From Luteolibacter sp. Y139 (GTDB taxonomy: Bacteria; Verrucomicrobiota; Verrucomicrobiia; Verrucomicrobiales; Akkermansiaceae), in NCBI RefSeq assembly GCF_038066715.1, contig NZ_JBBUKT010000012.1:124001-188000 (forward strand): a DNA stretch of 64,000 nt. The letters run 5' to 3'. The position numbers and the translations under genes were made by a program. How positions within the stretch are numbered: the first letter of the stretch is position 1; the number at the start of each line of letters is the position of its first letter. Below the pieces are notes generated by a model. That model worked only from the letters and a program-made list of their open reading frames with translations. It was not told where the DNA came from and searched no databases. Of this stretch, positions 1 to 64,000 are shown in pieces.

Positions 1-1
1 C

Positions 2-3000
2 CTGGTGCAGCCGGACGGCACCACGGTGGCACAGGATTTCGGCGCGCAATACCCCGCGCAAAAGGGCGATGAATCCTACGGCGGACGCTTCCTGCGCACC
101 GTCTATATCGCGCCGGGAGCCAATACCCGCTACCGGGTGCCGGCGAGTGCGAGCGATCCGGGCGCGACCTGGACGCAGACGGCATTTGCCGATGGCACAT
201 GGTCGGTCGGGCCGAGCGGCCTGGGCCACGGGCTGACCGTGCCCGGCATCACGGTGCGGCAGGTGTGCAAAAATGGTTCCATCGGCGGCATGGGAGATGC
301 GGATACCCTGCTCGCGCAGCCCACGGGTAGTTCCCTCATTCTCAGCGAAACCACGGTCACGGAGCCGATAGTCAACTATCTGGGTGAAGGGTCCGACGGT
401 CGCTTCGAGCTGAACACCTCTCCTCCGCTGGGCGCGAGTGACAACTACGCGATCAAGCTGACCGGCTGGGTCGATATTCCATCGGCCGGCTACTACACCT
501 TTGGCACGAACTCGGACGACGGTGTCCGCGTGAAGATCGACAACACGACCGTCATCAACGACGACACGTTTCACGGGCCGATCGACAACTACGGATCGCG
601 CAACCTGACCGCCGGCTTGCACACCTTCGAAGTGGTGATGTTCCAGGGCACCGGCGGCGACTCGCTCGAGTTCTTCGCCGCGCCGGGACAGTACACAACG
701 TGGAATGCGAATGTCTTCCGTCTGGTGGGAGACACCGCCAATGGCGGGCTGGCCGCGAGCACCCTGCCAGCGGGCAGTGGCAGCGTCTTCGCCACGAACA
801 CGCAGACCCTGCTGGATGGCAAACCCGGAGCCTTCTTCCGCACGGCCTTTTCGGCCAGCGGCCCGGGTACCTACACCGCGATGTCCCTGGTCACGCGCCA
901 CAACGACGGCTTCGCCGCATGGCTCAACGGCACCAAGGTGGCCAGCGACAACGTCCCGGGAAACCCGGCATGGAACTCGAATGCCAGCGGCGCCCGCTCG
1001 AATGCCGACAGCCTGCGGCGCATGGCCTTCAATGTGACGGCCCAGCTCCCGCTGATCGCCAGCGGCAACAATGTGCTCGCCGTCCACGGGATGAAGAACA
1101 CGGCCAACGATCCCAGCTTCCTGATCCTGCCTGAGCTGATCGCCGGCACCTACATTCCCACGGCAGCGCCTGCCTTCTACGGCAATGACCGCGCCACTCC
1201 GGGATGGATCAACGGCCAGCCCAGTTCGCTCGGCAAGGTGGAAGACACCCAGTTCAGCGTGAAGCGTGGTTTCTTCACCGCACCCGTCACCGTCGCGATC
1301 ACCTCGCCCACGCCAGGAGTCACGATCAACTACACCCTCGACGGCTCCACGCCTTCCGCCACCGCGGGCACCACCTACACCGGCCCGCTGACGATTTCCT
1401 CCACGTCAGTGCTGCGTGCCATCGCCACCAAGCCCGGCTGGGAGTCCACCGACGTCGATACGCAAACGTATCTCTTCCTCAATGACGTGATCACCCAGTC
1501 CTCCACTGGCACGCCGCCGCCCGGTTGGCCGTCGGCCAGCGGTACCTCGCAGGTGCTCGACTACGGAATGGACCCGGATATCGTGAATCACTCGAACCCG
1601 GACATCGGCGGGCAGGCATCGGTGAAGGCTGCGATCGCCTCGTTGCCAGCAGTTTCGATCACCACCGACTTGCCGAATCTGTTCAACATGAACGGATCAC
1701 AAGGCATCTATTCAAATCCTAACAACCGCGGCTTCGCGTGGGAGCGGCCTGCTTCGCTGGAGTGGATCAATCCACCCAATGGCACCAATCCGAACGGTAC
1801 CAGCGAATTCCAGGTCAATGCCGGCCTGCGGCTGCGCGGCGGCTACTCGCGCAGCACGGACAATCCGAAGCACTCCTTCCGCGCGTTCTTCCGCGGCGAG
1901 TATGGTGACTCGAAGCTGACCTATCCGCTCTTCGGCCGCTACGGAGCGCAGGAGTTCGACCAGATCGACTTCCGCACCGCGCAGAACTACTCATGGTCCT
2001 TCGGCGGGGATGACGCCAATACCTTCCTCCGCGAGGAATCGACCCGCCAGGCCCAGCTCGACATGGGCCAGCCGGGCTCGCATGTTCGCTACTTCCACCT
2101 CTTCCTCAATGGCCAGTATTGGGGGCTCTACAATCTCGACGAACGCACCGAGGCCGACTTCGCGGAAAGCTACTTCGGCGGCCACAGCGCGGACTACGAC
2201 GTGGTCAAGGCCGAGCAAACCGCGGACTACACGGTCGGTGCCACCGACGGGACGCTTGTCGCATGGCAGGATCTCTGGAACAAGGCCAAGACCCATCGCG
2301 CCAATCCGACCAACGCGAACTACTTCCGCCTGATGGGACGCGGAGCCAATGGCGTGACTCCAACGGCCGATCCCGTTTTGTTAGATCCGGACAATCTCAT
2401 CGACTACCTGCTGCTGACCTTCTGGACGGGCAACCTCGACGGCTGCACCTCGGCCTTCCTCGGCAATGATCGCGCCAACAACTGGTTCGGCAGTCGTCGC
2501 CGCGATGGCAATCCGGGCCAAGGCTTCCGGTTCTTCGCGCACGACTTCGAGCACACGTTCTTCAACGTGGACGAGGACCGCACCGGTCCCTTCACCGCAC
2601 CGAACGAGTCGAACTTTTCCTACTCGAATCCGATGTTCCTCCATCAGGACCTGATCGGAAACGCCGAGTATCGGATGCGCTGGGCGGATCGCGTTCACAA
2701 GCAGCTCTTCAATAACGGCCCCTTCACGCCAAACGCCTGGCAAAACCGGATCAACAAGCTCGCGGGCGTGGTCGATGACGCCATCATCGCCGAGAGCGCC
2801 CGCTGGGGCGATGCCAAGGTGTCGACGCCCAAGACCCGCCAAACCTGGATCAACGCGCAGAACTCGCTGCTCAATTACCTGCCGCAGCGCACGTCGGTCA
2901 TCCTCAATCAGCTCCGCGCTGACGGACTCTATCCCACGCTCGATGCGCCGGTGGTCACCCCCTTCGGCGGCTACCAGAACAGCGGCGTGCAGGCGGTAAT

Positions 3001-4672
3001 CAATGGTCCGGCATCCTCGACCTGGTACTACATGCCGGACGGCTCCGACCCGCGCGCGGTGGGCGGCGCGGTGAAAAGCGGTGCCCTCACCTACACCTCC
3101 GCCACGACCAGCGAGGATCTCATTCCGATGTCGGCATCCGGCTGGAAGTATCTGTCCGATGGCAGCAATCAGGGCACCACGTGGCGCGCGGCGGCATTCA
3201 GTGACGCCTCCTGGTCCACCGGCACCGCCGAGCTCGGGTACGGCGATGGCGATGAAACCACGATCATCCCGATCACCGAAGTCTCGCCGGGCCAGAAAAC
3301 GGCGACCTCCTATTTCCGTCGTGCCTTCTCGGTCACCAATCCCGGCCAGATCACGAACCTCAATGTCACGGTCGAGTATGACGATGCCTACGCCGTTTAC
3401 CTGAATGGCACCCGCATCGCCGGCAACCTGCCGGTGGACCCTGCCTACAACTACTACGCGGGTAATAACATCGAGGACACCCTGGCCACGACCCAGGTGA
3501 ATCCCGCGCTGCTGCTCGCCGGCAACAACGTCATCGCCGTGGAGATCCACCAAAGCGCTCCCACGAGCTCCGACATCAGCATGAATCTCTCGCTGACCGC
3601 CACCCGGTCATCGACGCCGACGCCGCTGTTCCTGACGGGAACCGGCGAGCGCAAGCTGCGTGCCCGTGCCTTGAGCGGTGCCACCTGGAGCGCGATGACG
3701 GAGGCCACCTTCCTGCTGGATACCGATCCGGCGTCGCCGTCGAACCTCGCGATCTCCGAGATCCACTACCACCCGGCCGATCCCTCGCCCTCCGAGATCA
3801 CCGCGGGCTTCGAAGACGGGAGTGACTTCGAGTTTGTGGAGTTGCTCAACACCAGCAACCGGTATGTCGATCTCGATGGGGTATATTTCTATGGTGCGGT
3901 GAGCTTCAATTTCACCGGAGCCGCCACCGGCCGCACGCTCGCACCCGGCGCGCGGGTGCTGGTGGTGGGGAACCTTGATGCCTTCCAGCACCGCTACGGC
4001 AACAATCTGCCGGTAGCCGGCCACTACTCGGGCAAGCTCGATAACGCCGGTGAAAACCTGATCCTCTACACGCCCGGCGACAGCGTGATCCGCAGCGTGA
4101 ACTACGATGATGCCTCCCCGTGGCCTACCGCCGCCGATGGCACGGGAGTCTCGCTCGTTCGCCGTCATCCCACCGAACCGGCGGGAGACAACGACCCGGA
4201 AGGCTGGGCCGTCAGCGGTGCGATCGGCGGCTCGCCGGGCACTGCCGATGTCTTCGCACCGGGGACCTTCGACGCGTGGACCACGGCCACCTTCACGCCG
4301 GCGCAGCTCGCCGCATCCGCGACGTCCGGCCCCTCCGCCGATCCCGACGGCGACGGCCGCAGCAATGTCGAGGAGTATGCCTTCGCCACGCAGCCATTGG
4401 TACCCGACCAGCCGGACGTGATCTTCACGTGGAGCACGGTGGCCGCGGCCAAGCATGCGGCCGTGCGCATTCGCCGCCCTACAACAGCCACGGATGTCCT
4501 CTACGAACTCCTCGCCAACGACAGCCTCCAAGGCGAATGGACGGTGATCGGAAGCACCGCCGCGGAAACGACGCCGCTCGGTTCCGGCATCGAGCACGCG
4601 GTCTTCCGCGACGCCACACCGGCCACCGGGGCAAAGCGCTTCCTGCGCGTGCGCGCGACGTGGAAGCCGTGA
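2..4672 (+). CDS. CotH-family surface protein with PA14, chitobiase-C-like and lamin-tail domains (5' partial)
   Basis: The frame is open to the left edge of the window, so the N-terminus and any signal peptide are missing; about 1556 residues are visible. In order: a jelly-roll-like segment (about 40-90), a PA14-like segment (about 95-250, with GWVDIPSAGYYTFGTNSDDG), the continuation of the first module (about 280-390), a chitobiase/hexosaminidase C-terminal-type repeat (about 430-500, YTLDGSTPS), a CotH kinase-like region (about 600-960, LRLRGGYSR, GLYNLDERTEADF), another jelly-roll-like copy (about 1040-1200) and a lamin-tail domain (about 1250-1390, EFVELLNTS). The end holds DPDGDGRSNVEEY and a FLRVRATWKP tail. 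Families with this build are exported, surface-attached proteins of Verrucomicrobia and Planctomycetes. CotH in spore formers is a protein kinase, but activity here is not shown. It converges on rsuA. Confidence 0.85.
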   Translation: MVQPDGTTVAQDFGAQYPAQKGDESYGGRFLRTVYIAPGANTRYRVPASASDPGATWTQTAFADGTWSVGPSGLGHGLTVPGITVRQVCKNGSIGGMGDADTLLAQPTGSSLILSETTVTEPIVNYLGEGSDGRFELNTSPPLGASDNYAIKLTGWVDIPSAGYYTFGTNSDDGVRVKIDNTTVINDDTFHGPIDNYGSRNLTAGLHTFEVVMFQGTGGDSLEFFAAPGQYTTWNANVFRLVGDTANGGLAASTLPAGSGSVFATNTQTLLDGKPGAFFRTAFSASGPGTYTAMSLVTRHNDGFAAWLNGTKVASDNVPGNPAWNSNASGARSNADSLRRMAFNVTAQLPLIASGNNVLAVHGMKNTANDPSFLILPELIAGTYIPTAAPAFYGNDRATPGWINGQPSSLGKVEDTQFSVKRGFFTAPVTVAITSPTPGVTINYTLDGSTPSATAGTTYTGPLTISSTSVLRAIATKPGWESTDVDTQTYLFLNDVITQSSTGTPPPGWPSASGTSQVLDYGMDPDIVNHSNPDIGGQASVKAAIASLPAVSITTDLPNLFNMNGSQGIYSNPNNRGFAWERPASLEWINPPNGTNPNGTSEFQVNAGLRLRGGYSRSTDNPKHSFRAFFRGEYGDSKLTYPLFGRYGAQEFDQIDFRTAQNYSWSFGGDDANTFLREESTRQAQLDMGQPGSHVRYFHLFLNGQYWGLYNLDERTEADFAESYFGGHSADYDVVKAEQTADYTVGATDGTLVAWQDLWNKAKTHRANPTNANYFRLMGRGANGVTPTADPVLLDPDNLIDYLLLTFWTGNLDGCTSAFLGNDRANNWFGSRRRDGNPGQGFRFFAHDFEHTFFNVDEDRTGPFTAPNESNFSYSNPMFLHQDLIGNAEYRMRWADRVHKQLFNNGPFTPNAWQNRINKLAGVVDDAIIAESARWGDAKVSTPKTRQTWINAQNSLLNYLPQRTSVILNQLRADGLYPTLDAPVVTPFGGYQNSGVQAVINGPASSTWYYMPDGSDPRAVGGAVKSGALTYTSATTSEDLIPMSASGWKYLSDGSNQGTTWRAAAFSDASWSTGTAELGYGDGDETTIIPITEVSPGQKTATSYFRRAFSVTNPGQITNLNVTVEYDDAYAVYLNGTRIAGNLPVDPAYNYYAGNNIEDTLATTQVNPALLLAGNNVIAVEIHQSAPTSSDISMNLSLTATRSSTPTPLFLTGTGERKLRARALSGATWSAMTEATFLLDTDPASPSNLAISEIHYHPADPSPSEITAGFEDGSDFEFVELLNTSNRYVDLDGVYFYGAVSFNFTGAATGRTLAPGARVLVVGNLDAFQHRYGNNLPVAGHYSGKLDNAGENLILYTPGDSVIRSVNYDDASPWPTAADGTGVSLVRRHPTEPAGDNDPEGWAVSGAIGGSPGTADVFAPGTFDAWTTATFTPAQLAASATSGPSADPDGDGRSNVEEYAFATQPLVPDQPDVIFTWSTVAAAKHAAVRIRRPTTATDVLYELLANDSLQGEWTVIGSTAAETTPLGSGIEHAVFRDATPATGAKRFLRVRATWKP

Positions 4673-4756
4673 CATCTATTCGGCAGGAGGTTCCTTCCCA
4701 TCAAACCGCGGACAGATCCCGGACCGCTACGCGGTCACGATCCTGATATCGGCGAC

Positions 4757-5458
4757 TCACTGGCGAACTACGGCAAGTTCCGTACTTCCCAGGATCCGCC
4801 ATTCGCCTTCTTCGAGGTCATCGGGCAAGGCAAGCCCGCCGATCGACACTCGCTTGAGTTCCAGCACGTGATTGCCAGCCGCGGCGAACATACGGCGCAC
4901 TTGATGATAGCGGCCTTCCTCAAGCGTGATCCGGGCTTCCTTCTCGCCGAGCACCTCCAGCGTCGCGGGCAAGAGCGGCTTGTCCTCGCCGCGCAGGACG
5001 AGTTCGCCATTGGAGAAGAGCGCTTCCTCGTGTCCTTCCAGGGGACGATCGAGCGTGACCTGATAGGTCTTCGGCACGTGATGCTTCGGGCTGATCAGGC
5101 GATGAAGGAGCTGGCCATCGTCCGTCATCAGCAGCAGGCCGGTGGTGTCCTTGTCGAGGCGGCCGACGGGACTGAGCACCGGGTTCCGCAGGGCGTAGCG
5201 CGGAGGCAACAGGTCGTAGATGGTGTCTCCGGGATCGTCCGTGCTGCAGGTGTAGCCGGCGGGCTTGTGAAACATGAGCGTGAGCGGAGCAGGCGGATCA
5301 AGCGGCTCGCCCTTGAACAAGATCTCGGCATGGGGAGGGAAATCCTTGGTGCCGAGCACGCGGCCCTGGATGTCAGTCACCACGCCCTTGCGCAGGAAGC
5401 CTTCGACATAGCTGCGTGAGCCGTAGCCAAGGTTTGCGAGTAGTTTCACCAGTTTCAT
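4757..5458 (-). CDS. rsuA: Ribosomal small-subunit pseudouridine synthase, RsuA/RluB/E/F family
   Basis: 233 residues, close to E. coli RsuA in length. An N-terminal S4-like RNA-binding segment (residues 1-45, KLLANLGYGSR) precedes the catalytic domain. The family motif GRLDKDTTGLLL carries the catalytic aspartate that isomerises uridine in rRNA. HKPAGYTCS and the C-terminal EGRYHQVRRMFAA are further family landmarks. The family converts a specific uridine of 16S rRNA (U516 for RsuA) or 23S rRNA (RluB/E/F); 16S specificity here is inferred from size and from the rsmC-like neighbour. Its ATG overlaps the stop of the upstream methyltransferase as ATGA, so the two are translationally coupled. 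Confidence 0.88.
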   Translation of the reverse strand: MKLVKLLANLGYGSRSYVEGFLRKGVVTDIQGRVLGTKDFPPHAEILFKGEPLDPPAPLTLMFHKPAGYTCSTDDPGDTIYDLLPPRYALRNPVLSPVGRLDKDTTGLLLMTDDGQLLHRLISPKHHVPKTYQVTLDRPLEGHEEALFSNGELVLRGEDKPLLPATLEVLGEKEARITLEEGRYHQVRRMFAAAGNHVLELKRVSIGGLALPDDLEEGEWRILGSTELAVVRQ

Positions 5459-6489
5459 CTGCGGAAGTCGTTCGAGGTTCCCATCCGCTTCTCGGCGAAC
5501 AGCAGCTTGTAGGTCGAGTTCTCGACCGGCTTGCGCCAGACTAGGCCAAGCGCTTCGAGTTCGGGTTCGTAGGGAAGTTGACGGTTCGCAACGAGTAGCA
5601 ATCGTCCGCCGGTGCGGAGCGCCGCAGCGGCAACGCGGAGGAAGGCTCTTCCCAAGTGAATGTCAGTCGCTTGCCCGGTGTGAAACGGCGGGTTGCTCAC
5701 GATGACCTCGTACTTCCCCGGCACACCGGCGACGACGTCGTGCCAGTGATACTCGAAGTTGCCCTCGCCGAGATTCTTCCGCGCGCATGCCAATGCCCGT
5801 GCATCGGCCTCGAACAAGTGGATCGCCTTCACCGCCGGATTGGTCTCGGCCACCGCCTTGGAAAGATAGCCCCAGCCCGCGCCAAGATCAGCCACCGCGC
5901 CGCGCAGATTCTTCGGCAGATTTTCAACCAGCAAGGCCGAGCCGGGATCGACATGATCCGCACTGAAGACGCCGGCTTCGACGAGGAAGCCACCCACCTC
6001 GCGCGGTACACCGAGCGCGCGCCACTCGGCGAGCAACGCCTCATCCCAGGTGCCATCCTTCACCGCGTGGAAGGCGCGGCACTTGTGCTTCGAGAGAGAA
6101 GCGATCTTGCCCGCCGCCTTCTCCAATTCCTTCTCGAAGCGCTGCGCACCGCCAAGGTTGGCCATCGCCACCACCAGCGTGCCACCATCTTCTAACAAAT
6201 CATGCGCCTTCGCGAAGGCCGCGAGTGTCTCGTCCTTCGACTTTCCCGGCAGCAGCAGTACCAGCGGCCAGGTGCCGGACGGTTCGTCGACTCGCGCGAA
6301 GCCCGCCTTCTCCCACGCCTCCGCCAGCGGTTTCAGCGGCTGCCAGCCAGTAACCTGCGGCCATGCCTTCAAGTCCGGATGCGGCTCCGCCCCGAGGAAC
6401 AAGGCCCGTGACGGCGCTGCGATCTCCCCTTGCGAAAAGGGCAGCAGCAGGGTTTCCAAGGCGGGGCTCACGCCGCGGACGATGCACAC
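5455..6489 (-). CDS. RsmC-like class I SAM-dependent methyltransferase
   Basis: 344 residues, the size of E. coli RsmC, which makes m2G1207 in 16S rRNA. The C-terminal half holds a class I SAM site (DLGAGWGYLS) and the N2-guanine/N6-adenine methyltransferase motif IV, VSNPPFHTG, typical of RsmC/RsmD/RlmG proteins. The N-terminal half is a degenerate methyltransferase-like domain (LEDGGTLVVAMANLGG), as in RsmC. The start shown is a GTG at 6489; internal GTG codons are possible alternatives. It lies 27 bp behind the deaminase gene and overlaps rsuA by 4 bp, giving a small rRNA-modification operon. RlmG (23S rRNA) is an alternative assignment. Confidence 0.8.
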   Translation of the reverse strand: MCIVRGVSPALETLLLPFSQGEIAAPSRALFLGAEPHPDLKAWPQVTGWQPLKPLAEAWEKAGFARVDEPSGTWPLVLLLPGKSKDETLAAFAKAHDLLEDGGTLVVAMANLGGAQRFEKELEKAAGKIASLSKHKCRAFHAVKDGTWDEALLAEWRALGVPREVGGFLVEAGVFSADHVDPGSALLVENLPKNLRGAVADLGAGWGYLSKAVAETNPAVKAIHLFEADARALACARKNLGEGNFEYHWHDVVAGVPGKYEVIVSNPPFHTGQATDIHLGRAFLRVAAAALRTGGRLLLVANRQLPYEPELEALGLVWRKPVENSTYKLLFAEKRMGTSNDFRR

Positions 6490-6516
6490 CGGAGGCCTCG
6501 CCTGCGAAGCGTGAAA

Positions 6517-6972
6517 TCACGGCTCGCCAATATCCTCGTTCCACACCGTCGGATTCGCCTCGATAAAGCGGCGCATCAGGTCCACGCACTTCGGACTCTG
6601 CACCACCTCGATCTGGACGCCGCGGCTCTTCAGCAGCTCTTCCTCGCCCATGAAGGTCTGGTTCTCGCCGATGACCACCTTCGGGATGCCATAGAGCAGG
6701 ATCGCTCCGGTGCACATCGGGCAGGGCGAGAGCGTGGTGTAGAGCGTGCACTCGCGATAGATATGGGCAGGCAGGCGGCCGGCATTCTGGAGGGCATCCA
6801 TCTCGCCGTGGAGGATGGGATTGCCCTGCTGCATGCGGCGATTGTGGCCTCGCCCGAGGATGATGCCTTGGCGCACGATGACGCTGCCGATGGGGATGCC
6901 ACCTTCGGAAAGACCCGTAGCAGCTTCCGAGATGGCGGCTTGTAGGAAGGGATCCATGGCGTTAGTCTCCAT
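6517..6972 (-). CDS. Yeast-type cytosine deaminase (zinc CDA-fold nucleobase deaminase)
   Basis: 151 residues. Zinc ligands and the catalytic glutamate of the cytidine-deaminase fold are clear: HGE at 55-57 and SPCPMC at 83-87. The protein follows Saccharomyces Fcy1 more closely than TadA or guanine deaminase. Shared features, from memory of Fcy1, are GGIPIG near 25, GRGHNRR near 40, LYTTLSPC, MCTGAI, YGIPKVVIGEN and a C-terminal WNEDIGE where yeast has WFEDIGE. In Fcy1 the W and D of that tail help form the base pocket. The likely reaction is cytosine to uracil plus ammonia for pyrimidine salvage. It is first in a probable operon with the rsmC-like gene and rsuA. A broader nucleoside deaminase remains possible. 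Confidence 0.8.
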   Translation of the reverse strand: METNAMDPFLQAAISEAATGLSEGGIPIGSVIVRQGIILGRGHNRRMQQGNPILHGEMDALQNAGRLPAHIYRECTLYTTLSPCPMCTGAILLYGIPKVVIGENQTFMGEEELLKSRGVQIEVVQSPKCVDLMRRFIEANPTVWNEDIGEP

Positions 6973-7036
6973 TGTTGAAACCGTCCGATATCTCCGGCAC
7001 GGCGTCTGCTAAAATCAGCCCACGTTAGCGAATCTC

Positions 7037-8110
7037 ATGCCTAAAGTAAGACTTTCTGGAACCGTTCTCGGCACCGATGACCCGGGCCGTGCGGTCCGCG
7101 CCCGCCTCCTCTACCTGCTCTTCGGGGCCGGTTGGGACATCTACAATTCGAACGGCGACCAGCGCATCACGCTCTCCAACATCGAGCGCAAGATCATCGA
7201 GGCGGAGTCCTTCGTCTTCACGCCCGGGGCGACGCTGGAAGACATGTTCAAGGCGATCTCGATCTTCGTCGGCTACCAGACGCTCGACCGCAATCTGGCC
7301 GGCAAGCCAACGGTGATCCTCAACACCGACTTTTCCTGGGACCCCTTCTTCTCGGTGCTCACCCACCTGAACAAGATGGGCACCATCAAGCAGAACTACC
7401 GCGACTTCCTGCTCGCCGCGGAGAGCCCGGAGGGTGTTTTGGAAACGCTCGAACTGGGCCGTGAGAAGGGCGTTCCGGATGCCGGCCGCGAAAAGATCGG
7501 CGAGTGCAAGGGCACGTCCTTCGAAAATCCGGTGCCGTCCGACTATGCGGGCAATGTCTGCGTCTTCTGCTCGGCCACTTTGGAAGATCCGGCCTATCTC
7601 GCCGACGGCGAGGAACTCGGCCGCCTGCTGGCGGTGAATCGCCTCGGCTGCGTTTCCGGTGCCGGTCGCTCCGGCATCATGGGTGCCGTGGTGGAGGGCT
7701 CGGTGGGCGCCGGCGGCTGGACCGCGGGCTCGAACGTCCCGCACATCATCGAGCTCGAAGGGCTGCCCGACGGCCTCTCCAGCTTCTGGCTGCGGCCCGA
7801 TATTTACACCCGCATGGAGGTGATGATCGAAAACTCGGACGCCTTCGTAATTTTCCCCGGTGGGGCTGGCACCGTGCAGGAGCTGCTCGCGCTGATGATC
7901 TTCAAGCAGCAGAAAAATCCGCTCATGACGGGCAAGCCGGTGGTGCTTTTCAACCGCGCCAACCCGGCCGGAGTACGCTTCTGGGACCCGCTCATCGACC
8001 TTTTGAGCGGCATGTGCCCGGCCGGCGACTTCGTGGTGGCGAACGAGTTGGGCGAGATCCTGCCTGCCATTCAGCGCGGTCTGCCAAAGCGCGAAGCGGC
8101 CCCGGTCTAA
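7037..8110 (+). CDS. LOG-family (TIGR00730-type) Rossmann protein with a duplicated domain
   Basis: 357 residues. The C-terminal half is a lysine-decarboxylase-like LOG domain: a glycine-rich GAGRSGIMGAVVEG segment near 208-221 and FPGGAGTVQELLAL near 273-286, corresponding to the family PGGxGTxxE motif. LOG proteins hydrolyse nucleoside 5'-monophosphates to free base and ribose 5-phosphate (PpnN, cytokinin-activating LOG). The N-terminal half appears to be a second, degenerate copy: FVFTPGATLEDMFKA at 59-73 aligns with FVIFPGGAGTVQELL, and AGKPTVILN with TGKPVVLFN, 210 residues apart. The first copy lacks the full PGGxGTxxE set, so it is probably structural. It starts 64 bp from the divergent deaminase gene. 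Confidence 0.78.
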   Translation: MPKVRLSGTVLGTDDPGRAVRARLLYLLFGAGWDIYNSNGDQRITLSNIERKIIEAESFVFTPGATLEDMFKAISIFVGYQTLDRNLAGKPTVILNTDFSWDPFFSVLTHLNKMGTIKQNYRDFLLAAESPEGVLETLELGREKGVPDAGREKIGECKGTSFENPVPSDYAGNVCVFCSATLEDPAYLADGEELGRLLAVNRLGCVSGAGRSGIMGAVVEGSVGAGGWTAGSNVPHIIELEGLPDGLSSFWLRPDIYTRMEVMIENSDAFVIFPGGAGTVQELLALMIFKQQKNPLMTGKPVVLFNRANPAGVRFWDPLIDLLSGMCPAGDFVVANELGEILPAIQRGLPKREAAPV

Positions 8111-8180
8111 CGGCCGGGCTGCCAGCAATTGTGGAATGCATGATTGCCGTCCCCGGCTGGAGATGGCATTTTCGCAACGG

Positions 8181-9179
8181 ATGAAGCGCATTTCCTGCAG
8201 CGCCGGGAGCACCCGGGCACGCACGGCCGCACGGCTGGGCGCGCTCCTGCTTGCGCCCTTCCTGCTCACCCAATGCGCCACGAATTACTCACTGGTCGCC
8301 AACCGGCCGGAGGAAGCCGTGCGCAATGAGACCTTCGGCTATCGCAAGTGGATGCGGCCGGATGCCACGCCGGAGACCGTGGTGGTCGCCCTCCACGGCT
8401 TCGACGGAGCCTCCATCGACTACGAGAATCTCGGCAAGCGCCTGCTCAAGGAGCAGCCGAAGATCGCCGTGTATGCCTATGAGATCCGCGGCCAGGGAAA
8501 GGATCCGCTCAAGGCGCGCCGCGGCGACATCGATGACCCGAACCTCTGGTTCAGCGATCTCGGGAAATTCTCCGCCATGGTCCGCGCCAAGCACCCGCAC
8601 GCCCGCATCGTGTGGTTCGGGGAGAGCATGGGCGGGCTCATCATTTCCCACGCCTATCAGCAAGCCGTCGCCGCGGGCCAGGCGCCACCGTGCGACGCCC
8701 TGGTCCTGTCCTCGCCGGTCGTGAAATTCCGCGAGGATTTCCCGAAGTGGAAAAAGGACCTCGTCCGCGGGGCCGCGGAAGTCGCCCCGACGGCCCGGGT
8801 CTCGCTGGAGACGATCGCTGGAGGCCAGGAGGTCCAGATGACCCATGACACCCTGCACTCCGAGCAGGCCGAAACGAACTCCTGGCACATCGACAAGCAC
8901 ACGCTGCGGCTGCTGGTGACACTCAGCGACCTGATCGACAGCATGCCGGACTGCGCCCGCACCTTCGCGGTGCCGACACTGGTGCTCCACGGCGGCAAGG
9001 ACTTCTTCAGCAGCGACAAGGACGTCGCGGACTTCTACGGAACCATCCCCAAGGAGGCCAACCGCACCCTAAAGAACTATCCGGACAGCTATCACCTGCT
9101 GATGTACGACGACAAGAGGGACCAGGTCATCGGTGACGTGGAAAAGTGGCTGGTGAAGCTCCCGGACATCGAAAAATGA
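8181..9179 (+). CDS. Alpha/beta-hydrolase lipoprotein (monoacylglycerol-lipase-like)
   Basis: About 332 residues from the chosen ATG, which places a short basic, then hydrophobic leader before a lipobox (FLLTQC). It is therefore likely a lipoprotein. In-frame ATGs at 8163 and 8136 are alternatives and none has a strong ribosome site. The mature part is an alpha/beta hydrolase of the serine-aminopeptidase/monoacylglycerol lipase type. HGFDG forms the oxyanion region, GESMGG the nucleophile elbow, HGGKDFFSS the acid region and DSYHLL the catalytic histidine. The probable role is cleavage of an acyl glycerol, lysophospholipid or similar ester in the periplasm; the substrate cannot be read. It precedes a second small lipoprotein gene. 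Confidence 0.78.
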   Translation: MKRISCSAGSTRARTAARLGALLLAPFLLTQCATNYSLVANRPEEAVRNETFGYRKWMRPDATPETVVVALHGFDGASIDYENLGKRLLKEQPKIAVYAYEIRGQGKDPLKARRGDIDDPNLWFSDLGKFSAMVRAKHPHARIVWFGESMGGLIISHAYQQAVAAGQAPPCDALVLSSPVVKFREDFPKWKKDLVRGAAEVAPTARVSLETIAGGQEVQMTHDTLHSEQAETNSWHIDKHTLRLLVTLSDLIDSMPDCARTFAVPTLVLHGGKDFFSSDKDVADFYGTIPKEANRTLKNYPDSYHLLMYDDKRDQVIGDVEKWLVKLPDIEK

Positions 9180-9243
9180 GCCTGTGGGCCTCGCCCGGCT
9201 TCGCGATTGCCAAGCCGCGGTGGCTGTTCCAAGGTTCCGTCCG

Positions 9244-9552
9244 ATGACGAAGCCCGTCTGCTGCCTCCTGATTGCCCTCGGACTCGCCGCCTGCGCGAAG
9301 AAGGACGTCGTCGTCGATCAGCCGCCTCCCACGGAAGGCACGGCCAAGCCCGTCAACAAACCCCGGCCCGATCCCGGCGAGACCCCGGCGGTGCCACCCA
9401 ACAAGCTGGTGAACTCGCAAAGCGGCATGATGGTGCCGCCTCTCGAGAACACACTGCCGACCAGAAACGACATGACGGCCACCGCGCCGGTCGGCCCGGG
9501 TGGTGGCGGCGTCATCGCCACACCGCCGACCGCGGACAAGCGGGGCGAGTGA
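9244..9552 (+). CDS. Small proline-rich lipoprotein, unknown function
   Basis: 102 residues from the ATG at 9244, chosen because it gives MTKPVCCLLIALGLAAC, a clear signal peptide with the lipobox LAAC. The mature part is disordered and rich in Pro, Thr and Gly, with no recognisable domain. It lies 64 bp downstream of the hydrolase lipoprotein in the same direction and may be cotranscribed. It is probably anchored in the outer membrane. No function can be assigned. Confidence 0.6.
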   Translation: MTKPVCCLLIALGLAACAKKDVVVDQPPPTEGTAKPVNKPRPDPGETPAVPPNKLVNSQSGMMVPPLENTLPTRNDMTATAPVGPGGGGVIATPPTADKRGE

Positions 9553-9628
9553 CGGGACGGCGGCCGTGCGGCTCATGCCGCTGAATCGGTTTGTCACGGT
9601 CGCGGGGTTGTCGATGGTCGGCAGCTCC

Positions 9629-10897
9629 ATGAGCACCCTTCCCGCGCCCCATAGCGACCGAGAGGTCCGCCGGCTCCGCGATCTCTCGCTGCAGCAGGTG
9701 CGCTCTGGCGTGGCCGCCTGGCTCGGCTGGCTGTTCGACGGGCTGGACATGCACCTCTACACGCTGGTCGCCACGGCCTTCGTGGCGGTGCTGCTTTCGA
9801 CCGGCGAGTCGGATCCGGAGGTGGGCAAGAAGGCGTCCATCATTCAGGCCGCGTTTCTCATCGGCTGGGCGCTCGGTGGTGGTTTCTTCGGGCGCGTGGC
9901 AGACCTGCTAGGCCGGAGCCGGGCACTGGTGCTGACCATTCTGACCTATGCCTGCTTTACCGGCCTCTCGTTCTTTTCGACGGAGTGGTGGCATCTGATG
10001 GTGTTCCGTTTCCTCGCCGCGCTCGGCATCGGCGGCGAATGGGCGGTGGGTGCATCGCTACTCTCGGAAACGTGGCCGAAGTCGTGGCGGCCGTGGATCG
10101 CCGCCACGCTGCAGAGCGCGGTGAACTGCGGCATCCTGCTCGCGTGCGTGGCGGGAGCGCTGCTCGCGGGTCACCCGCCGCACTGGATCTTCCTCGTCGG
10201 CATCGTGCCCGCCTTCATCACGCTGTGGATTCGCAAGTCGGTGCCGGAGACCGAGGAGTGGAGCGAGGCGCGCAAGGACCAGCCCGCGCCGAAGATCCGC
10301 GAACTCTTCGGGCCGAAAGTGCGCAGCATCACGTGGAAGGTGATGCTGATCTGCGCGGTCTCGCTCACCGCACACTGGACCTTCATGTTCTGGCAACAGA
10401 GCTACATCCGGAGCTTGCCCGAGGTCGGTGCACTGAAAGCGGATAAGGACCACGCGACTGTGATGGCGCTGCTGTGGATCATGGTCGGCTCCATCATCGG
10501 GAACTTCGTCGCGGGCTTTCTCGCGAATGTGATGGGCTACGGGAAGGCGATCGCGCTGATGCTCGGCGGCTACTTCCTCGTGATGTGGTTCACGTTCTCA
10601 CGCGGCCATGACCTGCACACGGTCTATTTCCTCTTCGCGATCACGGGGCTGATGCAGGGCTGCTTCGGCCTCTTCACGATGTGCCTGCCTCCGCTGTTCC
10701 CCGTGCTGCTGCGAAGCACCGGCGCGGGTTTCTGCTACAATATCGGCCGCATCCTTTCTGCAGCGGGCGTGGTGTTCTTCGGGATCTCCAAACACAAGGT
10801 GCAAGGCGACTTCGCCGGTGTGCTGCTGATGGCCTCGTGGCTGTTCATTCCCGCGGCCTTGTTCGCGCTCTTGCTGCCGGCGGAGGAGGATCAGTGA
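9629..10897 (+). CDS. Major facilitator superfamily transporter (metabolite:H+ symporter-like)
   Basis: About 422 residues with 12 probable membrane helices. WLGWLFDGLDMHLYTLV in the first helix and GRVADLLGRSRALVL between helices 2 and 3 are typical of MFS symporters for organic or aromatic acids and sialate (MhpT/NanT-type). FRFLAALGIGGEWAVG is the helix 4 signature. The start is uncertain: ATGs at 9614 and 9629 both fit, and the latter gives a short cytoplasmic leader. The substrate is not readable. It is followed by hairpins at 10914-10974 that probably end transcription. Confidence 0.78.
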   Translation: MSTLPAPHSDREVRRLRDLSLQQVRSGVAAWLGWLFDGLDMHLYTLVATAFVAVLLSTGESDPEVGKKASIIQAAFLIGWALGGGFFGRVADLLGRSRALVLTILTYACFTGLSFFSTEWWHLMVFRFLAALGIGGEWAVGASLLSETWPKSWRPWIAATLQSAVNCGILLACVAGALLAGHPPHWIFLVGIVPAFITLWIRKSVPETEEWSEARKDQPAPKIRELFGPKVRSITWKVMLICAVSLTAHWTFMFWQQSYIRSLPEVGALKADKDHATVMALLWIMVGSIIGNFVAGFLANVMGYGKAIALMLGGYFLVMWFTFSRGHDLHTVYFLFAITGLMQGCFGLFTMCLPPLFPVLLRSTGAGFCYNIGRILSAAGVVFFGISKHKVQGDFAGVLLMASWLFIPAALFALLLPAEEDQ

Positions 10898-10913
10898 AGT
10901 GGCGATCTACGCC

Positions 10914-10974
10914 GTGTCGACGGAACGTCGACACCCCAGAAAGGAAAGCGGCCACCCCGATCCGGGATGGCCGC
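10914..10974. terminator. Two hairpins between convergent genes
   Basis: A perfect 9-bp hairpin (GTGTCGACG, loop GAA) at 10914-10934 is followed by a 12-bp stem with one mismatch and loop ATC at 10948-10974. The second is flanked on its left by AAGGAAA, which reads TTTCCTT after the stem on the minus strand. They lie between the MFS gene and the convergent beta-repeat gene and probably terminate both. The U-tracts are weak. Confidence 0.5.
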
Positions 10975-11000
10975 CATGCCCAATTACCCTATGAATTCTA

Positions 11001-14000
11001 TCAGGGAGCGGTGACGCTGGCGCGGAGGAAGCCCTTCGCAGGCGTCAGTCCATTCGATCCACCGAGACTGAAGCTGCGGTAGCTGTAGCCGGCTCCGGCG
11101 GGAGGAAGTCCCGTCGTGATCGCCGTCGGAACGGCATTCACGGTGACCGGGAAGCCGCTCAGCGTGGTGCTGCCGGCGATCGAGTAGGTGATCCCATCGG
11201 CCACCGACGCCGCGGTGGACGGCGCGCCATTGCCAAAGGCGGCAGTACCGGTGCGGATGGCCGCGGTCAGGATCAGCTCCTTGTTGCTATCTCCATCGAT
11301 ATCGCTATCGGCAGCGAAGACATAGATCTTGGTCCCCACGCCGCCACTGGCGGGATTGCCGCCGAACGCGAACTCGGTGATGTTATCCACGCCATCCTTA
11401 TCCGGATCGGCGGTCTGGCCGATGATCGCCGGATTGGTCTCTCCCGGGAAGAAGCTATCAATCCAAGTGCCATAAGGCGTGCTGCCGGAGGTGGTGACAC
11501 TGAGCAAGCCATCACCGCTGATCAGCGACGTTTCGAAGTTCGCACCGAGCGCAGCGATCGATCCAGGACGACCCCACTTGCCGACGGCTTGCGGAGCTCC
11601 GTTGATGAAGAGCTGGTCGATGACATCGGTGCCCGCGGCCGTGAGGATCAGCGTGCCTCCCGTATTCAGGCGGACGTCCGAGCCATCGGCGAAGGTTGAG
11701 GCGAGGTTCAGCGCGAGGGTGCCTTGCGAAACCGTGGTATCGCCCGTGTGGCCGATCGCACCGGTGATCGTCTGGAAGCCGCTGCCGGTCTTCACCAGGC
11801 TGAGGCCGCCACCGGTATTACCGGTGAAGGTGGCCGAGGCATTGCCATCTCCGATCGTCAAGGCGCCGCCGGCAGTCGAGGTGACGACACCCGAGCCGCT
11901 CAGGCCATTGATGGTGTCATTGAAGCCGCCAATGTTGAGCGTGCCATTGTTGACGACGCTGCCCTTCGTGGCACCGTTGGGGATCTGGTCGGTAGCGCCG
12001 AGGATCAGGAAGGTCCCGGCTCCCACCGTGGTGTCACCCACGTAGTCATTGGGATTCGCCGTCTGGTTCGCCAGGGTGATGGCAACCGAAGAGGCATTGA
12101 GTTGGAAGCCGCTCGGACCCGTGACCTGTCCGGTCAAGCGGGCAGCGCCGGTGTTGGTGAATGTCGCATTCGCCAGGTTCGCCGTGATGGTTCCGGAGAA
12201 CGTGTGCCCCGCCGTATCCAGCCGGATGCCAACCTGATCGGTGCCCAGTGCGGTATTGAACACGATCGCGTTCGCGATGGTGTAGCCACCGGCGGTATCC
12301 AGCAGAAGGCCGGCCTTGTCGGTCGCGGTTTCACCGATAGTGATCGGACCGGTTCCGAACGGGCTGCTGACGATCGCTCCCGCAGAGCCCACCGTGACCG
12401 GTGCCGAAGTGATGCGAAGGCGTGTGCCGGTGGTGGTGCCGTGTGCCAAAAGCAAGCCGCCGGAGAACGTGTTCGGATTGTCGAGCGCGAGGATCGTGTT
12501 GCCGGTGTTGGCATTACGAACGGTGACCTTCACGGCCTTGTTAGGACCATTGAGGATCTTGTTGGAGATGGTGTTTGTCTGCGCGGGAATGGTGAGCGTG
12601 GAAACACCGGCTCCGGCACTGCTATCGGTGATGGTGGCCGTGGTGGCACCCGCACCGAGGTTGGTGAAGCTGGCATTGAAACCATTCAGGTCGAGCACGC
12701 CGGTTCCCGACATGTTCAGCAAGGCGCTGGCTCCGAAGGCACCTGCACTGCCTGCCTTCAGCGTCCCATCCGAAATGGTGGTGGTGCCGGTGTAGTTGCT
12801 GGTGCCAGAGAGCAGCCAGGTGCTGAAGCCGGACTTGGTCACCGCCGTCGCGCCGGACGTACCGGGGTTGTTGATCGCTCCCATCACTTGGTTGCCGGTG
12901 GCAGTACCGCCGAGCACCAGGGTGGTGGAGAAAGTCGCATTGGCAGTGTAGCCACCGAGAATGTGATTTCCCGTGGTGGGGTTCAGCGTCAGCACCCCGC
13001 CGCCGGCGACATTGTTGATGATCCCCGTGCCGAGCGAGTAGCCATTGCCACCGGTCACGTTGATCGTGGTGGTGTTCACGTTGAAGCCCGCCGGAGCGAT
13101 CGTCAGGGTATTGCCGGTTCCCGAGCCAAGCTGGTTCACGTCGAGGGTGACCGTGGCGCTCCCCAGGCCGCCGAGACCATTGCCGCCGGAGAACGTGACC
13201 GGATTGTCAGAGCGGAGCTGGAGAATGCCACCCGCGTTCAAAGCCAGCGGCTGCACGGCGCCAACGGTCTCAACCGAAAGTGCCGAAGAGATGCCCGAGA
13301 CCGTGTTTCCGGGATTCGCCTGGAGCTGGAGGATGCCATTGGAATTGATGACCGTGCGGTTGGCGCTGGCGGCAGGTCGGCCCGTGTTGTCACCCGAGAG
13401 CACCACCGTGGCACCCGCGTTGACGGTGAGCGCACCATCAAAGGTGTTGTCACCGGTCAGGCTCAGAAGGCCGGTGCCAGCGGTCAGCGAGCCGGTGAAG
13501 GTATTGTCTCCATTGAGAACGATGGAATTGCCGCCGGTGGCCACGTTGATCACATCGCTGCCATTGTCTGCGATGACCGAGTTCACCGTCAGCGGATGAG
13601 TCGGGCTGTCGTTGCCCAGATTGAGGGTTCCGAATTGGGTCGTGAGCATCCCTTGGTTGGCCGAGCTTCCGATCGTGAGACTGTCGGCAGTCGGCGTTTG
13701 CCAGATCGTTCCACCGCTGAAGTCGCCGACCATGAGAACGTCGGTGGCGTTGGCCGGAGCGATGGTGGCAGGCCCGGCGGTAGCACCCATCTGCAGGAAG
13801 CCGATCTGATTCAGCGGCGAATCGGTCAGAGTGATGTTCCCGGCGGTGCCGCCGTTCACGATGCGGACGATCGCAGCGGGATCGCTCGGGATCGTGCTCG
13901 GGCCGAGACGGGTGACGTCGGCATAGGCACCCGCGTAGGCCGTGATCGGACCGGCGAAGTCATTGGTGGAATTGGTGCCGATCACCGGTTGTCCGGCGAC

Positions 14001-16508
14001 CATCACGCGAGCCCACGGCAGGATGCCGTTGGTATTGGTGCTGTCGGTCGTCGCAATGCTACCCGCGCCGAGTACCAGCGACGAACCAGCCCCTGCCGTC
14101 ACGGTTCCGAGCTGGAGCTTCGCGCCACCGCTACTTTGGGTGACATAGCTGGTCTTGCCTCCCACCAAGGTCGTGGATCCCACGAATTCGGTATGGGTTC
14201 CGCCGGCCAGATCGAGCGTGCCGCCGTTGAAATTGAGGATACCGCCATCGGCAAGCTTCGAGCTATCGTTGATAGAGTAGTCGAGGCGGAGCGTGCCTTC
14301 GGTGATGGTGGTATTGCCGGTGTAGGTGTTGTTTCCGGAAAGGGTCCACGTGCCGGTGCCGGCGTCCTTCAGGACGTTGACCGGATTGGTGCCGTTGGTG
14401 ATCGCTCCGGAGATCGTGCCGTTCGAAGCGCCGCGGAGATGGAAGCCGCGGTTGCTGGTATTCGCAGCGAGGGTGCCGGAGATCGTCAGGCTGCCGGCAT
14501 TCGAAAGGAAGGCAGTGCCACCGCCGCCGGAAGTGGCGGTGAAATTGCCGGCGATCGTGTTGTTGCCCGCGTTGTTGATGATCGCTGCTTCACCGGGAAT
14601 CGGCAGGGGATTCGGGAAAGAGAGCGCATCGAAGCTGGTGGTGAACGACAGGTTGCTGGCGAGCGAGATGTCACCGCCGCTGCCGTCGAGAACGAGCGAG
14701 CTAAGGCTGCTCGGGTTCGCGGACGGGACGACCGTGATGGTCTTGGGCCCCACGCCAAGGGCGGAGGAATTGGTGATGACGAGGTCGCCGGTATTGACGT
14801 TCACGCCGCCGGTGAAGGTGTTGTTGCCCGAGAGTGTCCACACGCTGGAGCCGTTGTTCTTGAGCACCGAGGTCCGGTTGACCACGCCTGCCACCGTGAT
14901 GACGGCACCGGCGGTGCCAGCACCGGAAGCAGCGGGGCTGATGGTCACGACCTTGGTGCCGGTGTTGACCGCAGTCACGGTGGTACCGCCCGCGATCCCC
15001 GTTCCCGAGATCGTGGCTCCGTTCACGATGCCATCGACCGAGGCGAGCGTGATGGTGGTGGCTGCCGCGGCGAAGTTGGCCGCCAGCGTCGTCGTGCCAG
15101 CGGTGGCATTGTCCAGGATCTGGCCGGAGATTTCGCCGGTGCCAGCGGTGGATCCGTTGAGTCCGAGGGTTTTGCTGCCGAGGCCGCTCGCGGTCACATT
15201 GGCAGTGAGCTTGAGCAGGCCGGTGCCATTGTGGCTGATGCTGCCACCTCCAGTCGTGCCGCCGAGATCGAAGGTGCGGTTGGTGGTTTCACCGGTGCCG
15301 GTATAGAGGAGTGCGGAGGTGTTTCCGATACCGCCGAGCGAGACGACGGCATTCGTGCCAAGCGGACCGGACACGCCGGTGTTCTTGATGGTCGCGGAGC
15401 TGATATTACCCGCAAAGCTGCGCGTGGGTCCGCTGTAGGTGTTGTTACCCGTGAGGACGATGGTTCCGCCGCCGGCCTTGGTCAGCGAACGGGAACCGCC
15501 GCTTTCCGAAATGGTGCCGCTGATCGTCACCGGGCCGGAGTTGCTGCCGATGATGCCGTCCCCGGCTCCGGTCATGTCGCCAGCCAGCGTGATTGGCCCA
15601 GCCCAAACGGTGTTGAGGTTGTCGACGCGGAGCTGGCCGAGGGATTCCCCGGTATCGCCCCCCGCCAGCGTGACCGCGGCGTTGTGAACCCCGGCGCCGG
15701 CAAGAAGCGTGCCGTTGGCGAGGATGTTGATCGTCGCGGCCGCATTGTCCGCGCCATTCATCTGGGCCTTGCCTGCACCTGCCGCAGCACCCACGCCGAT
15801 GTTCCAGATGCCGGTGAAATTGGAGTAGTCGCCGTTGAGAATGGTCGTGTTGGTTCCAGTGCCAAGGGCGGTGACATTGGTCGTGCCCGCGCCGCTCAAC
15901 GCATTGCCCAAGCCGGTGAAGGTCACGTTGGCCTTGTTGACGTTCAGCGTCGCGTTGTTCACCACCGGGCCGAAGCCGAGCGAACCTTCATGGCTGGCGA
16001 TCAGGGTGCCGGCGTTGATGGTGGTGGTTCCGGAATAGGTGCTGGCGGCGGTGCCATTCAGCGTGAGCGTGCCGGCACCGGCCTTGGTGAGTGAGCTCGC
16101 CGAACCGGCGTTGTTTGCGATCGTTTCCGCGATCGAGGCACTGTCACTTGCATTGGTCACCGTGATGGTGCTGGCGAGGTCATTGGCCAGAACGAATGAT
16201 CCGGCACCCGCGCTCGTGACGCTGAAACCGGAGACCGCGAAGGTGATGTCATTCACCGTGTTGGTGGTCGTGACCGCGATGGCTTCCGGCGTGCCTGAAC
16301 TTCCATCGAACAGCGCGTCGGAATTCTGGACCCAGGTGATGGCCCCGGGGCTCCAGTTTCCATTGCCGGCGGCGGTGCTCCAGTTGTTGGAGGGCCCGGC
16401 GGAATTCCACGTGAGCGTGGCGGCTTGCACCGAGCAAGTCAGTGCGGTCGTCAGTAACGATAGGCGCGCCGCGGAAGCCAGCGCTTGGGGATTGAATGGA
16501 TACTTCAT
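11001..16508 (-). CDS. Giant exported protein with autotransporter-associated beta-strand repeats
   Basis: About 1835 residues from the ATG at 16508, chosen because it begins a good signal peptide ending SVQA/ATLTW. The body is a long series of repeats of the autotransporter-associated beta-strand type (PF12951/TIGR02601): each has LTKxGxGTLxLxGxNTYSGxTTxxxGTL or a variant, rich in Gly, Thr, Asn and Ala, predicting a beta-helix. There is no C-terminal beta-barrel, so it is not a classical autotransporter. The C-terminus instead has ADPDKDGVDNITEF and a FLRASVTAP tail, shared with other exported proteins in this window. It probably acts at the cell surface or in the matrix; function is unknown. 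It is apparently monocistronic. Confidence 0.85.
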   Translation of the reverse strand: MKYPFNPQALASAARLSLLTTALTCSVQAATLTWNSAGPSNNWSTAAGNGNWSPGAITWVQNSDALFDGSSGTPEAIAVTTTNTVNDITFAVSGFSVTSAGAGSFVLANDLASTITVTNASDSASIAETIANNAGSASSLTKAGAGTLTLNGTAASTYSGTTTINAGTLIASHEGSLGFGPVVNNATLNVNKANVTFTGLGNALSGAGTTNVTALGTGTNTTILNGDYSNFTGIWNIGVGAAAGAGKAQMNGADNAAATINILANGTLLAGAGVHNAAVTLAGGDTGESLGQLRVDNLNTVWAGPITLAGDMTGAGDGIIGSNSGPVTISGTISESGGSRSLTKAGGGTIVLTGNNTYSGPTRSFAGNISSATIKNTGVSGPLGTNAVVSLGGIGNTSALLYTGTGETTNRTFDLGGTTGGGSISHNGTGLLKLTANVTASGLGSKTLGLNGSTAGTGEISGQILDNATAGTTTLAANFAAAATTITLASVDGIVNGATISGTGIAGGTTVTAVNTGTKVVTISPAASGAGTAGAVITVAGVVNRTSVLKNNGSSVWTLSGNNTFTGGVNVNTGDLVITNSSALGVGPKTITVVPSANPSSLSSLVLDGSGGDISLASNLSFTTSFDALSFPNPLPIPGEAAIINNAGNNTIAGNFTATSGGGGTAFLSNAGSLTISGTLAANTSNRGFHLRGASNGTISGAITNGTNPVNVLKDAGTGTWTLSGNNTYTGNTTITEGTLRLDYSINDSSKLADGGILNFNGGTLDLAGGTHTEFVGSTTLVGGKTSYVTQSSGGAKLQLGTVTAGAGSSLVLGAGSIATTDSTNTNGILPWARVMVAGQPVIGTNSTNDFAGPITAYAGAYADVTRLGPSTIPSDPAAIVRIVNGGTAGNITLTDSPLNQIGFLQMGATAGPATIAPANATDVLMVGDFSGGTIWQTPTADSLTIGSSANQGMLTTQFGTLNLGNDSPTHPLTVNSVIADNGSDVINVATGGNSIVLNGDNTFTGSLTAGTGLLSLTGDNTFDGALTVNAGATVVLSGDNTGRPAASANRTVINSNGILQLQANPGNTVSGISSALSVETVGAVQPLALNAGGILQLRSDNPVTFSGGNGLGGLGSATVTLDVNQLGSGTGNTLTIAPAGFNVNTTTINVTGGNGYSLGTGIINNVAGGGVLTLNPTTGNHILGGYTANATFSTTLVLGGTATGNQVMGAINNPGTSGATAVTKSGFSTWLLSGTSNYTGTTTISDGTLKAGSAGAFGASALLNMSGTGVLDLNGFNASFTNLGAGATTATITDSSAGAGVSTLTIPAQTNTISNKILNGPNKAVKVTVRNANTGNTILALDNPNTFSGGLLLAHGTTTGTRLRITSAPVTVGSAGAIVSSPFGTGPITIGETATDKAGLLLDTAGGYTIANAIVFNTALGTDQVGIRLDTAGHTFSGTITANLANATFTNTGAARLTGQVTGPSGFQLNASSVAITLANQTANPNDYVGDTTVGAGTFLILGATDQIPNGATKGSVVNNGTLNIGGFNDTINGLSGSGVVTSTAGGALTIGDGNASATFTGNTGGGLSLVKTGSGFQTITGAIGHTGDTTVSQGTLALNLASTFADGSDVRLNTGGTLILTAAGTDVIDQLFINGAPQAVGKWGRPGSIAALGANFETSLISGDGLLSVTTSGSTPYGTWIDSFFPGETNPAIIGQTADPDKDGVDNITEFAFGGNPASGGVGTKIYVFAADSDIDGDSNKELILTAAIRTGTAAFGNGAPSTAASVADGITYSIAGSTTLSGFPVTVNAVPTAITTGLPPAGAGYSYRSFSLGGSNGLTPAKGFLRASVTAP

Positions 16509-16616
16509 GGGTTTAACGGGGTTGGGTTGAAGCTGCTCACGGCTCTGCAAGGCCGTATGACAAATCACACTCAGATCCCCCTGTGATAAGGATTGGGGAT
16601 TTTCCGAGGATCGATT

Positions 16617-16647
16617 CTTATGAGCCCAGCCGGTAGGGCTTAGTCAA
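16617..16647 (-). promoter_or_regulatory. Candidate sigma-70 promoter for the beta-repeat gene
   Basis: On the minus strand TTGACT (16642-16647) is followed after 18-19 bases by TCATAA/CATAAG (16617-16623), about 110 bp before the ATG at 16508. The spacing is slightly long. This is read by eye only. Confidence 0.3.
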
Positions 16648-16659
16648 ATTGAATCACTG

Positions 16660-16909
16660 TCTATCCCCTTTTGGTGGGTACCCGATCCGGCATTTCCCTA
16701 TGTAAAGTCCTAGGGATATTGCCTCACATAGCTCCTTCCGGGGAAAGACGGCGGACTGAATGCTTGTTATCGCCGCCCTCCAGCAGCCTGCGACGACCTT
16801 GTCCCTGAACGAGAACTTCCGCTAGATCCTTGCTGCCGCTATCAACAAGGTTCGCAGGAACCCGGACGCGGAAATCTTCCGGCAGATGTGCGCCAGGTGG
16901 GCGGCGGCG
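16660..16909. other. Intergenic stretch, no supported gene
   Basis: Between the upstream region of the beta-repeat gene and the 3' end of the membrane-protein gene. An ATG at 16758 opens 21 codons before a TAG, and the frame continues openly beyond it, but I recognise no homology. No tRNA-like fold, insertion-sequence end or strong hairpin was seen. Confidence 0.4.
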
Positions 16910-17839
16910 CTAGCGCTTCAGGAGCCAAGCCCCGGTGACAAACACCGCAGCTCCCGCCCATGCCGGAGCGAGGTGCCAGAAATCGAGGTAGCCGATCGGG
17001 TAGTGCACGCCGATCGCGCAGCCGAAGCCCACGATTCCCGCGGCGGTCAACGCCTGCCAAACATGCCTCGACGGTGCGGCCTTCCACAGGATACAGAGGA
17101 CCGTCAGGCCGGTCGTGAACAAGCCACCGCCAAAGCCCGCTCGATCGTGCGCAATCAACGGGATCAGCCTCGGATTGATCGCATTGAGTTGCTCCCGCGT
17201 GTAGCCGATGAAATCCAAGTCGCTGGGGACGAAGACCAGCGTCATCCCCACGGTCAGGATCGTCGCTCCCGCCGCCACGAGGCCGCTCCCCCACATCATC
17301 CACAGCAGCCACCCCCACGCCTGCCGGCTGCGCCAGGACACGGGCCATGCAGCCGCCCTGAAATCCAGAGGCTTCGAGCAAAGCCGGCGGGTCTTCCATA
17401 AACCTGTCAGAGTGACCGGCAGCAGCAGCAAGGTGGCCCACGCGTGCCAGCCGTCGAGATAGCCGTAGCCAAGGTAGGCGAGGAAGCTGCCGAAGCCGGT
17501 CGCATTCGTGAGCGCCAGCGTCCACCACGCCCAGCTCTCGCCCTCACGCAGCGGGAAGAGCGCGAGCCACGCATAGAGCACGGCAATCGCCACCAGCACG
17601 CCGCCGAACGAAAGACGGTCGTGGATCATGAAGTGAACGATCCGGCATTGGTTCAGCTCGCATAGCGCCACCGGTTGCATGCCGAGGAACTCGACATCGT
17701 GCGGGAGGAAGTGTCCCGTCACCGAAAGAAAGATCGCACCACCACCCGAGAACAACAGCGCGATCGCCGTGAACAAGATCAAGGAGCGGCCGTCCCCGAT
17801 CAACGCCGATAGGAAACTACGGGAATCATCGGAGTTCAT
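16910..17839 (-). CDS. Polytopic membrane protein made of two homologous halves, unknown function
   Basis: 309 residues from the ATG at 17839, which overlaps the desaturase stop as ATGA. About eight hydrophobic segments are visible. The protein is an internal duplication with a period near 158 residues. FLPHDVEFLG (44-53) and FVPSDLDFIG (202-211) match, as do IHDRLSFGG (72-80) and AHDRAGFGG (230-238), and YLDGWH (127-132) and YLDFWH (284-289). The repeated HDR, FGG and YLDxWH sets suggest paired metal, quinone or lipid sites, but that is inference. I do not recognise a named family. It is the last gene of a coupled trio with an FAD monooxygenase and a tri-histidine enzyme, so a role in a membrane lipid or pigment modification pathway is plausible. 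Confidence 0.72.
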   Translation of the reverse strand: MNSDDSRSFLSALIGDGRSLILFTAIALLFSGGGAIFLSVTGHFLPHDVEFLGMQPVALCELNQCRIVHFMIHDRLSFGGVLVAIAVLYAWLALFPLREGESWAWWTLALTNATGFGSFLAYLGYGYLDGWHAWATLLLLPVTLTGLWKTRRLCSKPLDFRAAAWPVSWRSRQAWGWLLWMMWGSGLVAAGATILTVGMTLVFVPSDLDFIGYTREQLNAINPRLIPLIAHDRAGFGGGLFTTGLTVLCILWKAAPSRHVWQALTAAGIVGFGCAIGVHYPIGYLDFWHLAPAWAGAAVFVTGAWLLKR

Positions 17840-18621
17840 CGCCACAGCACCACCGGTTTGAGTCCTTGCTCCTCGAAAAACGGATCGAGCCGCCTGGCAA
17901 GCTCCGGCCAGCGCTGGTGAGGAACCTGCGGGTAAAGATGGTGCTCGAGATGATAAAGGTGCTCCAAGCTCAGCCAAGCCACCACTTTCCCGCGAAACAA
18001 GCGAGTCTGCCGCAGCGGATCGTCGCCCGTCGCATCGTGCGGCATGAAGCTGGTCATGAACGGATACACCCAGCTTCCCGCCACGGTCACCGCCAGATAG
18101 ATCATCCCGACCTGCGACCCGAGACACCATGCGGCCCACGCGATGATCACCGCGCCCTCGATTGCAATCCAAAGCCGCTTTCGTCCTGTCGTGTGCATGA
18201 GCGCCCACACCCACAGGCGAGGCTGGGCGATGAGGCCATCGAGCAAGGCGCGCCACCACGACATGCGAGCCGCGGCACCTTCCAGGTCATCTTCATGGGG
18301 AAACCTCCGGTGATGGTGCAGGTGCGATTCTCGAAACGCATGACCGGAGCGAAACGACAGCCCCTCGATCAAAAAGAGCAGCGTTTCATTCAGCCAAGCC
18401 GGCAGCCGCAGCGTGCGATGCACCAGGTCATGCGAAACGGATGCATACGTGAAGAAGCTCTGGAGCACGGCGCAGCCCAAGGCGATCACCCACCAGCCGC
18501 GCTCACCGGCGGCAAAGAAACCGGCACATGTGGCGAACGGGAGCACCAGGCAGCGGAAACGTTCCGCGGCCGATGTCTCCAACAGATCGAGACCCAGCGA
18601 TTCCAGCGACGGCTTCTTCAT
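17836..18621 (-). CDS. Membrane fatty-acid desaturase/carotenoid hydroxylase-like di-iron enzyme
   Basis: 261 residues with several membrane segments and the three histidine boxes of the desaturase/hydroxylase superfamily: HDLVH (64-68), HLHHH (100-104) and HLYHLEHH (221-228). These bind a di-iron centre that inserts oxygen or a double bond into a lipid. The third box HLxHLEHHLYP is typical of acyl desaturases and CrtW/CrtR-like carotenoid enzymes; the substrate cannot be decided from the sequence. It is coupled by 4-bp ATGA overlaps to the FAD monooxygenase upstream and the duplicated membrane protein downstream. That points to a shared oxidative pathway. Confidence 0.8.
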   Translation of the reverse strand: MKKPSLESLGLDLLETSAAERFRCLVLPFATCAGFFAAGERGWWVIALGCAVLQSFFTYASVSHDLVHRTLRLPAWLNETLLFLIEGLSFRSGHAFRESHLHHHRRFPHEDDLEGAAARMSWWRALLDGLIAQPRLWVWALMHTTGRKRLWIAIEGAVIIAWAAWCLGSQVGMIYLAVTVAGSWVYPFMTSFMPHDATGDDPLRQTRLFRGKVVAWLSLEHLYHLEHHLYPQVPHQRWPELARRLDPFFEEQGLKPVVLWR

Positions 18622-19763
18622 GCCGTGTACCCGGGTTCATGCCGCAAGAAGCGGCGCATCATGGCGGTGGCGACAGCATCCGGCATCACCCGCATCTGGA
18701 CATCCCGCCCCCGGCAAAGCAACGGATTTTCCCACTGGATCATGGTGCCGAGCCAACGCGACAGCGCCCATAATTTCCGCAGGCGCCAGCGACGTTTCCG
18801 CTCGAACTGGGCCATCGCATCGGGGCGGCCCCACTGCAAGGCGAGTTCCCAAGCATCCTCCAGCGCCATCGAAGCACCCTGACCCAGGTTCGGGCTCAAC
18901 GGGTGAGCGGCGTCGCCAATCAGCACGACCTTTTCCTCGATCTGCCACGACCGCGGCGGGATCAGATCGCTGATCGGATGCTGGAGCAATTCCGCATCCG
19001 GCATGGTATCGAGAATCTCCGCAACAGGCGCATGCCAACCGGCGAAGTCCTCGCGGAGTTGGTCGATTCCTACCCGGTCACGACAGTTCGGCCCGGCAAC
19101 GTTCGCGCTGGCATACCAATAGGTTCGCCCGCCGCCGACGGGTGCGATGCCAAAGCGCCTGCCGTGTCCCCAGCTTTCGCAGACACGCCCGCCTTCCCAT
19201 CCCGCGGGAACATGGTCCACGAGCCCGCGCCAGCCGATGTAACCGAGATAGTGCGGTTCGCGCCCCGGCCAAAAGGAAGCCCGGATCTTCGAATGTGCGC
19301 CATCCGCGATGATGACCCGCCGTGCCAACCACTCGCGGCCGTCGGCGAGGGTCAGTGTCACGCCACCCGATGCAAACGAGCCCCGGATGACTTCACAGCC
19401 CGGCAAGACAGTCTCCCTTGGCAGGCAAGCCAACAACGCCGCCTGCAGATCACTGCGCCGCGTGCTCAGGCTATGTTCGCCGTCCCGCGGAATGGTCAGC
19501 GCGGAAAGCAAGCGGCCCTTCATGTCCCGCAGCTCCCATCGCGGCACGGACACCGAATGTCCCGCGCGTAGCCCGGCCAAGGCACCCAGACGCTCCAACA
19601 CTGCACAACCATTCGGGCCTAACAGGAAACCCGCACCGATTTCCCGGAGTTCGGATGCTTGCTCAAGCACCACCGTTTCCACCCCGCGCTGGCGCAAGGC
19701 GATGGCCACCGCCAAGCCGGCAATGCCGCCTCCGACAATGACCGTTTCGGCGCTGTCACCCAT
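18618..19763 (-). CDS. FAD-dependent aromatic-hydroxylase/zeaxanthin-epoxidase-like monooxygenase
   Basis: 381 residues. The N-terminal FAD Rossmann motif GGGIAGLAVAIALRQRG lies near residue 11, followed by the conserved R in STRRSDLQ. The second FAD motif GDAAHPLSPNLGQGASMALEDA is the GD motif of the group A flavoprotein monooxygenase family (PHBH fold). These enzymes use NAD(P)H and O2 to hydroxylate or epoxidise a substrate. GWRGLVDHVP and the general layout recall salicylate hydroxylase and zeaxanthin epoxidase. It is first in a three-gene coupled operon. Together with the desaturase-like partner it could modify a carotenoid, quinone or lipid, but this is only inferred from context. Confidence 0.8.
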   Translation of the reverse strand: MGDSAETVIVGGGIAGLAVAIALRQRGVETVVLEQASELREIGAGFLLGPNGCAVLERLGALAGLRAGHSVSVPRWELRDMKGRLLSALTIPRDGEHSLSTRRSDLQAALLACLPRETVLPGCEVIRGSFASGGVTLTLADGREWLARRVIIADGAHSKIRASFWPGREPHYLGYIGWRGLVDHVPAGWEGGRVCESWGHGRRFGIAPVGGGRTYWYASANVAGPNCRDRVGIDQLREDFAGWHAPVAEILDTMPDAELLQHPISDLIPPRSWQIEEKVVLIGDAAHPLSPNLGQGASMALEDAWELALQWGRPDAMAQFERKRRWRLRKLWALSRWLGTMIQWENPLLCRGRDVQMRVMPDAVATAMMRRFLRHEPGYTA

Positions 19764-19769
19764 GACGGC

Positions 19770-20834
19770 TCAGAGTTCCAGCATGTGCGCCACATGCGCG
19801 GCGGTGAGCTCGCCCATCGTCTGGCAATCGCGGAAGATGTCGGTGTGGTGATACTTCGCGAGATCGGCGGCGAGGGAGGCGACGTGCTCGCGGGGTGCAA
19901 GCTCCTCGCGGCGCATCACGCCTAACAGGGCCTTGAGGCGTGAGCCCTCGACCTTCGCGCGGCGGGTCATCTGGGCGTGTTCCTCGGCGACGTACTGGTC
20001 GATGGTCTTCCGGTTCAGGACATCGAAGGCGAGCTTGGTGATGCTCTTGTTAGAATCGAAGCGGTAGGCGAGGTAGATCTTGCCGCGGCGCTCGTAGCTC
20101 TGCTGGTCGAAGTCGATCGGCCGCACCCGGTACTGGATCTCCTCGAAGTCCGGAGTGATATCCACCACGTAGTTCACGCTGCGCATGTCGCCGAGCAGGC
20201 GGATGAAGCAGCGCTCGTTGAACTTGGTGAATTCCTTCGCGATGCGGACCTTGTTCAGCTCCGGCCGCGGCAGGTGATCCTTGAGAAAGACATCACCCGG
20301 CACCCCGGCGATGTGTTCCTCGATCAAGGTGTTGCCATTGACCAGGTAGTTGATGCGGTTCGGCGAGAGGATGTGCTCCAGCTCCAGGCCGTAGATCCGC
20401 GAGGCATCGGCCTGCTTCACGTAGAAGTAGTCCGAGTTGTCGTTGTAGAGGTTGGTGATGCGGATGCGGAACGGCCGCGAGTTGCCGAACTCGCCGAAAT
20501 CGATGCGATCGACGGTGAGGTGCTCGTGAAGGTCCGACTCACCGCCGATTTTCAGCTCGGCATAGATCTTGGTGAGCTTCGGTCTCAGCTCCAGCATCAG
20601 CTCCTGCGGGTAGTACACCGAGAGCCAGAGCGTTTCCTTCCCGCGCGGATCCTCGTAGGGCATCGATCCGGCGAAACGCGTCAGGTCATCGTAGACCAGC
20701 GGGATATCGCGCAGGCGGTCGAAGTGATAGAGATACTGCCGGAGCGTGGGGGAGACGGTGTACTTGATCTTGCGGCGGGAGATCACGGGGGGAGGATGCC
20801 TGTTCGAGCTGAAAAGGCGAACACCTAACTTCAA
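19770..20834 (-). CDS. Conserved-looking protein of unknown function
   Basis: 354 residues if the TTG at 20834 is used; a GTG at 20786 giving VISRRKIKYTVSP is an alternative that keeps the gene clear of the neighbouring palindromes. No signal peptide or membrane segment. It is rich in Tyr, Arg, Asp and Leu, with features such as FDRLRDIPLVYDD, NLYNDNSDYFYVKQAD and VVDITPDFEEIQYRVRPIDFDQ. A helical C-terminus (about 285-354) is rich in Ala, Glu, Arg and His. I do not recognise a family. It lies just upstream of the FAD monooxygenase (6 bp) on the same strand, so it may be the first gene of that operon. Confidence 0.6.
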   Translation of the reverse strand: MKLGVRLFSSNRHPPPVISRRKIKYTVSPTLRQYLYHFDRLRDIPLVYDDLTRFAGSMPYEDPRGKETLWLSVYYPQELMLELRPKLTKIYAELKIGGESDLHEHLTVDRIDFGEFGNSRPFRIRITNLYNDNSDYFYVKQADASRIYGLELEHILSPNRINYLVNGNTLIEEHIAGVPGDVFLKDHLPRPELNKVRIAKEFTKFNERCFIRLLGDMRSVNYVVDITPDFEEIQYRVRPIDFDQQSYERRGKIYLAYRFDSNKSITKLAFDVLNRKTIDQYVAEEHAQMTRRAKVEGSRLKALLGVMRREELAPREHVASLAADLAKYHHTDIFRDCQTMGELTAAHVAHMLEL

Positions 20835-20849
20835 TGCCCGAACAAGCTT

Positions 20850-20937
20850 CCGTAGGCGCGCTGGTCACAGCGCAGAATGGTTATCGAGAAGCCGTCCTCT
20901 CACGACGGCTTCCGCGTTCCCGCGAACGCGCCTACGG
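20850..20937. repeat. REP-like nested palindrome cluster
   Basis: Outer inverted repeats CCGTAGGCGCG (20850-20860) and CGCGCCTACGG (20927-20937) enclose two hairpins. One is GAAGCCGTC/GACGGCTTC with a 7-nt loop (20888-20912). The other is GCGTTC/GAACGC with a 4-nt loop (20914-20929). All arms are perfect. The element sits between two minus-strand genes and could act as a terminator, but the compound architecture resembles dispersed REP or MITE-type elements. Confidence 0.6.
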
Positions 20938-20951
20938 TCGAAGACAGCGGT

Positions 20952-21638
20952 TCACTTCTCCTTCTCCGTCTTCAGCACCAGTTCCTTGAACTGCACCACC
21001 ATCGCCGGGCCGGCGTGGATCTGCAGGGCGAGGATGCCTTCCTTCGGCGCGTTCTTGGTGTCGTTGTCGGTGACGTCCACGGTCTGCTTGCCGTTGATGA
21101 AGTGCTGCACGTGGTTGCCCTTGGCGATGATCTTGTAGTCGTTCCAGTCCTCGTCCTTGATGGCGGCCTGGATCTCGGCGGAGTCGCCGACCTTTCCGGC
21201 GAGCTGGGGCTTGCCGTTCTCGCCGACCTCGGTCTTCTCACCTCGCTGGGCGAGGATGCCGCGGCCCTTTTCCTCATAGAGGATGCCGCTGTAGGTCTTG
21301 CCGGCTTCGAAGTCCGCTTGATAGCCGCTCACGACGGGGCCAAAGGGTCCCGGCTCGACCAGCTTCGAGCGGTACTGCACGCCGCTGTTTCCCTTCTCGA
21401 TGCGGTATTTGAAGGTCAGCTCGAAGTCGCTGACGTTCCCGCCTTTCCAGACGAGGAAGGTATTGTGGGAGATCTTGGTGTCGCCGCTATCGGTGGTCTT
21501 GCCGGTGATGGTGCCGTCCTGCACCGACCAGAGCTTGGGATTGCCCTCCCAGCCGGTGAGGTCCTTGCCGTTGAAGAGTTGCTTCTCGCCGGCGTGGAGC
21601 GTGGCGACGAACAGGAAGAGCGGGGCGATGAGTTTCAT
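20952..21638 (-). CDS. Exported DUF1080 (3-keto-disaccharide hydrolase-like) protein
   Basis: 228 residues from the ATG at 21638, which gives a signal peptide (LIAPLFLFVATLHAG). The mature part is a concanavalin-like jelly roll of the DUF1080 family: LFNGKDLTGWEG at the start, SVQDGTITG, DFELTFKYRI, GNSGVQYRSK and a final HAGPAMVVQFKELVLK. These are the diagnostic blocks. The family, expanded in Verrucomicrobia and Planctomycetes, includes 3-keto-disaccharide hydrolases and carbohydrate-binding proteins. A periplasmic glycan-related role is likely. It appears monocistronic. Confidence 0.85.
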   Translation of the reverse strand: MKLIAPLFLFVATLHAGEKQLFNGKDLTGWEGNPKLWSVQDGTITGKTTDSGDTKISHNTFLVWKGGNVSDFELTFKYRIEKGNSGVQYRSKLVEPGPFGPVVSGYQADFEAGKTYSGILYEEKGRGILAQRGEKTEVGENGKPQLAGKVGDSAEIQAAIKDEDWNDYKIIAKGNHVQHFINGKQTVDVTDNDTKNAPKEGILALQIHAGPAMVVQFKELVLKTEKEK

Positions 21639-21732
21639 GATTCGCGTGGAGAACGCAGGGAATACATGAAACCTTTCTTTTCCCGGAGACGAGCCAAATC
21701 CGCGATGCGTCATCCCACGGCTTGCCTGCGCC

Positions 21733-22122
21733 TCAGGAGACCTGGGAGAGCCAAGTCCGCAGGTTGTAGTAATTGGTCACCCGCGTGATCTTGCCGATCC
21801 GTGCCTCAAAGAAGGCACCGACGCGAAGGTGGTAGGTCTGGCCTTTCGCCTCAGGCAAGCCTTCATCGGTGGCCAAGTATTCGCCGCGGATGTAGAACTC
21901 GGCAGCGGCACGGCTTTCCGGCCCGGTGAAAATCGCCAGGTCTTCCACCGTCTCGCGATAGCTGCGATCCATGCGCTCGAGGAAGGCGCGGAAGGCGTCC
22001 TTGCCGGTCTCGGCCTGGCCTTCGTTGACCTCGTGGACGACGTCGTCGGCCAGCAGTTCGAGCAGGGCTTCGCGGTCGCCGGAATTGAAGGCGGCGTAGT
22101 AGTTCTCGATCAGCGATTTCAT
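21733..22122 (-). CDS. SnoaL/NTF2-like fold protein
   Basis: 129 residues from the ATG at 22122, which overlaps the thiL stop. The pattern of an N-terminal helix (IENYYAAFNSGDREALLELLADDVVHEVN), a conserved Glu and aromatic-lined cavity residues, and a final beta sheet ending TRVTNYYNLRTWL fits ketosteroid-isomerase-like SnoaL proteins. Members bind or isomerise small hydrophobic molecules, but most are uncharacterised. It is the last gene of the CPBP-thiL-SnoaL unit, joined to thiL by ATGA. Confidence 0.78.
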   Translation of the reverse strand: MKSLIENYYAAFNSGDREALLELLADDVVHEVNEGQAETGKDAFRAFLERMDRSYRETVEDLAIFTGPESRAAAEFYIRGEYLATDEGLPEAKGQTYHLRVGAFFEARIGKITRVTNYYNLRTWLSQVS

Positions 22123-22997
22123 GGGGAGAAATGGTCCCAGCCGCCAGTGAGGGAGGTCCCTTGGCCGCGGGGGAGGAGTTTGCCGACGATCGAGAGCGGA
22201 GGGAAGTCCTTTGGCCAAAGGGGGCAAATCGCCTTCCAGCGGCGCGGCGAGACGGTGAGGAGGAGCTCGTAGTCCTCGCCATCGCCGAGCGCCTGGGCGC
22301 GGGTGCAGCCGCGGGTGGCGGGGACCTCGCCGAGCTCGAAGCCGCAACCGCTGGCCTCGGCGAGGCGCGGCAGGTCTTTCGCGAGGCCATCGGACAGGTC
22401 CATCATCGCGGACGGCCGCAGGTGGCGGACCAACCAAGATGCCTCGGCGAGCCGCGGGGCGAAATTCAGGTGCTTGCCGCGGATCGAGCCGCCGAGGCGG
22501 CCGGTGACTGCCACGAGGTCGCCGGGCTTGCCGCCGCTGCGGAGAACCAGGTGCTTCCGCTCCACACTGCCCTCGCCCGCCACGGAAATCATCGCGCCGG
22601 AAGGCAGCCGCGAGGTTTCGCCGCCGGCCAAAACCCCGCCATAGGTCGCGAGGCATTTGCGGATGCCGCGGTAGAGGCCATCCATCCAGGCGACCGGCTT
22701 TTCGGGATCCACCGCCACGGTGACCAGCAGGTGCTCCGGCACGCCGCCCATGGCGGCGAAGTCGCTGAGCACGCGGGCCACCGACTTCCAGCCGACCTTC
22801 TCCGACGGGGTCTCAGGCAGGAAATGAACGCCCTCGACGATCGCATCCGTCTTCAGCAAGCGCAGCGGGCCGCGACCGGGATCGACCACCGCGCAATCGT
22901 CGCCCGGGCCCACGATGAGCTTCTCGCCACCGGGAAAGCCGCGCAGCAGCCGCGCAATCAGGGCGTCTTCACCGAGATCGCGGAGGCGCTTCTTCAT
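22119..22997 (-). CDS. thiL: Thiamine-monophosphate kinase
   Basis: 292 residues from the ATG at 22997. It phosphorylates thiamine monophosphate to thiamine diphosphate, the last step of thiamine biosynthesis. Family motifs are in order: GEDALIARL at the N-terminus, GPGDDCAVV, KTDAIVEGVHF, FAAMGGVPEHLLV, GGETSR, MDLSDGLAKDL and GDGEDYELL. These acidic residues bind Mg-ATP in the AIR-synthase-like fold. It overlaps both neighbours by 4 bp (ATGA), so it is coupled to a CPBP protease gene upstream and a SnoaL-like gene downstream. No TPP riboswitch was seen upstream, which suits a kinase gene outside a thi operon. Confidence 0.92.
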   Translation of the reverse strand: MKKRLRDLGEDALIARLLRGFPGGEKLIVGPGDDCAVVDPGRGPLRLLKTDAIVEGVHFLPETPSEKVGWKSVARVLSDFAAMGGVPEHLLVTVAVDPEKPVAWMDGLYRGIRKCLATYGGVLAGGETSRLPSGAMISVAGEGSVERKHLVLRSGGKPGDLVAVTGRLGGSIRGKHLNFAPRLAEASWLVRHLRPSAMMDLSDGLAKDLPRLAEASGCGFELGEVPATRGCTRAQALGDGEDYELLLTVSPRRWKAICPLWPKDFPPLSIVGKLLPRGQGTSLTGGWDHFSP

Positions 22998-24043
22998 GAG
23001 TCGGCCGGCATGTCGATGATGCCGGAGCGGGCGAGGAGTTGGATGGCCACCGTGGCCGCGTTGAAAAGGAAATGCACCGACATGCAGGCCAGGATCGAGC
23101 CCGTGAACTCGTAGAGCAGGCACAGGATCACCGCCAAAACGAACAGCGGCAGCAAGGCCACCACATGCCCGTGGGCCGCGGCGAAAACGAGCGAGGAAAA
23201 GACGATGCCGCCCGCCGGTCCGCAAAAGCGCTTGGCGGCGGGGTAGAGGTAGCCGCGGAACACGATCTCTTCCGCCATCGGCGCGACGAAGGCGGCCGTG
23301 ACCGCCATCAGGGTGATCACCACCGGATTCTGCACCTCCTTGAAGACCTTCACCGCCTCCTGCACGGACTCGATGTGCAGGCTTTCCTCGAGCCACTTGT
23401 TCCACCCGGTCATGAAGAGCACCCCCATGAAGCACCACATGAAGAACACCGTCACGGGCGCGATGGCGAAGGCCAGCGGCCACTTCCGCCAGCGCAGGCC
23501 GAGCCATTCCACGATCTTTACCCGCCAGGTGACGAAGGCCAGCACCATGCCCATGATGAGGAGCTGGAAGATGATCGAGGCGACCAGCACCCCGGGCGTG
23601 TACTTCTTGTCCAGTGGCGTCTCGTCCGCTCCGGCATTGGCCGCGGTGAGGCCGGCAAAAATGAAGAAAACCAGCCCGATCAGCGGCAGGTCCAGCAAGC
23701 GATAGATCGCGGTGCTGACCTTGAAGAGGCCCTTCTTTGCCGGCACTTCCTCGGTCTCGGGAATCGGCGGCGGAAGCGTCCCGGGAGGTGCGTAGGGTGA
23801 ATCGGAGTCGGGTCGCGGCAACGGCGGCGTCGCCACCGGGTCGGCCGCGGGAATGGAGAGCGCGGCATCCTCCGCGGATATTGTAGGCGGTTCGTCGGAG
23901 GGCCGATCGAAGGGCTCCACCTTTCCGAACATCGTCCGGATCGACCAACTCACCAAAAAAACCACGGCGGCGGCTCCAAAGGTCCCCAGAATGATGGCGT
24001 CAGGACCCGAAACGGAAGGCGTGGCAGCGATGAAAAATTCCAT
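22994..24043 (-). CDS. CPBP-family intramembrane glutamic-type protease
   Basis: 349 residues. An N-terminal membrane helix (about 15-35) is followed by a Pro/Asp/Ser-rich linker (about 45-105) and then about seven membrane segments. The CPBP (Abi/Rce1) motifs are EEIVFRG (motif 1, EExxxR), AAAHGH (motif 2) and HFLFNA (motif 3), which together form the active site. Relatives include eukaryotic Rce1 CAAX protease and bacteriocin self-immunity proteins; the substrate here is unknown. It is first of three coupled genes and is divergent from a second CPBP gene. Confidence 0.85.
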   Translation of the reverse strand: MEFFIAATPSVSGPDAIILGTFGAAAVVFLVSWSIRTMFGKVEPFDRPSDEPPTISAEDAALSIPAADPVATPPLPRPDSDSPYAPPGTLPPPIPETEEVPAKKGLFKVSTAIYRLLDLPLIGLVFFIFAGLTAANAGADETPLDKKYTPGVLVASIIFQLLIMGMVLAFVTWRVKIVEWLGLRWRKWPLAFAIAPVTVFFMWCFMGVLFMTGWNKWLEESLHIESVQEAVKVFKEVQNPVVITLMAVTAAFVAPMAEEIVFRGYLYPAAKRFCGPAGGIVFSSLVFAAAHGHVVALLPLFVLAVILCLLYEFTGSILACMSVHFLFNAATVAIQLLARSGIIDMPADS

Positions 24044-24186
24044 TCGGCGGCGGCAATGTGGCGGCCAGACAGAAGCGGAGCCAGCGGGAAATGGGCGCAG
24101 ATATTTTTAGTTAATAAATGATGATGGTTTGATAAGCTTGCGGTTTTCCAAAAAATCAGGATGGTCGCGGCACCGAATTTCCCTCC
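24044..24186. promoter_or_regulatory. AT-rich divergent promoter region between two CPBP genes
   Basis: A 143-bp gap with a strongly AT-rich core around 24098-24160 (for example TTTTTAGTTAATAAATGATG) that contrasts with the GC-rich surroundings. It must hold the promoters of both divergent CPBP genes; individual -35/-10 boxes could not be assigned with confidence. Confidence 0.4.
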
Positions 24187-25539
24187 GTGTCCAAGCAGGC
24201 CGCCAACCCCTACCGCTCGATCCTGCGCAGGCACATGCCGGAGCCCTTGCTCGCGCTGCTGATCTTCGTGATGGGCGTGTGGCTGTGGGACAATCACTTC
24301 GGCCCGAAGTACGGCTGGGAAGACGGGGTCGGGCGCATGGCCCTGCGCAAGGCCGACCGCGAGCTGCGGCTGGCCGAAACCGCTGGCGACCTGCCCGAGC
24401 TGCCGCGGAAGCTGCTCGGCATCCCGGACCGGGAGCATGCGCTGACGCATGCCATCCTCTCGCTGGAGATGCTGGAAAACGATCGCACCCTCGATGAAGA
24501 CGGGGCCTTCGCGCTGGGGGTGCTGCGAGTGGTGCGGAAGAACGACGGGGCCCTGATGCCGCCGCCGCCCGATCCGGATCTGATTTTCCGCAGGGTCGCC
24601 CAAGGAAGCGATTCGTGGTGGGACCGCGAGTACCTGACCCAGCTGGGATCGGTCCGGCGCGACGGCACGGTCCAAGCGATGCCCGAGCGCTCGAAGGACC
24701 CCCGCAGCCGCGAGGTCGCCCTGCGGGCGGTGTTGTCCCGCGGCGCGGTATGGCTACTGGCCCTCTGCGGCCTGGCATTCCTGCCCGCGGTGGTGCGCGG
24801 CTACTGGACGGCGCTGCGCAGCCAGCCACGTGGCTACATCGGGCACTGGCCGACGGCGCTGGGGCTGGGGGTCTTCCTGCTCGCGTATCTCGCGTCGATT
24901 GGCTTCGGGAAGGCCCTCGATCTCCTGATTTCGCAAAAATGGACCGGCGAGGGCGGCCAGCCGGTGTCAATCGCGCCCGGGCTTTTCGCCCTGATCGATG
25001 CTGCCACGCGGTTCCTGCCGGCCTTGCTGGCGTTCGCCTTCCTCTTTCGCAAGGGCCGCCACGTCTACACCCGGCTGGGGCTGAATGCCGCGCCGGATGG
25101 CAAGCTGGTGCTCGGCAGCTTCGCCCTGCTGATGATCGCGGACCAAGTGCTGCGCCACTTCATGCTCGGCGCTGACATCCCGGACGACCCCGCCGGCGGG
25201 CTTTCTGAAATGGAGGAAGGGCCGTGGGGCCTGGTGCTGGCCCTTACTTCCGCCTGCCTCGCTGCCCCGGCCGCGGAGGAAATCCTCTACCGCGGGGTGC
25301 TCTTCCGCTCGCTGGCCAATGGCCTGCGGGTGCCGGCCGCAACTTTGATCTCCGCGGCGGTGTTCGCCGTCGTTCACTTTTACGATGGCTACGGCCTGAC
25401 TTCCGTCGGCCTGCTCGGCGTTGCCTGCGCGCTCTGTTTCGCGGGTTCCGGCAGGCTGGTGACAGCCATCTGCCTCCATGCACTGTATAATTTCGCGATC
25501 AAGGTTCCTGAATGGATCGTTTATCATGCGCCGCTATGA
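24187..25539 (+). CDS. CPBP-family intramembrane protease with long N-terminal extension
   Basis: 450 residues from a GTG start. A first membrane helix (about 18-36) is followed by a soluble region of about 140 residues containing a helical ADRELRLAETAGDLPELP stretch, then about eight membrane segments. The C-terminal part has the CPBP signature EEILYRGVLF, AVVHFYDG and HALYNFA. The soluble loop between helix 1 and the protease core is longer than usual and lies probably outside the cytoplasm. It is divergent from the other CPBP gene and 63 bp upstream of the kinase pair, in the same direction as the kinases. Confidence 0.82.
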   Translation: MSKQAANPYRSILRRHMPEPLLALLIFVMGVWLWDNHFGPKYGWEDGVGRMALRKADRELRLAETAGDLPELPRKLLGIPDREHALTHAILSLEMLENDRTLDEDGAFALGVLRVVRKNDGALMPPPPDPDLIFRRVAQGSDSWWDREYLTQLGSVRRDGTVQAMPERSKDPRSREVALRAVLSRGAVWLLALCGLAFLPAVVRGYWTALRSQPRGYIGHWPTALGLGVFLLAYLASIGFGKALDLLISQKWTGEGGQPVSIAPGLFALIDAATRFLPALLAFAFLFRKGRHVYTRLGLNAAPDGKLVLGSFALLMIADQVLRHFMLGADIPDDPAGGLSEMEEGPWGLVLALTSACLAAPAAEEILYRGVLFRSLANGLRVPAATLISAAVFAVVHFYDGYGLTSVGLLGVACALCFAGSGRLVTAICLHALYNFAIKVPEWIVYHAPL

Positions 25540-25602
25540 ATTGACGACTGGGTTCCACTCGCCATCGACATTTGAAACCTGTATTGCAGCCTCCCGAGAT
25601 TC

Positions 25603-26850
25603 ATGAGTTCCACTTCCTTCGAAGCGCCGTCGCTGGAAGTCCTATCCGGACTATTGCCCGCGTACGAGTTCGACTCCTTCATTGCCCAAGGTGGCATGGG
25701 AGCGGTCTACAAGGCCCGCCAGCGGGCGCTTGATCGCGTTGTGGCGATCAAGGTGCTGCCGCGCGAACTCGGCGAAGACCCCGTTTTCCGCGAATCCTTT
25801 GAGACCGAGGCCCGGGCGATGGCCCGCCTGAACCACCCGAATCTCATCGGCGTCTACGACTCCGGAGATATCGACGGCATGCTCTACATCGTGATGGAGT
25901 ATGTGAACGGCAAGTCGCTCTACCACTCCGCCTACAACTTGGCGGTGGATCCCGAGCAGGCGGCCGCACTGGTGAAAGGCATCTGCGACGGTCTCGCCCA
26001 CGCCCACGAAAACGGCGTCATTCACCGCGACATCAAGCCGGCGAATATTCTCCTCAACGAGAAGGTGGTGCCGAAGATCGGCGACTTCGGCCTGGCCCGC
26101 CCGGCCGATGCCGACAGCCCCGGTCTGATCATGGGAACTCCCGGCTACACCGCGCCGGAGATCTATGACAACCCGGAGCACTTCGATGTCCGGACCGACA
26201 TCTACGCCGTCGGTGTCATTCTTTACGAGCTGCTCACCGGCCACAAGCCGGAGGACGAGGACATGCAGCCGCCGTCCAACCTCATCGGGTGCGACAAGAA
26301 GCTGGATGTCATCTGGCAAAAGTCCACCGACCCGGAACCCTCCCGCCGCTACAACAGCGCCGAGGAAATGTCGAACGACCTGGTGGTCTGGGCGAACCGC
26401 GTGCCGGAAACCTCGACCCTGCGGATTGTCCATCGCGCAGGCGGACCGCTTCCGCATACGCCTCACGTGGGTCCTCATGTCCCGCACGTGCGCTCCGCCC
26501 ACGCCGCCATGCCGCGACGTGCGCCGGTGATGATTCAGAAAAAGAAGAAGGCGGACCTGACCGTGCCAATCATCATCGCCCTGATCGTGATCGGCGGTGG
26601 CGGACTGGTCTTCTTCCAGAAGGGCAAGTCCGACAAGGAAAGGCTCGAGATCGAGGCCAAGCGCGAGGCGGTCGAAAAGGAGAACGCGAGAATTCGCGCC
26701 ATCAACGAGGAGACGAAGCGAAAGAAGGAGAAGGGAGAAGAGGCCAAGCCTGACCCCAGTACGATTCGCTTCGCTCCGGAAACCAAGCCGGAACCGGCCC
26801 CGACGTCCACCGCACCGCCCAAGGGCGCGGAACCTGCTCCGCCTCCGTGA
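25603..26850 (+). CDS. Membrane Ser/Thr protein kinase (PknB-like)
   Basis: 415 residues. The kinase domain spans about 22-265: glycine loop AQGGMGAVYKA (28-38), VAIK with the ATP lysine K50, HRDIKPAN with catalytic D143, DFGLA at 161-165 and GTPGYTAPE for the activation segment. A His/Pro-rich juxtamembrane stretch leads to a single membrane helix (about 320-338). Outside it are about 75 residues of charged helix and a Pro-rich tail without a recognisable sensor domain. It lies 21 bp upstream of a paralogous kinase in the same direction. The two share near-identical kinase motifs, so they arose by tandem duplication. Confidence 0.9.
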   Translation: MSSTSFEAPSLEVLSGLLPAYEFDSFIAQGGMGAVYKARQRALDRVVAIKVLPRELGEDPVFRESFETEARAMARLNHPNLIGVYDSGDIDGMLYIVMEYVNGKSLYHSAYNLAVDPEQAAALVKGICDGLAHAHENGVIHRDIKPANILLNEKVVPKIGDFGLARPADADSPGLIMGTPGYTAPEIYDNPEHFDVRTDIYAVGVILYELLTGHKPEDEDMQPPSNLIGCDKKLDVIWQKSTDPEPSRRYNSAEEMSNDLVVWANRVPETSTLRIVHRAGGPLPHTPHVGPHVPHVRSAHAAMPRRAPVMIQKKKKADLTVPIIIALIVIGGGGLVFFQKGKSDKERLEIEAKREAVEKENARIRAINEETKRKKEKGEEAKPDPSTIRFAPETKPEPAPTSTAPPKGAEPAPPP

Positions 26851-26871
26851 GGCAACCGTCGTACCCCTCCC

Positions 26872-29517
26872 ATGAACGCGGAATCCTTTGATCCACCTTC
26901 GCTGGAAGACCTGGAGTCCCTGCTGACGGGCTACCAGCTCATTGCGTTCATTGCGCAAGGTGGCATGGGAGCGGTCTACAAGGCGCGCCAGCGCAGCCTG
27001 GACCGGGACGTGGCCATCAAGATCCTGCCGCGCGAGTTCGGCGCCGACCCGGAGTTCCGGGCCTCCTTCGAGACCGAGGCCAAGGCCATGGCCCGGCTGA
27101 ACCACCCGAACCTGATCGGGGTCTTTGACTACGGGGATGCCGATGGCATGCCGTACATCGTGATGGAGTACGTGCCGGGGAAGTCGCTCTTCCACTCCGC
27201 GCACAATCTCGCGGTGGAGCCGCGGCAGGCCGTCACCATCGTCAAAGCGATCTGCGACGGCCTCGCGCACGCCCATGAAAACGGCGTCATTCACCGCGAC
27301 ATCAAGCCAGCGAATATCCTGCTGACCCCGAAGGCCGAGCCAAAGGTCGGCGACTTCGGCCTGGCCCGCCCGGCCGGTGAAAATTCCACCGGTCTGCTGA
27401 TGGGCACGCCGGGCTACAGCGCCCCGGAAATCATCCGCCAGCCGGATCACGCCGACCACCGCTCGGACATCTTCGCCCTCGGCGTGGTGCTCTACGAATT
27501 GCTCATCGGCAAGTGTCCGCCCTACGACGTTCCTCCGCCTCCGCCGTCCACGCTTGTCGGTTGCAGCAAGGAACTCGACGTGATCTGCGCGATCGCGATG
27601 CACCCCGCGGCGAGCATGCGCTACCCCAGCGCCGAGTCGATGTCCGCCGCACTGGATCAATGGCTGCGTGGCGACCACCGCGTCCCGCCACCGAGGACCA
27701 CTGGCAGCATTCCCCAAGGCGCAGCCCACGCACCGGTCCGGGCACCGAAGTCGATGGAGCCTGCGCCGGCGATGGTGAAAAGCCGCAGCGGTGTGGGCAG
27801 TCTGGTGATCCAGGCCGGCGTTCTGGCCGTCCTGATCGTCGTCACCGCCATCGCGTGGAAGTACCTCAAGGGCATGGAGGCGGAAAAGGCCTCCAAGCAA
27901 GCCGCTTACGACGCCGCGAAGACGCATCAAACCGCAAGCTCCGGCTCGTCGTCCACAAAGCCTCCGCGTCCTTCAGGCGAAACGTCCAAGCCGATACCAG
28001 ACACCGGAACGGCAGGCACGGACACCACGACTCCGGTGAAACCGGATCCGGATCCGGGGACTCCCGCGAATCCAACGGATGCAGGCACGACCCCTGAGGC
28101 CGACATTGCCTCTACGGACAATCACACGACGGACCCCACCACCCCGGTCCTAGGGCTCGGGAACGACATCAAGCCGGAGGATATCATCAAGCCGCCGGTC
28201 GAGCTGCCGCCCGCCATCGTCGAGCTGGAGACCAAGGCCAGAGCCTTGCTTCAAGGACAGGAGAAAGACCGGGACAGGGAACTGACGGAGAATGCCAAAT
28301 CCTTTTCCCGGGATCTCGACACATGGCTGAGGACCCTCAGCAAAGGCGACCAAGTCACGTGGAAGCCCCACGTCGAGCGGCTGAAGCGTTTGGCAACCGC
28401 CACCCGCGTGCCGCCCCGCGTTGATACCGACAGTGGTATCAATCTGTCCGAGCGCATGGCCAAGATCGCCGAGTTTGGCGCCCGCAAGCAGAAGGCCATC
28501 GACGACGGCTTCGAAAGCAAGGTCGGGAAAATCCGTGATGCCTACGTCACCCGTGTCAAGGAAGCGGCGGCCAAGGCCCGCGAGTCCGGCGACGAAAAAG
28601 TCGCCACGGCCCTCGACGAGCGCGCGTCCGGCTCGGCCGAACTGGCTGCCTGGATGCGAATCATTCACCCTGAGGAGAACCTCGCGTTCGTTCTCGACCA
28701 AACGGGCGTGGCCCCCGCCGGCGCAGCCCTCAAGATTGTCTCGGCCGTCTATGGTACCGGCGGCAAGAACGCCGACGTTACCGAAAAAGTGCGCGAGTGG
28801 CTGACGGTCAAAAAGGAGGCATTCCGTGTGACCCCTCCGGACCTCGGGGCGGATCCGAATCCGGGGTGGAACAAAGGGCTGACCATCACCTACGTCCTCG
28901 ACGGGGCGGAGGCCAAGAAGAGCTGGGGCGAAAACTCGCAGGTCTCACCCTCCGATTTCGTACCGGAATCTTCCGCCAAGGCTGTCCTTCCTGAAAACGC
29001 CAACGATCCCATGCTCGGCCGGTGGGTGCTCAATCGGGAGGTCACCTTCATCGTCGAGCCGAACGGCACCGCCACCAATCACAAGAACGGCTGGGTCGGG
29101 AAATGGAAATACCTCCGCAGCGGCCCCGGTGGCCGGGTCTACGAGATGGCATGGCAAGACGGCCGCTGGCGCGATACCATCACGCTTTCCTCCGACAAGA
29201 ATGAGCTCAAGGGAGCCAATCAGGAAGGCGATCGTTTCGAGGCGGAGCGCGAGCCCGTCGGCACCGAGCCATTGACTGGCGCGTGGTCTTGGAACGATGG
29301 CGGCGGCCTTTTTGTGTTCCGGCCGGACGGCACCTCATTTACCGAGAAGGATAACGGCAAATGGAAGATTGTCGCCAAGACCGTCGGAAAGCGCATTTAC
29401 ACGGTGACGTGGGAATCGGGCAGCATTGATGAACTCGTCATCGAAGACGATCCGAACCAGTTCTCCGGCACCAATAGCAAGGGCGCGAAAATCGGCGCGA
29501 AGCGCGCCGGACGCTGA
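26872..29517 (+). CDS. Membrane Ser/Thr protein kinase with large C-terminal sensor-like region
   Basis: 881 residues. The kinase domain (about 22-265) aligns residue for residue with the upstream paralogue: GGMGAVYKARQ, VAIK (K50), HRDIKPAN (D143), DFG (161-163). A single membrane helix lies at about 308-329. The outer part has a Thr/Pro/Asp-rich linker (about 345-430), a charged helical region (about 445-630) and two tandem beta-rich repeats at the end. The repeats run from about 705 to 881 and share a GRWV or GAWSW start, GKWK and TW/AW blocks. These may bind a ligand and signal through the kinase. It probably forms an operon with the upstream kinase gene. Confidence 0.9.
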   Translation: MNAESFDPPSLEDLESLLTGYQLIAFIAQGGMGAVYKARQRSLDRDVAIKILPREFGADPEFRASFETEAKAMARLNHPNLIGVFDYGDADGMPYIVMEYVPGKSLFHSAHNLAVEPRQAVTIVKAICDGLAHAHENGVIHRDIKPANILLTPKAEPKVGDFGLARPAGENSTGLLMGTPGYSAPEIIRQPDHADHRSDIFALGVVLYELLIGKCPPYDVPPPPPSTLVGCSKELDVICAIAMHPAASMRYPSAESMSAALDQWLRGDHRVPPPRTTGSIPQGAAHAPVRAPKSMEPAPAMVKSRSGVGSLVIQAGVLAVLIVVTAIAWKYLKGMEAEKASKQAAYDAAKTHQTASSGSSSTKPPRPSGETSKPIPDTGTAGTDTTTPVKPDPDPGTPANPTDAGTTPEADIASTDNHTTDPTTPVLGLGNDIKPEDIIKPPVELPPAIVELETKARALLQGQEKDRDRELTENAKSFSRDLDTWLRTLSKGDQVTWKPHVERLKRLATATRVPPRVDTDSGINLSERMAKIAEFGARKQKAIDDGFESKVGKIRDAYVTRVKEAAAKARESGDEKVATALDERASGSAELAAWMRIIHPEENLAFVLDQTGVAPAGAALKIVSAVYGTGGKNADVTEKVREWLTVKKEAFRVTPPDLGADPNPGWNKGLTITYVLDGAEAKKSWGENSQVSPSDFVPESSAKAVLPENANDPMLGRWVLNREVTFIVEPNGTATNHKNGWVGKWKYLRSGPGGRVYEMAWQDGRWRDTITLSSDKNELKGANQEGDRFEAEREPVGTEPLTGAWSWNDGGGLFVFRPDGTSFTEKDNGKWKIVAKTVGKRIYTVTWESGSIDELVIEDDPNQFSGTNSKGAKIGAKRAGR

Positions 29518-29523
29518 GGAGCT

Positions 29524-29889
29524 TCAGCGGTTCTTCAGGAATTCCGCGACCTGTGCGAAGAACGGCGACATCGCCGACCACGCCTCGCCGCTGATTTCGC
29601 ACTCGGCCATCGCGGCCTCCATGAGGTCCACCCAGCGGGCCGCTTCCTTGTCGCCGATAGCGAACGGGTGCCGCATGCGCAGCCGCGGGTGGCCGCGGTT
29701 TTCCACGTAGGCCTCGTGGCCGAGGAAGCGGAACTGCAGGAACTCCCGCAGCCGCTTTTCCGCACCCTCGAAGTCCTGCTCCGGGTAGAGCGGGCCGAGC
29801 ACGTCATCCGTGCGGACGCGCCGGTAAAAAGCCGCGACCATTGCTGCCAAGCCATCTGCGCCGACTTCGCGGGCGACGATTTCCTCCAT
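29524..29889 (-). CDS. Group II truncated haemoglobin
   Basis: 121 residues from the ATG at 29889; an upstream in-frame start at 29940 would add a poorly conserved leader. The 2-over-2 globin pattern is clear: AFYRRVRTDDVLGPLY in the B/C region, FLQFRFLG around the CD/E region, and HPRLRMRHPFAI with the proximal-side histidine, followed by ARWVDLMEAAM with the conserved G-helix Trp of group II. Such proteins bind O2 or NO and take part in redox or NO detoxification. It ends 6 bp from the kinase stop (convergent) and is divergent from the UvrA-like gene. Confidence 0.85.
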   Translation of the reverse strand: MEEIVAREVGADGLAAMVAAFYRRVRTDDVLGPLYPEQDFEGAEKRLREFLQFRFLGHEAYVENRGHPRLRMRHPFAIGDKEAARWVDLMEAAMAECEISGEAWSAMSPFFAQVAEFLKNR

Positions 29890-29972
29890 GGATTCCACGC
29901 CCGTGTCATGGCACCGGCCCCTCGCGCGCGCAAGTCCCACGGGAGGCAGCCGACAGGCGGACAGGCGCTCAT

Positions 29973-32900
29973 ATGAACAATAGACTAGCGCGATCGGAAG
30001 TCCTGCCTACTGTCCACGCCGTGCCCGCGAAGAAGTCCGCCACTCCTCCCCGTCCGCAAGCCGCCATCCAGATCCGCGGTGCTCGCCAGCACAACCTGAA
30101 GAGCCTGAACCTGGATATCCCGCTCGGCCAGCTGACCGTGGTTACCGGCCCGTCCGGCTCCGGGAAGTCCTCGCTCGCCTTCCACACGCTCTACGCCGAA
30201 GGCCAGCGGCGCTACGTGGAGACCTTCTCGCCCTACGTCCGGCAGTTCTTCGACCGGATGGACAAGCCGGACGTGGATCACATTGATGGCATTCCGCCGG
30301 CGATCGCGATCGAGCAGAAGAACAACATCCGGACCACCCGCTCGACTGTCGGCACGCTGACCGAGATCAATGACTACCTGAAGCTGCTCTACGCCCGCTT
30401 GGCCAAGGGCTACGATCCGGACACCGGCGAGGAGATCTTTCCGGACTCTCCGGAGAGCGCCACCGCCTGGGCTTTCGAGAATCTCGCCAAGCAGCAGGTG
30501 CTGGTCACCTTTCCTGTCGCGATTCCCGCGGATACGAAGAGCGAGGACCTGTTTCCTTTCCTCAGCCAGCAGGGCTATCTGAGGGTTTTGATCGGAGATG
30601 AGATCGTCCGCACGGATGATCCGGGCAGCGCCAATCTCAAGGCCCGCACGATCAGCGTGATCCAGGACCGGGTCACTGTCGCAGACAGCGATCGCACGCG
30701 TCTGCTGGAGGCGCTTGAGCATGCATTCACCCTGGGCAAGGGCCATGCGACGCTTTCGCTCGCTTCCAAGCCGCAGGCTTCGGCGAAGGGCTTCTCCGCG
30801 ACCTGGACCAATCCCGCCACGGGCAACTCGCTGCGTGCCCCCTCCCCTGCCCTCTTCTCTTTCAACAACCCGCTCGGCGCCTGTCCCAAGTGCCGCGGCT
30901 TCGGCCGGGTCATCGGCCTCGACCTCGACAAATCGGTTCCCGATCCCTCGCTGACGATCCGGCAAGGCGTCATCAAGCCCTTCCAAGGCGAGCGTGGCGA
31001 GGAATGCCAGCGCGACCTGCTGCGCTGCTGCAAGGAGCACCGCGTCGACATCGACACGGCGTGGGAAGACATGGACGAGTCTACCCGCGAGTGGATCTAC
31101 TACGGGGATCGTAAATCAAGCGGCTCCGAAGACCTCGAGGAACTCTGGCGCTCCGGTGGCTGGTATGGCGTGAAGGGCTTCTTCGACTGGCTGGAAACGA
31201 AGGCCTACAAGATGCACGTCCGCATCTTCCTCAGCCGCTATCGCTCCTACACGACCTGTGCGACCTGCCGCGGCAAGCGGCTGCAGCCGGAAGCGCTGTG
31301 CTTCAAGATCGATGGCAAGACCTTGCCCGATCTGTGGACGCTGCCGCTCACCGATCTCTCCGCTTGGTTCTCCACCCTGATCACGGATCAACGCTCACTG
31401 GGCACTCAAGACGCGTCACTGAAACTGATCCTCACCGAGATCACTTCGCGCCTGAAGTATCTCGATGAAGTCGGACTCGGCTACCTGACCCTCGATCGTC
31501 CCGCCCGCACCCTGAGCGGCGGCGAGATCGAGCGTGTGAATCTCACGACCTGCCTGGGAGCTTCCCTCACCAATACGCTGTTCGTTCTCGACGAGCCCAC
31601 GGTCGGGCTGCACCCGCGCGACATCCATCGCCTCGTCGGTGTGATGCACGGGCTGCGCGACAAGGGGAACACGCTGGTGGTAGTGGAGCATGAGGAAGCG
31701 GTGATGCGCGCAGCCGATCAGATCCTGGATATCGGTCCGGCGGCCGGCATTCACGGTGGTGAGCTGGTTTACCAGGGCACCGTGGCTGCGCCGTCGAAAG
31801 GGAAGTCCGCCAAGAATGGGATCGGCACGCTCCCTTGGCTGAATGGTGGCAAGTCGATCGCTATTCCTGCCAAGCGCCGCAAGCCTGGCAAGGCGAAGCT
31901 CGAACTCCGCGGTGCGTCCCGCCACAATCTGAAGAAGCTCGATGTGGATCTTCCGCTCGGTCTTTTCGTTTGCCTCACCGGCGTTTCCGGATCGGGCAAG
32001 TCGACCTTCGCCCACGATGTCCTCTACGCGAACCTCTGCCGCAAGCTGCGGAAGGAGGAAGCAGAACTCGATCCCGCGCCGCTCAAGGAACTACGGGGAA
32101 CGCAGTACTTGAAGGATGTGCTGCTCGTCGATCAGTCGCCGCTGGCTCGCACGCCGCGGTCAACGCCAGCGGTGCTGCTGGGTGCCTTCGATCCGATCCG
32201 CCAGCTCTTCGCGCTGACCGATGACGCGAAATCGCGTGGCCTGCAAACTGGCTTCTTCTCTTTCAACTCCGGCGAGGGTCGCTGCGACCGTTGTGCCGGT
32301 GCTGGCAGCGAAAAGGTGGAGATGCAATTCCTTTCCGACCTCCATGTCACCTGTCCGGACTGCAATGGCCGCCGCTACAAGCCATCGACGCTCGATCTCC
32401 ACTATCTCGGAAAATCCATCGCGGACATTCTGGATCTGAGCATCGAGGAGGCGCTCGCATTCTACGGCGAGACCGAAGGACTGCCGACGAATCACGCGAA
32501 GCGTCACGAGCAGATCACAAAGCTGCTCCAACCACTGGCGGAAGTCGGCCTCGGCTACCTCAAGCTTGGCCAGCCGCTGAACACGCTTTCCGGCGGTGAG
32601 TCGCAGCGTCTCAAGCTTTGCCAGCTTCTGGCGGAAGCCACCGGACGCGATGGCAGCACGTCGAAGCTGCTCATTCTCGACGAGCCCACGACCGGCCTAC
32701 ATTTCTCCGACATCGAGCGCTTGCTCGGGGTTTTCCAGCGGCTGGTAGATGCAGGACAGAGCCTGCTGGTCATCGAGCACAATCTCGACGTCATCAAGTG
32801 TGCCGACTGGATCCTCGATCTCGGTCCTGAGGCTGGTGCGAACGGTGGCAAGCTGGTCGCGGAAGGATCGCCCGAGCACATCGCCGAGCAGGGCACCGAG

Positions 32901-35678
32901 ACCGCGCGTTTCCTCAAGCCAATGCTCCAAGGCGAGGTGGCTCGTACCGGCGCGCCATCGAAGGCGGCCGCAACTCCTGCGATTTCTCCCACGTCCAATA
33001 CGATCTCCCTGCGCGGCGCTCGTGAGCACAACCTGAAGAACATCTCGATCGATATCCCGCGGGATCAGTTCGTGGTAGTCTCCGGCCTGAGCGGCTCGGG
33101 CAAGTCGACGCTCGCCTTCGATATTCTCTTCGCGGAAGGACAGCGACGCTTCCTGGACTCGATGTCGGCTTATGCGCGGCAGTTCGCGGAGCAGCTGGAA
33201 AAGCCGGAGCTCGATTCACTTGCCGGCTTGCCACCGACCGTGGCGATCGAGCAACGCGTCTCGCAGGGCGGCATGAAGTCGACCGTGGCCACGGTGACGG
33301 AAATCTGGAACTTCGTCCGCCTGCTCTACGCGAAGCTCGGCACGCGCTATTGCCCCGACTGCAATGTTCCGGTCGAGAAGCAGTCGCTGGCAGCGATTGA
33401 GCAAAGCATCCGCAACCTGCTGAAGAAGGGATCGGTCTCGATCCTCGCGCCAGTGATTCGCGGACGAAAGGGCTACCACACGGAAGTCGCCGAGTGGGCG
33501 CTGAAGCATGGATATACGAGACTTCTCGTAGACAAGCAGTTCCGCGATGCCGAGGGCTTCACCCGTCTGGAGCGTTTCAAGGAACACGACATCGATGTCG
33601 TCGTTTCCGAAGTGGCGAAGGCTGGTGGCAAGGACTCTGCCATCTCCGAGCTGCCCGCTACGATTTCCAAGGCCCTCGATATCGGCAAAGGGGTGCTGAA
33701 GCTCTTCACGCCGGACAAGAAGTTCATCCTCCTTTCGTCGGAAGCGAGTTGCCCGAGCTGCCACAAGTCCTTTGAGGAACTCGATCCGCGGCTGTTCTCC
33801 TTCAACTCGCCGCATGGCTGGTGCACGCAGTGCCGCGGCCATGGTGTGGTGCCGAAGCATCGCTTCCACCTCGATACCTCGCGTTACGAATCCGTGCTCG
33901 AGGCGGAGATGGATGCCGATCGCAAGATCGAGCGGATGGAGGACGAGGAACTCGTCGAGTGCCCGACTTGCCATGGCGCCCGTCTCAATGACGAAGCACG
34001 AGCGGTGCGCTTGCAGGGAACGCCGCTGGCAGATCTCGCGCGTCTGGCCGTCGATCATGCGGGCGGACATTTCGACAAGCTCACCATCCGCGGCGACCGC
34101 GACCAACTCATCGCCCGCGACATCCTTCCGGAGATCCGCCAGCGGCTCTCGTTCTTGCAAGAAGTCGGCCTCGGCTACCTCCAGCTCGATCGCTCGGCCA
34201 AGACCCTGAGCGGCGGCGAGAGCCAGCGCATTCGCCTGGCAGCGCAGCTCGGATCCAATCTGCGCGGCGTGCTCTACGTGCTCGACGAGCCGACCATCGG
34301 CCTTCATCCGCGCGACAATGCGGCTTTGTTAGAAACCTTGGTCGCGCTGCGGGATCGCGGCAACAGCTTGATCGTCGTGGAGCATGACGAAGACACGATC
34401 GCCCGCGCGGACCATCTCATCGATCTCGGCCCGGGTGCGGGACGGCTCGGTGGTGAAGTGGTGTATCAAGGCGCTCCGCCGCAGGCTCCAAGTGCTCTCA
34501 ACGGAAAAGGCGGCAAGAAGAAGTCGGCTGCCGATGACTCGGCGCTCATGGTATCGCCCACCTATCGCGCGCTCACTCATCCCATCATTCACCCGACCCG
34601 CGGTGGTCGTCGTGCGGTGAAGAAGGACCATCCTTTCGCCACGGTCAGCGAGTGCCGCGTGAACAACCTGAAGAGCATCGAAGCGGCGATTCCGCTCGGT
34701 CGCCTGACGGTTCTAACAGGCATCTCCGGTTCCGGGAAATCCACGCTGATGCATTCGTGCCTCGCGGTAGCCGCGACTGCCGGCAAGACCAAGAGCAAGA
34801 AGAAGGATGCCCCGTTCACGAAAGCCACGGGCTTTGAAAAGCTGCAGTCGGTCTATGAAGTCGATCAGTCGCCGATCGGCAAGACCTCGCGCTCCTGCCC
34901 GGCGACGTATGTGAAGGTCTTCGACGATATCCGGAAGCTCTTCGCCCAGCTTCCTGACTCGCGCGTCCGCGGGTATGAGGCCTCGCGCTTCTCCTTCAAT
35001 ACCGGCGATGGCCGCTGCGCGATCTGCGAGGGCAATGGCCGCGTGAAGCTGGAGATGGATTTCCTGCCCAGCACCTGGGTCCCGTGCGAGGCGTGTGCGG
35101 AGATGCGCTACAATCCCGCCACGCTGGAAGTCCGCTTCCGTGAGAAGAACATCGGTGAGGTGCTGCGCATGACGATCGAACAGGCGGCCGAGTTCTTCGA
35201 GTCACAGCCGCGCATCGCCGCGCCGCTGAAGCTGCTGGCGGACACCGGCCTCGGCTACCTCCAGCTTGGCCAGCCATCGCCCACGCTCTCCGGCGGCGAG
35301 GCACAGCGCATCAAGCTGGTCACGGAGCTGACCAAGGGCCGCGTCTCCGCGAAGAACCTCAAGACGCTCAACCGCACCAATCTCTACCTGATCGAGGAGC
35401 CGACGGTCGGTCTGCATCTGGAAGACGTGAAGCGGTTGATCGACGTGCTGCACCGCTTGGTCGATGAAGGCCATACGGTCGTGGTCATCGAGCACCACAT
35501 GGCCGTTGCTGCGGAGGCGGACTGGATCCTCGACCTCGGTCCCGAGGCCGGCGACCACGGCGGCAAGATCATCGCGCAGGGCGCGCCGGAAACGGTGGCG
35601 AAGTCGAAGCAGTCCCGCACCGCGCCATTCCTGGCGGCGGCACTCGCCGGAACCTTGCCAAGCCACGCGAAACGGTGA
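29973..35678 (+). CDS. Giant UvrA-like ATPase with four ABC units (tandem UvrA)
   Basis: 1901 residues from the ATG at 29973, about twice the length of normal UvrA (about 940). It is a head-to-tail duplication. Four Walker A motifs occur: GPSGSGKSS (59), GVSGSGKST (about 670), GLSGSGKST (about 1036) and GISGSGKST (about 1582). Four signature motifs LSGGE lie near 513, 871, 1410 and 1771. Walker B motifs [18 protein letters not shown] and DEPTIGLHP are normal, but the fourth reads EEPTVGLHL. UvrA-type zinc CxxC pairs appear in each unit (CPKCRG, CDRCAG, CTQCRG, CAICEG). UvrA finds DNA damage as a dimer; here one chain could supply a whole dimer. It may be a UvrA paralogue for repair or drug resistance rather than the housekeeping UvrA. 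Confidence 0.9.
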
Positions 35679-35694
35679 ATCTGGCAGCGCACGC

Positions 35695-35955
35695 ATGGGA
35701 CCCGATCTCACCTCGAAACGCTGGATTGTCGCGAAGGGCATTCTCTTCGCGCTGCTCGCAGTGCTATCGGGAGGTCTGATCATCTTCGTCGAGCTTCCGG
35801 CGTTTCACCGGGCGGTTCTGTTAGGCATCTGTGTGTGGGCGGCCTGCCGGTTTTACTACTTCCTGTTTCACGTGCTCCACGCCTACGTCGATCCGACGCT
35901 GCCAAGTGCTGGAGTGATGGACTTGGTCAAGCATCTGATGACGAAGAGACGCTGA
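35695..35955 (+). CDS. Small two-helix membrane protein, unknown function
   Basis: 86 residues from the ATG at 35695. Two hydrophobic helices (about 12-32 and 38-58) are followed by a short tail ending in KHLMTKRR. It starts 16 bp after the UvrA-like stop and is probably cotranscribed. No family is recognised. Coding potential is supported by good in-frame composition and by a complete membrane-protein layout. Confidence 0.55.
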
Positions 35956-35983
35956 TGTTCATCGGCGGATCGTGCAGATTTCA

Positions 35984-36023
35984 CTCCGTTAATCCGGAAT
36001 GCCTATATAGTGAATTAGCGGAG
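35984..36023. repeat. Imperfect inverted repeat downstream of the small membrane gene
   Basis: CTCCGTTAAT (35984-35993) and ATTAGCGGAG (36014-36023) form a 10-bp stem with one wobble, separated by 20 bases that include TATATAG. It has no following T-run on the plus strand. Possible weak terminator or regulatory structure. Confidence 0.3.
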
Positions 36024-36060
36024 TAGTGCTCAGCCACTTGGCGCCATTCCTACTCTACCA

Positions 36061-36097
36061 AACGAAAAAGCCGCGCAAGGGCGGACCCTTGCGCGGC
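36061..36097 (-). terminator. Rho-independent terminator of the WxPGYW gene
   Basis: A perfect 12-bp stem GCCGCGCAAGGG/CCCTTGCGCGGC with a 4-nt loop (36070-36097) is followed on the minus strand by TTTTTCGTT. It lies 20 bp beyond the stop codon of the minus-strand gene. Confidence 0.88.
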
Positions 36098-36117
36098 ATG
36101 AGTGAGTCAGGATCGGA

Positions 36118-38439
36118 TCAAGCGCTGTCCTTCTTGTCGCGGTCCTTCTTGTTCTGCCGTTGCTGCGGCTGGCTCTGCTGCTGACGCGGCTGAGCTTGGC
36201 GTTGCTGTGGCTTCGGCTGCGCCTGTTGTTGGCGCGGCTGGATCTGACGCTGCTGAGGCTTCGGTTGGGCCTGTTGCTGACGCGGCTGTGCCTGGCGTTG
36301 CTGGACCTGCGGACGAGCCTGCGGCTGCTGTTGGCGGGGCTGAGCTTGGCGCTGTTGAACCTGCGGCTTCGGAGCGGCCTTCTGTTCCTGACGAGGCTGG
36401 GGCTTCGGCTGGGCGATCCGCTGGACGCTTTGTTCCGGGCGACGTTGTGGGGCCGCGCTGGCTTGATCCTTGTCCTTGCCTTGGCGCTTCTCGGGCTTCA
36501 CCTGAGGTTGGCGCGGCTGGGCTTGGCGCTCGGGCTGGGCCTTCCGTGGTTCAGGAGCGACTTGGCGCTTGGGCTGGACTTCGCGTTGTTGCGGAACTGC
36601 TTTTTCACGCTCTGGCTTCGGTTGGACCTGACGTTCGGGAGCTGCCTTCTCGCGCGGCTGTTGTTTTGGCTGCACCTGGCGTTCGGGAGCTACCTTCTCG
36701 CGTTGTTGCTGCTTCGGCTGAACCTGGCGCTCTGGCGCGGCCTTCTCACGTTCGGGCTTCGGTTGGACTTGGCGTTCAGGAGCCACCTTCTCACGTTCGG
36801 GCTTCGGCTGGATCTGCCGCTCGGGCTTGCCTCCGGTATCCTTTCCGGGAACCCGGCGCTCGCGGTCGTTTTGTGTGACCTTCGGCTCGTTGTTGCCATC
36901 GGCCTTGCCCTTGCCTTGGCCGGCGGGGCCACGGTCAGGCTTCACGCCGTCGCCTTCGGTTTGGCGTTGGACCATGTCACGTCCTTTGCCGCGTCCGGGA
37001 GTGTTGTTACCTCCAGCGGCTGCGACGGCGGCGGCTTCCTTGAGCGCCTTGTTGCCCCGGCCTTCGGGACGCTTCGGCGGAGCTTCCTTCGCCGCAAGCT
37101 GGTCAGCCTGGCGACTCACCACCGGCGAGCGGCGGAGTTTTTCGCGGAAAGCGCCCCCTCTCTTTTCGCCATCACCTTCACGGGCAGCCTTGTCGGCGAT
37201 CGCGGCAACTGGCTTCGCTTCCATATCGCGGCGCTGGCGGCTGAATTCCCGCATCTCCTGACGCTGGGCCACAAACTTTTCGCGGCGGTCCTTGTCGACC
37301 GGGCGGAATTGCTGCACGCGATCCGGGTCCTTCACCAAGCTATCGAAGCTGCGGGCGAAGTTCCGGTTACGGCCGCCTTCCAACCGTTCGTCCCCGAGGG
37401 CGCGCATGGCGGCCCAGGTATGCGGCGGACGGAAGCGTTCGTTGGCGCGGAAGAAGTTGAAGTTGTCTTCGTAGCGGCGCTCCCAGCCACGGTCATTCCG
37501 GTGGTCCCAGCGATTGTAGGCCCAGATCGGGTCATAACCACGATGATGGCGTTGCCAGTCGAAGCCCGAGTAGAAGCCAAGATCGGCATAACGGGGAGCA
37601 TAGTAGTCACCGAAGTAATAGTGGCCACAACGCGGGCGGACGAAAAGGTGATCCGTGAACAAGCTCAGGCTGACCACGATACTAGGAGTATAGTAGTAAC
37701 CCGGATCGCTCCACACATGGCGGCGGTAGTAGACCGGGGCGAACAACACGCCACGGCTCGCCACCGCGTAGTCCCAATAACCGTCGACGAAGACATAACC
37801 GCGCGGGCTATAGTTGTAGCGGGCCGGCACCCACGTCCAATTCTGGCGAAGCGGCAGGTAGTAGCCGGGACGCCAGACATAGCGGCTTTCATTCCACATC
37901 CAGTTACCGGGCACCCATGTCTGATTATCATCGGGAGCAGCGATGTTCGGGCCGCTGTCGATGCTCTTGGGTGGAGCGGTCTGGACATACTCTACTTCAT
38001 CGGTCGTGGTGTCCGCCCAGTAACCCGAGATCCACTGGAAGCCACCGTCATTGAGATCGTTCCAGTAGCCGGGAACCCATTGGCGTTCGGGCGGGATATT
38101 GCGCCAGATGCCGCTGATCCACAGGAAGTCATTCTGGTCATCATCCCACGCCCAGTAGCCTGGGATCCACGTGACATTGTCACCGTCGGGACGCTGGTCG
38201 GGTGGAAGTTCTTCAATCGCTGCGGGCGGGGCGGATTTGACGGTCAGCCCGGCTTCAGCCTCGTAGCTGACAGTCTCCGCGAATGCCTCGTGAACCGGGC
38301 CACGGGTCAGCACTTCGACGTCTTCATTCGCTTGCGCCTGCTCTTCCTGAGCCTGTGCCGTCAATGGCACCACCAAGGAAGCCGTCGCCGTCAGGGCGAA
38401 CAAGCTGCCGAGCATCATCGGAAAGTATTTTGGTTTCAT
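36118..38439 (-). CDS. Exported WxPGYW-repeat protein with long Pro/Gln/Arg/Lys-rich tail
   Basis: 773 residues from the ATG at 38439, which has a strong ribosome site (AAAGGAG) and a signal peptide ending TAQAQ. Residues about 75-260 carry repeats of the form WIPGYWAWDD, WVPGYWNDL, WISGYWADT and WVPGNWMWN. This is the YXWGXW/WxxGxW repeat type seen in Verrucomicrobia and Planctomycetes. A Tyr/Arg-rich middle part follows (YYRRHVWSDPGYYY). From about residue 440 the chain is very basic and low complexity. The last 230 residues repeat units such as APERQVQPKPEREKA and QRQAQPRQQQ. It is probably periplasmic or surface bound and may bind polyanions, but no function is known. It is monocistronic with a clear terminator. 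Confidence 0.85.
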   Translation of the reverse strand: MKPKYFPMMLGSLFALTATASLVVPLTAQAQEEQAQANEDVEVLTRGPVHEAFAETVSYEAEAGLTVKSAPPAAIEELPPDQRPDGDNVTWIPGYWAWDDDQNDFLWISGIWRNIPPERQWVPGYWNDLNDGGFQWISGYWADTTTDEVEYVQTAPPKSIDSGPNIAAPDDNQTWVPGNWMWNESRYVWRPGYYLPLRQNWTWVPARYNYSPRGYVFVDGYWDYAVASRGVLFAPVYYRRHVWSDPGYYYTPSIVVSLSLFTDHLFVRPRCGHYYFGDYYAPRYADLGFYSGFDWQRHHRGYDPIWAYNRWDHRNDRGWERRYEDNFNFFRANERFRPPHTWAAMRALGDERLEGGRNRNFARSFDSLVKDPDRVQQFRPVDKDRREKFVAQRQEMREFSRQRRDMEAKPVAAIADKAAREGDGEKRGGAFREKLRRSPVVSRQADQLAAKEAPPKRPEGRGNKALKEAAAVAAAGGNNTPGRGKGRDMVQRQTEGDGVKPDRGPAGQGKGKADGNNEPKVTQNDRERRVPGKDTGGKPERQIQPKPEREKVAPERQVQPKPEREKAAPERQVQPKQQQREKVAPERQVQPKQQPREKAAPERQVQPKPEREKAVPQQREVQPKRQVAPEPRKAQPERQAQPRQPQVKPEKRQGKDKDQASAAPQRRPEQSVQRIAQPKPQPRQEQKAAPKPQVQQRQAQPRQQQPQARPQVQQRQAQPRQQQAQPKPQQRQIQPRQQQAQPKPQQRQAQPRQQQSQPQQRQNKKDRDKKDSA
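36160..36850. repeat. Low-complexity tandem repeats inside the WxPGYW gene
   Basis: DNA coding for the Gln/Pro/Arg/Lys tail, with short imperfect repeats such as TTGGCGTTGCTG and CTTCGGTTGGACTTG. Two unit types are visible: a 10-residue QRQAQPRQQQ type at the 3' end and a 15-residue APERQVQPKPEREKA type before it. The array is prone to length change by slippage. Confidence 0.7.
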
Positions 38440-38659
38440 GATTTCTCCTTTGGTAAGGGTAATGTCACCGGGGCTGACGGGACCCGGCGGCAGTTCATTC
38501 AATCGCATTTTTCCGGCCAGCCGCTAATTCAGGCTGAAAACCCCTGCCTGTCAGTGACCTGCGGCATCAGGAGCCGCTGGAAAAATTTCTCGCCAGCATG
38601 CAAAGCTGGCAGAGAGGGATTGCCAGATGCAACGCTCCCAAGCGTCTCCCGAGAGGCTT

Positions 38660-39436
38660 TCAGCGCTCCGGCACGCGCCGCATGAGGTAACCGTCCGGTG
38701 CCATCATCGCGTCGAGCGAGCTCAAATACGCGGGGATGAAGTTGCAGTAGTTGCGCAACGAGCCGTCGCCTAACAGATCCTGCCCGCTCGCGGTGCCAAT
38801 CAGCGCGGGCTCACCGTTAGAAAGCATGAAGACCGGGCAGCCCGAGTCGCCGCTCTCGTAGGTGCAAGCGCTCCGCTTCCCGAAGTCGAAAAAGGCGAAC
38901 CGCGTCGTGTCGAACCCCGGGTCATTCTCCAGCGTCGTGAATCCCTGCAGGTTCGTCTTGGCCGCCTCACCGGCTTGGCCGAAGACAAGCATCGGGCGTC
39001 CCCGGTAGCGGGCCTCCGTTTTGAGAACCAACACGGGAAACGGCTCGATGGCGGGATTGATCTCCTCGGCGAAGGTTCCGAGCATGAGGTCGGTCGGCTG
39101 CCCGTCGGCATTCGGCACAGCCGCCACGGAAGCGACCGTTCCGAAAAAGGGAGTCCCATCGGCAGCGATGAATTCGATCCGCCAGCCAACCTCCGGCGGA
39201 TGATGAGTCGCGCAGACGAAATGAAGGGGGGACACCAGCGTCACGTGGCGCTCCCAGGCATCCGGCTGATCCGGAAAACCGACGCCGCTGAACCGGGCCG
39301 CTGACGGCTTGAACGCAGGATTCAACGCTGCCTCATCTCCCGTCCAGACCAGCCAATCATTCGCACGCGGCTTGTAATTCCGGATCTCCAGGGCACGGGA
39401 AATCGGAATGAGGGCGAGCGAAAGCATCGCCGCCAT
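38660..39436 (-). CDS. Exported trypsin-like (PA-clan) serine protease-like protein
   Basis: 258 residues from the ATG at 39436, chosen because it gives a signal peptide (MLSLALIPISRALE); further upstream starts are possible. CATHHPP near 75 resembles the catalytic-histidine block, and ESGDSGCPVF near 207 matches the GDSGxP nucleophile motif of chymotrypsin-like proteases. A final IPAYLSSLDAM helix is also family-like. The Asp of the triad is not obvious, so activity is uncertain. Similar proteins in Verrucomicrobia are annotated only as hypothetical. It is divergent from the VOC gene. Confidence 0.6.
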   Translation of the reverse strand: MAAMLSLALIPISRALEIRNYKPRANDWLVWTGDEAALNPAFKPSAARFSGVGFPDQPDAWERHVTLVSPLHFVCATHHPPEVGWRIEFIAADGTPFFGTVASVAAVPNADGQPTDLMLGTFAEEINPAIEPFPVLVLKTEARYRGRPMLVFGQAGEAAKTNLQGFTTLENDPGFDTTRFAFFDFGKRSACTYESGDSGCPVFMLSNGEPALIGTASGQDLLGDGSLRNYCNFIPAYLSSLDAMMAPDGYLMRRVPER

Positions 39437-39556
39437 GGCAGTGACCCGGCTTGGGGAGGGGAAAGTCACGCGCGCCTGATAGTCGGGATGGGGCCGCTTG
39501 ACGAGCCCAAGATGAGGGGAGTGGACGGAAGGCCCGCCTTCTCCCATGATCCCGCC

Positions 39557-39904
39557 GTGAAGGTCGAAAAAGTGAAGTACGTCCTATGGGCCGCCGATTG
39601 GCAGCGCTGCCTGGGTTTCTATCGCGAGCTCTTCGGCGGAGTCGTGAGCTTCGAATCCGAGGTGTGGAGCGAGATCGTGGTCGCCGGTGCCACGCTCGGC
39701 ATCCACGGCGGCGGCGAGGGGAAGCGGACGTGGACGGGGCTTTCCTTCCAGCTCGATGACCTGCGGGCAGGCATCGCCAGACTACAGGAATGCGGCGGCA
39801 CCCTGGCCCGCGAGCCGGAAGACACTCCGGAAGATCCCCTTCATCTGGCCATGTGCATCGATCCCGAGGGGAACGAATTCATGATGACCCAGCGGAGGCA
39901 TTGA
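39557..39904 (+). CDS. Glyoxalase/bleomycin-resistance (VOC) family protein
   Basis: 115 residues from the GTG at 39557, giving the usual VOC start KVEKVKYVLWAADWQRCLGFYRELFG; an ATG at 39488 would add an unlikely leader. The fold repeats beta-alpha-beta-beta-beta units: LGIHGGGEG in the middle and HLAMCIDPEGNEFMM at the end. The latter carries the conserved Glu metal ligand seen in lyases and dioxygenases. The reaction is unknown. Its 3' end overlaps the last 26 bp of the convergent radical SAM gene. Confidence 0.75.
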   Translation: MKVEKVKYVLWAADWQRCLGFYRELFGGVVSFESEVWSEIVVAGATLGIHGGGEGKRTWTGLSFQLDDLRAGIARLQECGGTLAREPEDTPEDPLHLAMCIDPEGNEFMMTQRRH

Positions 39905-40757
39905 AAGACGCGGGGATCCGCTCCAGCAGCCCCTCGCCATAGATGCGGTCCAGCTTGAGTTCCGCGAGGTTCGCGTAGCCGATGTGGCACCTGCAGACGG
40001 CATTCGGGCAAGACCGGGGGCGAAGCTTTTCCGCGAAATCGACGTCGTGGATATTGCCGAAGGACCGGTCGATGAAATGGCAGCGGCGCGCGTGGCCATC
40101 ACCATCCACGGTGAAGCTGGTGTGACCGGCACGGCACGCTTTTCCTTGGCTGAGATGATTGCGGAGATTCACCGGGAAATGCGGGTCGATCCTGCTCAGG
40201 AACTCCACGTGTTCATCGCCGTAGTAGCGCGGATGCTTCTTGATCGCATTCACCCACAGGTAGGTATCGTCCGGTAGCAGTCCGCGTAGCTCCGTGATCA
40301 CCGGGAAATGTTCCTTCACCCCCACGGTGCCGACACTATGTCGAATGCCGAGTCGCCGGAGCTGGCGGATCTTCGCCGCGAACTTCTCCACCTTGGTCTC
40401 GGTGGGGTGGAAAGTGCACCACAAGGCGAGGGTTTCCCTGTCTGCATCTTCCAGCCACTTCAGGTTTCCCGCGAGATTCGTCTGGATCGCGGCACGACGG
40501 ACGTGGGGCATGCTGCCCAGCCGCAACAATGCCTGCTGATATGCGCGGTGAATCAGCGCCTCTCCCCACGGCGTGAAGAGCACGCCGATCTCGCGCGGCG
40601 CCTGGCATTCAATCCAGTCGATGAAGCGGACAAGCTTCTCCGCATCGTCGCGCAGCTCGGCGATGGTGTTCCGGGTCTTCGCGAAGGGACAGTATCCGCA
40701 GGCGTAGTTGCAGCTCGAAAGCGGCCCGCGGTAGAGGATGTCCCAGCGATCTTCCAT
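39879..40757 (-). CDS. STM4011-family radical SAM protein
   Basis: 292 residues. The radical SAM cluster motif is CNYACGYC near residue 16, binding the 4Fe-4S cluster that cleaves S-adenosylmethionine. A second cysteine set in the C-terminal third (CRAGH, RRCHF, CPNAVCRC) suggests an auxiliary iron-sulfur centre. RGPLSSCNYACGYCPFAK and its place next to STM4012- and STM4013-type genes identify the NCBI family named after Salmonella STM4011. To my knowledge no activity is known for it. It is last of four minus-strand genes, 9 bp after the STM4012 gene. The cysteine-rich end resembles peptide-modifying radical SAM enzymes, so a peptide substrate is possible but unproven. Confidence 0.85.
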   Translation of the reverse strand: MEDRWDILYRGPLSSCNYACGYCPFAKTRNTIAELRDDAEKLVRFIDWIECQAPREIGVLFTPWGEALIHRAYQQALLRLGSMPHVRRAAIQTNLAGNLKWLEDADRETLALWCTFHPTETKVEKFAAKIRQLRRLGIRHSVGTVGVKEHFPVITELRGLLPDDTYLWVNAIKKHPRYYGDEHVEFLSRIDPHFPVNLRNHLSQGKACRAGHTSFTVDGDGHARRCHFIDRSFGNIHDVDFAEKLRPRSCPNAVCRCHIGYANLAELKLDRIYGEGLLERIPASFNASAGSS

Positions 40758-40766
40758 CGGCGTGAG

Positions 40767-42089
40767 TCAGACGAGTTCGTATTCCTCCATGCGACTGGCG
40801 ATGGCATCCGAGTAAAGCCACGGGCCGATCGTGTCGGCGCGTTCGAGGCCGTACTTCGTGAGCCGGAAAACACCGTCCTCCCGGATGGCGAGACCGTGAT
40901 CCAACAGCTCTGCCAGTGCTGGAAAGTCGCTCGTCCATGGCAGGCCGGCCCATGTTTCGTAGGCACGCTCGTCGAGTCCGTCTGCCCGCAGCAGCGACTT
41001 GATCAGATAGCGGCGCTTCTGTTCGGCGGCATCGAGTTCGCAGCCATACCACGCGAATCCATGATCACTGGCAGGGCGGGACACGAAATCATCCAGGATT
41101 GCCTCAATTCCTGCCCGGCCGACCGCGTACTCGGTGCAGTAGTGGACTCGCCGCGTGTAGGACCGCGCGCCTGCACCAAAGCCAATCATACCGTCCTCCT
41201 GGCAACAGTAGCTGGCGCCACCATCGCCCTCGACCGGACTCGACTCGTGGCGGAACAGCCGCAGCGAGATCTGCCGGTAGCCGCGTTCCAACAGGAAATC
41301 ACGGGCCTGACGAAATCGCTCAAGCCGGCGGTCGGAGGGATCTCGGCCCTTTCTTCCCAAGCCCGTGAGCGGCCGCACGTAGAGGGGATAGAGGAAAATT
41401 TCCTGCGGCTGGTAGTGCACCGCTTGCTCAAGTGATTCCCGCCAGGAGCCCGCGGTCTGGCCTTCGATTCCGTAGATCAAGTCCACGTTCACGACCGGGA
41501 AGCCCGCGGCGGCAAGTCGCTCCAATGCGGCATGAAGCACCGCCGGCTTCTGCGGCCGGCCGAGCGCGCGGGTTTCGCTCTCCACGAAGCTCTGCACGCC
41601 GATGCTCGCCCGCGTGACGCCCTGTTCGAGGAGCTGTGCGATCTTCTCCGGCTCTGCCGTCGCTGGTGAAAGCTCGCACGACAGCGGGATGCCACGCGGC
41701 AAGCTGCCGGCCTTCCGCAGCATCGCAAACACCCGGTCCATCTCATCGATGGTGAGAAAGGTCGGTGTGCCTCCGCCAATCGCGCCGCGGGCGTAGCGAT
41801 GGCTGCCCAAAGCCTCGGCCGTCACGTCGATCTGGCGCTCCAATGCATCAAGATACCGCGCGACCTTTCCTTCCCGCGGATTGACCGTCGTGAAGAGATT
41901 GCAGAAGCCGCAGCGCATCTCGCAGAAGGGCAGATGCAGGTAGAGAAAGAGGGCCTGCTTGTCTTCGTCCGCCCACAAGTCGCGAAGCGGCAGCGGCGTG
42001 TCAAAGTGCCGGTACGCGGTCTTGTGTGGATAAGCGTATGCGTATCCTTGGAAGGGGTCGTCCTGCAGGCGTTCGCGCAGCGTCAGCAT
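40767..42089 (-). CDS. STM4012-family radical SAM protein (coproporphyrinogen-oxidase-like)
   Basis: 440 residues. The radical SAM motif CEMRCGFC (near 56-63) sits in LHLPFCEMRCGFCNLF. GGGTPTFL, GVQSFVE and NVDLIYGIEGQT follow, the pattern of HemN/HemW-type enzymes that bind two SAM molecules. The C-terminal part (about 350-440) is a HemN-like winged-helix region. Despite this resemblance it belongs to the STM4012 set because of its neighbours and its N-terminus (DPFQGYAYAYPHKTAYR). It is probably not a heme enzyme. It lies 9 bp after the hydrolase gene and 9 bp before the second radical SAM gene, so one transcript is very likely. Confidence 0.86.
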   Translation of the reverse strand: MLTLRERLQDDPFQGYAYAYPHKTAYRHFDTPLPLRDLWADEDKQALFLYLHLPFCEMRCGFCNLFTTVNPREGKVARYLDALERQIDVTAEALGSHRYARGAIGGGTPTFLTIDEMDRVFAMLRKAGSLPRGIPLSCELSPATAEPEKIAQLLEQGVTRASIGVQSFVESETRALGRPQKPAVLHAALERLAAAGFPVVNVDLIYGIEGQTAGSWRESLEQAVHYQPQEIFLYPLYVRPLTGLGRKGRDPSDRRLERFRQARDFLLERGYRQISLRLFRHESSPVEGDGGASYCCQEDGMIGFGAGARSYTRRVHYCTEYAVGRAGIEAILDDFVSRPASDHGFAWYGCELDAAEQKRRYLIKSLLRADGLDERAYETWAGLPWTSDFPALAELLDHGLAIREDGVFRLTKYGLERADTIGPWLYSDAIASRMEEYELV

Positions 42090-42098
42090 CGTTTGGGG

Positions 42099-42905
42099 TC
42101 AGACAGGCGTGAGCATGGTGGCGGCATAGGGCACCGTGTAAACATCGGGATGCCCCACGCGATGGCCATGAAAGCCATCCTCGCCGTAAAGCGTGCCGTG
42201 ATCCGAGAACGCGAGCAAGTGCGCCGGGCCCCGCCGGTCAAGCGCGGCCGCCAGCACCGGCAGACAGGCATCCACATGACGCAACGCGGCGGCATGCGTC
42301 TCTAGATCGTCGTCCTTCTTTCCCGGAAGGTAGTGGCGGTTCGGCCGGTGGATCGCGCTGAGATTGAGGAAGAGGAAGACCCGCTGGTCCCGGGGAATTT
42401 CCCCGAGGCGCTGCGCCGCCAGCGCGAACTGCTCCTCCGCCGACGTTTTCGACGTCACTCCGGTCTTTGAAGACCAATTGCTCTCCATGAAGAATCCCGG
42501 CAACACACGGCTCAGCGGAGTGCGCTTGTTGAAAAATCCCACCCCTCCGATGCACAGCGTGTGATAGCCGCGCGCCGCGAGTCCCGAAACGACGTCCGGA
42601 CCATCCAGCACGCAAGTCGCCGGCCCCGTGGTCTTGCTACCCGCGAAGCGCACCGCAAACAGCCGGTCCGCCTCTGCCCGCGGATCCGCCGGAGTCGGCA
42701 GAAAGCCCGCGAAGAAGGCCTGATGCGCCGGATAGGTGAAGCTCGCCGGTGAGTGACGTTTTTGCCATCCATCCGGAAACCACGCCGCAAGGTTCGGCGT
42801 GCGGCCTTCCCGCATCTCACGGTCCGCCACATCATGGCGCAGTGAATCCAACACGATCCACACGAGGTCGTGACTGCCGACGATGCGGTTCATGTCGATC
42901 TTCAT
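42099..42905 (-). CDS. STM4013-family hydrolase (alkaline-phosphatase/sulfatase fold)
   Basis: 268 residues, short for this superfamily. VWIVLDSLRHDVA near 15-27 supplies the first metal-binding Asp. FSDHGTLYGEDGFHGHRVGH in the last quarter supplies the DH and H metal ligands. The central part (SPASFTYPAHQAFFAGFLPT) holds the Ser/Thr nucleophile region. The family is named after Salmonella STM4013/SEN3800. It could hydrolyse or transfer a phosphate or sulfate ester on the pathway's product. Its ATG overlaps the stop of the HAD gene (ATGA) and 9 bp separate it from the STM4012 gene. Confidence 0.85.
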   Translation of the reverse strand: MKIDMNRIVGSHDLVWIVLDSLRHDVADREMREGRTPNLAAWFPDGWQKRHSPASFTYPAHQAFFAGFLPTPADPRAEADRLFAVRFAGSKTTGPATCVLDGPDVVSGLAARGYHTLCIGGVGFFNKRTPLSRVLPGFFMESNWSSKTGVTSKTSAEEQFALAAQRLGEIPRDQRVFLFLNLSAIHRPNRHYLPGKKDDDLETHAAALRHVDACLPVLAAALDRRGPAHLLAFSDHGTLYGEDGFHGHRVGHPDVYTVPYAATMLTPV

Positions 42906-43576
42906 GCGTGAGCAGCGAGGAGCATTGGCAATTCGGCCATCGATTCAATGGTGGCGCCTTCGCAGTCGCCAGTACGTCCCGGACGTTTCAGGCGACAGGT
43001 CATCATCCCGGCTGCCGCCGCGCCCGCGATATCGCGCACCGGATCGTCGCCGACGAACAGGATCTCACCGGGTCTACAATCCAGACGCGAGGCCAGAAGG
43101 AGAAAGGCCCGCGGGTCGGGCTTCTCCAGCTGGATCCCTCCGGAAAAAAGACGGCAGCACTTGTCAAAATAACCCGCAGCTCCGCACGCGCGCAATTTCG
43201 CCATCTGCATGCCCGGCGAGCCATTGCTCAGAAGCCCAAGCGGCAGCCCCGACTCCCGAAGTCGATCCAGCACGTGAAGAACCGCTGGATCCGGAGTGAC
43301 GTGCAAAGGAAACGCGCGCTGAAAATGACGCGCGGATGACGGCCCATTGCCACCCGGCCCTCCAAACCGGCTCGCCAACCACCCGAAGAACTCCTCCCGC
43401 GGTGCCTGCCCGTCCTGATCTACCTTCCAGGCATCTTCCGGATTCACCGCCGAAGAGCTCCACTCATCTAACAAACGTGCCAGCGCCATGCGCCGGTCAA
43501 ACAGCGTGTCGTCCAAATCGAACGCCACCGCCCTGATCGGGAAACCGAATCGCAACCCGGAAATGTTTGCCACCAC
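42902..43576 (-). CDS. HAD-family phosphatase
   Basis: 224 residues from a GTG start. VAFDLDDTLFD is HAD motif I with the nucleophile Asp; LLSNGSPGMQM is motif II, and LFVGDDPVRDIAGAAAAGM holds motif IV. It belongs to subfamily I with a helical cap, like phosphoglycolate or haloacid dehalogenase-type enzymes. HAD genes are not, as I recall, a fixed part of the STM401x set. It is coupled by ATGA to the STM4013-type gene and leads the minus-strand arm, so a dephosphorylation step in the pathway or substrate repair is plausible. Confidence 0.85.
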   Translation of the reverse strand: MVANISGLRFGFPIRAVAFDLDDTLFDRRMALARLLDEWSSSAVNPEDAWKVDQDGQAPREEFFGWLASRFGGPGGNGPSSARHFQRAFPLHVTPDPAVLHVLDRLRESGLPLGLLSNGSPGMQMAKLRACGAAGYFDKCCRLFSGGIQLEKPDPRAFLLLASRLDCRPGEILFVGDDPVRDIAGAAAAGMMTCRLKRPGRTGDCEGATIESMAELPMLLAAHA

Positions 43577-43591
43577 GAGGCCGAACGGCTA

Positions 43592-43612
43592 GCAGCTTCG
43601 ATCCAAAGCTGC
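43592..43612. promoter_or_regulatory. Inverted repeat in the divergent promoter of the STM401x cluster
   Basis: GCAGCTT (43592-43598) and AAGCTGC (43606-43612) with a 7-bp spacer lie in the 52-bp gap between the divergent HAD and LRR genes. It is the only symmetric element there and could be an operator controlling both arms. Confidence 0.4.
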
Positions 43613-43628
43613 ACGCACGTTTCCCATC

Positions 43629-44543
43629 ATGATCGACGATCACCTCAAGGAATGGTTCGGCCAAAAGGTCGAAGATTACCAACCGGGCGCCGGCTACGGG
43701 CTGTCCATCCCTCGCTTCGGCTACTCCTATGACGATGAGGATGCCTTCTCTCCGGAGATCGTGGCGACATATCTCGCCGACCCGCGTGCTGCCACCATCA
43801 AGGCGCTCGTCTTCGGCATGCCGGGAGAATCCGGCGAGTCCTTCCAAGCCATCATCCGCATCCTGGTGGATCATGCGGGCAAGCTGCCCGCGCTGCGCGG
43901 GATTTTCCTCGGTGACATCGAGCAGGAGGAAAACGAAATGTCATGGATCGAGCAGGGTGACATCGGCCTGATCCTTGCCGCCTTCCCGAATCTGGAAGAG
44001 CTGCGCGTGCGTGGCCAGTCATCGCTGGAACTCAGCCCGTGCAAGAATGAAGGATTGAAGCGCTTGACCATCGAAACCGGTGGCATGCCCACCGCGGTGC
44101 TGCACAATCTCGCCCGCTGTTCCTTCCCGAACCTCGAACACCTGGAGCTGTGGCTCGGCGACGATGGCTACGGCTGGGAAGGTGACCTGGATGACGTGCT
44201 GCCGGCGATCGAGCCCGCACTCTTCCCCAAGCTCAAGTCGCTCGGCATCCGCAACAGCTTGATCGCCGATGAACTCGCGGAGGCGATGACGAATGCCCCG
44301 GTCTTGGGGCAATTGGAAGCACTCGATCTTTCGCTCGGCACGATGACCGACAAGGGGGCCGAGGCGCTGATCGCGTCCGGGAAGGTTCGCAATCTCAAGT
44401 CGCTCAACCTTCACCGGAACTATCTGACCGATGCGACCATCGCACGGCTCCAGGGGCTGGGTCCGAAGGTCGATGTCGGTGCCCAGGAAAAGCCGGACGA
44501 TTGGGACGGCGAACCCCATTACTACGTGGCAGTGGGGGAATGA
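43629..44543 (+). CDS. STM4015-family leucine-rich repeat protein
   Basis: 304 residues, cytoplasmic, without a signal peptide. After about 60 residues with DHLKEWFGQKVEDY, leucine-rich repeats follow with units such as FPNLEELRVRG, FPNLEHLELWLGD, FPKLKSLGIRN, LGQLEALDLSLG and VRNLKSLNLHRN (about 115-280). This is the protein-binding member of the STM401x set. It may hold a partner or substrate protein for the modifying enzymes. It is first of the plus arm, divergent from the HAD gene, and joined to the ATP-grasp gene by an ATGA overlap. Confidence 0.84.
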   Translation: MIDDHLKEWFGQKVEDYQPGAGYGLSIPRFGYSYDDEDAFSPEIVATYLADPRAATIKALVFGMPGESGESFQAIIRILVDHAGKLPALRGIFLGDIEQEENEMSWIEQGDIGLILAAFPNLEELRVRGQSSLELSPCKNEGLKRLTIETGGMPTAVLHNLARCSFPNLEHLELWLGDDGYGWEGDLDDVLPAIEPALFPKLKSLGIRNSLIADELAEAMTNAPVLGQLEALDLSLGTMTDKGAEALIASGKVRNLKSLNLHRNYLTDATIARLQGLGPKVDVGAQEKPDDWDGEPHYYVAVGE

Positions 44544-45661
44544 CCCGCTTCGCGCTGCTGGGACAGCCGGGCACCCGCCGCACGGCGGGCTTTCTCGCCG
44601 CCTGCGCGAGCCGTGGATTGCCAGAGCCGCGGGTGATCCCGTGGGAGGAAGCGCTGGCACCGGATTTCGATCCGGCTGCCCGTTTGTCGGGCGTGGATGC
44701 CTTGCGCATCGAGACGCCCGCCGATTGCCCGGCGGCCGAGCGCGTCCTGCTCACCCGCGGTCACGACACCCGCCAGGCGGAGAGCCACCATCCCACGCTC
44801 GCCCCGGAAGATTGCGCCGCCCTGCCCGATGACGACGGGCAACTCCGCCACCAGCGCCAGTGGTATCTTGGCTTTCGTGCCGTGCTGGACGACATCGACG
44901 CCTGGTGTCGCCGGACCGGCGTGCGGCCAATGAACGCGCCGGGTGAAATCGCGGTGCTTTTCGACAAACTGGCCACCCGCGAGGTGCTGGAGGCGGCTGA
45001 CGTCTCGATGCCGCCCTCGGGCGGGCTTTGTCACGGCTTCGACCACCTCGTCGCCATCATGGACCGGGGCCACGACCGGGTGTTCTTGAAACCCTGCCAT
45101 GGTTCATCGGCATCCGGGGTGATGGCCATCGCCCGGAACAAGCGTGGCGACTGGCGCGCCGTCACCACGGCGCAACCGGACGGAAACGTCATCCGTAACC
45201 TGAAACGCCCGCGCGAGATCCGCCAGCTGGACGAGCTGCGAAGTACGGTGGATGCCGTAGGCCGCCAACGCGCGCTGGTCGAACGCTGGTTTCCAAAAGC
45301 CACGCTCGGCGGTCGCGCCTTCGACCTGCGCGTGGTGGTGGTCGCGGGGATGGCCGCACACGTGGTGGTGCGCACGAGCCGCGGTCCGATCACGAATCTC
45401 CATCTCGACAACCGCCGCGGCGACCTCAAGGCCACTTGGCAGGCGGTTGGCGAGCCGGCCTGGCGACGGGGACTTCAGCTCGCCGAATCCGCGGCACTTT
45501 GCTTCCCCGGATGTCACTATGTGGGAGTCGACGTGATGATCGGGGTCCGTGGCCAGGGCGAGGTGATCGCCGAGATCAATGCCTTCGGCGACCTCCTCCA
45601 TCATGAGCGCTGGCGTGGCAAAAACCCGTGGGAGCTCGAGGTGGACCTCTGGCGGTGGTGA
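44540..45661 (+). CDS. STM4014-family ATP-grasp-like protein
   Basis: 373 residues from the ATG at 44540, overlapping the upstream stop. The C-terminal two thirds has an ATP-grasp layout: FDKLATREVLEAADVSMPP near 143-161, RVFLKPCHGSSASGV with the ATP lysine near 185-199, RAFDLRVVVVAG, and a C-terminal GEVIAEINAFGDLLH that carries the Mg-binding Glu and Asn. ATP-grasp enzymes join a carboxylate to an amine or thiol through an acyl phosphate, as in peptide-maturation graspases and RimK. In this cluster it would be the ligase. The substrate is unknown, as is that of the Salmonella family member. Confidence 0.82.
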   Translation: MTRFALLGQPGTRRTAGFLAACASRGLPEPRVIPWEEALAPDFDPAARLSGVDALRIETPADCPAAERVLLTRGHDTRQAESHHPTLAPEDCAALPDDDGQLRHQRQWYLGFRAVLDDIDAWCRRTGVRPMNAPGEIAVLFDKLATREVLEAADVSMPPSGGLCHGFDHLVAIMDRGHDRVFLKPCHGSSASGVMAIARNKRGDWRAVTTAQPDGNVIRNLKRPREIRQLDELRSTVDAVGRQRALVERWFPKATLGGRAFDLRVVVVAGMAAHVVVRTSRGPITNLHLDNRRGDLKATWQAVGEPAWRRGLQLAESAALCFPGCHYVGVDVMIGVRGQGEVIAEINAFGDLLHHERWRGKNPWELEVDLWRW

Positions 45662-45737
45662 TCTCACCTTATCCAAGGCAGGCTCCATCTTCCCCCTTGC
45701 CACCCCGCCCGGCATTCGCTGGCATGGTGATCTGACC

Positions 45738-47261
45738 ATGGTCTCGTTTTCTGAATCCCAAGGAAGTCCGGCGGCAGCGATCCGGCGCGTGCTGGTGCTC
45801 GGTGGCGGCAGTGCCGGCCTCATCGCAGCGCTCACGCTGAAGCGGCTGATGCCGGCGCTGGAAGTCACGCTGGTGCGCAGCTCCGAGATCGGGGTGATCG
45901 GCGTGGGTGAAGGAACCACCGCGGTGTTCCCCGCGCATCTCTTCGGCACGCTGGGGATTTCCAAGGACGAGTTCTACCGCGAAGCGCAGCCGACGTGGAA
46001 ACAGGGGCTCCGTCTGCTGTGGGGACCCCGCGATGAATTTTTCTACGACTTCGAGTTCCAGTACGACCAGCAGTTCCCCGGCACGCGGAAGGCCACGGGC
46101 TTCTACACCGCGGGTGAATGCCGCAACCTGTCGCAGGCTTCGGCGCTGATGACCCATGGGAATGCCTTCACCACCGGCCCGCTCAATCGCCCGGTGATCA
46201 AGGGCCAGTATGCCTTCCACATCGAGAATCACCGGCTGGTCGCCTGCCTCGAAGGAACCGCCGCGCAGAGCGGCGTGATCCTCGAGGATGACACGCTCGA
46301 CCGCGTGGAAATGGCAAATGGCGAAGTGGCGGCGCTGCATTTCAAGAACAGCGGCAGTCGCACCGCGGATCTCTACGTCGATGCCTCCGGCTTCGCCGCC
46401 GAGCTGATCGGCAAAGCGCTGAACGAGCCCTTCAAGAGCTTCGCTGGCAGCCTCTTCTGCGACCGCGCGATGGTCGCCGGTTGGGAACGGACGGATGAGC
46501 CGATCCTTCCCTACACCACCGCCGAGACGATGGACAATGGCTGGTGCTGGCAGATCGAGCACGAGGGCTCCATCAATCGTGGCTATGTCTATGCCAGCGA
46601 TTTCGTCTCGGATGAAGATGCGAAGGCCGAGTTTCTCGCGAAGAACCCGAAGATCACCACCGAGCCACGGATTGTGAAATTCCGCAGCGGCCGCTACGAG
46701 CGGAGCTGGGTGGGTAATGTCGTGGCCATCGGCAATGCCTCCGGGTTCGTCGAGCCGCTGGAAGCCACCGCACTCGCGCAGATCGTTTATGAATCACGCT
46801 GGCTGGTGGAATCGCTGCATCTCACCGGCGGCAGCCCGGACGAGGGCATGAAGGCGAGCTACAACCGCATCGTCGGCGTCGCATGGGACGAGATCCGCGA
46901 CTTCCTCGCCTTCCACTACAAGTTCAATACCCGCCTCTCGACGCCGTTCTGGACCCATTGCCGGAACGAAACGAGCCTCGGCAACTACGAGGATCTCTAC
47001 CGCCTCTATCGCGAGGTCGGACCGAGCCCGACGCTGCTGGTCCACGCCATCCCGAACCGGCCCAACGTTTACGGCGTGGAAGGCTTCCTCGCCATGCTGG
47101 TGGGCATGCAAGTGCCCTATGAACGCGTGCACCTCGCCGCGCCGGAGGAGCGTGAGGCGTTCGATCGCCACCGCCATAAACTTGCCACCGCTGCCAAGGG
47201 CGGCCTCTCCGTCCGCGAAGCGCTCGATGCCATCCGCAAGTCCGGTTGGCAGTGGACCTGA
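45738..47261 (+). CDS. Flavin-dependent tryptophan-halogenase-family protein
   Basis: 507 residues from the ATG at 45738. FAD Rossmann motif LGGGSAGLIAALTLKR (21-36), VGEGTTAVFP and a lysine (K88 in PTWKQGLRL) align with the catalytic lysine of PrnA/RebH that forms the chloramine. The typical WxWxIP motif is present as GWCWQIEHE (268-276), with Glu in place of Pro. IGNASGFVEPLEATAL is the second FAD/chloride-region block. The reaction would be halogenation (or hydroxylation) with FADH2 and O2; a free-standing flavin reductase is not nearby. It follows the ATP-grasp gene after 76 bp and is paralogous to the next gene. Altered motif IE suggests the reaction may differ from known halogenases. 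Confidence 0.83.
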   Translation: MVSFSESQGSPAAAIRRVLVLGGGSAGLIAALTLKRLMPALEVTLVRSSEIGVIGVGEGTTAVFPAHLFGTLGISKDEFYREAQPTWKQGLRLLWGPRDEFFYDFEFQYDQQFPGTRKATGFYTAGECRNLSQASALMTHGNAFTTGPLNRPVIKGQYAFHIENHRLVACLEGTAAQSGVILEDDTLDRVEMANGEVAALHFKNSGSRTADLYVDASGFAAELIGKALNEPFKSFAGSLFCDRAMVAGWERTDEPILPYTTAETMDNGWCWQIEHEGSINRGYVYASDFVSDEDAKAEFLAKNPKITTEPRIVKFRSGRYERSWVGNVVAIGNASGFVEPLEATALAQIVYESRWLVESLHLTGGSPDEGMKASYNRIVGVAWDEIRDFLAFHYKFNTRLSTPFWTHCRNETSLGNYEDLYRLYREVGPSPTLLVHAIPNRPNVYGVEGFLAMLVGMQVPYERVHLAAPEEREAFDRHRHKLATAAKGGLSVREALDAIRKSGWQWT

Positions 47262-47278
47262 ACCAACCGATTTTCCTG

Positions 47279-48772
47279 ATGAACCCTCTTCGCCATCTCG
47301 TGGTCGCCGGCTCCGGCACCGATGCCCTGCTGGCCGCCGCCACGATCAAGCGCGCCCTGCCGAACCTGCCCGTCATCCTGGTGCGTGATCCGCAGGCCAC
47401 CGCCACCGATCCCGCCGGTGAAAGTACGGTGCCTTCCGTACTTCAGCACCTGGTCCACGCCGTGGGCCTGCAAGGGCCGGAAGTCCACCTGCAGGGGCGG
47501 CCGGTCTGGACGCTCGGCTTCAAGTGCCTGTGGGGTGCGCGCGGTTCCTTCTTCCGCGCCTTTGACGCGCCATTTGCCAACGGCCTGTCTGGATTCCAGA
47601 CGACTCCCGGATTCCTCGCCGCGGAGAAGGGACTTGATGCCTCATCGCCCGGCGCCGCGCTGATGGCCGCAGGAAAGCTCTTCCCGCGCGATGGCTCGAA
47701 CGCCTTCAAGCCGCTCGAGCATATCACCGGCCTCACCTTCAAGAGCGAGTCCCTCAATGCGATGCTGCTGCGCGCCTGCCGCGTCGCAGGCGTGGTGATT
47801 CGCGATGGCAAGGTTACCGGCTTCACCCGCGATCCGGACACGCTGCAACTCGAAGGTGGTGGCTCGATCGCCGCTGATCTTTTTCTCGATGCAACCGGTC
47901 GCGACGCTCAAGTGGCCACCGCCGCCGGCAACACCGCATGGACCGGCTACGACTTGCCCTGCAACCGCGCCGCCACCGTGCTGCGCCGCCGCGGCAGCGA
48001 GCCGATCCGGCCCTTCACCACGCTCGAAACGCTCGAAAGCGGCTGGCGCTGGCGCGTGGAGCACGATGATGCCGTCGGTCTCGGCAGTGCCTGGAATTCC
48101 GATTTCACCAGTGACGACGAAGCCTGTGCGGAACTCGTCGCCAAGTCCGGTGACTCTTCGCTGGTCCCGCAGGTGCAGACGTGGAATTGCGGCTACCGCA
48201 CGGCAGGATGGAGCGGCAGTGTCGTGACCATTGGCGACGCGAACGGCTTCCTGGAACCGCTCTCCTCGCTGCGACTGGTCCATCTGGTCCGCCACGTCCA
48301 ATGGCTGGTCCGCATCCTGGTGGAAAACGACGGCATGCCCGGCGAACGCAGCCGCGAGCTCTACAATCGGGTGGCCACACAGGCGTGGGATGAAACGCGT
48401 GACTTCCATGCCACCCACTATCGCTTCAACACGGCGAGCCAGTCCGCCTTCTGGCAAGCGGCGCGCGAGACCAAGCTGCTCGTCCACGCCGAACTCGTGG
48501 ACCTCTACCAAAGCATCGGCCCCTCGCCGATCCTCGAGTCCTGCATTCCTTCGTGGCCCGGCGTCGTCGGGCTCGAGGCATGGCTGGCGGCATTGTTAGG
48601 CTTGGGCGTGCCTTTCCGTCGTCACCCGGAAATCCCGGCGAACGAACAGAAAGTGTGGGACTCGCATTGCGAGCAGCGCCGTCAGATGGCCCGGCAAGCG
48701 GTGCATGCCGAGCTCTGCCTCGGCGCAGCGCGGAATGCGGTGAAGCCGTCGCCGCGCGTGCCGCTGCCGTGA
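47279..48772 (+). CDS. Degenerate paralogue of the flavin-halogenase-family protein
   Basis: 497 residues from the ATG at 47279. It aligns with the preceding protein: VAGSGTDALLAAATIKR against LGGGSAGLIAALTLKR, PAGESTVPSV against GVGEGTTAVF, SGWRWRVEHD against NGWCWQIEHE, and IGDANGFLEPLSSLRL against IGNASGFVEPLEATAL. Two key features are missing. The last glycine of the FAD GxGxxG is Ala (GSGTDA), and the catalytic Lys position reads Thr (T78 in RPVWTLGFK against QPTWKQGLR). It is therefore unlikely to halogenate by the standard mechanism. It may be a partner subunit or have another activity. It begins 17 bp after its paralogue. Confidence 0.8.
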   Translation: MNPLRHLVVAGSGTDALLAAATIKRALPNLPVILVRDPQATATDPAGESTVPSVLQHLVHAVGLQGPEVHLQGRPVWTLGFKCLWGARGSFFRAFDAPFANGLSGFQTTPGFLAAEKGLDASSPGAALMAAGKLFPRDGSNAFKPLEHITGLTFKSESLNAMLLRACRVAGVVIRDGKVTGFTRDPDTLQLEGGGSIAADLFLDATGRDAQVATAAGNTAWTGYDLPCNRAATVLRRRGSEPIRPFTTLETLESGWRWRVEHDDAVGLGSAWNSDFTSDDEACAELVAKSGDSSLVPQVQTWNCGYRTAGWSGSVVTIGDANGFLEPLSSLRLVHLVRHVQWLVRILVENDGMPGERSRELYNRVATQAWDETRDFHATHYRFNTASQSAFWQAARETKLLVHAELVDLYQSIGPSPILESCIPSWPGVVGLEAWLAALLGLGVPFRRHPEIPANEQKVWDSHCEQRRQMARQAVHAELCLGAARNAVKPSPRVPLP

Positions 48773-49266
48773 GTGAGCCGCGGCACGGGATACGACTCGG
48801 CCTCGCCCTCCGCCGCTCTCTCACCTTTTGGGCGGGCCTGCTGGTGATCGTGTTCACCTTCTGGGCATGGCGGGATTCCAGTAGCCGCACCTCGTCCCTA
48901 CACGGAATTCGCGGCAGTGCCCAGAGCGCTGTCAACGGTTTGCACATCGAATGGGGTGCGAACTGGTATGAACAGTGGGGGATCTACAGGAAGAATCTTC
49001 CGGCCAACGAGGCAAACTCGAAGTGGCAACGTGACTTCTTTCCCCTGCCCATTTTTGTCCACCACGAGCCAAATCAAGAGAACGCATTCCTGGACTGGAC
49101 CGTCCTGAAAAGCGCCATGCAGGCGCGAGTGAATCTCGGCGGCCCTAGTTCGTGGTCGATCTTCCTACCCTATTGGATCATCATGCTCGCGCTCGCCATC
49201 ACATGGTCCGCCCTTCTCCTCAGACGTGCACGGCGGCAGCGGCGGGCCCTCCGTGCGTCGGCTTGA
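48769..49266 (+). CDS. Small membrane protein with two terminal helices, unknown function
   Basis: 165 residues from the GTG at 48769, overlapping the upstream stop as GTGA. A first membrane helix (about 15-32, FWAGLLVIVFTFWAW) and a last one (about 132-152, FLPYWIIMLALAITWSALLL) enclose about 100 residues with several Trp and Tyr (GANWYEQWGIYRKN), probably outside the cytoplasm. No family is recognised. It is the last gene of the plus-strand arm and could be an accessory membrane anchor or transporter subunit. Confidence 0.65.
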   Translation: MSEPRHGIRLGLALRRSLTFWAGLLVIVFTFWAWRDSSSRTSSLHGIRGSAQSAVNGLHIEWGANWYEQWGIYRKNLPANEANSKWQRDFFPLPIFVHHEPNQENAFLDWTVLKSAMQARVNLGGPSSWSIFLPYWIIMLALAITWSALLLRRARRQRRALRASA

Positions 49267-49356
49267 TGACCTTCAGGAGGAGGCTTCGGGCAGCAATCCC
49301 TGAGGTTCCAAAAGCGTGCTCTTGCCCGCCCGTCACTCCCCCGCTTTCCTCCCGGC

Positions 49357-50454
49357 GTGAACCCGCCGCCTTCGCCGCCCCGCTCTTGGGCGGAGATCGA
49401 TCTTTCTGCCCTGCGCCAGAATCTCCGCACCGCCCGTGAAGTGGCCGGCTGTGATGTGATGGCCGTGGTCAAGGCCGGGGCCTATGGCCATGGACTCGAA
49501 GACGTGGCGCGCTCGCTGGCTGCGGAAGACATCGTCTTCTTCGGCGTCGCCAATGTCGGCGAGGCGCGGCGCATCGCCGATGCGGGGGTGACCACGCGGA
49601 TCTATTTGCTCGGTGCCACGTGGACGCAGGAACGCGCGGAAATCGTCGGCCGCGGCTGGACGCCTTGCCTTTCCTCGCTGGAGGAAGCGCGGGAATTCGA
49701 TGCCCTGGCCCGTGCGCATGGCAGCCGCTTGAAGGTTCACCTTGCCGTCGATAGCGGCATGGGCCGTGGCGGTTTCGTCGCGGAAGGATTGCCGGAGATT
49801 CTGGCCGAGCTCGAGAAGCTGCCGAATTTGGAAATCGAAGGCATCGGCTCGCACCTGCCGTCCGCTGATGAGGATGAGGATTTCACCCGCTCGCAGATCG
49901 CGCGCTATGTGGAGATCATCCAATCGCTCGACGGGCCGGAGCGGTTCAAGTGGCGGCACCTTTCCAACAGCGCCGGCCTGCTCGGCTATGATCGCGAGTG
50001 CTGCAATCTCGCCCGCCCGGGCCTGATGCTCTACGGCATTTCGCCGCTGCCGGGCCACGAGGGAAAGCTGCGGAACGTGATGAGCCTGAAGTCGCGCGTC
50101 ACCCTCGTCCGCACCCTGCCGGCCGGCCATGGTGTGTCGTATGGCCGCGCCTTCGTGACCACGCGGCCGACGCGGGTCGCCACGATCGGCATCGGTTACG
50201 GCGATGGCTATCCGCGTGCGGTTTCCGGTCACGATGCGGAGGCTTTCATCCGCGGCCAGCGCTTTCCCCTGCTCGGGCGCGTGACGATGGACCAGCTGAT
50301 GGTCGACGTCACCGGCAGCGACGTGGCCGAGGGCGACGAGGTGGAAATGTTCGGCCCGAACATCCGCGTCGATGAAGTCGCCGCGAAGGCCGGCACCATT
50401 TCGTGGGAAATCCTCACCGGGATCACCCCACGTGTTGTCCGGGTTTATCATTGA
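49357..50454 (+). CDS. alr: Alanine racemase
   Basis: 365 residues from a GTG start. It interconverts L- and D-alanine with PLP for peptidoglycan. The PLP lysine lies in AVVKAGAYGHG (K39); the family usually has Asn or Asp where this protein has Gly after KA. RVTMDQLMVDVT and the Tyr in GVSYGRAF (the second catalytic base) are standard. HLSNSAGLL is the substrate-loop block, and GIGYGDGYPR lies near the active site. A PLP barrel N-terminus and a beta C-terminus fit the family length. It is 90 bp downstream of the membrane-protein gene and 34 bp before gpx, same direction. Confidence 0.92.
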   Translation: MNPPPSPPRSWAEIDLSALRQNLRTAREVAGCDVMAVVKAGAYGHGLEDVARSLAAEDIVFFGVANVGEARRIADAGVTTRIYLLGATWTQERAEIVGRGWTPCLSSLEEAREFDALARAHGSRLKVHLAVDSGMGRGGFVAEGLPEILAELEKLPNLEIEGIGSHLPSADEDEDFTRSQIARYVEIIQSLDGPERFKWRHLSNSAGLLGYDRECCNLARPGLMLYGISPLPGHEGKLRNVMSLKSRVTLVRTLPAGHGVSYGRAFVTTRPTRVATIGIGYGDGYPRAVSGHDAEAFIRGQRFPLLGRVTMDQLMVDVTGSDVAEGDEVEMFGPNIRVDEVAAKAGTISWEILTGITPRVVRVYH

Positions 50455-50488
50455 GCCGTCGCCGCGGACGACGGATGGTGGAGGCACC

Positions 50489-51016
50489 ATGAGATCTCTG
50501 CTCGCCTCGATTGTCCTTTTGGCCACGGCCACCGCCGCGGATCTGACCGCCATCCCGTTCAAGACCATTGACGGGAAAGAGAAGTCCCTCGCCGACTACA
50601 AGGGCAAGGTGGTGCTGGTGGTGAACACCGCCTCGAAGTGCGGACTCACGCCACAGTACGAAGCGCTGGAAACGATCTACGACAAGTATCGTAAGAAGGA
50701 CTTCGTGATCCTCGGCTTTCCTTGCAACGACTTCAATGGCCAGGAGCCCGGCACCGAGAAGGAGATCGAGAAGTTCTGCAAGGACAAGTACGACATCAGC
50801 TTCCCGTTGATGGAGAAGATCCACGTGAAGGGCGAGGAGCAGCACCCGCTCTACGCCGCGCTGACCGGCAAGGACGGTGCCTTCCCCGGTGACGTGAAGT
50901 GGAACTTCGGCAAGTTCCTCATCGGCAAGGACGGCAAGCCGCTCGCCCGCTTCGAGCCCCAGACCAAGCCGGACGCCACCGAAGTGACCGAGGCGATCGA
51001 AAAGGCGCTGAAGTAA
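50489..51016 (+). CDS. Exported glutathione peroxidase-family thiol peroxidase
   Basis: 175 residues from the ATG at 50489, which has a good ribosome site (GGAGGCACC) and a signal peptide (LLASIVLLATATAAD). The thioredoxin fold has the peroxidatic Cys in NTASKCGLTPQY (cysteine form, not selenocysteine). GFPCNDFNGQEPG supplies a second Cys and the Gln of the catalytic tetrad, and KWNFGKFLI the Trp and Asn. Bacterial members usually take electrons from thioredoxin and reduce hydrogen or lipid peroxides. Here it would act in the periplasm. It converges on the GntR gene. Confidence 0.9.
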   Translation: MRSLLASIVLLATATAADLTAIPFKTIDGKEKSLADYKGKVVLVVNTASKCGLTPQYEALETIYDKYRKKDFVILGFPCNDFNGQEPGTEKEIEKFCKDKYDISFPLMEKIHVKGEEQHPLYAALTGKDGAFPGDVKWNFGKFLIGKDGKPLARFEPQTKPDATEVTEAIEKALK

Positions 51017-51027
51017 CGCAACCCCTC

Positions 51028-51690
51028 TCAGGCCTGCTTTCCGGACGTCTCGTAGGCGGAAAGCAGGTCGTGGAACCTCTCGCCCTGCACTGCCACGTGG
51101 CTGCGCAAGGCTGCAGCGGCGACATCGGAGTCGCCAGCTTCGAGCGCCTTCAGGATGCCCGTGTGCTCCCGCATGGACTGCTGCATGCGCCCGCGGGCGT
51201 GAAGCTGCATGCGGCGGAAGGGACGCAGCCGCTTCTGCAAGCGCTGGGCCTCGGTGGCCAGGAAGCTGTTGCCCGCGGCCTTGTAGATGAGCTGGTGGAA
51301 CTCCTCGTTGCGGTGATAGTAGGCGTCCGGATCCTGCTTCTCCATCGCCTGCTCGCAGGCACGTGCCGCGACGGAGAGCTCGGCCAGCGCGCCGGGTGAA
51401 ATCCGCCGGGCGGCATGGCGACCGCACATCGCCTCCAGCTCGGCCATCACCTCGAACATCTCGACGAGCTCAACCACGCCGGGGTGGCGAACGAAGGCCC
51501 CGCGCCGCGGAATCAGCTCCACCAGGCCGGAGCCCGCCAGCATCCGGAGCGCCTCCCGCAAGGGCGTGCGCGAAACGCCGAAGCGGGTAGCGAGCGTCAC
51601 CTCATCAAGGCGCTCCCCGTCCGAGAACTCGCCCTCGACGATGCGCTGCTCGAGGATTTCGCGGATTTCATCGGCACTTCGGCTCGGCAT
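51028..51690 (-). CDS. GntR/FadR-type regulator, likely malonate-responsive (MatR-like)
   Basis: 220 residues. An N-terminal winged helix (about 8-70, RFGVSRTPLREALRMLAGSGLVELIPRRGAFV) is followed by a helical FCD ligand domain (about 75-210) with the metal-binding HRNEEFHQLIYKAAGN and LRSHVAVQG histidine positions. FCD regulators bind small carboxylates. It is divergent from madL, and a 16-bp palindrome lies in the gap, as expected for MatR controlling malonate use. The gene symbol matR is likely but not proven. Confidence 0.85.
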   Translation of the reverse strand: MPSRSADEIREILEQRIVEGEFSDGERLDEVTLATRFGVSRTPLREALRMLAGSGLVELIPRRGAFVRHPGVVELVEMFEVMAELEAMCGRHAARRISPGALAELSVAARACEQAMEKQDPDAYYHRNEEFHQLIYKAAGNSFLATEAQRLQKRLRPFRRMQLHARGRMQQSMREHTGILKALEAGDSDVAAAALRSHVAVQGERFHDLLSAYETSGKQA

Positions 51691-51738
51691 GGAGGCGGAG
51701 TGTAGAGACGAAAAGGAGCCGCGTCCAACACCCCATTT

Positions 51739-51754
51739 ATTTTGTATACAAAAT
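51739..51754. promoter_or_regulatory. GTATAC-centred 16-bp operator in the regulator/madL gap
   Basis: ATTTTGTATACAAAAT is a perfect palindrome centred on GTATAC, in the 105-bp gap between the divergent GntR gene and madL. GntR/FCD proteins bind palindromes of this kind. The rhizobial MatR site, as I recall it (TCTTGTATACACGA), has the same TTGTATACA core. Confidence 0.75.
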
Positions 51755-51795
51755 TTGGTCGACCTGCATTCTCGCGAAAACCCTGAACCCTCCCG

Positions 51796-52179
51796 ATGGC
51801 CATCTACGGAACGGCTTTGTTATCCCTGTGCCTGCTTGTCGGCGTGCTGATTGGCAGAGTGCTGGGCTGGATGCTCGGCATTAACTCTGATGTCGGCGGC
51901 GTCGGCATCGCCATGCTCCTGCTGGTGCTGGTGACCGACCGGTTGAAGAGAGAAGGCAAGTTTCCCGAGCCTTCGGAAGCGGGCGTGCTCTTCTGGAGTT
52001 CGATTTACATTCCGGTGATCGTCGCGATGGCGGCATCGCAGAATGTCCGCGCTGCGTTTCACGGTGGCACGGCGGCCATGCTGGCGGGCACGCTGGCGGT
52101 GATCGCATGTGTCTCGCTGGTGCCGGTCTTTAGCAGGATCGGCGGCACGAAGGACGATGACTCTTCCTCCCTGAAATGA
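51796..52179 (+). CDS. madL: Malonate transporter subunit MadL
   Basis: 127 residues with four membrane helices. The pattern GVLIGRVLGWMLGINSDVGGVGIAMLLLV and FWSSIYIPVIVAMAASQNV is characteristic of MadL, the small subunit of the MadLM sodium- or proton-coupled malonate carrier. It overlaps madM by ATGA. It is first of the malonate operon, behind the palindromic operator. Confidence 0.9.
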   Translation: MAIYGTALLSLCLLVGVLIGRVLGWMLGINSDVGGVGIAMLLLVLVTDRLKREGKFPEPSEAGVLFWSSIYIPVIVAMAASQNVRAAFHGGTAAMLAGTLAVIACVSLVPVFSRIGGTKDDDSSSLK

Positions 52180-52952
52180 GCGAGTTCCTTCAATCGCTGC
52201 TCACGGACTACTCGCTCATCACGGGGTTCGCCGTGGTCGGCCTGATCGTGTGGGTCTCTTATCAGCTTTCGCGCAAGCTGACCCACGGTCGCTTGCATGG
52301 CTCGGCCATCGCTATCTTCATCGGGCTGGTGCTGGCCTACATCGGCGGGGAGATCACCAAGGATCAAGGCGGCAAGAAAGGCATCGCTGACATTCCCTCC
52401 TTGGCTGGCATCGGGCTGATGGGTGGCGCGATGCTGCGGGATTTCGCGATCGTGGCGACGGCGATGGGCGTCCATCTGCCGGAGCTGAAGCGTACCGGTC
52501 TGGCGGGTGTGCTGTCCCTGTTCACCGGGGTGTTCCTGTCGTTTTTCGTGGGTGCCTGCGTGGCATGGGCCTTCGGTTATCGTGATGCCGTCAGCATCAC
52601 CACGCTGGGAGCCGGGGCGGCGACTTTCATCGTGGGACCCGTCACCGGCACAGCGATCGGAGCGAGCTCGGATGTCATCGCGCTCAGCATCGCCGCAGGT
52701 TTGACGAAGGCCATCCTGGTCATGGTCGGCACGCCGTTCGTGGCGCGTTTCATCGGCCTCAACAACCCGCGCACGGCGATGATTTACGGCGGCCTGATGG
52801 GCACCACCAGCGGCGTTTCCGGCGGCCTGGCGGCCACGGATCCGAAGCTGGTGCCGTACGGTGCGATGACCGCAACCTTCTACACGGGTCTCGGCTGCTT
52901 GCTCGGGCCGTCCGTGATGTACTTCACCATTCGATGGATCGTCGGCGCATGA
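52176..52952 (+). CDS. madM: Malonate transporter subunit MadM
   Basis: 258 residues with about eight membrane segments. Family blocks include GRLHGSAIAIFIGLVLAYIGG, GGAMLRDFAIVATA, GAGAATFIVGPVTGTAIGASSDVIALSI and YGGLMGTTSGVSGGLAATDPKL. It forms the malonate carrier with MadL in the inner membrane. It is coupled on both sides (ATGA with madL and with matB). Confidence 0.92.
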   Translation: MSEFLQSLLTDYSLITGFAVVGLIVWVSYQLSRKLTHGRLHGSAIAIFIGLVLAYIGGEITKDQGGKKGIADIPSLAGIGLMGGAMLRDFAIVATAMGVHLPELKRTGLAGVLSLFTGVFLSFFVGACVAWAFGYRDAVSITTLGAGAATFIVGPVTGTAIGASSDVIALSIAAGLTKAILVMVGTPFVARFIGLNNPRTAMIYGGLMGTTSGVSGGLAATDPKLVPYGAMTATFYTGLGCLLGPSVMYFTIRWIVGA

Positions 52953-54436
52953 AGGAACTTCCGCTCATCGCCCGGGCTCGCATTCACGGGGAACGCATCG
53001 CGATCCGGGAGGGAGAGCGCTCGTTCTCGTATGCCGAACTACTTGAAACCTCAGCATCAATTGCAGCCAGGCTGTTAGACGGGCGGCACGACTTGGAGGA
53101 AACGCGGGTGGGCCTGATGGCTCCGGCGGGCTTCGACTATGCCGCAATCCAATGGGCCATCTGGCGTGCTGGAGGAATCGTGGTGCCGCTTTCCGTGCAT
53201 GCCACACCGCCCGAGCTGGCGCATGCGCTTGAGGACTCGGGAACTGAGCTCATCGTCACCACGGCCGAGCACGCCGCGCGCGTGGCAGGAAATGGCAGGC
53301 GCGTTTTTCTCGTAGATGAAATCGCGAAGGCCGCGCCATGTGATCTCCCGGAGATCGATCCACAACGGCGGGCGATGATCCTCTATACCAGCGGCACGAC
53401 CAACAAGCCGAAGGGCGTGGTGAGCACTCACGCCAACCTGCAGGCGCAGATCGAGACGCTTGTGGAGGCATGGGCATGGCGGGCCGACGACCGCATCCCC
53501 TTGTTTCTCCCGCTGCACCACATCCACGGCATCGTGAATGTCCTCGGCTGTGCGCTGTGGTCCGGCGCGCTTGTGGAAACGTTCACACGCTTCGAAACGG
53601 ATGTGGTGCTGCCTCGCGTCGCGGCCGGCGCTTATACCCTCTTCATGGCGGTGCCGACGATCTACTCGAAGCTGGCAGCTTTGTTAGATCGGGAGTCCGC
53701 AGCGCACGGGGCGGTGGTCCGTGGTTTCGCGGAAATGCGGTTGATGGTTTCCGGCTCAGCCGCATTGCCCGCCAGTCTCCACCGTCAATGGGAAGCGCTG
53801 ACCGGACAGGTTTTGTTAGAGCGGTATGGCATGACGGAAACCGGGATGATCCTTTCCAATCCGCTGCACGGGGAACGTCGTCCGGGATCCGTCGGCATGC
53901 CATTGCCAGAAGTCGAGGTGCGCCTGCGCAACGAAGGTGGCGAGGACATCACCACGGAAGACGAGCCCGGTGAGATCCAGGTGCGAGGCCCCGGGGTTTT
54001 CCGCGAATACTGGGAACTTCCGCACGTCACCGACGATTCATTTGATGACGGCTGGTTCCGCACCGGCGACATGGCGGTCTTGGAGAAGGGCTACTACCGC
54101 ATCCTCGGCCGGTTGTCCGTGGACATCATCAAGAGCGGCGGCTACAAGCTCTCCGCCCTGGAGATCGAGGCGGCCTTGTTAGATCACCCGGCGATCCGCG
54201 AGTGTGCGGTGGTCGGCCTCGCAGATGAAACGTGGGGCGAGACGGTCGCCGTCGCCGCAGCGCTCGAAACGGATACGGCAGTCCTGGGGCTGGAAGAACT
54301 CCAGCGTTGGGGCAAGGAACGGCTGTCACCCTACAAGCTGCCGCGCCATCTGCTGCTGGTGGAAAGCCTGCCGCGCAATGCCATGGGCAAGGTCGCCAAG
54401 CGGGAAGTGGAGCGCCTCTTCAGTGCGCCGCGCTAG
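52949..54436 (+). CDS. matB: Malonyl-CoA synthetase (acyl-CoA synthetase superfamily)
   Basis: 495 residues from the ATG at 52949, overlapping madM. AMP-forming ligase motifs: YTSGTTNKPKGVV (A3, about 151-163), LPLHHIHGIVNV, YGMTETGMILSNPL (A5), GWFRTGDMAVLEKGYYRILGR (A7-A8) and NAMGKVAKRE with the final catalytic Lys (A10). It activates malonate with ATP and CoA to malonyl-CoA. The assignment to MatB rests on the match of length and motifs and on the MadLM neighbours. No malonyl-CoA decarboxylase (matA) follows. Confidence 0.87.
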   Translation: MKELPLIARARIHGERIAIREGERSFSYAELLETSASIAARLLDGRHDLEETRVGLMAPAGFDYAAIQWAIWRAGGIVVPLSVHATPPELAHALEDSGTELIVTTAEHAARVAGNGRRVFLVDEIAKAAPCDLPEIDPQRRAMILYTSGTTNKPKGVVSTHANLQAQIETLVEAWAWRADDRIPLFLPLHHIHGIVNVLGCALWSGALVETFTRFETDVVLPRVAAGAYTLFMAVPTIYSKLAALLDRESAAHGAVVRGFAEMRLMVSGSAALPASLHRQWEALTGQVLLERYGMTETGMILSNPLHGERRPGSVGMPLPEVEVRLRNEGGEDITTEDEPGEIQVRGPGVFREYWELPHVTDDSFDDGWFRTGDMAVLEKGYYRILGRLSVDIIKSGGYKLSALEIEAALLDHPAIRECAVVGLADETWGETVAVAAALETDTAVLGLEELQRWGKERLSPYKLPRHLLLVESLPRNAMGKVAKREVERLFSAPR

Positions 54437-54510
54437 GCAGTTCGCCTCCCCTCGTCCCGAGCCGATGCTATGGCTTTTCTGAATTTCCGTGGGTATGCAC
54501 CGATTTAATT

Positions 54511-54522
54511 ATTGTATACAAT
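54511..54522. promoter_or_regulatory. Second GTATAC palindrome, downstream of matB
   Basis: ATTGTATACAAT, a perfect 12-bp palindrome with the same TTGTATACAA core as the site at 51739-51754. It lies 75 bp after the matB stop and about 180 bp before the SGNH gene, in an AT-rich patch. It is probably a second site for the GntR regulator. Confidence 0.6.
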
Positions 54523-54701
54523 CGGATTGACGCCGCCACGAGGTCTCTGATTGAAATCCACCATGACCGAGAAACCCGCGGTCATTTCGTCCTTCGACCC
54601 TACCCCCGCATGCTGAGCCCTCGCGCTCGCGACATGCGTTTTCTGCCTCGCTGAGGCGTGGTCCCGATCCACGTCGCAGTGCTCTCCATACAACCGAACC
54701 C

Positions 54702-57700
54702 ATGATGACTCCTCGCTCCTTCCCCGCGGGGTGGCGACCGGCGCTCCTTGCCGGCCTTTTCGCCGCCCTCATCCCGTCGCTCCATGCGCGCACCTGGCTC
54801 GTTGACCTCGGGCCGAACAATACGACCGACGGCAACGTTACTCCGTCCGGCACCCCGGTGATCAACCCCGGCAACGGCAGCACCGGCGTGGCCGATAGCA
54901 ACGGCAACTACTGGAACAACGTGGTGGGAGCCGGCAATACCGGTGGCCCTGTCGCGATGAGCTACCTGCGGCTGATCGACACCACCAACGCCTCCACGAA
55001 GGTCGGCCTGACGCTCGGGCCCAACTGGAAATCCAACGGCATCCTGAACGGTGGCTTGCTCAATCCCGATCCCGCGAAGCTCGGAAACTTCGCGATCGCC
55101 AAGGCCACCCAGGATTACCTCTTCGTCGACGGTGCCAATGGCAACTACGCGACGCTGAATCTGAACAACCTGGATCCAGGCAAGCTCTACAATCTCCGCC
55201 TCTTCGGCACCCGGGACAATGCCGGGATCAGAAAGACCCTCTACTCGGTCGCGGCGGGCAATGGCGTCTTCAGCACCGTGCTGCAGACCTCCGGATCCGA
55301 TCTGGTGAGCGCCACTGACGGCAACGACAGCACCATCGCTTCCCTCAATGGCCTCCAAACCGACGCCAGTGGCCAGCTCACGCTCCGTGTCACCGCGATG
55401 GAGGGCGCCTTCGCCTACCTCGGCATTCTCGAGCTCACCGAGGGCGATCCAGTGACGCCTATCGTCAACAAGACGGTGCGCGTGGACTTCGGCAAGCATG
55501 ACGGGACCAACGGCAATGCCACGGCCAGCCCGGACGTCTTCGGCAAGTACTGGAACAACTTCGGCTTGGTAGCCAACGGCAGCACCGTGTCCAACCTCGT
55601 CACCACGACGAATGCGGCCACCACCATGGGCATCACGCTCACTTCGGCGAACTGGCAGAACAATGGCATCTTGAACGGAGGACTCACCACTGCCAACGGA
55701 CAGCCGCCGCTGGCATCCCGCCTCGGCGAACTTGCGGTGGAAACCGCCACGCAGGATTACCTCTTCAACAGTGGCGCGACCGGTTTCACCACCAATCTCA
55801 AGGTCACCGGACTCAACCCCACGAAGCAGTATTCCATGCGCTTCTTCGGTACGCGGAATGCCACCGATGTCCGTCGTTCCACCTACACGATCACCGCGGG
55901 CAACGGCACCTTCGCCGGCACTCTGCAGACCACCGGCACAGGCGTCGGCAATGGCCTCGGCGGCGATGACGGCAACGCTACCTACAACGGCAACAACCGC
56001 AGCACTGTCGCCCTCGGCGGCATGCAGCCGACCACCGCCGGCGAACTGAGTCTGGCACTCAGCGTGGCAGAGGGCGGCTTCGCCTACCTCGGCATCCTTG
56101 AGATCGTCGAAGGCATCTCCGTCCCGCCGCTGGCGCTGGACGGCGAGGTCAATCGCTGGACCGCCCAGGACGCCGTAGATCCGGTCGCTCCGGGAGGCGT
56201 GCTCTTCGTGGGCAGCTCGAGCATCCGCCGCTGGGAAAACCTGACGAAGGACTTCGCGGACTACCGCATCGTCCAGCGTGGCTTCGGTGGCTCGCAGTTC
56301 TCGGACCTCAATCCGATCGTCAACCGGATCGTCACGCCTTACCAGCCGTCGGCCATCGTCGTCTTCGAAGGCACGAATGACATTCGCGCCGGCGGCAAGA
56401 CCGGCGAGCAGGTGTTCTCGGACTTCCAGACCTTCGTGACCTCGGTCCGCGCCCAACAGCCGACCGTGCCGATCTGCTACATCGGCATCACCCCGGTGCC
56501 CTCGTTCTTCAATGATCCGGCCCACGATCCGCGCCGCCGCACCGCGAACTCGCTGATCAAGGCCTACTGTGAGTCCGATCCGAACCTGAAGCTCTACTTC
56601 TTCAACACGAACGCGCTGCTCGACGACCTGCACGACAACAACCCGACCGAGTGGAACACCTACTTCGTGGATGACACCCACATGAACCGCAAGGGCTACG
56701 CCCACTTCACCTCGGTGATCAAGCCGGCGCTGCAGGCCATCCTCGCTCCGAACAAGACCGTCACCGCCAATCCGAACACGCTGGTGGCGGGTGAGAAGCT
56801 GTTCTTCGACTTCGGCCCGACCGACATCGTCAACGGCGATGCCACCAACGCGCCCGATGCCAACGGCAACCGCTGGAACAACTGGTATCCCACCAATGGC
56901 GGCGTCGGCATCCACGCGGGAGAGCACCTCCCGAACCTGGTCCGCAGCACTGGCACCAATACCGGCATCCGCATGGTCATGTCGGGCGGCTTCCTCTGCA
57001 ACGGCAAGACGCCCTTCGGCGGCCTCTATGCGCCGCAGTCGTCCCTGCTCGGCGAGCTCGCCACCGAAACCGCCACCGAGGACTTCTTCTACTGCTCCGC
57101 CAATGACATCAATGACGCGACCAGCGATGACATGCCGGGCGGCTTCATGCTGGAAGGCCTGAATCCCGCGCTGAGCTATGAATTCCGCTTCCTCGGCGCC
57201 CGCAGCAATGCGCAGGTCCGGATCACGAAGTACGATGTCTATGGTAGCAACTCGGGCACCGCGAACCTCACCACCAGCGGCACCGGCATCGGCAGCACCG
57301 GCGGCGACAACAACGACAATCACGTGGCAGTGATTTCCGGCATCCGCCCGGATGCGTTCGGCCAAGTCTGGGTGGACCTCACGCTGGTGCAGGGCGACTT
57401 CGCCTACATCAATGCGATGCAGATCACGGCCAGCACTCCTGCGGTCTCCCAAACCCCAGTCGAAAGCTGGCGCTCCAGCCACTTCACCGCGGAAGAACTC
57501 GGCAATCCCGAACTCGAAGCCACGGTGTGGGGAAACAATGCCGATCCGGATTCCGATGGTCGCGTGAACCTGCTGGAATACGCCTGCGGCACTGATCCAA
57601 AGGGATCCGACACGAACCCGACCGGCTTCGCGCTCGAAGACGAGGGCGGCAGCTTTGTCACCCTGACCTACCAGCGCAACCTCGCCGCCACCGACGTAAG

Positions 57701-57863
57701 CTATCTGGTGCAGAAGGCTGACAACCTCGTCGATTGGTTCGGTGTCGCCGACTCATCCGTCTCGACGGCCGGTGGCATCGAGACGCGCAAGGCCACCGTG
57801 GATCGCACCGGTCTTTCCAAGCTGTGCCTGCGACTGAAGGTCGAACTCGTGGCAGCTGAGTAA
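54702..57863 (+). CDS. Exported SGNH/GDSL esterase flanked by three copies of a beta-domain
   Basis: 1053 residues with a signal peptide (LLAGLFAALIPSLHA). A beta-rich domain of about 210 residues occurs three times (about 30-248, 258-470 and 705-905), each with WNN, a KATQDYLF/ETATQDYLF/ETATEDFFY block, LFGTR and FAYLGILE-like ends. Between copies 2 and 3 lies an SGNH hydrolase (about 495-690): VGSSSIRRW (block I Ser), GGSQFSDL, FEGTNDIR (block III) and DDTHMNRKGY (block V Asp and His). The C-terminus has DPDSDGRVNLLEY and LRLKVEL. It probably deacylates a polysaccharide at the cell surface, with the beta-domains as binding modules. The terminator at 57891-57930 ends the transcript. Confidence 0.85.
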   Translation: MMTPRSFPAGWRPALLAGLFAALIPSLHARTWLVDLGPNNTTDGNVTPSGTPVINPGNGSTGVADSNGNYWNNVVGAGNTGGPVAMSYLRLIDTTNASTKVGLTLGPNWKSNGILNGGLLNPDPAKLGNFAIAKATQDYLFVDGANGNYATLNLNNLDPGKLYNLRLFGTRDNAGIRKTLYSVAAGNGVFSTVLQTSGSDLVSATDGNDSTIASLNGLQTDASGQLTLRVTAMEGAFAYLGILELTEGDPVTPIVNKTVRVDFGKHDGTNGNATASPDVFGKYWNNFGLVANGSTVSNLVTTTNAATTMGITLTSANWQNNGILNGGLTTANGQPPLASRLGELAVETATQDYLFNSGATGFTTNLKVTGLNPTKQYSMRFFGTRNATDVRRSTYTITAGNGTFAGTLQTTGTGVGNGLGGDDGNATYNGNNRSTVALGGMQPTTAGELSLALSVAEGGFAYLGILEIVEGISVPPLALDGEVNRWTAQDAVDPVAPGGVLFVGSSSIRRWENLTKDFADYRIVQRGFGGSQFSDLNPIVNRIVTPYQPSAIVVFEGTNDIRAGGKTGEQVFSDFQTFVTSVRAQQPTVPICYIGITPVPSFFNDPAHDPRRRTANSLIKAYCESDPNLKLYFFNTNALLDDLHDNNPTEWNTYFVDDTHMNRKGYAHFTSVIKPALQAILAPNKTVTANPNTLVAGEKLFFDFGPTDIVNGDATNAPDANGNRWNNWYPTNGGVGIHAGEHLPNLVRSTGTNTGIRMVMSGGFLCNGKTPFGGLYAPQSSLLGELATETATEDFFYCSANDINDATSDDMPGGFMLEGLNPALSYEFRFLGARSNAQVRITKYDVYGSNSGTANLTTSGTGIGSTGGDNNDNHVAVISGIRPDAFGQVWVDLTLVQGDFAYINAMQITASTPAVSQTPVESWRSSHFTAEELGNPELEATVWGNNADPDSDGRVNLLEYACGTDPKGSDTNPTGFALEDEGGSFVTLTYQRNLAATDVSYLVQKADNLVDWFGVADSSVSTAGGIETRKATVDRTGLSKLCLRLKVELVAAE

Positions 57864-57890
57864 GGGCATCAAAGGTCGTCTTCTCTCCAA

Positions 57891-57930
57891 CGCCGTCCGG
57901 ACCCGAGGTCCGGGCGGCGTTTTTCTTTTT
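57891..57930 (+). terminator. Rho-independent terminator of the SGNH gene
   Basis: A 13-bp stem CGCCGTCCGGACC/GGTCCGGGCGGCG with one G-U pair and loop CGA is followed by TTTTTCTTTTT on the plus strand, 28 bp after the stop codon. Confidence 0.9.
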
Positions 57931-57933
57931 GAA

Positions 57934-59493
57934 TCACGCGTCGTATCCAAAGGCACGGCAGTAGGGTGCCAGCCTTTCCTGAAACGGCTCGAGCGCCCCT
58001 GCATAGCGTTCCCAGCGGCGGACGGCAGTGCGATAGATCGGCCGGGTGACATCGTGATAGGTCGGTGCGTAGAGCACCTTCCTCCGCGCGGTTTCAAAAT
58101 AGCGGCCCTGGGATTCGTTCCACTCCAGTCCGAGCAGCGCGGTGGCCTTGCGACCCTCCGTCTCCGTATTCTCAACGAGGTCTTCGTAACGAGTCTCGAT
58201 CCAATCGAAATTCCCGAGATCCTTCATCCGCAGCCAGAGGCCCATCAGATCCTCGTAGTGTTTCACCGTTCGTTCCAGCCTGAGGAAATTCACGTTGGTC
58301 GTGTTTAGCATCAGGTTCAGGAAGAAGCAGCTGATGACGACATCGCGTGGATCACGCAATGCGATGATGACCTTGAGATCGGGGAAGATCCTCAGCCATG
58401 CGGGCAGCGCCAGCGTGGGCGAGGGATTCTTATCCAGCACCAGGCGGGTCTTCGAGCCCGGCGGGATCTCCCGCATCAGGCTGGTCGCGTAGCGATGCCG
58501 CATACGCCCGCGATCGGTTACCGCCAGTGAATCGAGATGCTGGATACCTGTTAGACCGGGAGGGATGACTTCCAGCGGGCCTTGGATCTCCTGCGCGAAG
58601 GCGACTGATTCATCGAACGCAGTCACCTCGGGATGAGCATCGAGAATTTGCTCGAGAAGCGTGGTTCCGCTGCGGGGATGACCACCGAGAAAGGCAAAGC
58701 CAACGCCTTCATCGGATGCCGGTGCTTCCGCCCGCCAGCGCGCCAGCATCGGGGAGTCCAGCGACGACAGCAATTCACGCCGCTGCCGGTCTTGCTGGTC
58801 ATAGCTTCTCTCCAGTACGGCGGTGTCGGTGATGGTGCGGACCTCGGCCTTCGCCTCCAGCACCCAGCGCATGGCCTCCTCCGGCCGGCCAAGTTCATCC
58901 AGCACGACTCCTAACAGGTGGCGGCTCGCATACTTCACATAGGGATAGCGAGGTCCGTCCGCGATCAGATCGCGCAGTGCCTGCTCGGCCTCGGCGGGCT
59001 GTTTCCGCCGATGCAGCAGGAAGGCGTGGAAGTAGCGCGCCTGGTCATCGCGTGGATGGCGCTTCAGGCATTCACCAATGCACTCCCATGCTTCCTCGAG
59101 ACGGCGTTCCTTCTCGAACCACACGGCGAGATTGATCCGGGCATCCACGGAGTCGGGGTTCGCAGCCAATGCCCTTGCGTAGCACTCCCTGGCATCATCC
59201 AACTGGCGCAAGTTCTGATACTGCTGACCAATGAGGCCGATCAACGACGAGTGGTTCGGAGCGAGATCCAGCGCCTTGCGGAAGGCCCGGTTTGCCAGTG
59301 GAAAATCGAGCGTTCCGGCGGCGGCGTTGCCTAGCTCGAACCAGAGTTCGGCGATCCTTGGATAGCGCTTCACCAGTGCCTCATAGCCGGCCAGCGCGGA
59401 CTCATATTGGCGGCCGAGCAGGAGTTGCTGGGTCCGTTGCCACTTCCCCGCGTCCTGAGGTGAACGCTGAAGCTCTGCCAAGGTGCCTTTCAT
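57934..59493 (-). CDS. TPR-sulfotransferase fusion
   Basis: 519 residues. The N-terminal half (about 15-240) consists of tetratricopeptide repeats (FELGNAAAGTLDFPLANRAFRKALDLAPN and further units). The C-terminal half is a PAPS-dependent sulfotransferase (PF13469 type): GGHPRSGTTLLEQIL for the 5'-phosphosulfate loop near 273, and ALRDPRDVVISCF for the 3'-phosphate site. It transfers sulfate to a hydroxyl, probably on a protein or glycan. No signal peptide is seen. It follows the second beta-repeat gene on the minus strand but a terminator separates them. Confidence 0.88.
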   Translation of the reverse strand: MKGTLAELQRSPQDAGKWQRTQQLLLGRQYESALAGYEALVKRYPRIAELWFELGNAAAGTLDFPLANRAFRKALDLAPNHSSLIGLIGQQYQNLRQLDDARECYARALAANPDSVDARINLAVWFEKERRLEEAWECIGECLKRHPRDDQARYFHAFLLHRRKQPAEAEQALRDLIADGPRYPYVKYASRHLLGVVLDELGRPEEAMRWVLEAKAEVRTITDTAVLERSYDQQDRQRRELLSSLDSPMLARWRAEAPASDEGVGFAFLGGHPRSGTTLLEQILDAHPEVTAFDESVAFAQEIQGPLEVIPPGLTGIQHLDSLAVTDRGRMRHRYATSLMREIPPGSKTRLVLDKNPSPTLALPAWLRIFPDLKVIIALRDPRDVVISCFFLNLMLNTTNVNFLRLERTVKHYEDLMGLWLRMKDLGNFDWIETRYEDLVENTETEGRKATALLGLEWNESQGRYFETARRKVLYAPTYHDVTRPIYRTAVRRWERYAGALEPFQERLAPYCRAFGYDA

Positions 59494-59543
59494 GAATGAA
59501 ATCCGCGCGGGGCATCATCGTCCCGGTCGCGGAGGAATGCGGC

Positions 59544-59578
59544 ATAAAAATCCCGCCGTCGGGAAAGTCCAACGGCGG
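59544..59578 (-). terminator. Terminator of the second beta-repeat gene
   Basis: CCCGCCGT (59551-59558) pairs with ACGGCGGG (59571-59578) across a 12-nt loop. On the minus strand it is followed by ATTTTTAT. It lies 29 bp after the stop of the beta-repeat gene at 59607. Confidence 0.75.
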
Positions 59579-59606
59579 GAATGAATGGGAATCCTGCTTG
59601 GATCGC

Positions 59607-62600
59607 TCAGGGACCGGTAACCTTGAGGCGGACGAAGATGTGGCCCTGTCCGGCTGGCAAGGTGTAGGCCAGAGGCGACGCATTCGAGAGGTTCGGATCA
59701 TTGGCCGGAACATCCGTCCAAACCGACAGATTCGTGGACGTCTGAACCACGAAGTCGGTTCCATAGGTGCCGGTGTAGCTGGCACCCTTCGGCCACGATA
59801 CCGTGCGGACGACTAGACCCGGATTCGCGGTGAATGCGGATCCGCTGAGACCCATGAAGTACTCGATGCCATTCGGAACCCCGTCGAAGTCGTGGTCCTG
59901 ATCGGCGGTCTGCCCCGGAGCATTCGCGGATGCCCATGAGGAGAAGCCGGTGCCACCACTCACCAGCACCACACCGGTGGTGCCGGAAAAGTGCGCGTTA
60001 TCGATGTGAGTGGCACCCGAGCCAGTGGCTCCCCAGGTTCCAGTTGCCTGCGGGGCGGTGCCGAAGAACAGCGTGGCCACCGTCTCCGTGCCGGTCGCCT
60101 GGACCGTTCCTCCATCGATGACGAGCTTGTTGTTGTCGGGAATCGAGCTGCCGTTCACCGCCAGCTTTCCTTCGTTCACCACGGTATCGCCCGTATAGGT
60201 ATTGGTGCCGGTCAGGGCGAGCGTGCCCGCACCGGTCTTGGTCATGACTCCGGCATTTGAAATCGGGCCGGAAATGACCAAGTCGTTGGCAGCGGCACCG
60301 TCGGCCACATCGAGCGTAACGGCGTTCACCAGGCTGAATGTGGAGCCGATGGTGGAACTCGTGCTCGCGGCAACCACGGTGTAGACCGATCCGCTCAAGG
60401 TTCGCAGGCCTTCGTTCCCCGGCGTATTGCTGGTCGAGGAAGCGTTCAGGGTGAGGGAGCGGATGTACTGCTCGTGGTTGAGCAGCCAGCTTGAGTTGTT
60501 CAGCGTGACCGTGGGAACATCGCCGCCACCTCCGACCGAGCTGCCCATCGAGTGGAAGCCGGGATTGTAGAGGCTGGCATTGTTCACCGTGATCGACTTG
60601 CCGGAAGCGAAGGCGCTGGAGAAGCTGCCGCCGCTCACGGAGAGGGTGCCGCCATTGACGATGATGTCGCTGGTGTTGCCAGGCGCGCTCATCGTGAGGG
60701 TGCCGGAGCCGCTCTTGATGAAAGTGCCACCGCTGCCAGTGATGGCCCGGCCCAGCGTCTGGCTATCCGAGCGATTGAAGACAAGCGTGGACGCATCGAG
60801 CACGATCGGGCCGGTGCCGCCGAGCTGACCCGCCGTGCCGCCCGATCCCACGGTCACCGTGCCGCCGCCGGAAATGTTGACGGCCCCGGTGAAGGAGTTG
60901 TTCGTGAGGATCGATAGGTTCCCTGCCCCGGTCTTGATCAGGCCGGTCAAGCCGGAAATCCCGCCGGTGCCGCTGAGCGTGTAGCCCTTGTCCGCGGCAA
61001 ACGTGGTCGAGGAAGGGCTGACGGTCGTGTTGAGAACGATGTCACTCCTCACGGAGGAATCATCGAAGGTCACGATGTCGCCCTGCTTGAACTTGGCGGC
61101 GGATGCGCCGATTTGCCAGTTGTTGGTGGTGTTGACGTCCCAGGTGCCATTGACCGATCCCGTCCAGAGCGGCGAGTTCACGACCACCCCGGTGACATCG
61201 AGGTAAATGGTGCCGGTGGCTTCGGTGTCATCCACCAGCGTGGCGGTCACGCCCGCGGGGAGAGTGCCAAGCGTCACGCTATAGACCGAGGCGAAGCCGG
61301 TGGTGGTGATCAGAGGATACTGGCCGACCTCCGGAAGGATGCTGGTGACATTGATGGTGACCGGGCTGTCGAGATACAGGTCACCCACCGAGATGGGTGC
61401 CACGGTGGTGCTATTCACACCGCCGATATTCAGGACATTCATCCCGCTCGGACTGGTGTAGTCGGTGCCCACATTGAAGGGACCCGCAGTGGTAATGGCA
61501 GGGACTCCCGAGCCCGTGGCATTCACCGTGAGCGAGGTGTTGTCCTTCAGCCAGACGCCGAAGCCGCCCGCATTGATACCGCCGGTAACGACGAGCGAGC
61601 CGGCATTGATGGTGGCCGAGCCATTGAGCTGCCCGGTGACGACGAGCGAACCGGCGTTGACCTCATTCGAGCCGGTGTTGGTGCCAGCGAGGATCAGGGT
61701 GCCTGCATTGACGATGGTGCCACCGCTGTTGGAATTATTGGCGGACATCCGGAAGGTGCCGGCTCCTTCCTTCACCACGTAGGTGCTGCCACCACTCCAT
61801 TGGGTGATGGGGGCCAGCAGGTCGAGGTCGATGCCGGTGGGAGTGGTTCCCGCCTGGGTATTGAAGACGTAGTTGGCCTGACCGGAGTCATTGCGGAAGA
61901 GCAAGCCGCCCGCAGGATTCACGGTGCTGGTGACGGAGCTCGCCTTCGACGAGATGAAGCCGTCAAAGCCTCCCGAAGAGCCAAGGTCGAGGCGGTCCGC
62001 ACCACCGGTGATGGTGCCGCCGGTGAGCACGTAGCCGATACCGAAGGCCCCGCTGGGATAACAGGTGGCCCCATTCACGTTCACCGTGATGCCGGTCGCA
62101 TTGTTATTGCCGTACCAGCCGAAGGCCCCGTGGTTCATCTGGAGCGTGGTGCCCGGCGAGAGGTTGAAGACCGAGCTGTTGAGCAGGGCTTGGAACCAGT
62201 ATCCGGGAGGATCGACCGGGAGGCTGAGCGTTCCCTGCGTGACATTGGTAGGCCCGCTGTAGGTGCTCTTGGCCGTCAGGCTGAGCGTGCCAGGACCGGA
62301 CTTGGTAAGGCCACCGCTGCCGACGAGCGGGGCGCCGATGGTGGCGTCTCCGGTGGCAGTGACCCCGCTGGATCCGATGGTCAGGTTCTGTCCGCCGGCG
62401 ATGGTGTAGCCGCTGCTATTGAAAGTGATCCCGCTGGTAACGATGGGGCTAGTGAGCGTGACGGTGTAGGTGCCTGCCACGCCGGAGCCGAAGCTCGCGA
62501 AATTCAGGTCGGTCCAAGCGACGTCGGATGAGCCATTCCACCAGCTGGTATCAGTGGCATTCCAAGTGCCGCTGCCATCCTGAGCTCCGGGAGTTCCGGT

Positions 62601-63623
62601 ATTGCCATCCCAAGAGACGGTCTGGGGAATCGTGACATTGATGGTGGCGGAGGTGCTGGAACCCGAACCGTAGGCATTGGTGGCGATGACATCGTAGGTG
62701 CCATTGTCGCCGGATGTCGCGCCAGGCTTCGTGTAAGTGGCGGAGGTGGCACCGGAAATCGGGCTGCCATTCCTGCGCCACTGGTAGGTGATCGGGGCGA
62801 TGCCGACGGCCTGGGCGGTGAGGGTCAGCGTCTCGCCGGTGCCGATGGTGGTATTGGCAGGCGGCAGGTGGACGACTGGCTTGTCGGTGACGATGATGGC
62901 CGCGACCGCGCAGTTCTCGTTGCTGGCGTTGCGGCTGGGGTTATCGAGCGTGATGGAGTTCTGGGTGAGCACCGGGCTGGCTCCCACTCCCATGTTGTCC
63001 GGGAGGGTCGTGAAGCTGACGTTCGCAACCAGCGTGGATCCGGTATTCTCGGTAATGGTGACCCGCGAGTTTGAGGTCACCTTCCCACCGCCGACGAGGT
63101 CGACCACGTAGCCATTCGGAAACTTCGCCGCGAGACCATTGAGCGTGACGCTCCAGCCGGTGTTATCGAGAAAGCCCCAGGTGGCTTGGTAATTTCCGGG
63201 ACTGACCAGCCCGACCACTTCCGAGCCATCGCGCCAGTCGTCATACCAGCTCACTCCGCCTGCAGGGCCCCAGACCCCTTGCCGGATGTATCCGCTCTGC
63301 CACGTATTCGTGGCGACGACACCGGCCGTCAGGGTGCCGCCGAAGGGAATGGTGGTGTCGATGGACTCCTGACTCGGCAGCGGGGCGGAATTCGTCCAGT
63401 CCGCCACCTCCACACCGAATGCCTTCGCAGTGATGGGCATGCCGGTGGTCTGGTAGCCGGCACCGAAGCCGATCGTCTGCGGCACCGTCCCGGAATCATA
63501 GTACCAAGACTGGAAGTTCAGGCCGACGGTGGTGCCGGCTTCGGAAGCGCCAAGCATCAAGGCCGCGGCTGGAATCGCCAGGACGCCGGGGGTCAGGTTT
63601 GCTCTGAATGTCGTTGGTTTCAT
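59607..63623 (-). CDS. Giant exported protein: Ig-like domain plus autotransporter-associated beta-strand repeats
   Basis: About 1338 residues from the ATG at 63623, which begins a signal peptide (AIPAAALMLGASEAG). An N-terminal domain (about 30-240, VGLNFQSWYYDSG) is followed by an Ig-like module (about 255-335, ITYQWRRNGSPISGATSATYT). Beta-strand repeats come next (LTKSGPGTLSLTAKSTYSG, MTKTGAGTLALTGTNTYTGDT and others). The C-terminus has DQDHDFDGVPNGIEYFMG and VRLKVTGP, as in the other surface proteins. There is no membrane barrel. It is likely exported and attached to the surface. It is related in type, not in domain order, to the protein at 11001-16508. Confidence 0.85.
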   Translation of the reverse strand: MKPTTFRANLTPGVLAIPAAALMLGASEAGTTVGLNFQSWYYDSGTVPQTIGFGAGYQTTGMPITAKAFGVEVADWTNSAPLPSQESIDTTIPFGGTLTAGVVATNTWQSGYIRQGVWGPAGGVSWYDDWRDGSEVVGLVSPGNYQATWGFLDNTGWSVTLNGLAAKFPNGYVVDLVGGGKVTSNSRVTITENTGSTLVANVSFTTLPDNMGVGASPVLTQNSITLDNPSRNASNENCAVAAIIVTDKPVVHLPPANTTIGTGETLTLTAQAVGIAPITYQWRRNGSPISGATSATYTKPGATSGDNGTYDVIATNAYGSGSSTSATINVTIPQTVSWDGNTGTPGAQDGSGTWNATDTSWWNGSSDVAWTDLNFASFGSGVAGTYTVTLTSPIVTSGITFNSSGYTIAGGQNLTIGSSGVTATGDATIGAPLVGSGGLTKSGPGTLSLTAKSTYSGPTNVTQGTLSLPVDPPGYWFQALLNSSVFNLSPGTTLQMNHGAFGWYGNNNATGITVNVNGATCYPSGAFGIGYVLTGGTITGGADRLDLGSSGGFDGFISSKASSVTSTVNPAGGLLFRNDSGQANYVFNTQAGTTPTGIDLDLLAPITQWSGGSTYVVKEGAGTFRMSANNSNSGGTIVNAGTLILAGTNTGSNEVNAGSLVVTGQLNGSATINAGSLVVTGGINAGGFGVWLKDNTSLTVNATGSGVPAITTAGPFNVGTDYTSPSGMNVLNIGGVNSTTVAPISVGDLYLDSPVTINVTSILPEVGQYPLITTTGFASVYSVTLGTLPAGVTATLVDDTEATGTIYLDVTGVVVNSPLWTGSVNGTWDVNTTNNWQIGASAAKFKQGDIVTFDDSSVRSDIVLNTTVSPSSTTFAADKGYTLSGTGGISGLTGLIKTGAGNLSILTNNSFTGAVNISGGGTVTVGSGGTAGQLGGTGPIVLDASTLVFNRSDSQTLGRAITGSGGTFIKSGSGTLTMSAPGNTSDIIVNGGTLSVSGGSFSSAFASGKSITVNNASLYNPGFHSMGSSVGGGGDVPTVTLNNSSWLLNHEQYIRSLTLNASSTSNTPGNEGLRTLSGSVYTVVAASTSSTIGSTFSLVNAVTLDVADGAAANDLVISGPISNAGVMTKTGAGTLALTGTNTYTGDTVVNEGKLAVNGSSIPDNNKLVIDGGTVQATGTETVATLFFGTAPQATGTWGATGSGATHIDNAHFSGTTGVVLVSGGTGFSSWASANAPGQTADQDHDFDGVPNGIEYFMGLSGSAFTANPGLVVRTVSWPKGASYTGTYGTDFVVQTSTNLSVWTDVPANDPNLSNASPLAYTLPAGQGHIFVRLKVTGP

Positions 63624-64000
63624 GAGTGAGTGGTTCCAGTTCGCCTCTGAGCGGGGGTAGTCGGATCGCCGGCCGGGAATTTCGCGAAGGTCAATCCACC
63701 GGCAGACGACTTTGATATTCAATCGGTTGGCTCACATTGCCTTGGGGATTCCTTTTGCAAGGTCTGTCCCCGCAGCGCGTGGTGATGGCATATAAAGCCT
63801 TCTTCCACGGTGAATGTTGCGGTAATCAGCAGCAAAAAAGCCACACAGCAACTGAAATCAGAAATTCGACTTATTTCTGATATTTAAAACACCCGGACTC
63901 AACTCGTCGGAAAGCCCCTTCCAAAAGGGGACTCCAATCGAAGCGCACCAGTAGCCGACGGTCAGCGTCGTCCGGCAATGGACGAGCTGTTCTTACCCGC
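63624..64000. other. Upstream region of the second beta-repeat gene, no gene seen
   Basis: This 377-bp stretch to the window edge should hold the promoter of the minus-strand gene. An AT-rich patch near 63790-63885 includes TATAAA-like sequence and a 9-bp inverted repeat. A short stem CCCCTT/AAGGGG-like pair lies near 63912-63930. No open frame with recognisable content was found. Confidence 0.4.
63857..63881. repeat. 9-bp inverted repeat in AT-rich DNA
   Basis: ATCAGAAAT (63857-63865) and ATTTCTGAT (63873-63881) are perfect inverted copies with a 7-bp spacer. It could be an operator, or the terminator of a gene beyond the edge. Confidence 0.45.

Follow-up and report, generated by a model that had tools for sequence, protein, structure and literature searches.

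The STM4011–STM4015 cassette of Luteolibacter sp. Y139: a putative ATP-grasp and radical SAM system centred on a leucine-rich-repeat protein with an invariant C-terminal glutamate

In the 64,000-nt stretch of Luteolibacter sp. Y139 DNA analysed here (the window), adjacent genes encode the STM4011–STM4015 families, and their leucine-rich-repeat (LRR) protein, STM4015, terminates in a glutamate residue that is invariant among the homologues scored. The observed basis of the present work is formed by the family identities, the conserved cassette, the invariant glutamate and the kinship of the ATP-grasp enzyme STM4014 to ligases that act on C-terminal glutamates. We propose that the functional unit consists of the STM4011–4015 cassette and an accessory HAD phosphatase. 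STM4014 would charge the terminal glutamate of STM4015, and the radical SAM enzymes and the hydrolases would act on the group tethered there, a scheme to which we give an even chance. The invariant glutamate renders this orphan gene set testable, namely by a mass shift at one known residue.

Organization and distribution of the cassette

The minus-strand arm of the cassette comprises a radical SAM protein of the STM4011 family that carries SPASM-like cysteines (39879–40757; NF038073 and invariant columns), a HemN-like radical SAM protein of the STM4012 family (40767–42089; NF006067), a STM4013/SEN3800 family hydrolase of the alkaline phosphatase superfamily (42099–42905; NF038075) and the accessory HAD family phosphatase (42902–43576; PF00702, 84 bits in Pfam, and cluster map). 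A divergent intergenic region of 52 bp (43577–43628) separates it from the plus-strand arm, which encodes the STM4015 family LRR protein, the proposed substrate or carrier (43629–44543; NF038076), and the STM4014 family RimK/LysX-like ATP-grasp ligase (44540–45661; NF038074). Coordinates, strands and spacing had been given correctly in the initial annotation, and its assignment of the genes to STM4011–STM4015 holds, as all five adjacent families score above the curated NCBIfam cut-offs: STM4011 with 378 bits (cut-off 200), STM4012 with 548 (380), STM4013 with 369 (250), STM4014 with 334 (175) and STM4015 with 300 (275). The tight coupling described there is found within the cassette as well, with 9-bp gaps between STM4011 and STM4012 and between STM4012 and STM4013, a 4-bp overlap of STM4013 and the HAD gene, and an ATGA overlap at the STM4015/STM4014 junction. 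The largest gap between 39879 and 45661 is the intergenic region of 52 bp, and therefore this segment offers no space for a separate short precursor gene. A regulatory dyad in this region (GCAGCTT...AAGCTGC) was considered and rejected, the inverted repeat not being kept in the related loci compared.

The five-gene set is present in Salmonella, Streptomyces, Deinococcus, Paenibacillus, Methylobacterium, Myxococcales MAGs and Verrucomicrobiota. The order 4015-4014-4013-4012-4011 is colinear in the Salmonella, Methylobacterium, Streptomyces, Deinococcus and Paenibacillus records, and the divergent two-arm layout with the HAD gene is common to Y139, L029, L033 (covered in part), L034, L140 and L142. 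Homologues of the Y139 HAD occur in 9 of 29 clusters, a count that takes these homologues alone and leaves aside further HAD genes near the clusters. Three further mapped loci stand outside the 29 clusters, namely L028 (a STM4012-4011 fragment) and L116 and L125 (STM4013 only), and L118, with a distant sulfatase-like gene, was left off the cluster map. By alignment, some clusters are near-duplicates, namely L136–L138, L052/L139 and L121/L122; the four genome samples overlap one another and three of them include Luteolibacter sp. Y139 itself. A scan of a genome collection from a single STM4011 query returned five loci, which is a weak use of such a scan. Megablast of the Salmonella stretch, which misses divergent copies, matched 94 of 5,426 E. 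coli genomes, none over more than 80% of the query; in the best 15 of the 94 the match covers 3% of the query and corresponds to a flanking HAD-IIB gene. Two clusters with a tailed STM4015 (L122 and L141) yielded no STM4014.

The view that no joint function of these families is established stands: the literature searched, largely outside subscription journals, yielded no described function for STM4011–4015, and two papers that mention an STM401x gene do so as a table entry only. The NCBIfam names state nothing past the enzyme class. A role in anti-phage defence was considered and set aside, as a PADLOC scan of eight proteins gave only two weak matches, of 14 and 25 bits, both from the radical SAM proteins of the cassette.

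Halogenase-like neighbours of the cassette

Downstream of STM4014 follow, all on the plus strand, the PF04820 flavoprotein HAL1 (45738–47261; 320 bits, cut-off 21), the divergent PF04820 flavoprotein HAL2 (47279–48772; 188 bits) and a small membrane-protein ORF (48769–49266), which starts at GTG 48769 with a 4-bp overlap with HAL2. None of the three is judged to be part of the system. The starts of HAL1 and HAL2 are corrected ones (~45738 and ~47279), and HAL1 thus begins 76 bp past the end of STM4014 and, because of this gap, is not overlap-coupled to it. Neither Pfam nor NCBIfam gave a match for the membrane-protein ORF (E up to 0.01), and tblastn against 11 genus loci returned no clear homologue (best E 0.016).

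The initial annotation had described the cassette as fused to a flavin-halogenase module, so that the STM401x enzymes and both flavoproteins would belong to a single pathway that includes tailoring by oxidation or halogenation. In support of such a pathway, adjacency and orientation are the same in G006, another genome from this genus, and the cassettes of Y139 and G006 group with a support of 93 in a tree of STM4015+4014+4013. They do not group in the tree of 4013+4012+4011, both trees being calculated from concatenated protein alignments. Altogether the adjacency was observed in two genomes, of a single genus and at a single site. Among 18 genomes of the genus HAL2 is found in 12 and STM4013 in 3, with both at the Y139-type site in 2, and HAL2 is equally frequent without the cassette (10/15) and with it (2/3). 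In eight other genomes of the genus, the HAL1-HAL2 pair occupies the alr/VOC site in the absence of STM401x genes; in one of them, only ~90 bp stand where the cassette would be. Furthermore, 27 of the 29 STM401x clusters contain no halogenase homologue in the DNA stretch examined per cluster (blastp with HAL1 and HAL2, E up to 1e-4, >45 bits; the stretch is short at some loci). Together with the 76-bp gap behind STM4014, these counts largely refute a joint pathway, which we regard as highly improbable, and the halogenase module was rejected as a system component. The initial annotation held that the link would be accidental if the halogenase-like genes adjoined STM401x genes in this genome alone, and the pattern observed comes down in substance to that case. 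HAL1 and HAL2 are most likely conserved neighbours of the cassette insertion site, unrelated to the system. The halogenase reading could have misled a search for the product and is now set aside.

Compared with PF04820 halogenases, HAL1 shares the match to 5uao (E 2e-83) and a catalytic-type lysine in 12/12 genus copies (PTWK in 11, PVWK in one), which we take to be the halogenase catalytic lysine. WxWxIP is a motif of flavin-dependent halogenases, and here HAL1 departs, with WxWxIE or WxWxVE in all 12 copies. HAL2 lacks the lysine and has T, N, L or S at the respective position in 12/12.

The STM4015 C-terminus and its putative ligase

All 33 scored STM4015 ORFs, from 28 clusters in seven phyla, terminate in Glu. 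The tail often reads RYVAVGE-COOH and in Y139 HYYVAVGE-COOH (codons 44517–44540, plus strand, up to the stop). Positions -7 to -2 contain 2.93–3.29 bits; position -6 is occupied by Y in 25 tails, F in 5, S in 2 and N in one, and an aromatic residue lies within -8 to -6 in 33/33 tails, none at a fixed position. The count includes STM4015 ORFs of >60 bits that are closed by a stop codon, which leaves out the LRR gene of L031 (47 bits); by greedy selection, 27 of the STM4015 sequences stay <70% identical to one another. Within the last 12 positions, conservation peaks at 1.60 bits in STM4014 (n=27), 1.25 in STM4013 (n=30), 2.85 in STM4012 (n=28) and 1.29 in STM4011 (n=29), and no residue is invariant at the C-terminal ends of these four families. 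The C-terminal end of STM4012 is partly conserved, and conserved ends are also found in DUF6745 and its small partner (13 sequences each, up to 4.32 bits).

In the predicted structure of STM4015 (pLDDT 85), residues 291–300 are placed confidently (83), for which reason part of the tail may be structural, while the last four residues are uncertain (53). This placement favours a tail that serves as a docking or structural element, by which STM4015 would recruit an enzyme or client while the enzymes act on something else. LRR proteins commonly act as binders. Five clusters carry two STM4015 copies, the bodies of which are 48–54% identical while 7, 6, 6, 6 and 4 of the last seven residues match, and differing bodies with similar tails would be compatible with several adaptors that serve the same enzymes. 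In addition, one of the 29 clusters (L031, a Myxococcales MAG) possesses an LRR gene without the tail at the STM4015 position; a pattern search of this locus found no other ORF with the common tail, the pattern being one that misses tails as divergent as that of Salmonella. Docking gives, however, a poor account of a terminal Glu fixed in 33/33 sequences beside a relative of C-terminal-Glu ligases, and we consider it unlikely. We favour STM4015 as substrate or carrier, because its C-terminal Glu is invariant; the matching tails of the duplicated copies speak for this reading as well. The earlier proposal of a peptide or small metabolite matured by radical SAM and ATP-grasp enzymes comes close to our scheme, apart from the binder role it assigned to the LRR protein.

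A profile of 27 STM4014 sequences finds LysX as its best match in the PDB (1uc8 and 1uc9, E 1.5e-9; 3vpd, E 3e-9), followed by RimK (E 7e-5) and biotin carboxylases (E 3e-4). STM4014 and LysX share D-RV...R.S...ITN, and the LysX match is composed of two partial segments, which score 23.5 and 15.3 bits. With family models at E up to 0.001, RimK matches 17/27 STM4014 sequences, MptN 16/27 and LysX (LysX_arch) 9/27; the Y139 protein is absent among the LysX_arch matches listed and scores 19 bits against the RimK model, below its cut-off of 143. Foldseek of the STM4014 model places LysX and ArgX-LysW on top (both E 2.0e-11), the graspetide ligase PsnB third and Ddl fifth. In VIA the model gives Z 22.8 for RimK (rmsd 2.8, 265 aligned), 22.7 for LysX (2.9, 267), 22.6 for ArgX (2.9, 268), 22.1 for a PurK-type synthase, which counts as tied, 21.6 for PPIP5K, 21.4 for glutathione synthetase and 20.6 for Ddl. 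Fold scores of this predicted model are not decisive for the relationship of STM4014. RimK ligates onto the C-terminal glutamate of a protein, ribosomal protein S6. LysX, according to PMC10433800, joins its substrate to the γ-carboxyl of the C-terminal Glu of LysW, which belongs to the motif EDWGE.

Proposed pathway and comparison with known systems

STM4011 contains eight invariant cysteines in 28 sequences, C16, C20 and C23 as well as C208, C226, C250, C255 and C257. The CxxxCxxC motif and the C-terminal cysteines presumably fit the pattern of a SPASM auxiliary cluster; no SPASM model is among the Pfam and NCBIfam matches of the Y139 protein, and the sole hit of STM4011 in the PDB (E up to 0.01) is a weak one to SkfB (E 0.0018). 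The STM4012 profile (n=27) matches HemN (1olt, E 8e-58) and NocN (E 1.2e-37). STM4013 resembles NPP and sulfatases in its matches and has D20, T57, D212, D235, H236 and H248 invariant in 27 sequences, which we take, from the superfamily, to be candidate metal and nucleophile residues.

PqqE and MftC make carbon cross-links or similar changes in peptides. The SPASM-like cysteines of STM4011 and its SkfB match are consistent with a RiPP-like system, in which the STM4015 tail would represent a core peptide carried by a very large leader, STM4011 would introduce a carbon cross-link or similar change, STM4014 would close or extend the product and an outside protease would free a cofactor-like compound. 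The aromatic residue and terminal Glu of all 33 tails and the PsnB match of STM4014 point in the same direction. On the other hand, Glu alone is invariant and the aromatic position unfixed, the annotated plasmid copies examined show no recurrent protease or exporter, and in sequence comparison STM4014 is closest, among solved structures, to C-terminal-Glu ligases; a RiPP-like route is improbable in our estimate. A PQQ-like Glu-Tyr cross-link was discarded, the Tyr position not being fixed in the tails.

In the scheme that we prefer, STM4015 would serve as protein substrate or carrier through the tail HYYVAVGE-COOH. STM4014 would activate a carboxylate of the terminal Glu with ATP and join it to an amine, either an amino acid or a small amine. 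STM4011, with SPASM-like cysteines resembling those of peptide-modifying enzymes, and the HemN-type STM4012 could then rework either the tethered group or the tail, and STM4013 and the HAD phosphatase may cleave a phosphate (or sulfate) ester or diester bond of the substrate. Glu as the ligation site, the order of the steps, the identity of the amine and release versus retention of the product are what we infer. The cassette holds no releasing peptidase. That an LRR carrier, charged at Glu by a LysX-like ligase and processed by radical SAM enzymes on the tethered group, constitutes an undescribed system of protein-tethered biosynthesis or of protein modification in at least seven phyla is put forward tentatively, with our doubts somewhat outweighing our confidence. 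If true, the few carrier-protein pathways would be extended by a large LRR protein and by radical SAM reactions.

The Y139 cassette contains the same five adjacent families as the NCBIfam STM4011–4015 set and differs from the colinear copies by its two divergent arms and the inserted HAD gene. It resembles the SPASM maturases SkfB, PqqE and MftC in the SPASM-like cysteines of STM4011 and the weak SkfB match, and the graspetide ligase PsnB is among the top folds for STM4014; unlike in SPASM and graspetide systems, there is no internal short precursor gene and the protein proposed as substrate comprises 300 aa. The likeness to the LysW/LysX amino-group carrier systems, which serve lysine and arginine synthesis, consists of a LysX-related ATP-grasp enzyme and a partner whose last residue is an invariant Glu, frequently preceded by Gly. 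LysW is a zinc-binding protein of ~54 aa according to PMC10433800, whereas STM4015 is an LRR protein of ~300 aa without the EDWGE motif given there. Instead of the LysZ/Y/J/K set of the LysW/LysX pathway, the cassette provides radical SAM enzymes and phospho-hydrolases; the kinase, reductase, aminotransferase and releasing hydrolase of that pathway are found neither in the cassette nor in the annotated copies. RimK and S6 are comparable in the family-model matches, a similar fold and a protein substrate ending in Glu. In contrast to that system, the proposed target is an LRR protein encoded by the cassette itself, and two radical SAM enzymes are added.

Organization of the cassette locus

The window (C12:124001-188000 of the 7.1-Mb genome) had initially been annotated as carrying a divergent STM4011-STM4015 cluster fused to a flavin-halogenase module, and the underlying gene list was confirmed by ORF calling and HMM scans. 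The minus-strand arm comprises the radical SAM protein STM4011 (39879-40757), the HemN-like radical SAM protein STM4012 (40767-42089), the hydrolase STM4013 (42099-42905) and a HAD phosphatase assigned by HMM scan (42902-43576). Across a divergent gap of 52 bp (43577-43628) follow, on the plus strand, the LRR protein STM4015 (43629-44543), the ATP-grasp protein STM4014 (44540-45661), the PF04820 flavoproteins HAL1 (45738-47261) and HAL2 (47279-48772), both assigned by HMM scan, and a membrane-protein ORF found by ORF calling (48769-49266). All five STM proteins score over the NCBI curated cut-offs, which upholds their identification, and the claimed tight coupling holds for the cassette genes, which are joined by overlaps and 9-bp gaps; HAL1 is set 76 bp apart from the cassette.

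The divergent gap carries an inverted repeat (GCAGCTT-7 nt-AAGCTGC) showing no conservation among the relatives compared, and its TAGCAG is kept in three other loci (L029, L033, L034). The window also encodes a UvrA-like protein of 1945 aa (29841-35678), about twice the length of UvrA, with several ABC/UvrA-type matches along its length; its end is found beside the same locus in five genus members at 86-96% identity.

The halogenase-like pair

Close relatives of HAL2 (E up to 1e-100) are present in 12 of 18 genus genomes, STM4013 exceeds its cut-off in three (the window's own genome G000, plus G005 and G006), and both occur together in two. Mapping of the loci by tblastn shows HAL1 and HAL2 in tandem in all 12 genomes possessing the pair (G000, G003, G006-G012, G014-G016), at the same alr/VOC site in 10 of them. 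In eight (G003, G007-G012, G015) the pair occupies this site without STM401x genes, flanked by both alr and the VOC gene in all but G009, where it adjoins the VOC gene only. The HAL1-VOC interval measures about 90 bp in G012, ranges from about 0.9 to about 4.9 kb across the seven other cassette-free genomes, and contains the cassette in G000 and G006. The closest relatives by HAL2 (G008 and G011, 87-88% identical) are without the cassette; the more distant pairs of G014 and G016 have no alr or VOC matches nearby. G005, 61% complete, contains the cassette with no HAL gene on its contig. HAL homologues lie near the cassette in only two of 29 STM401x clusters within the stretch examined, namely those of the window and G006, both within the genus. 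On descent of the two cassettes from a single insertion, two concatenated-protein trees disagree, one joining the window and G006 cassettes (support 93) and the other not.

Because the pair mostly occurs without the cassette in the genus and the clusters mostly lack HAL genes, the most plausible reading of their adjacency is use of one insertion site. Membership of the halogenase module in the system is thus not borne out, the link most likely being accidental, and we regard the two HAL genes as a feature of the genus in its own right. Since its Lys is kept in 12/12 genus copies and its best PDB match is 5uao (E 2e-83), HAL1 probably functions as a flavin enzyme. HAL2 lacks the catalytic-type Lys in 12/12 copies and is therefore probably not a halogenase; it may serve as a partner that either is non-catalytic or does not halogenate. 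G000 contains 15 PF04820 match segments at several loci on contigs C1, C2, C3, C8, C12 and C14, five being clustered on C14.

Distribution and components of the cassette

The cassette is real and conserved; no function for it was found in the literature searched. In overlapping genome samples, STM4011 exceeds its cut-off in 4 of 387 genomes of the phylum, STM4014 in 3 of 38 near relatives, and STM4015 in 9 of 336 genomes of the order and in one out of 288 from another class. STM4011 relatives are found in 13 plasmid records from eight genera, and the colinear order 4015-4014-4013-4012-4011 is annotated in Methylobacterium, Streptomyces, Paenibacillus, Deinococcus and Salmonella. This sporadic but wide distribution suggests horizontal transfer.

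On a Streptomyces albidoflavus plasmid (L116, 7738-9901), a homologue of STM4013 unaccompanied by the other cassette genes adjoins genes for a NUDIX protein and a lasso-peptide B2 protein, and an unannotated Kitasatospora record (L125) holds a lone STM4013-like copy. The Bacteroides finegoldii copy (L124, 7333-11527) looks degenerate, with an STM4013 match of just 59 aa, STM4011 annotated as a 521-aa product and no STM4012 found. STM4014 was not found by BLAST in L141 and L122, although both contain STM4015 with its tail as well as STM4011, STM4012 and STM4013; L141 has another long frame after 9893.

The HAD phosphatase has homologues in 9 of 29 clusters, while 13 (L030, L052, L053, L111, L112, L114, L117, L119, L120, L123, L136, L137, L139) encode a DUF6745 protein and a partner of about 100 aa with the pattern GEVTGHxH...HEEH...RQREY. 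The two accessories are nearly exclusive: both occur in L053 only, and eight clusters have neither, among them that of Salmonella, which adjoins a different HAD. In Deinococcus ficus (L143) the neighbors of the DUF6745 pair include a VWA protein and a gene resembling glutathionylspermidine synthase, an enzyme class that is also ATP-grasp; the stretch examined there carries no STM401x gene.

STM4011 contains CxxxCxxC and five more invariant cysteines, which resemble those of SPASM enzymes; its sole PDB match is SkfB, a weak one (E 0.0018). STM4012 is HemN-like, with NocN as second match. STM4013 belongs to the alkaline-phosphatase superfamily, with NPP and sulfatases as its closest matches, and its candidate metal and nucleophile positions, presumably serving these roles, are invariant.

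The STM4015 tail and the STM4014 ligase

All 33 STM4015 ORFs scoring over 60 bits end in Glu, 27 being retained by a greedy pick with mutual identity under 70%. They derive from Verrucomicrobiota, Myxococcota, Pseudomonadota, Actinomycetota, Deinococcota, Bacillota and Bacteroidota. The commonest tails are RYVAVGE, RFVALGE and YYVAVGE; those of Salmonella (YMNAMYTE), Bacteroides (WYYPMITE) and Paenibacillus (WRYPSLTE) share with them just the general outline plus the Glu. A linker of variable length precedes the tail in the alignment, and the model shows a confident LRR fold (pLDDT 85) with uncertain last four residues (53). Where a cluster encodes STM4015 twice, identity between the two bodies is 48-54% and the tails agree at 7, 6, 6, 6 and 4 of 7 residues, a pattern that would fit a tail facing one common enzyme. 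Serving as a control, the four partner proteins encoded in the STM4015 clusters show no invariant position among their last 12 residues, the end of STM4012 being partly conserved. The invariant terminal Glu is a new, testable observation. Conserved C-terminal ends also occur in DUF6745 and its partner (13 sequences each), and one Myxococcales LRR gene (L031, 5664-6596), the only such case in 29 clusters, is tail-less, which calls for caution against over-reading the tail. As alternatives to the mechanism set out next, we retain, at similarly low probability, a RiPP-like core peptide and a docking tail.

In the mechanism we favor, STM4014 would activate the terminal Glu of STM4015 as an acyl phosphate and then couple it to an amine; STM4011 and STM4012 would alter the tethered group or the tail, and STM4013, plus the HAD where present, would take off phosphate or something similar.

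At E up to 0.001, single STM4014 proteins match the models of RimK (17/27), MptN (16/27) and LysX (9/27), the window's protein lying far under the RimK cut-off. An AlphaFold2 model from five sequences (pLDDT 84) retrieves LysX and ArgX-LysW first in Foldseek, followed by PsnB and Ddl. With VIA, RimK (Z 22.8, rmsd 2.8, 265 aligned), LysX (22.7, 2.9, 267) and ArgX (22.6, 2.9, 268) rank highest, with a PurK-type synthase (22.1, 2.9, 271) tied, and therefore the fold alone is not decisive. Against the PDB, the profile of 27 STM4014 sequences finds LysX first (E 1.5e-9), then RimK (7e-5) and biotin carboxylases (3e-4). LysX aligns over two partial stretches, scoring 23.5 and 15.3 bits; one of them extends up to the GS in the ATP-grasp loop and the other spans DIRV...RRS..WITN. 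The sequence of this loop in STM4014 is GSSASG; three of its residues (S202, A204, G206) are invariant and a fourth (G201) nearly so. For LysX, recognition of the LysW tail EDWGE is ascribed to a GSWGR motif and that of the amino substrate to a motif of five residues (PMC10433800). The aligned GS would correspond to that of GSWGR, and the shared ITN would fall within the substrate motif of LysX.
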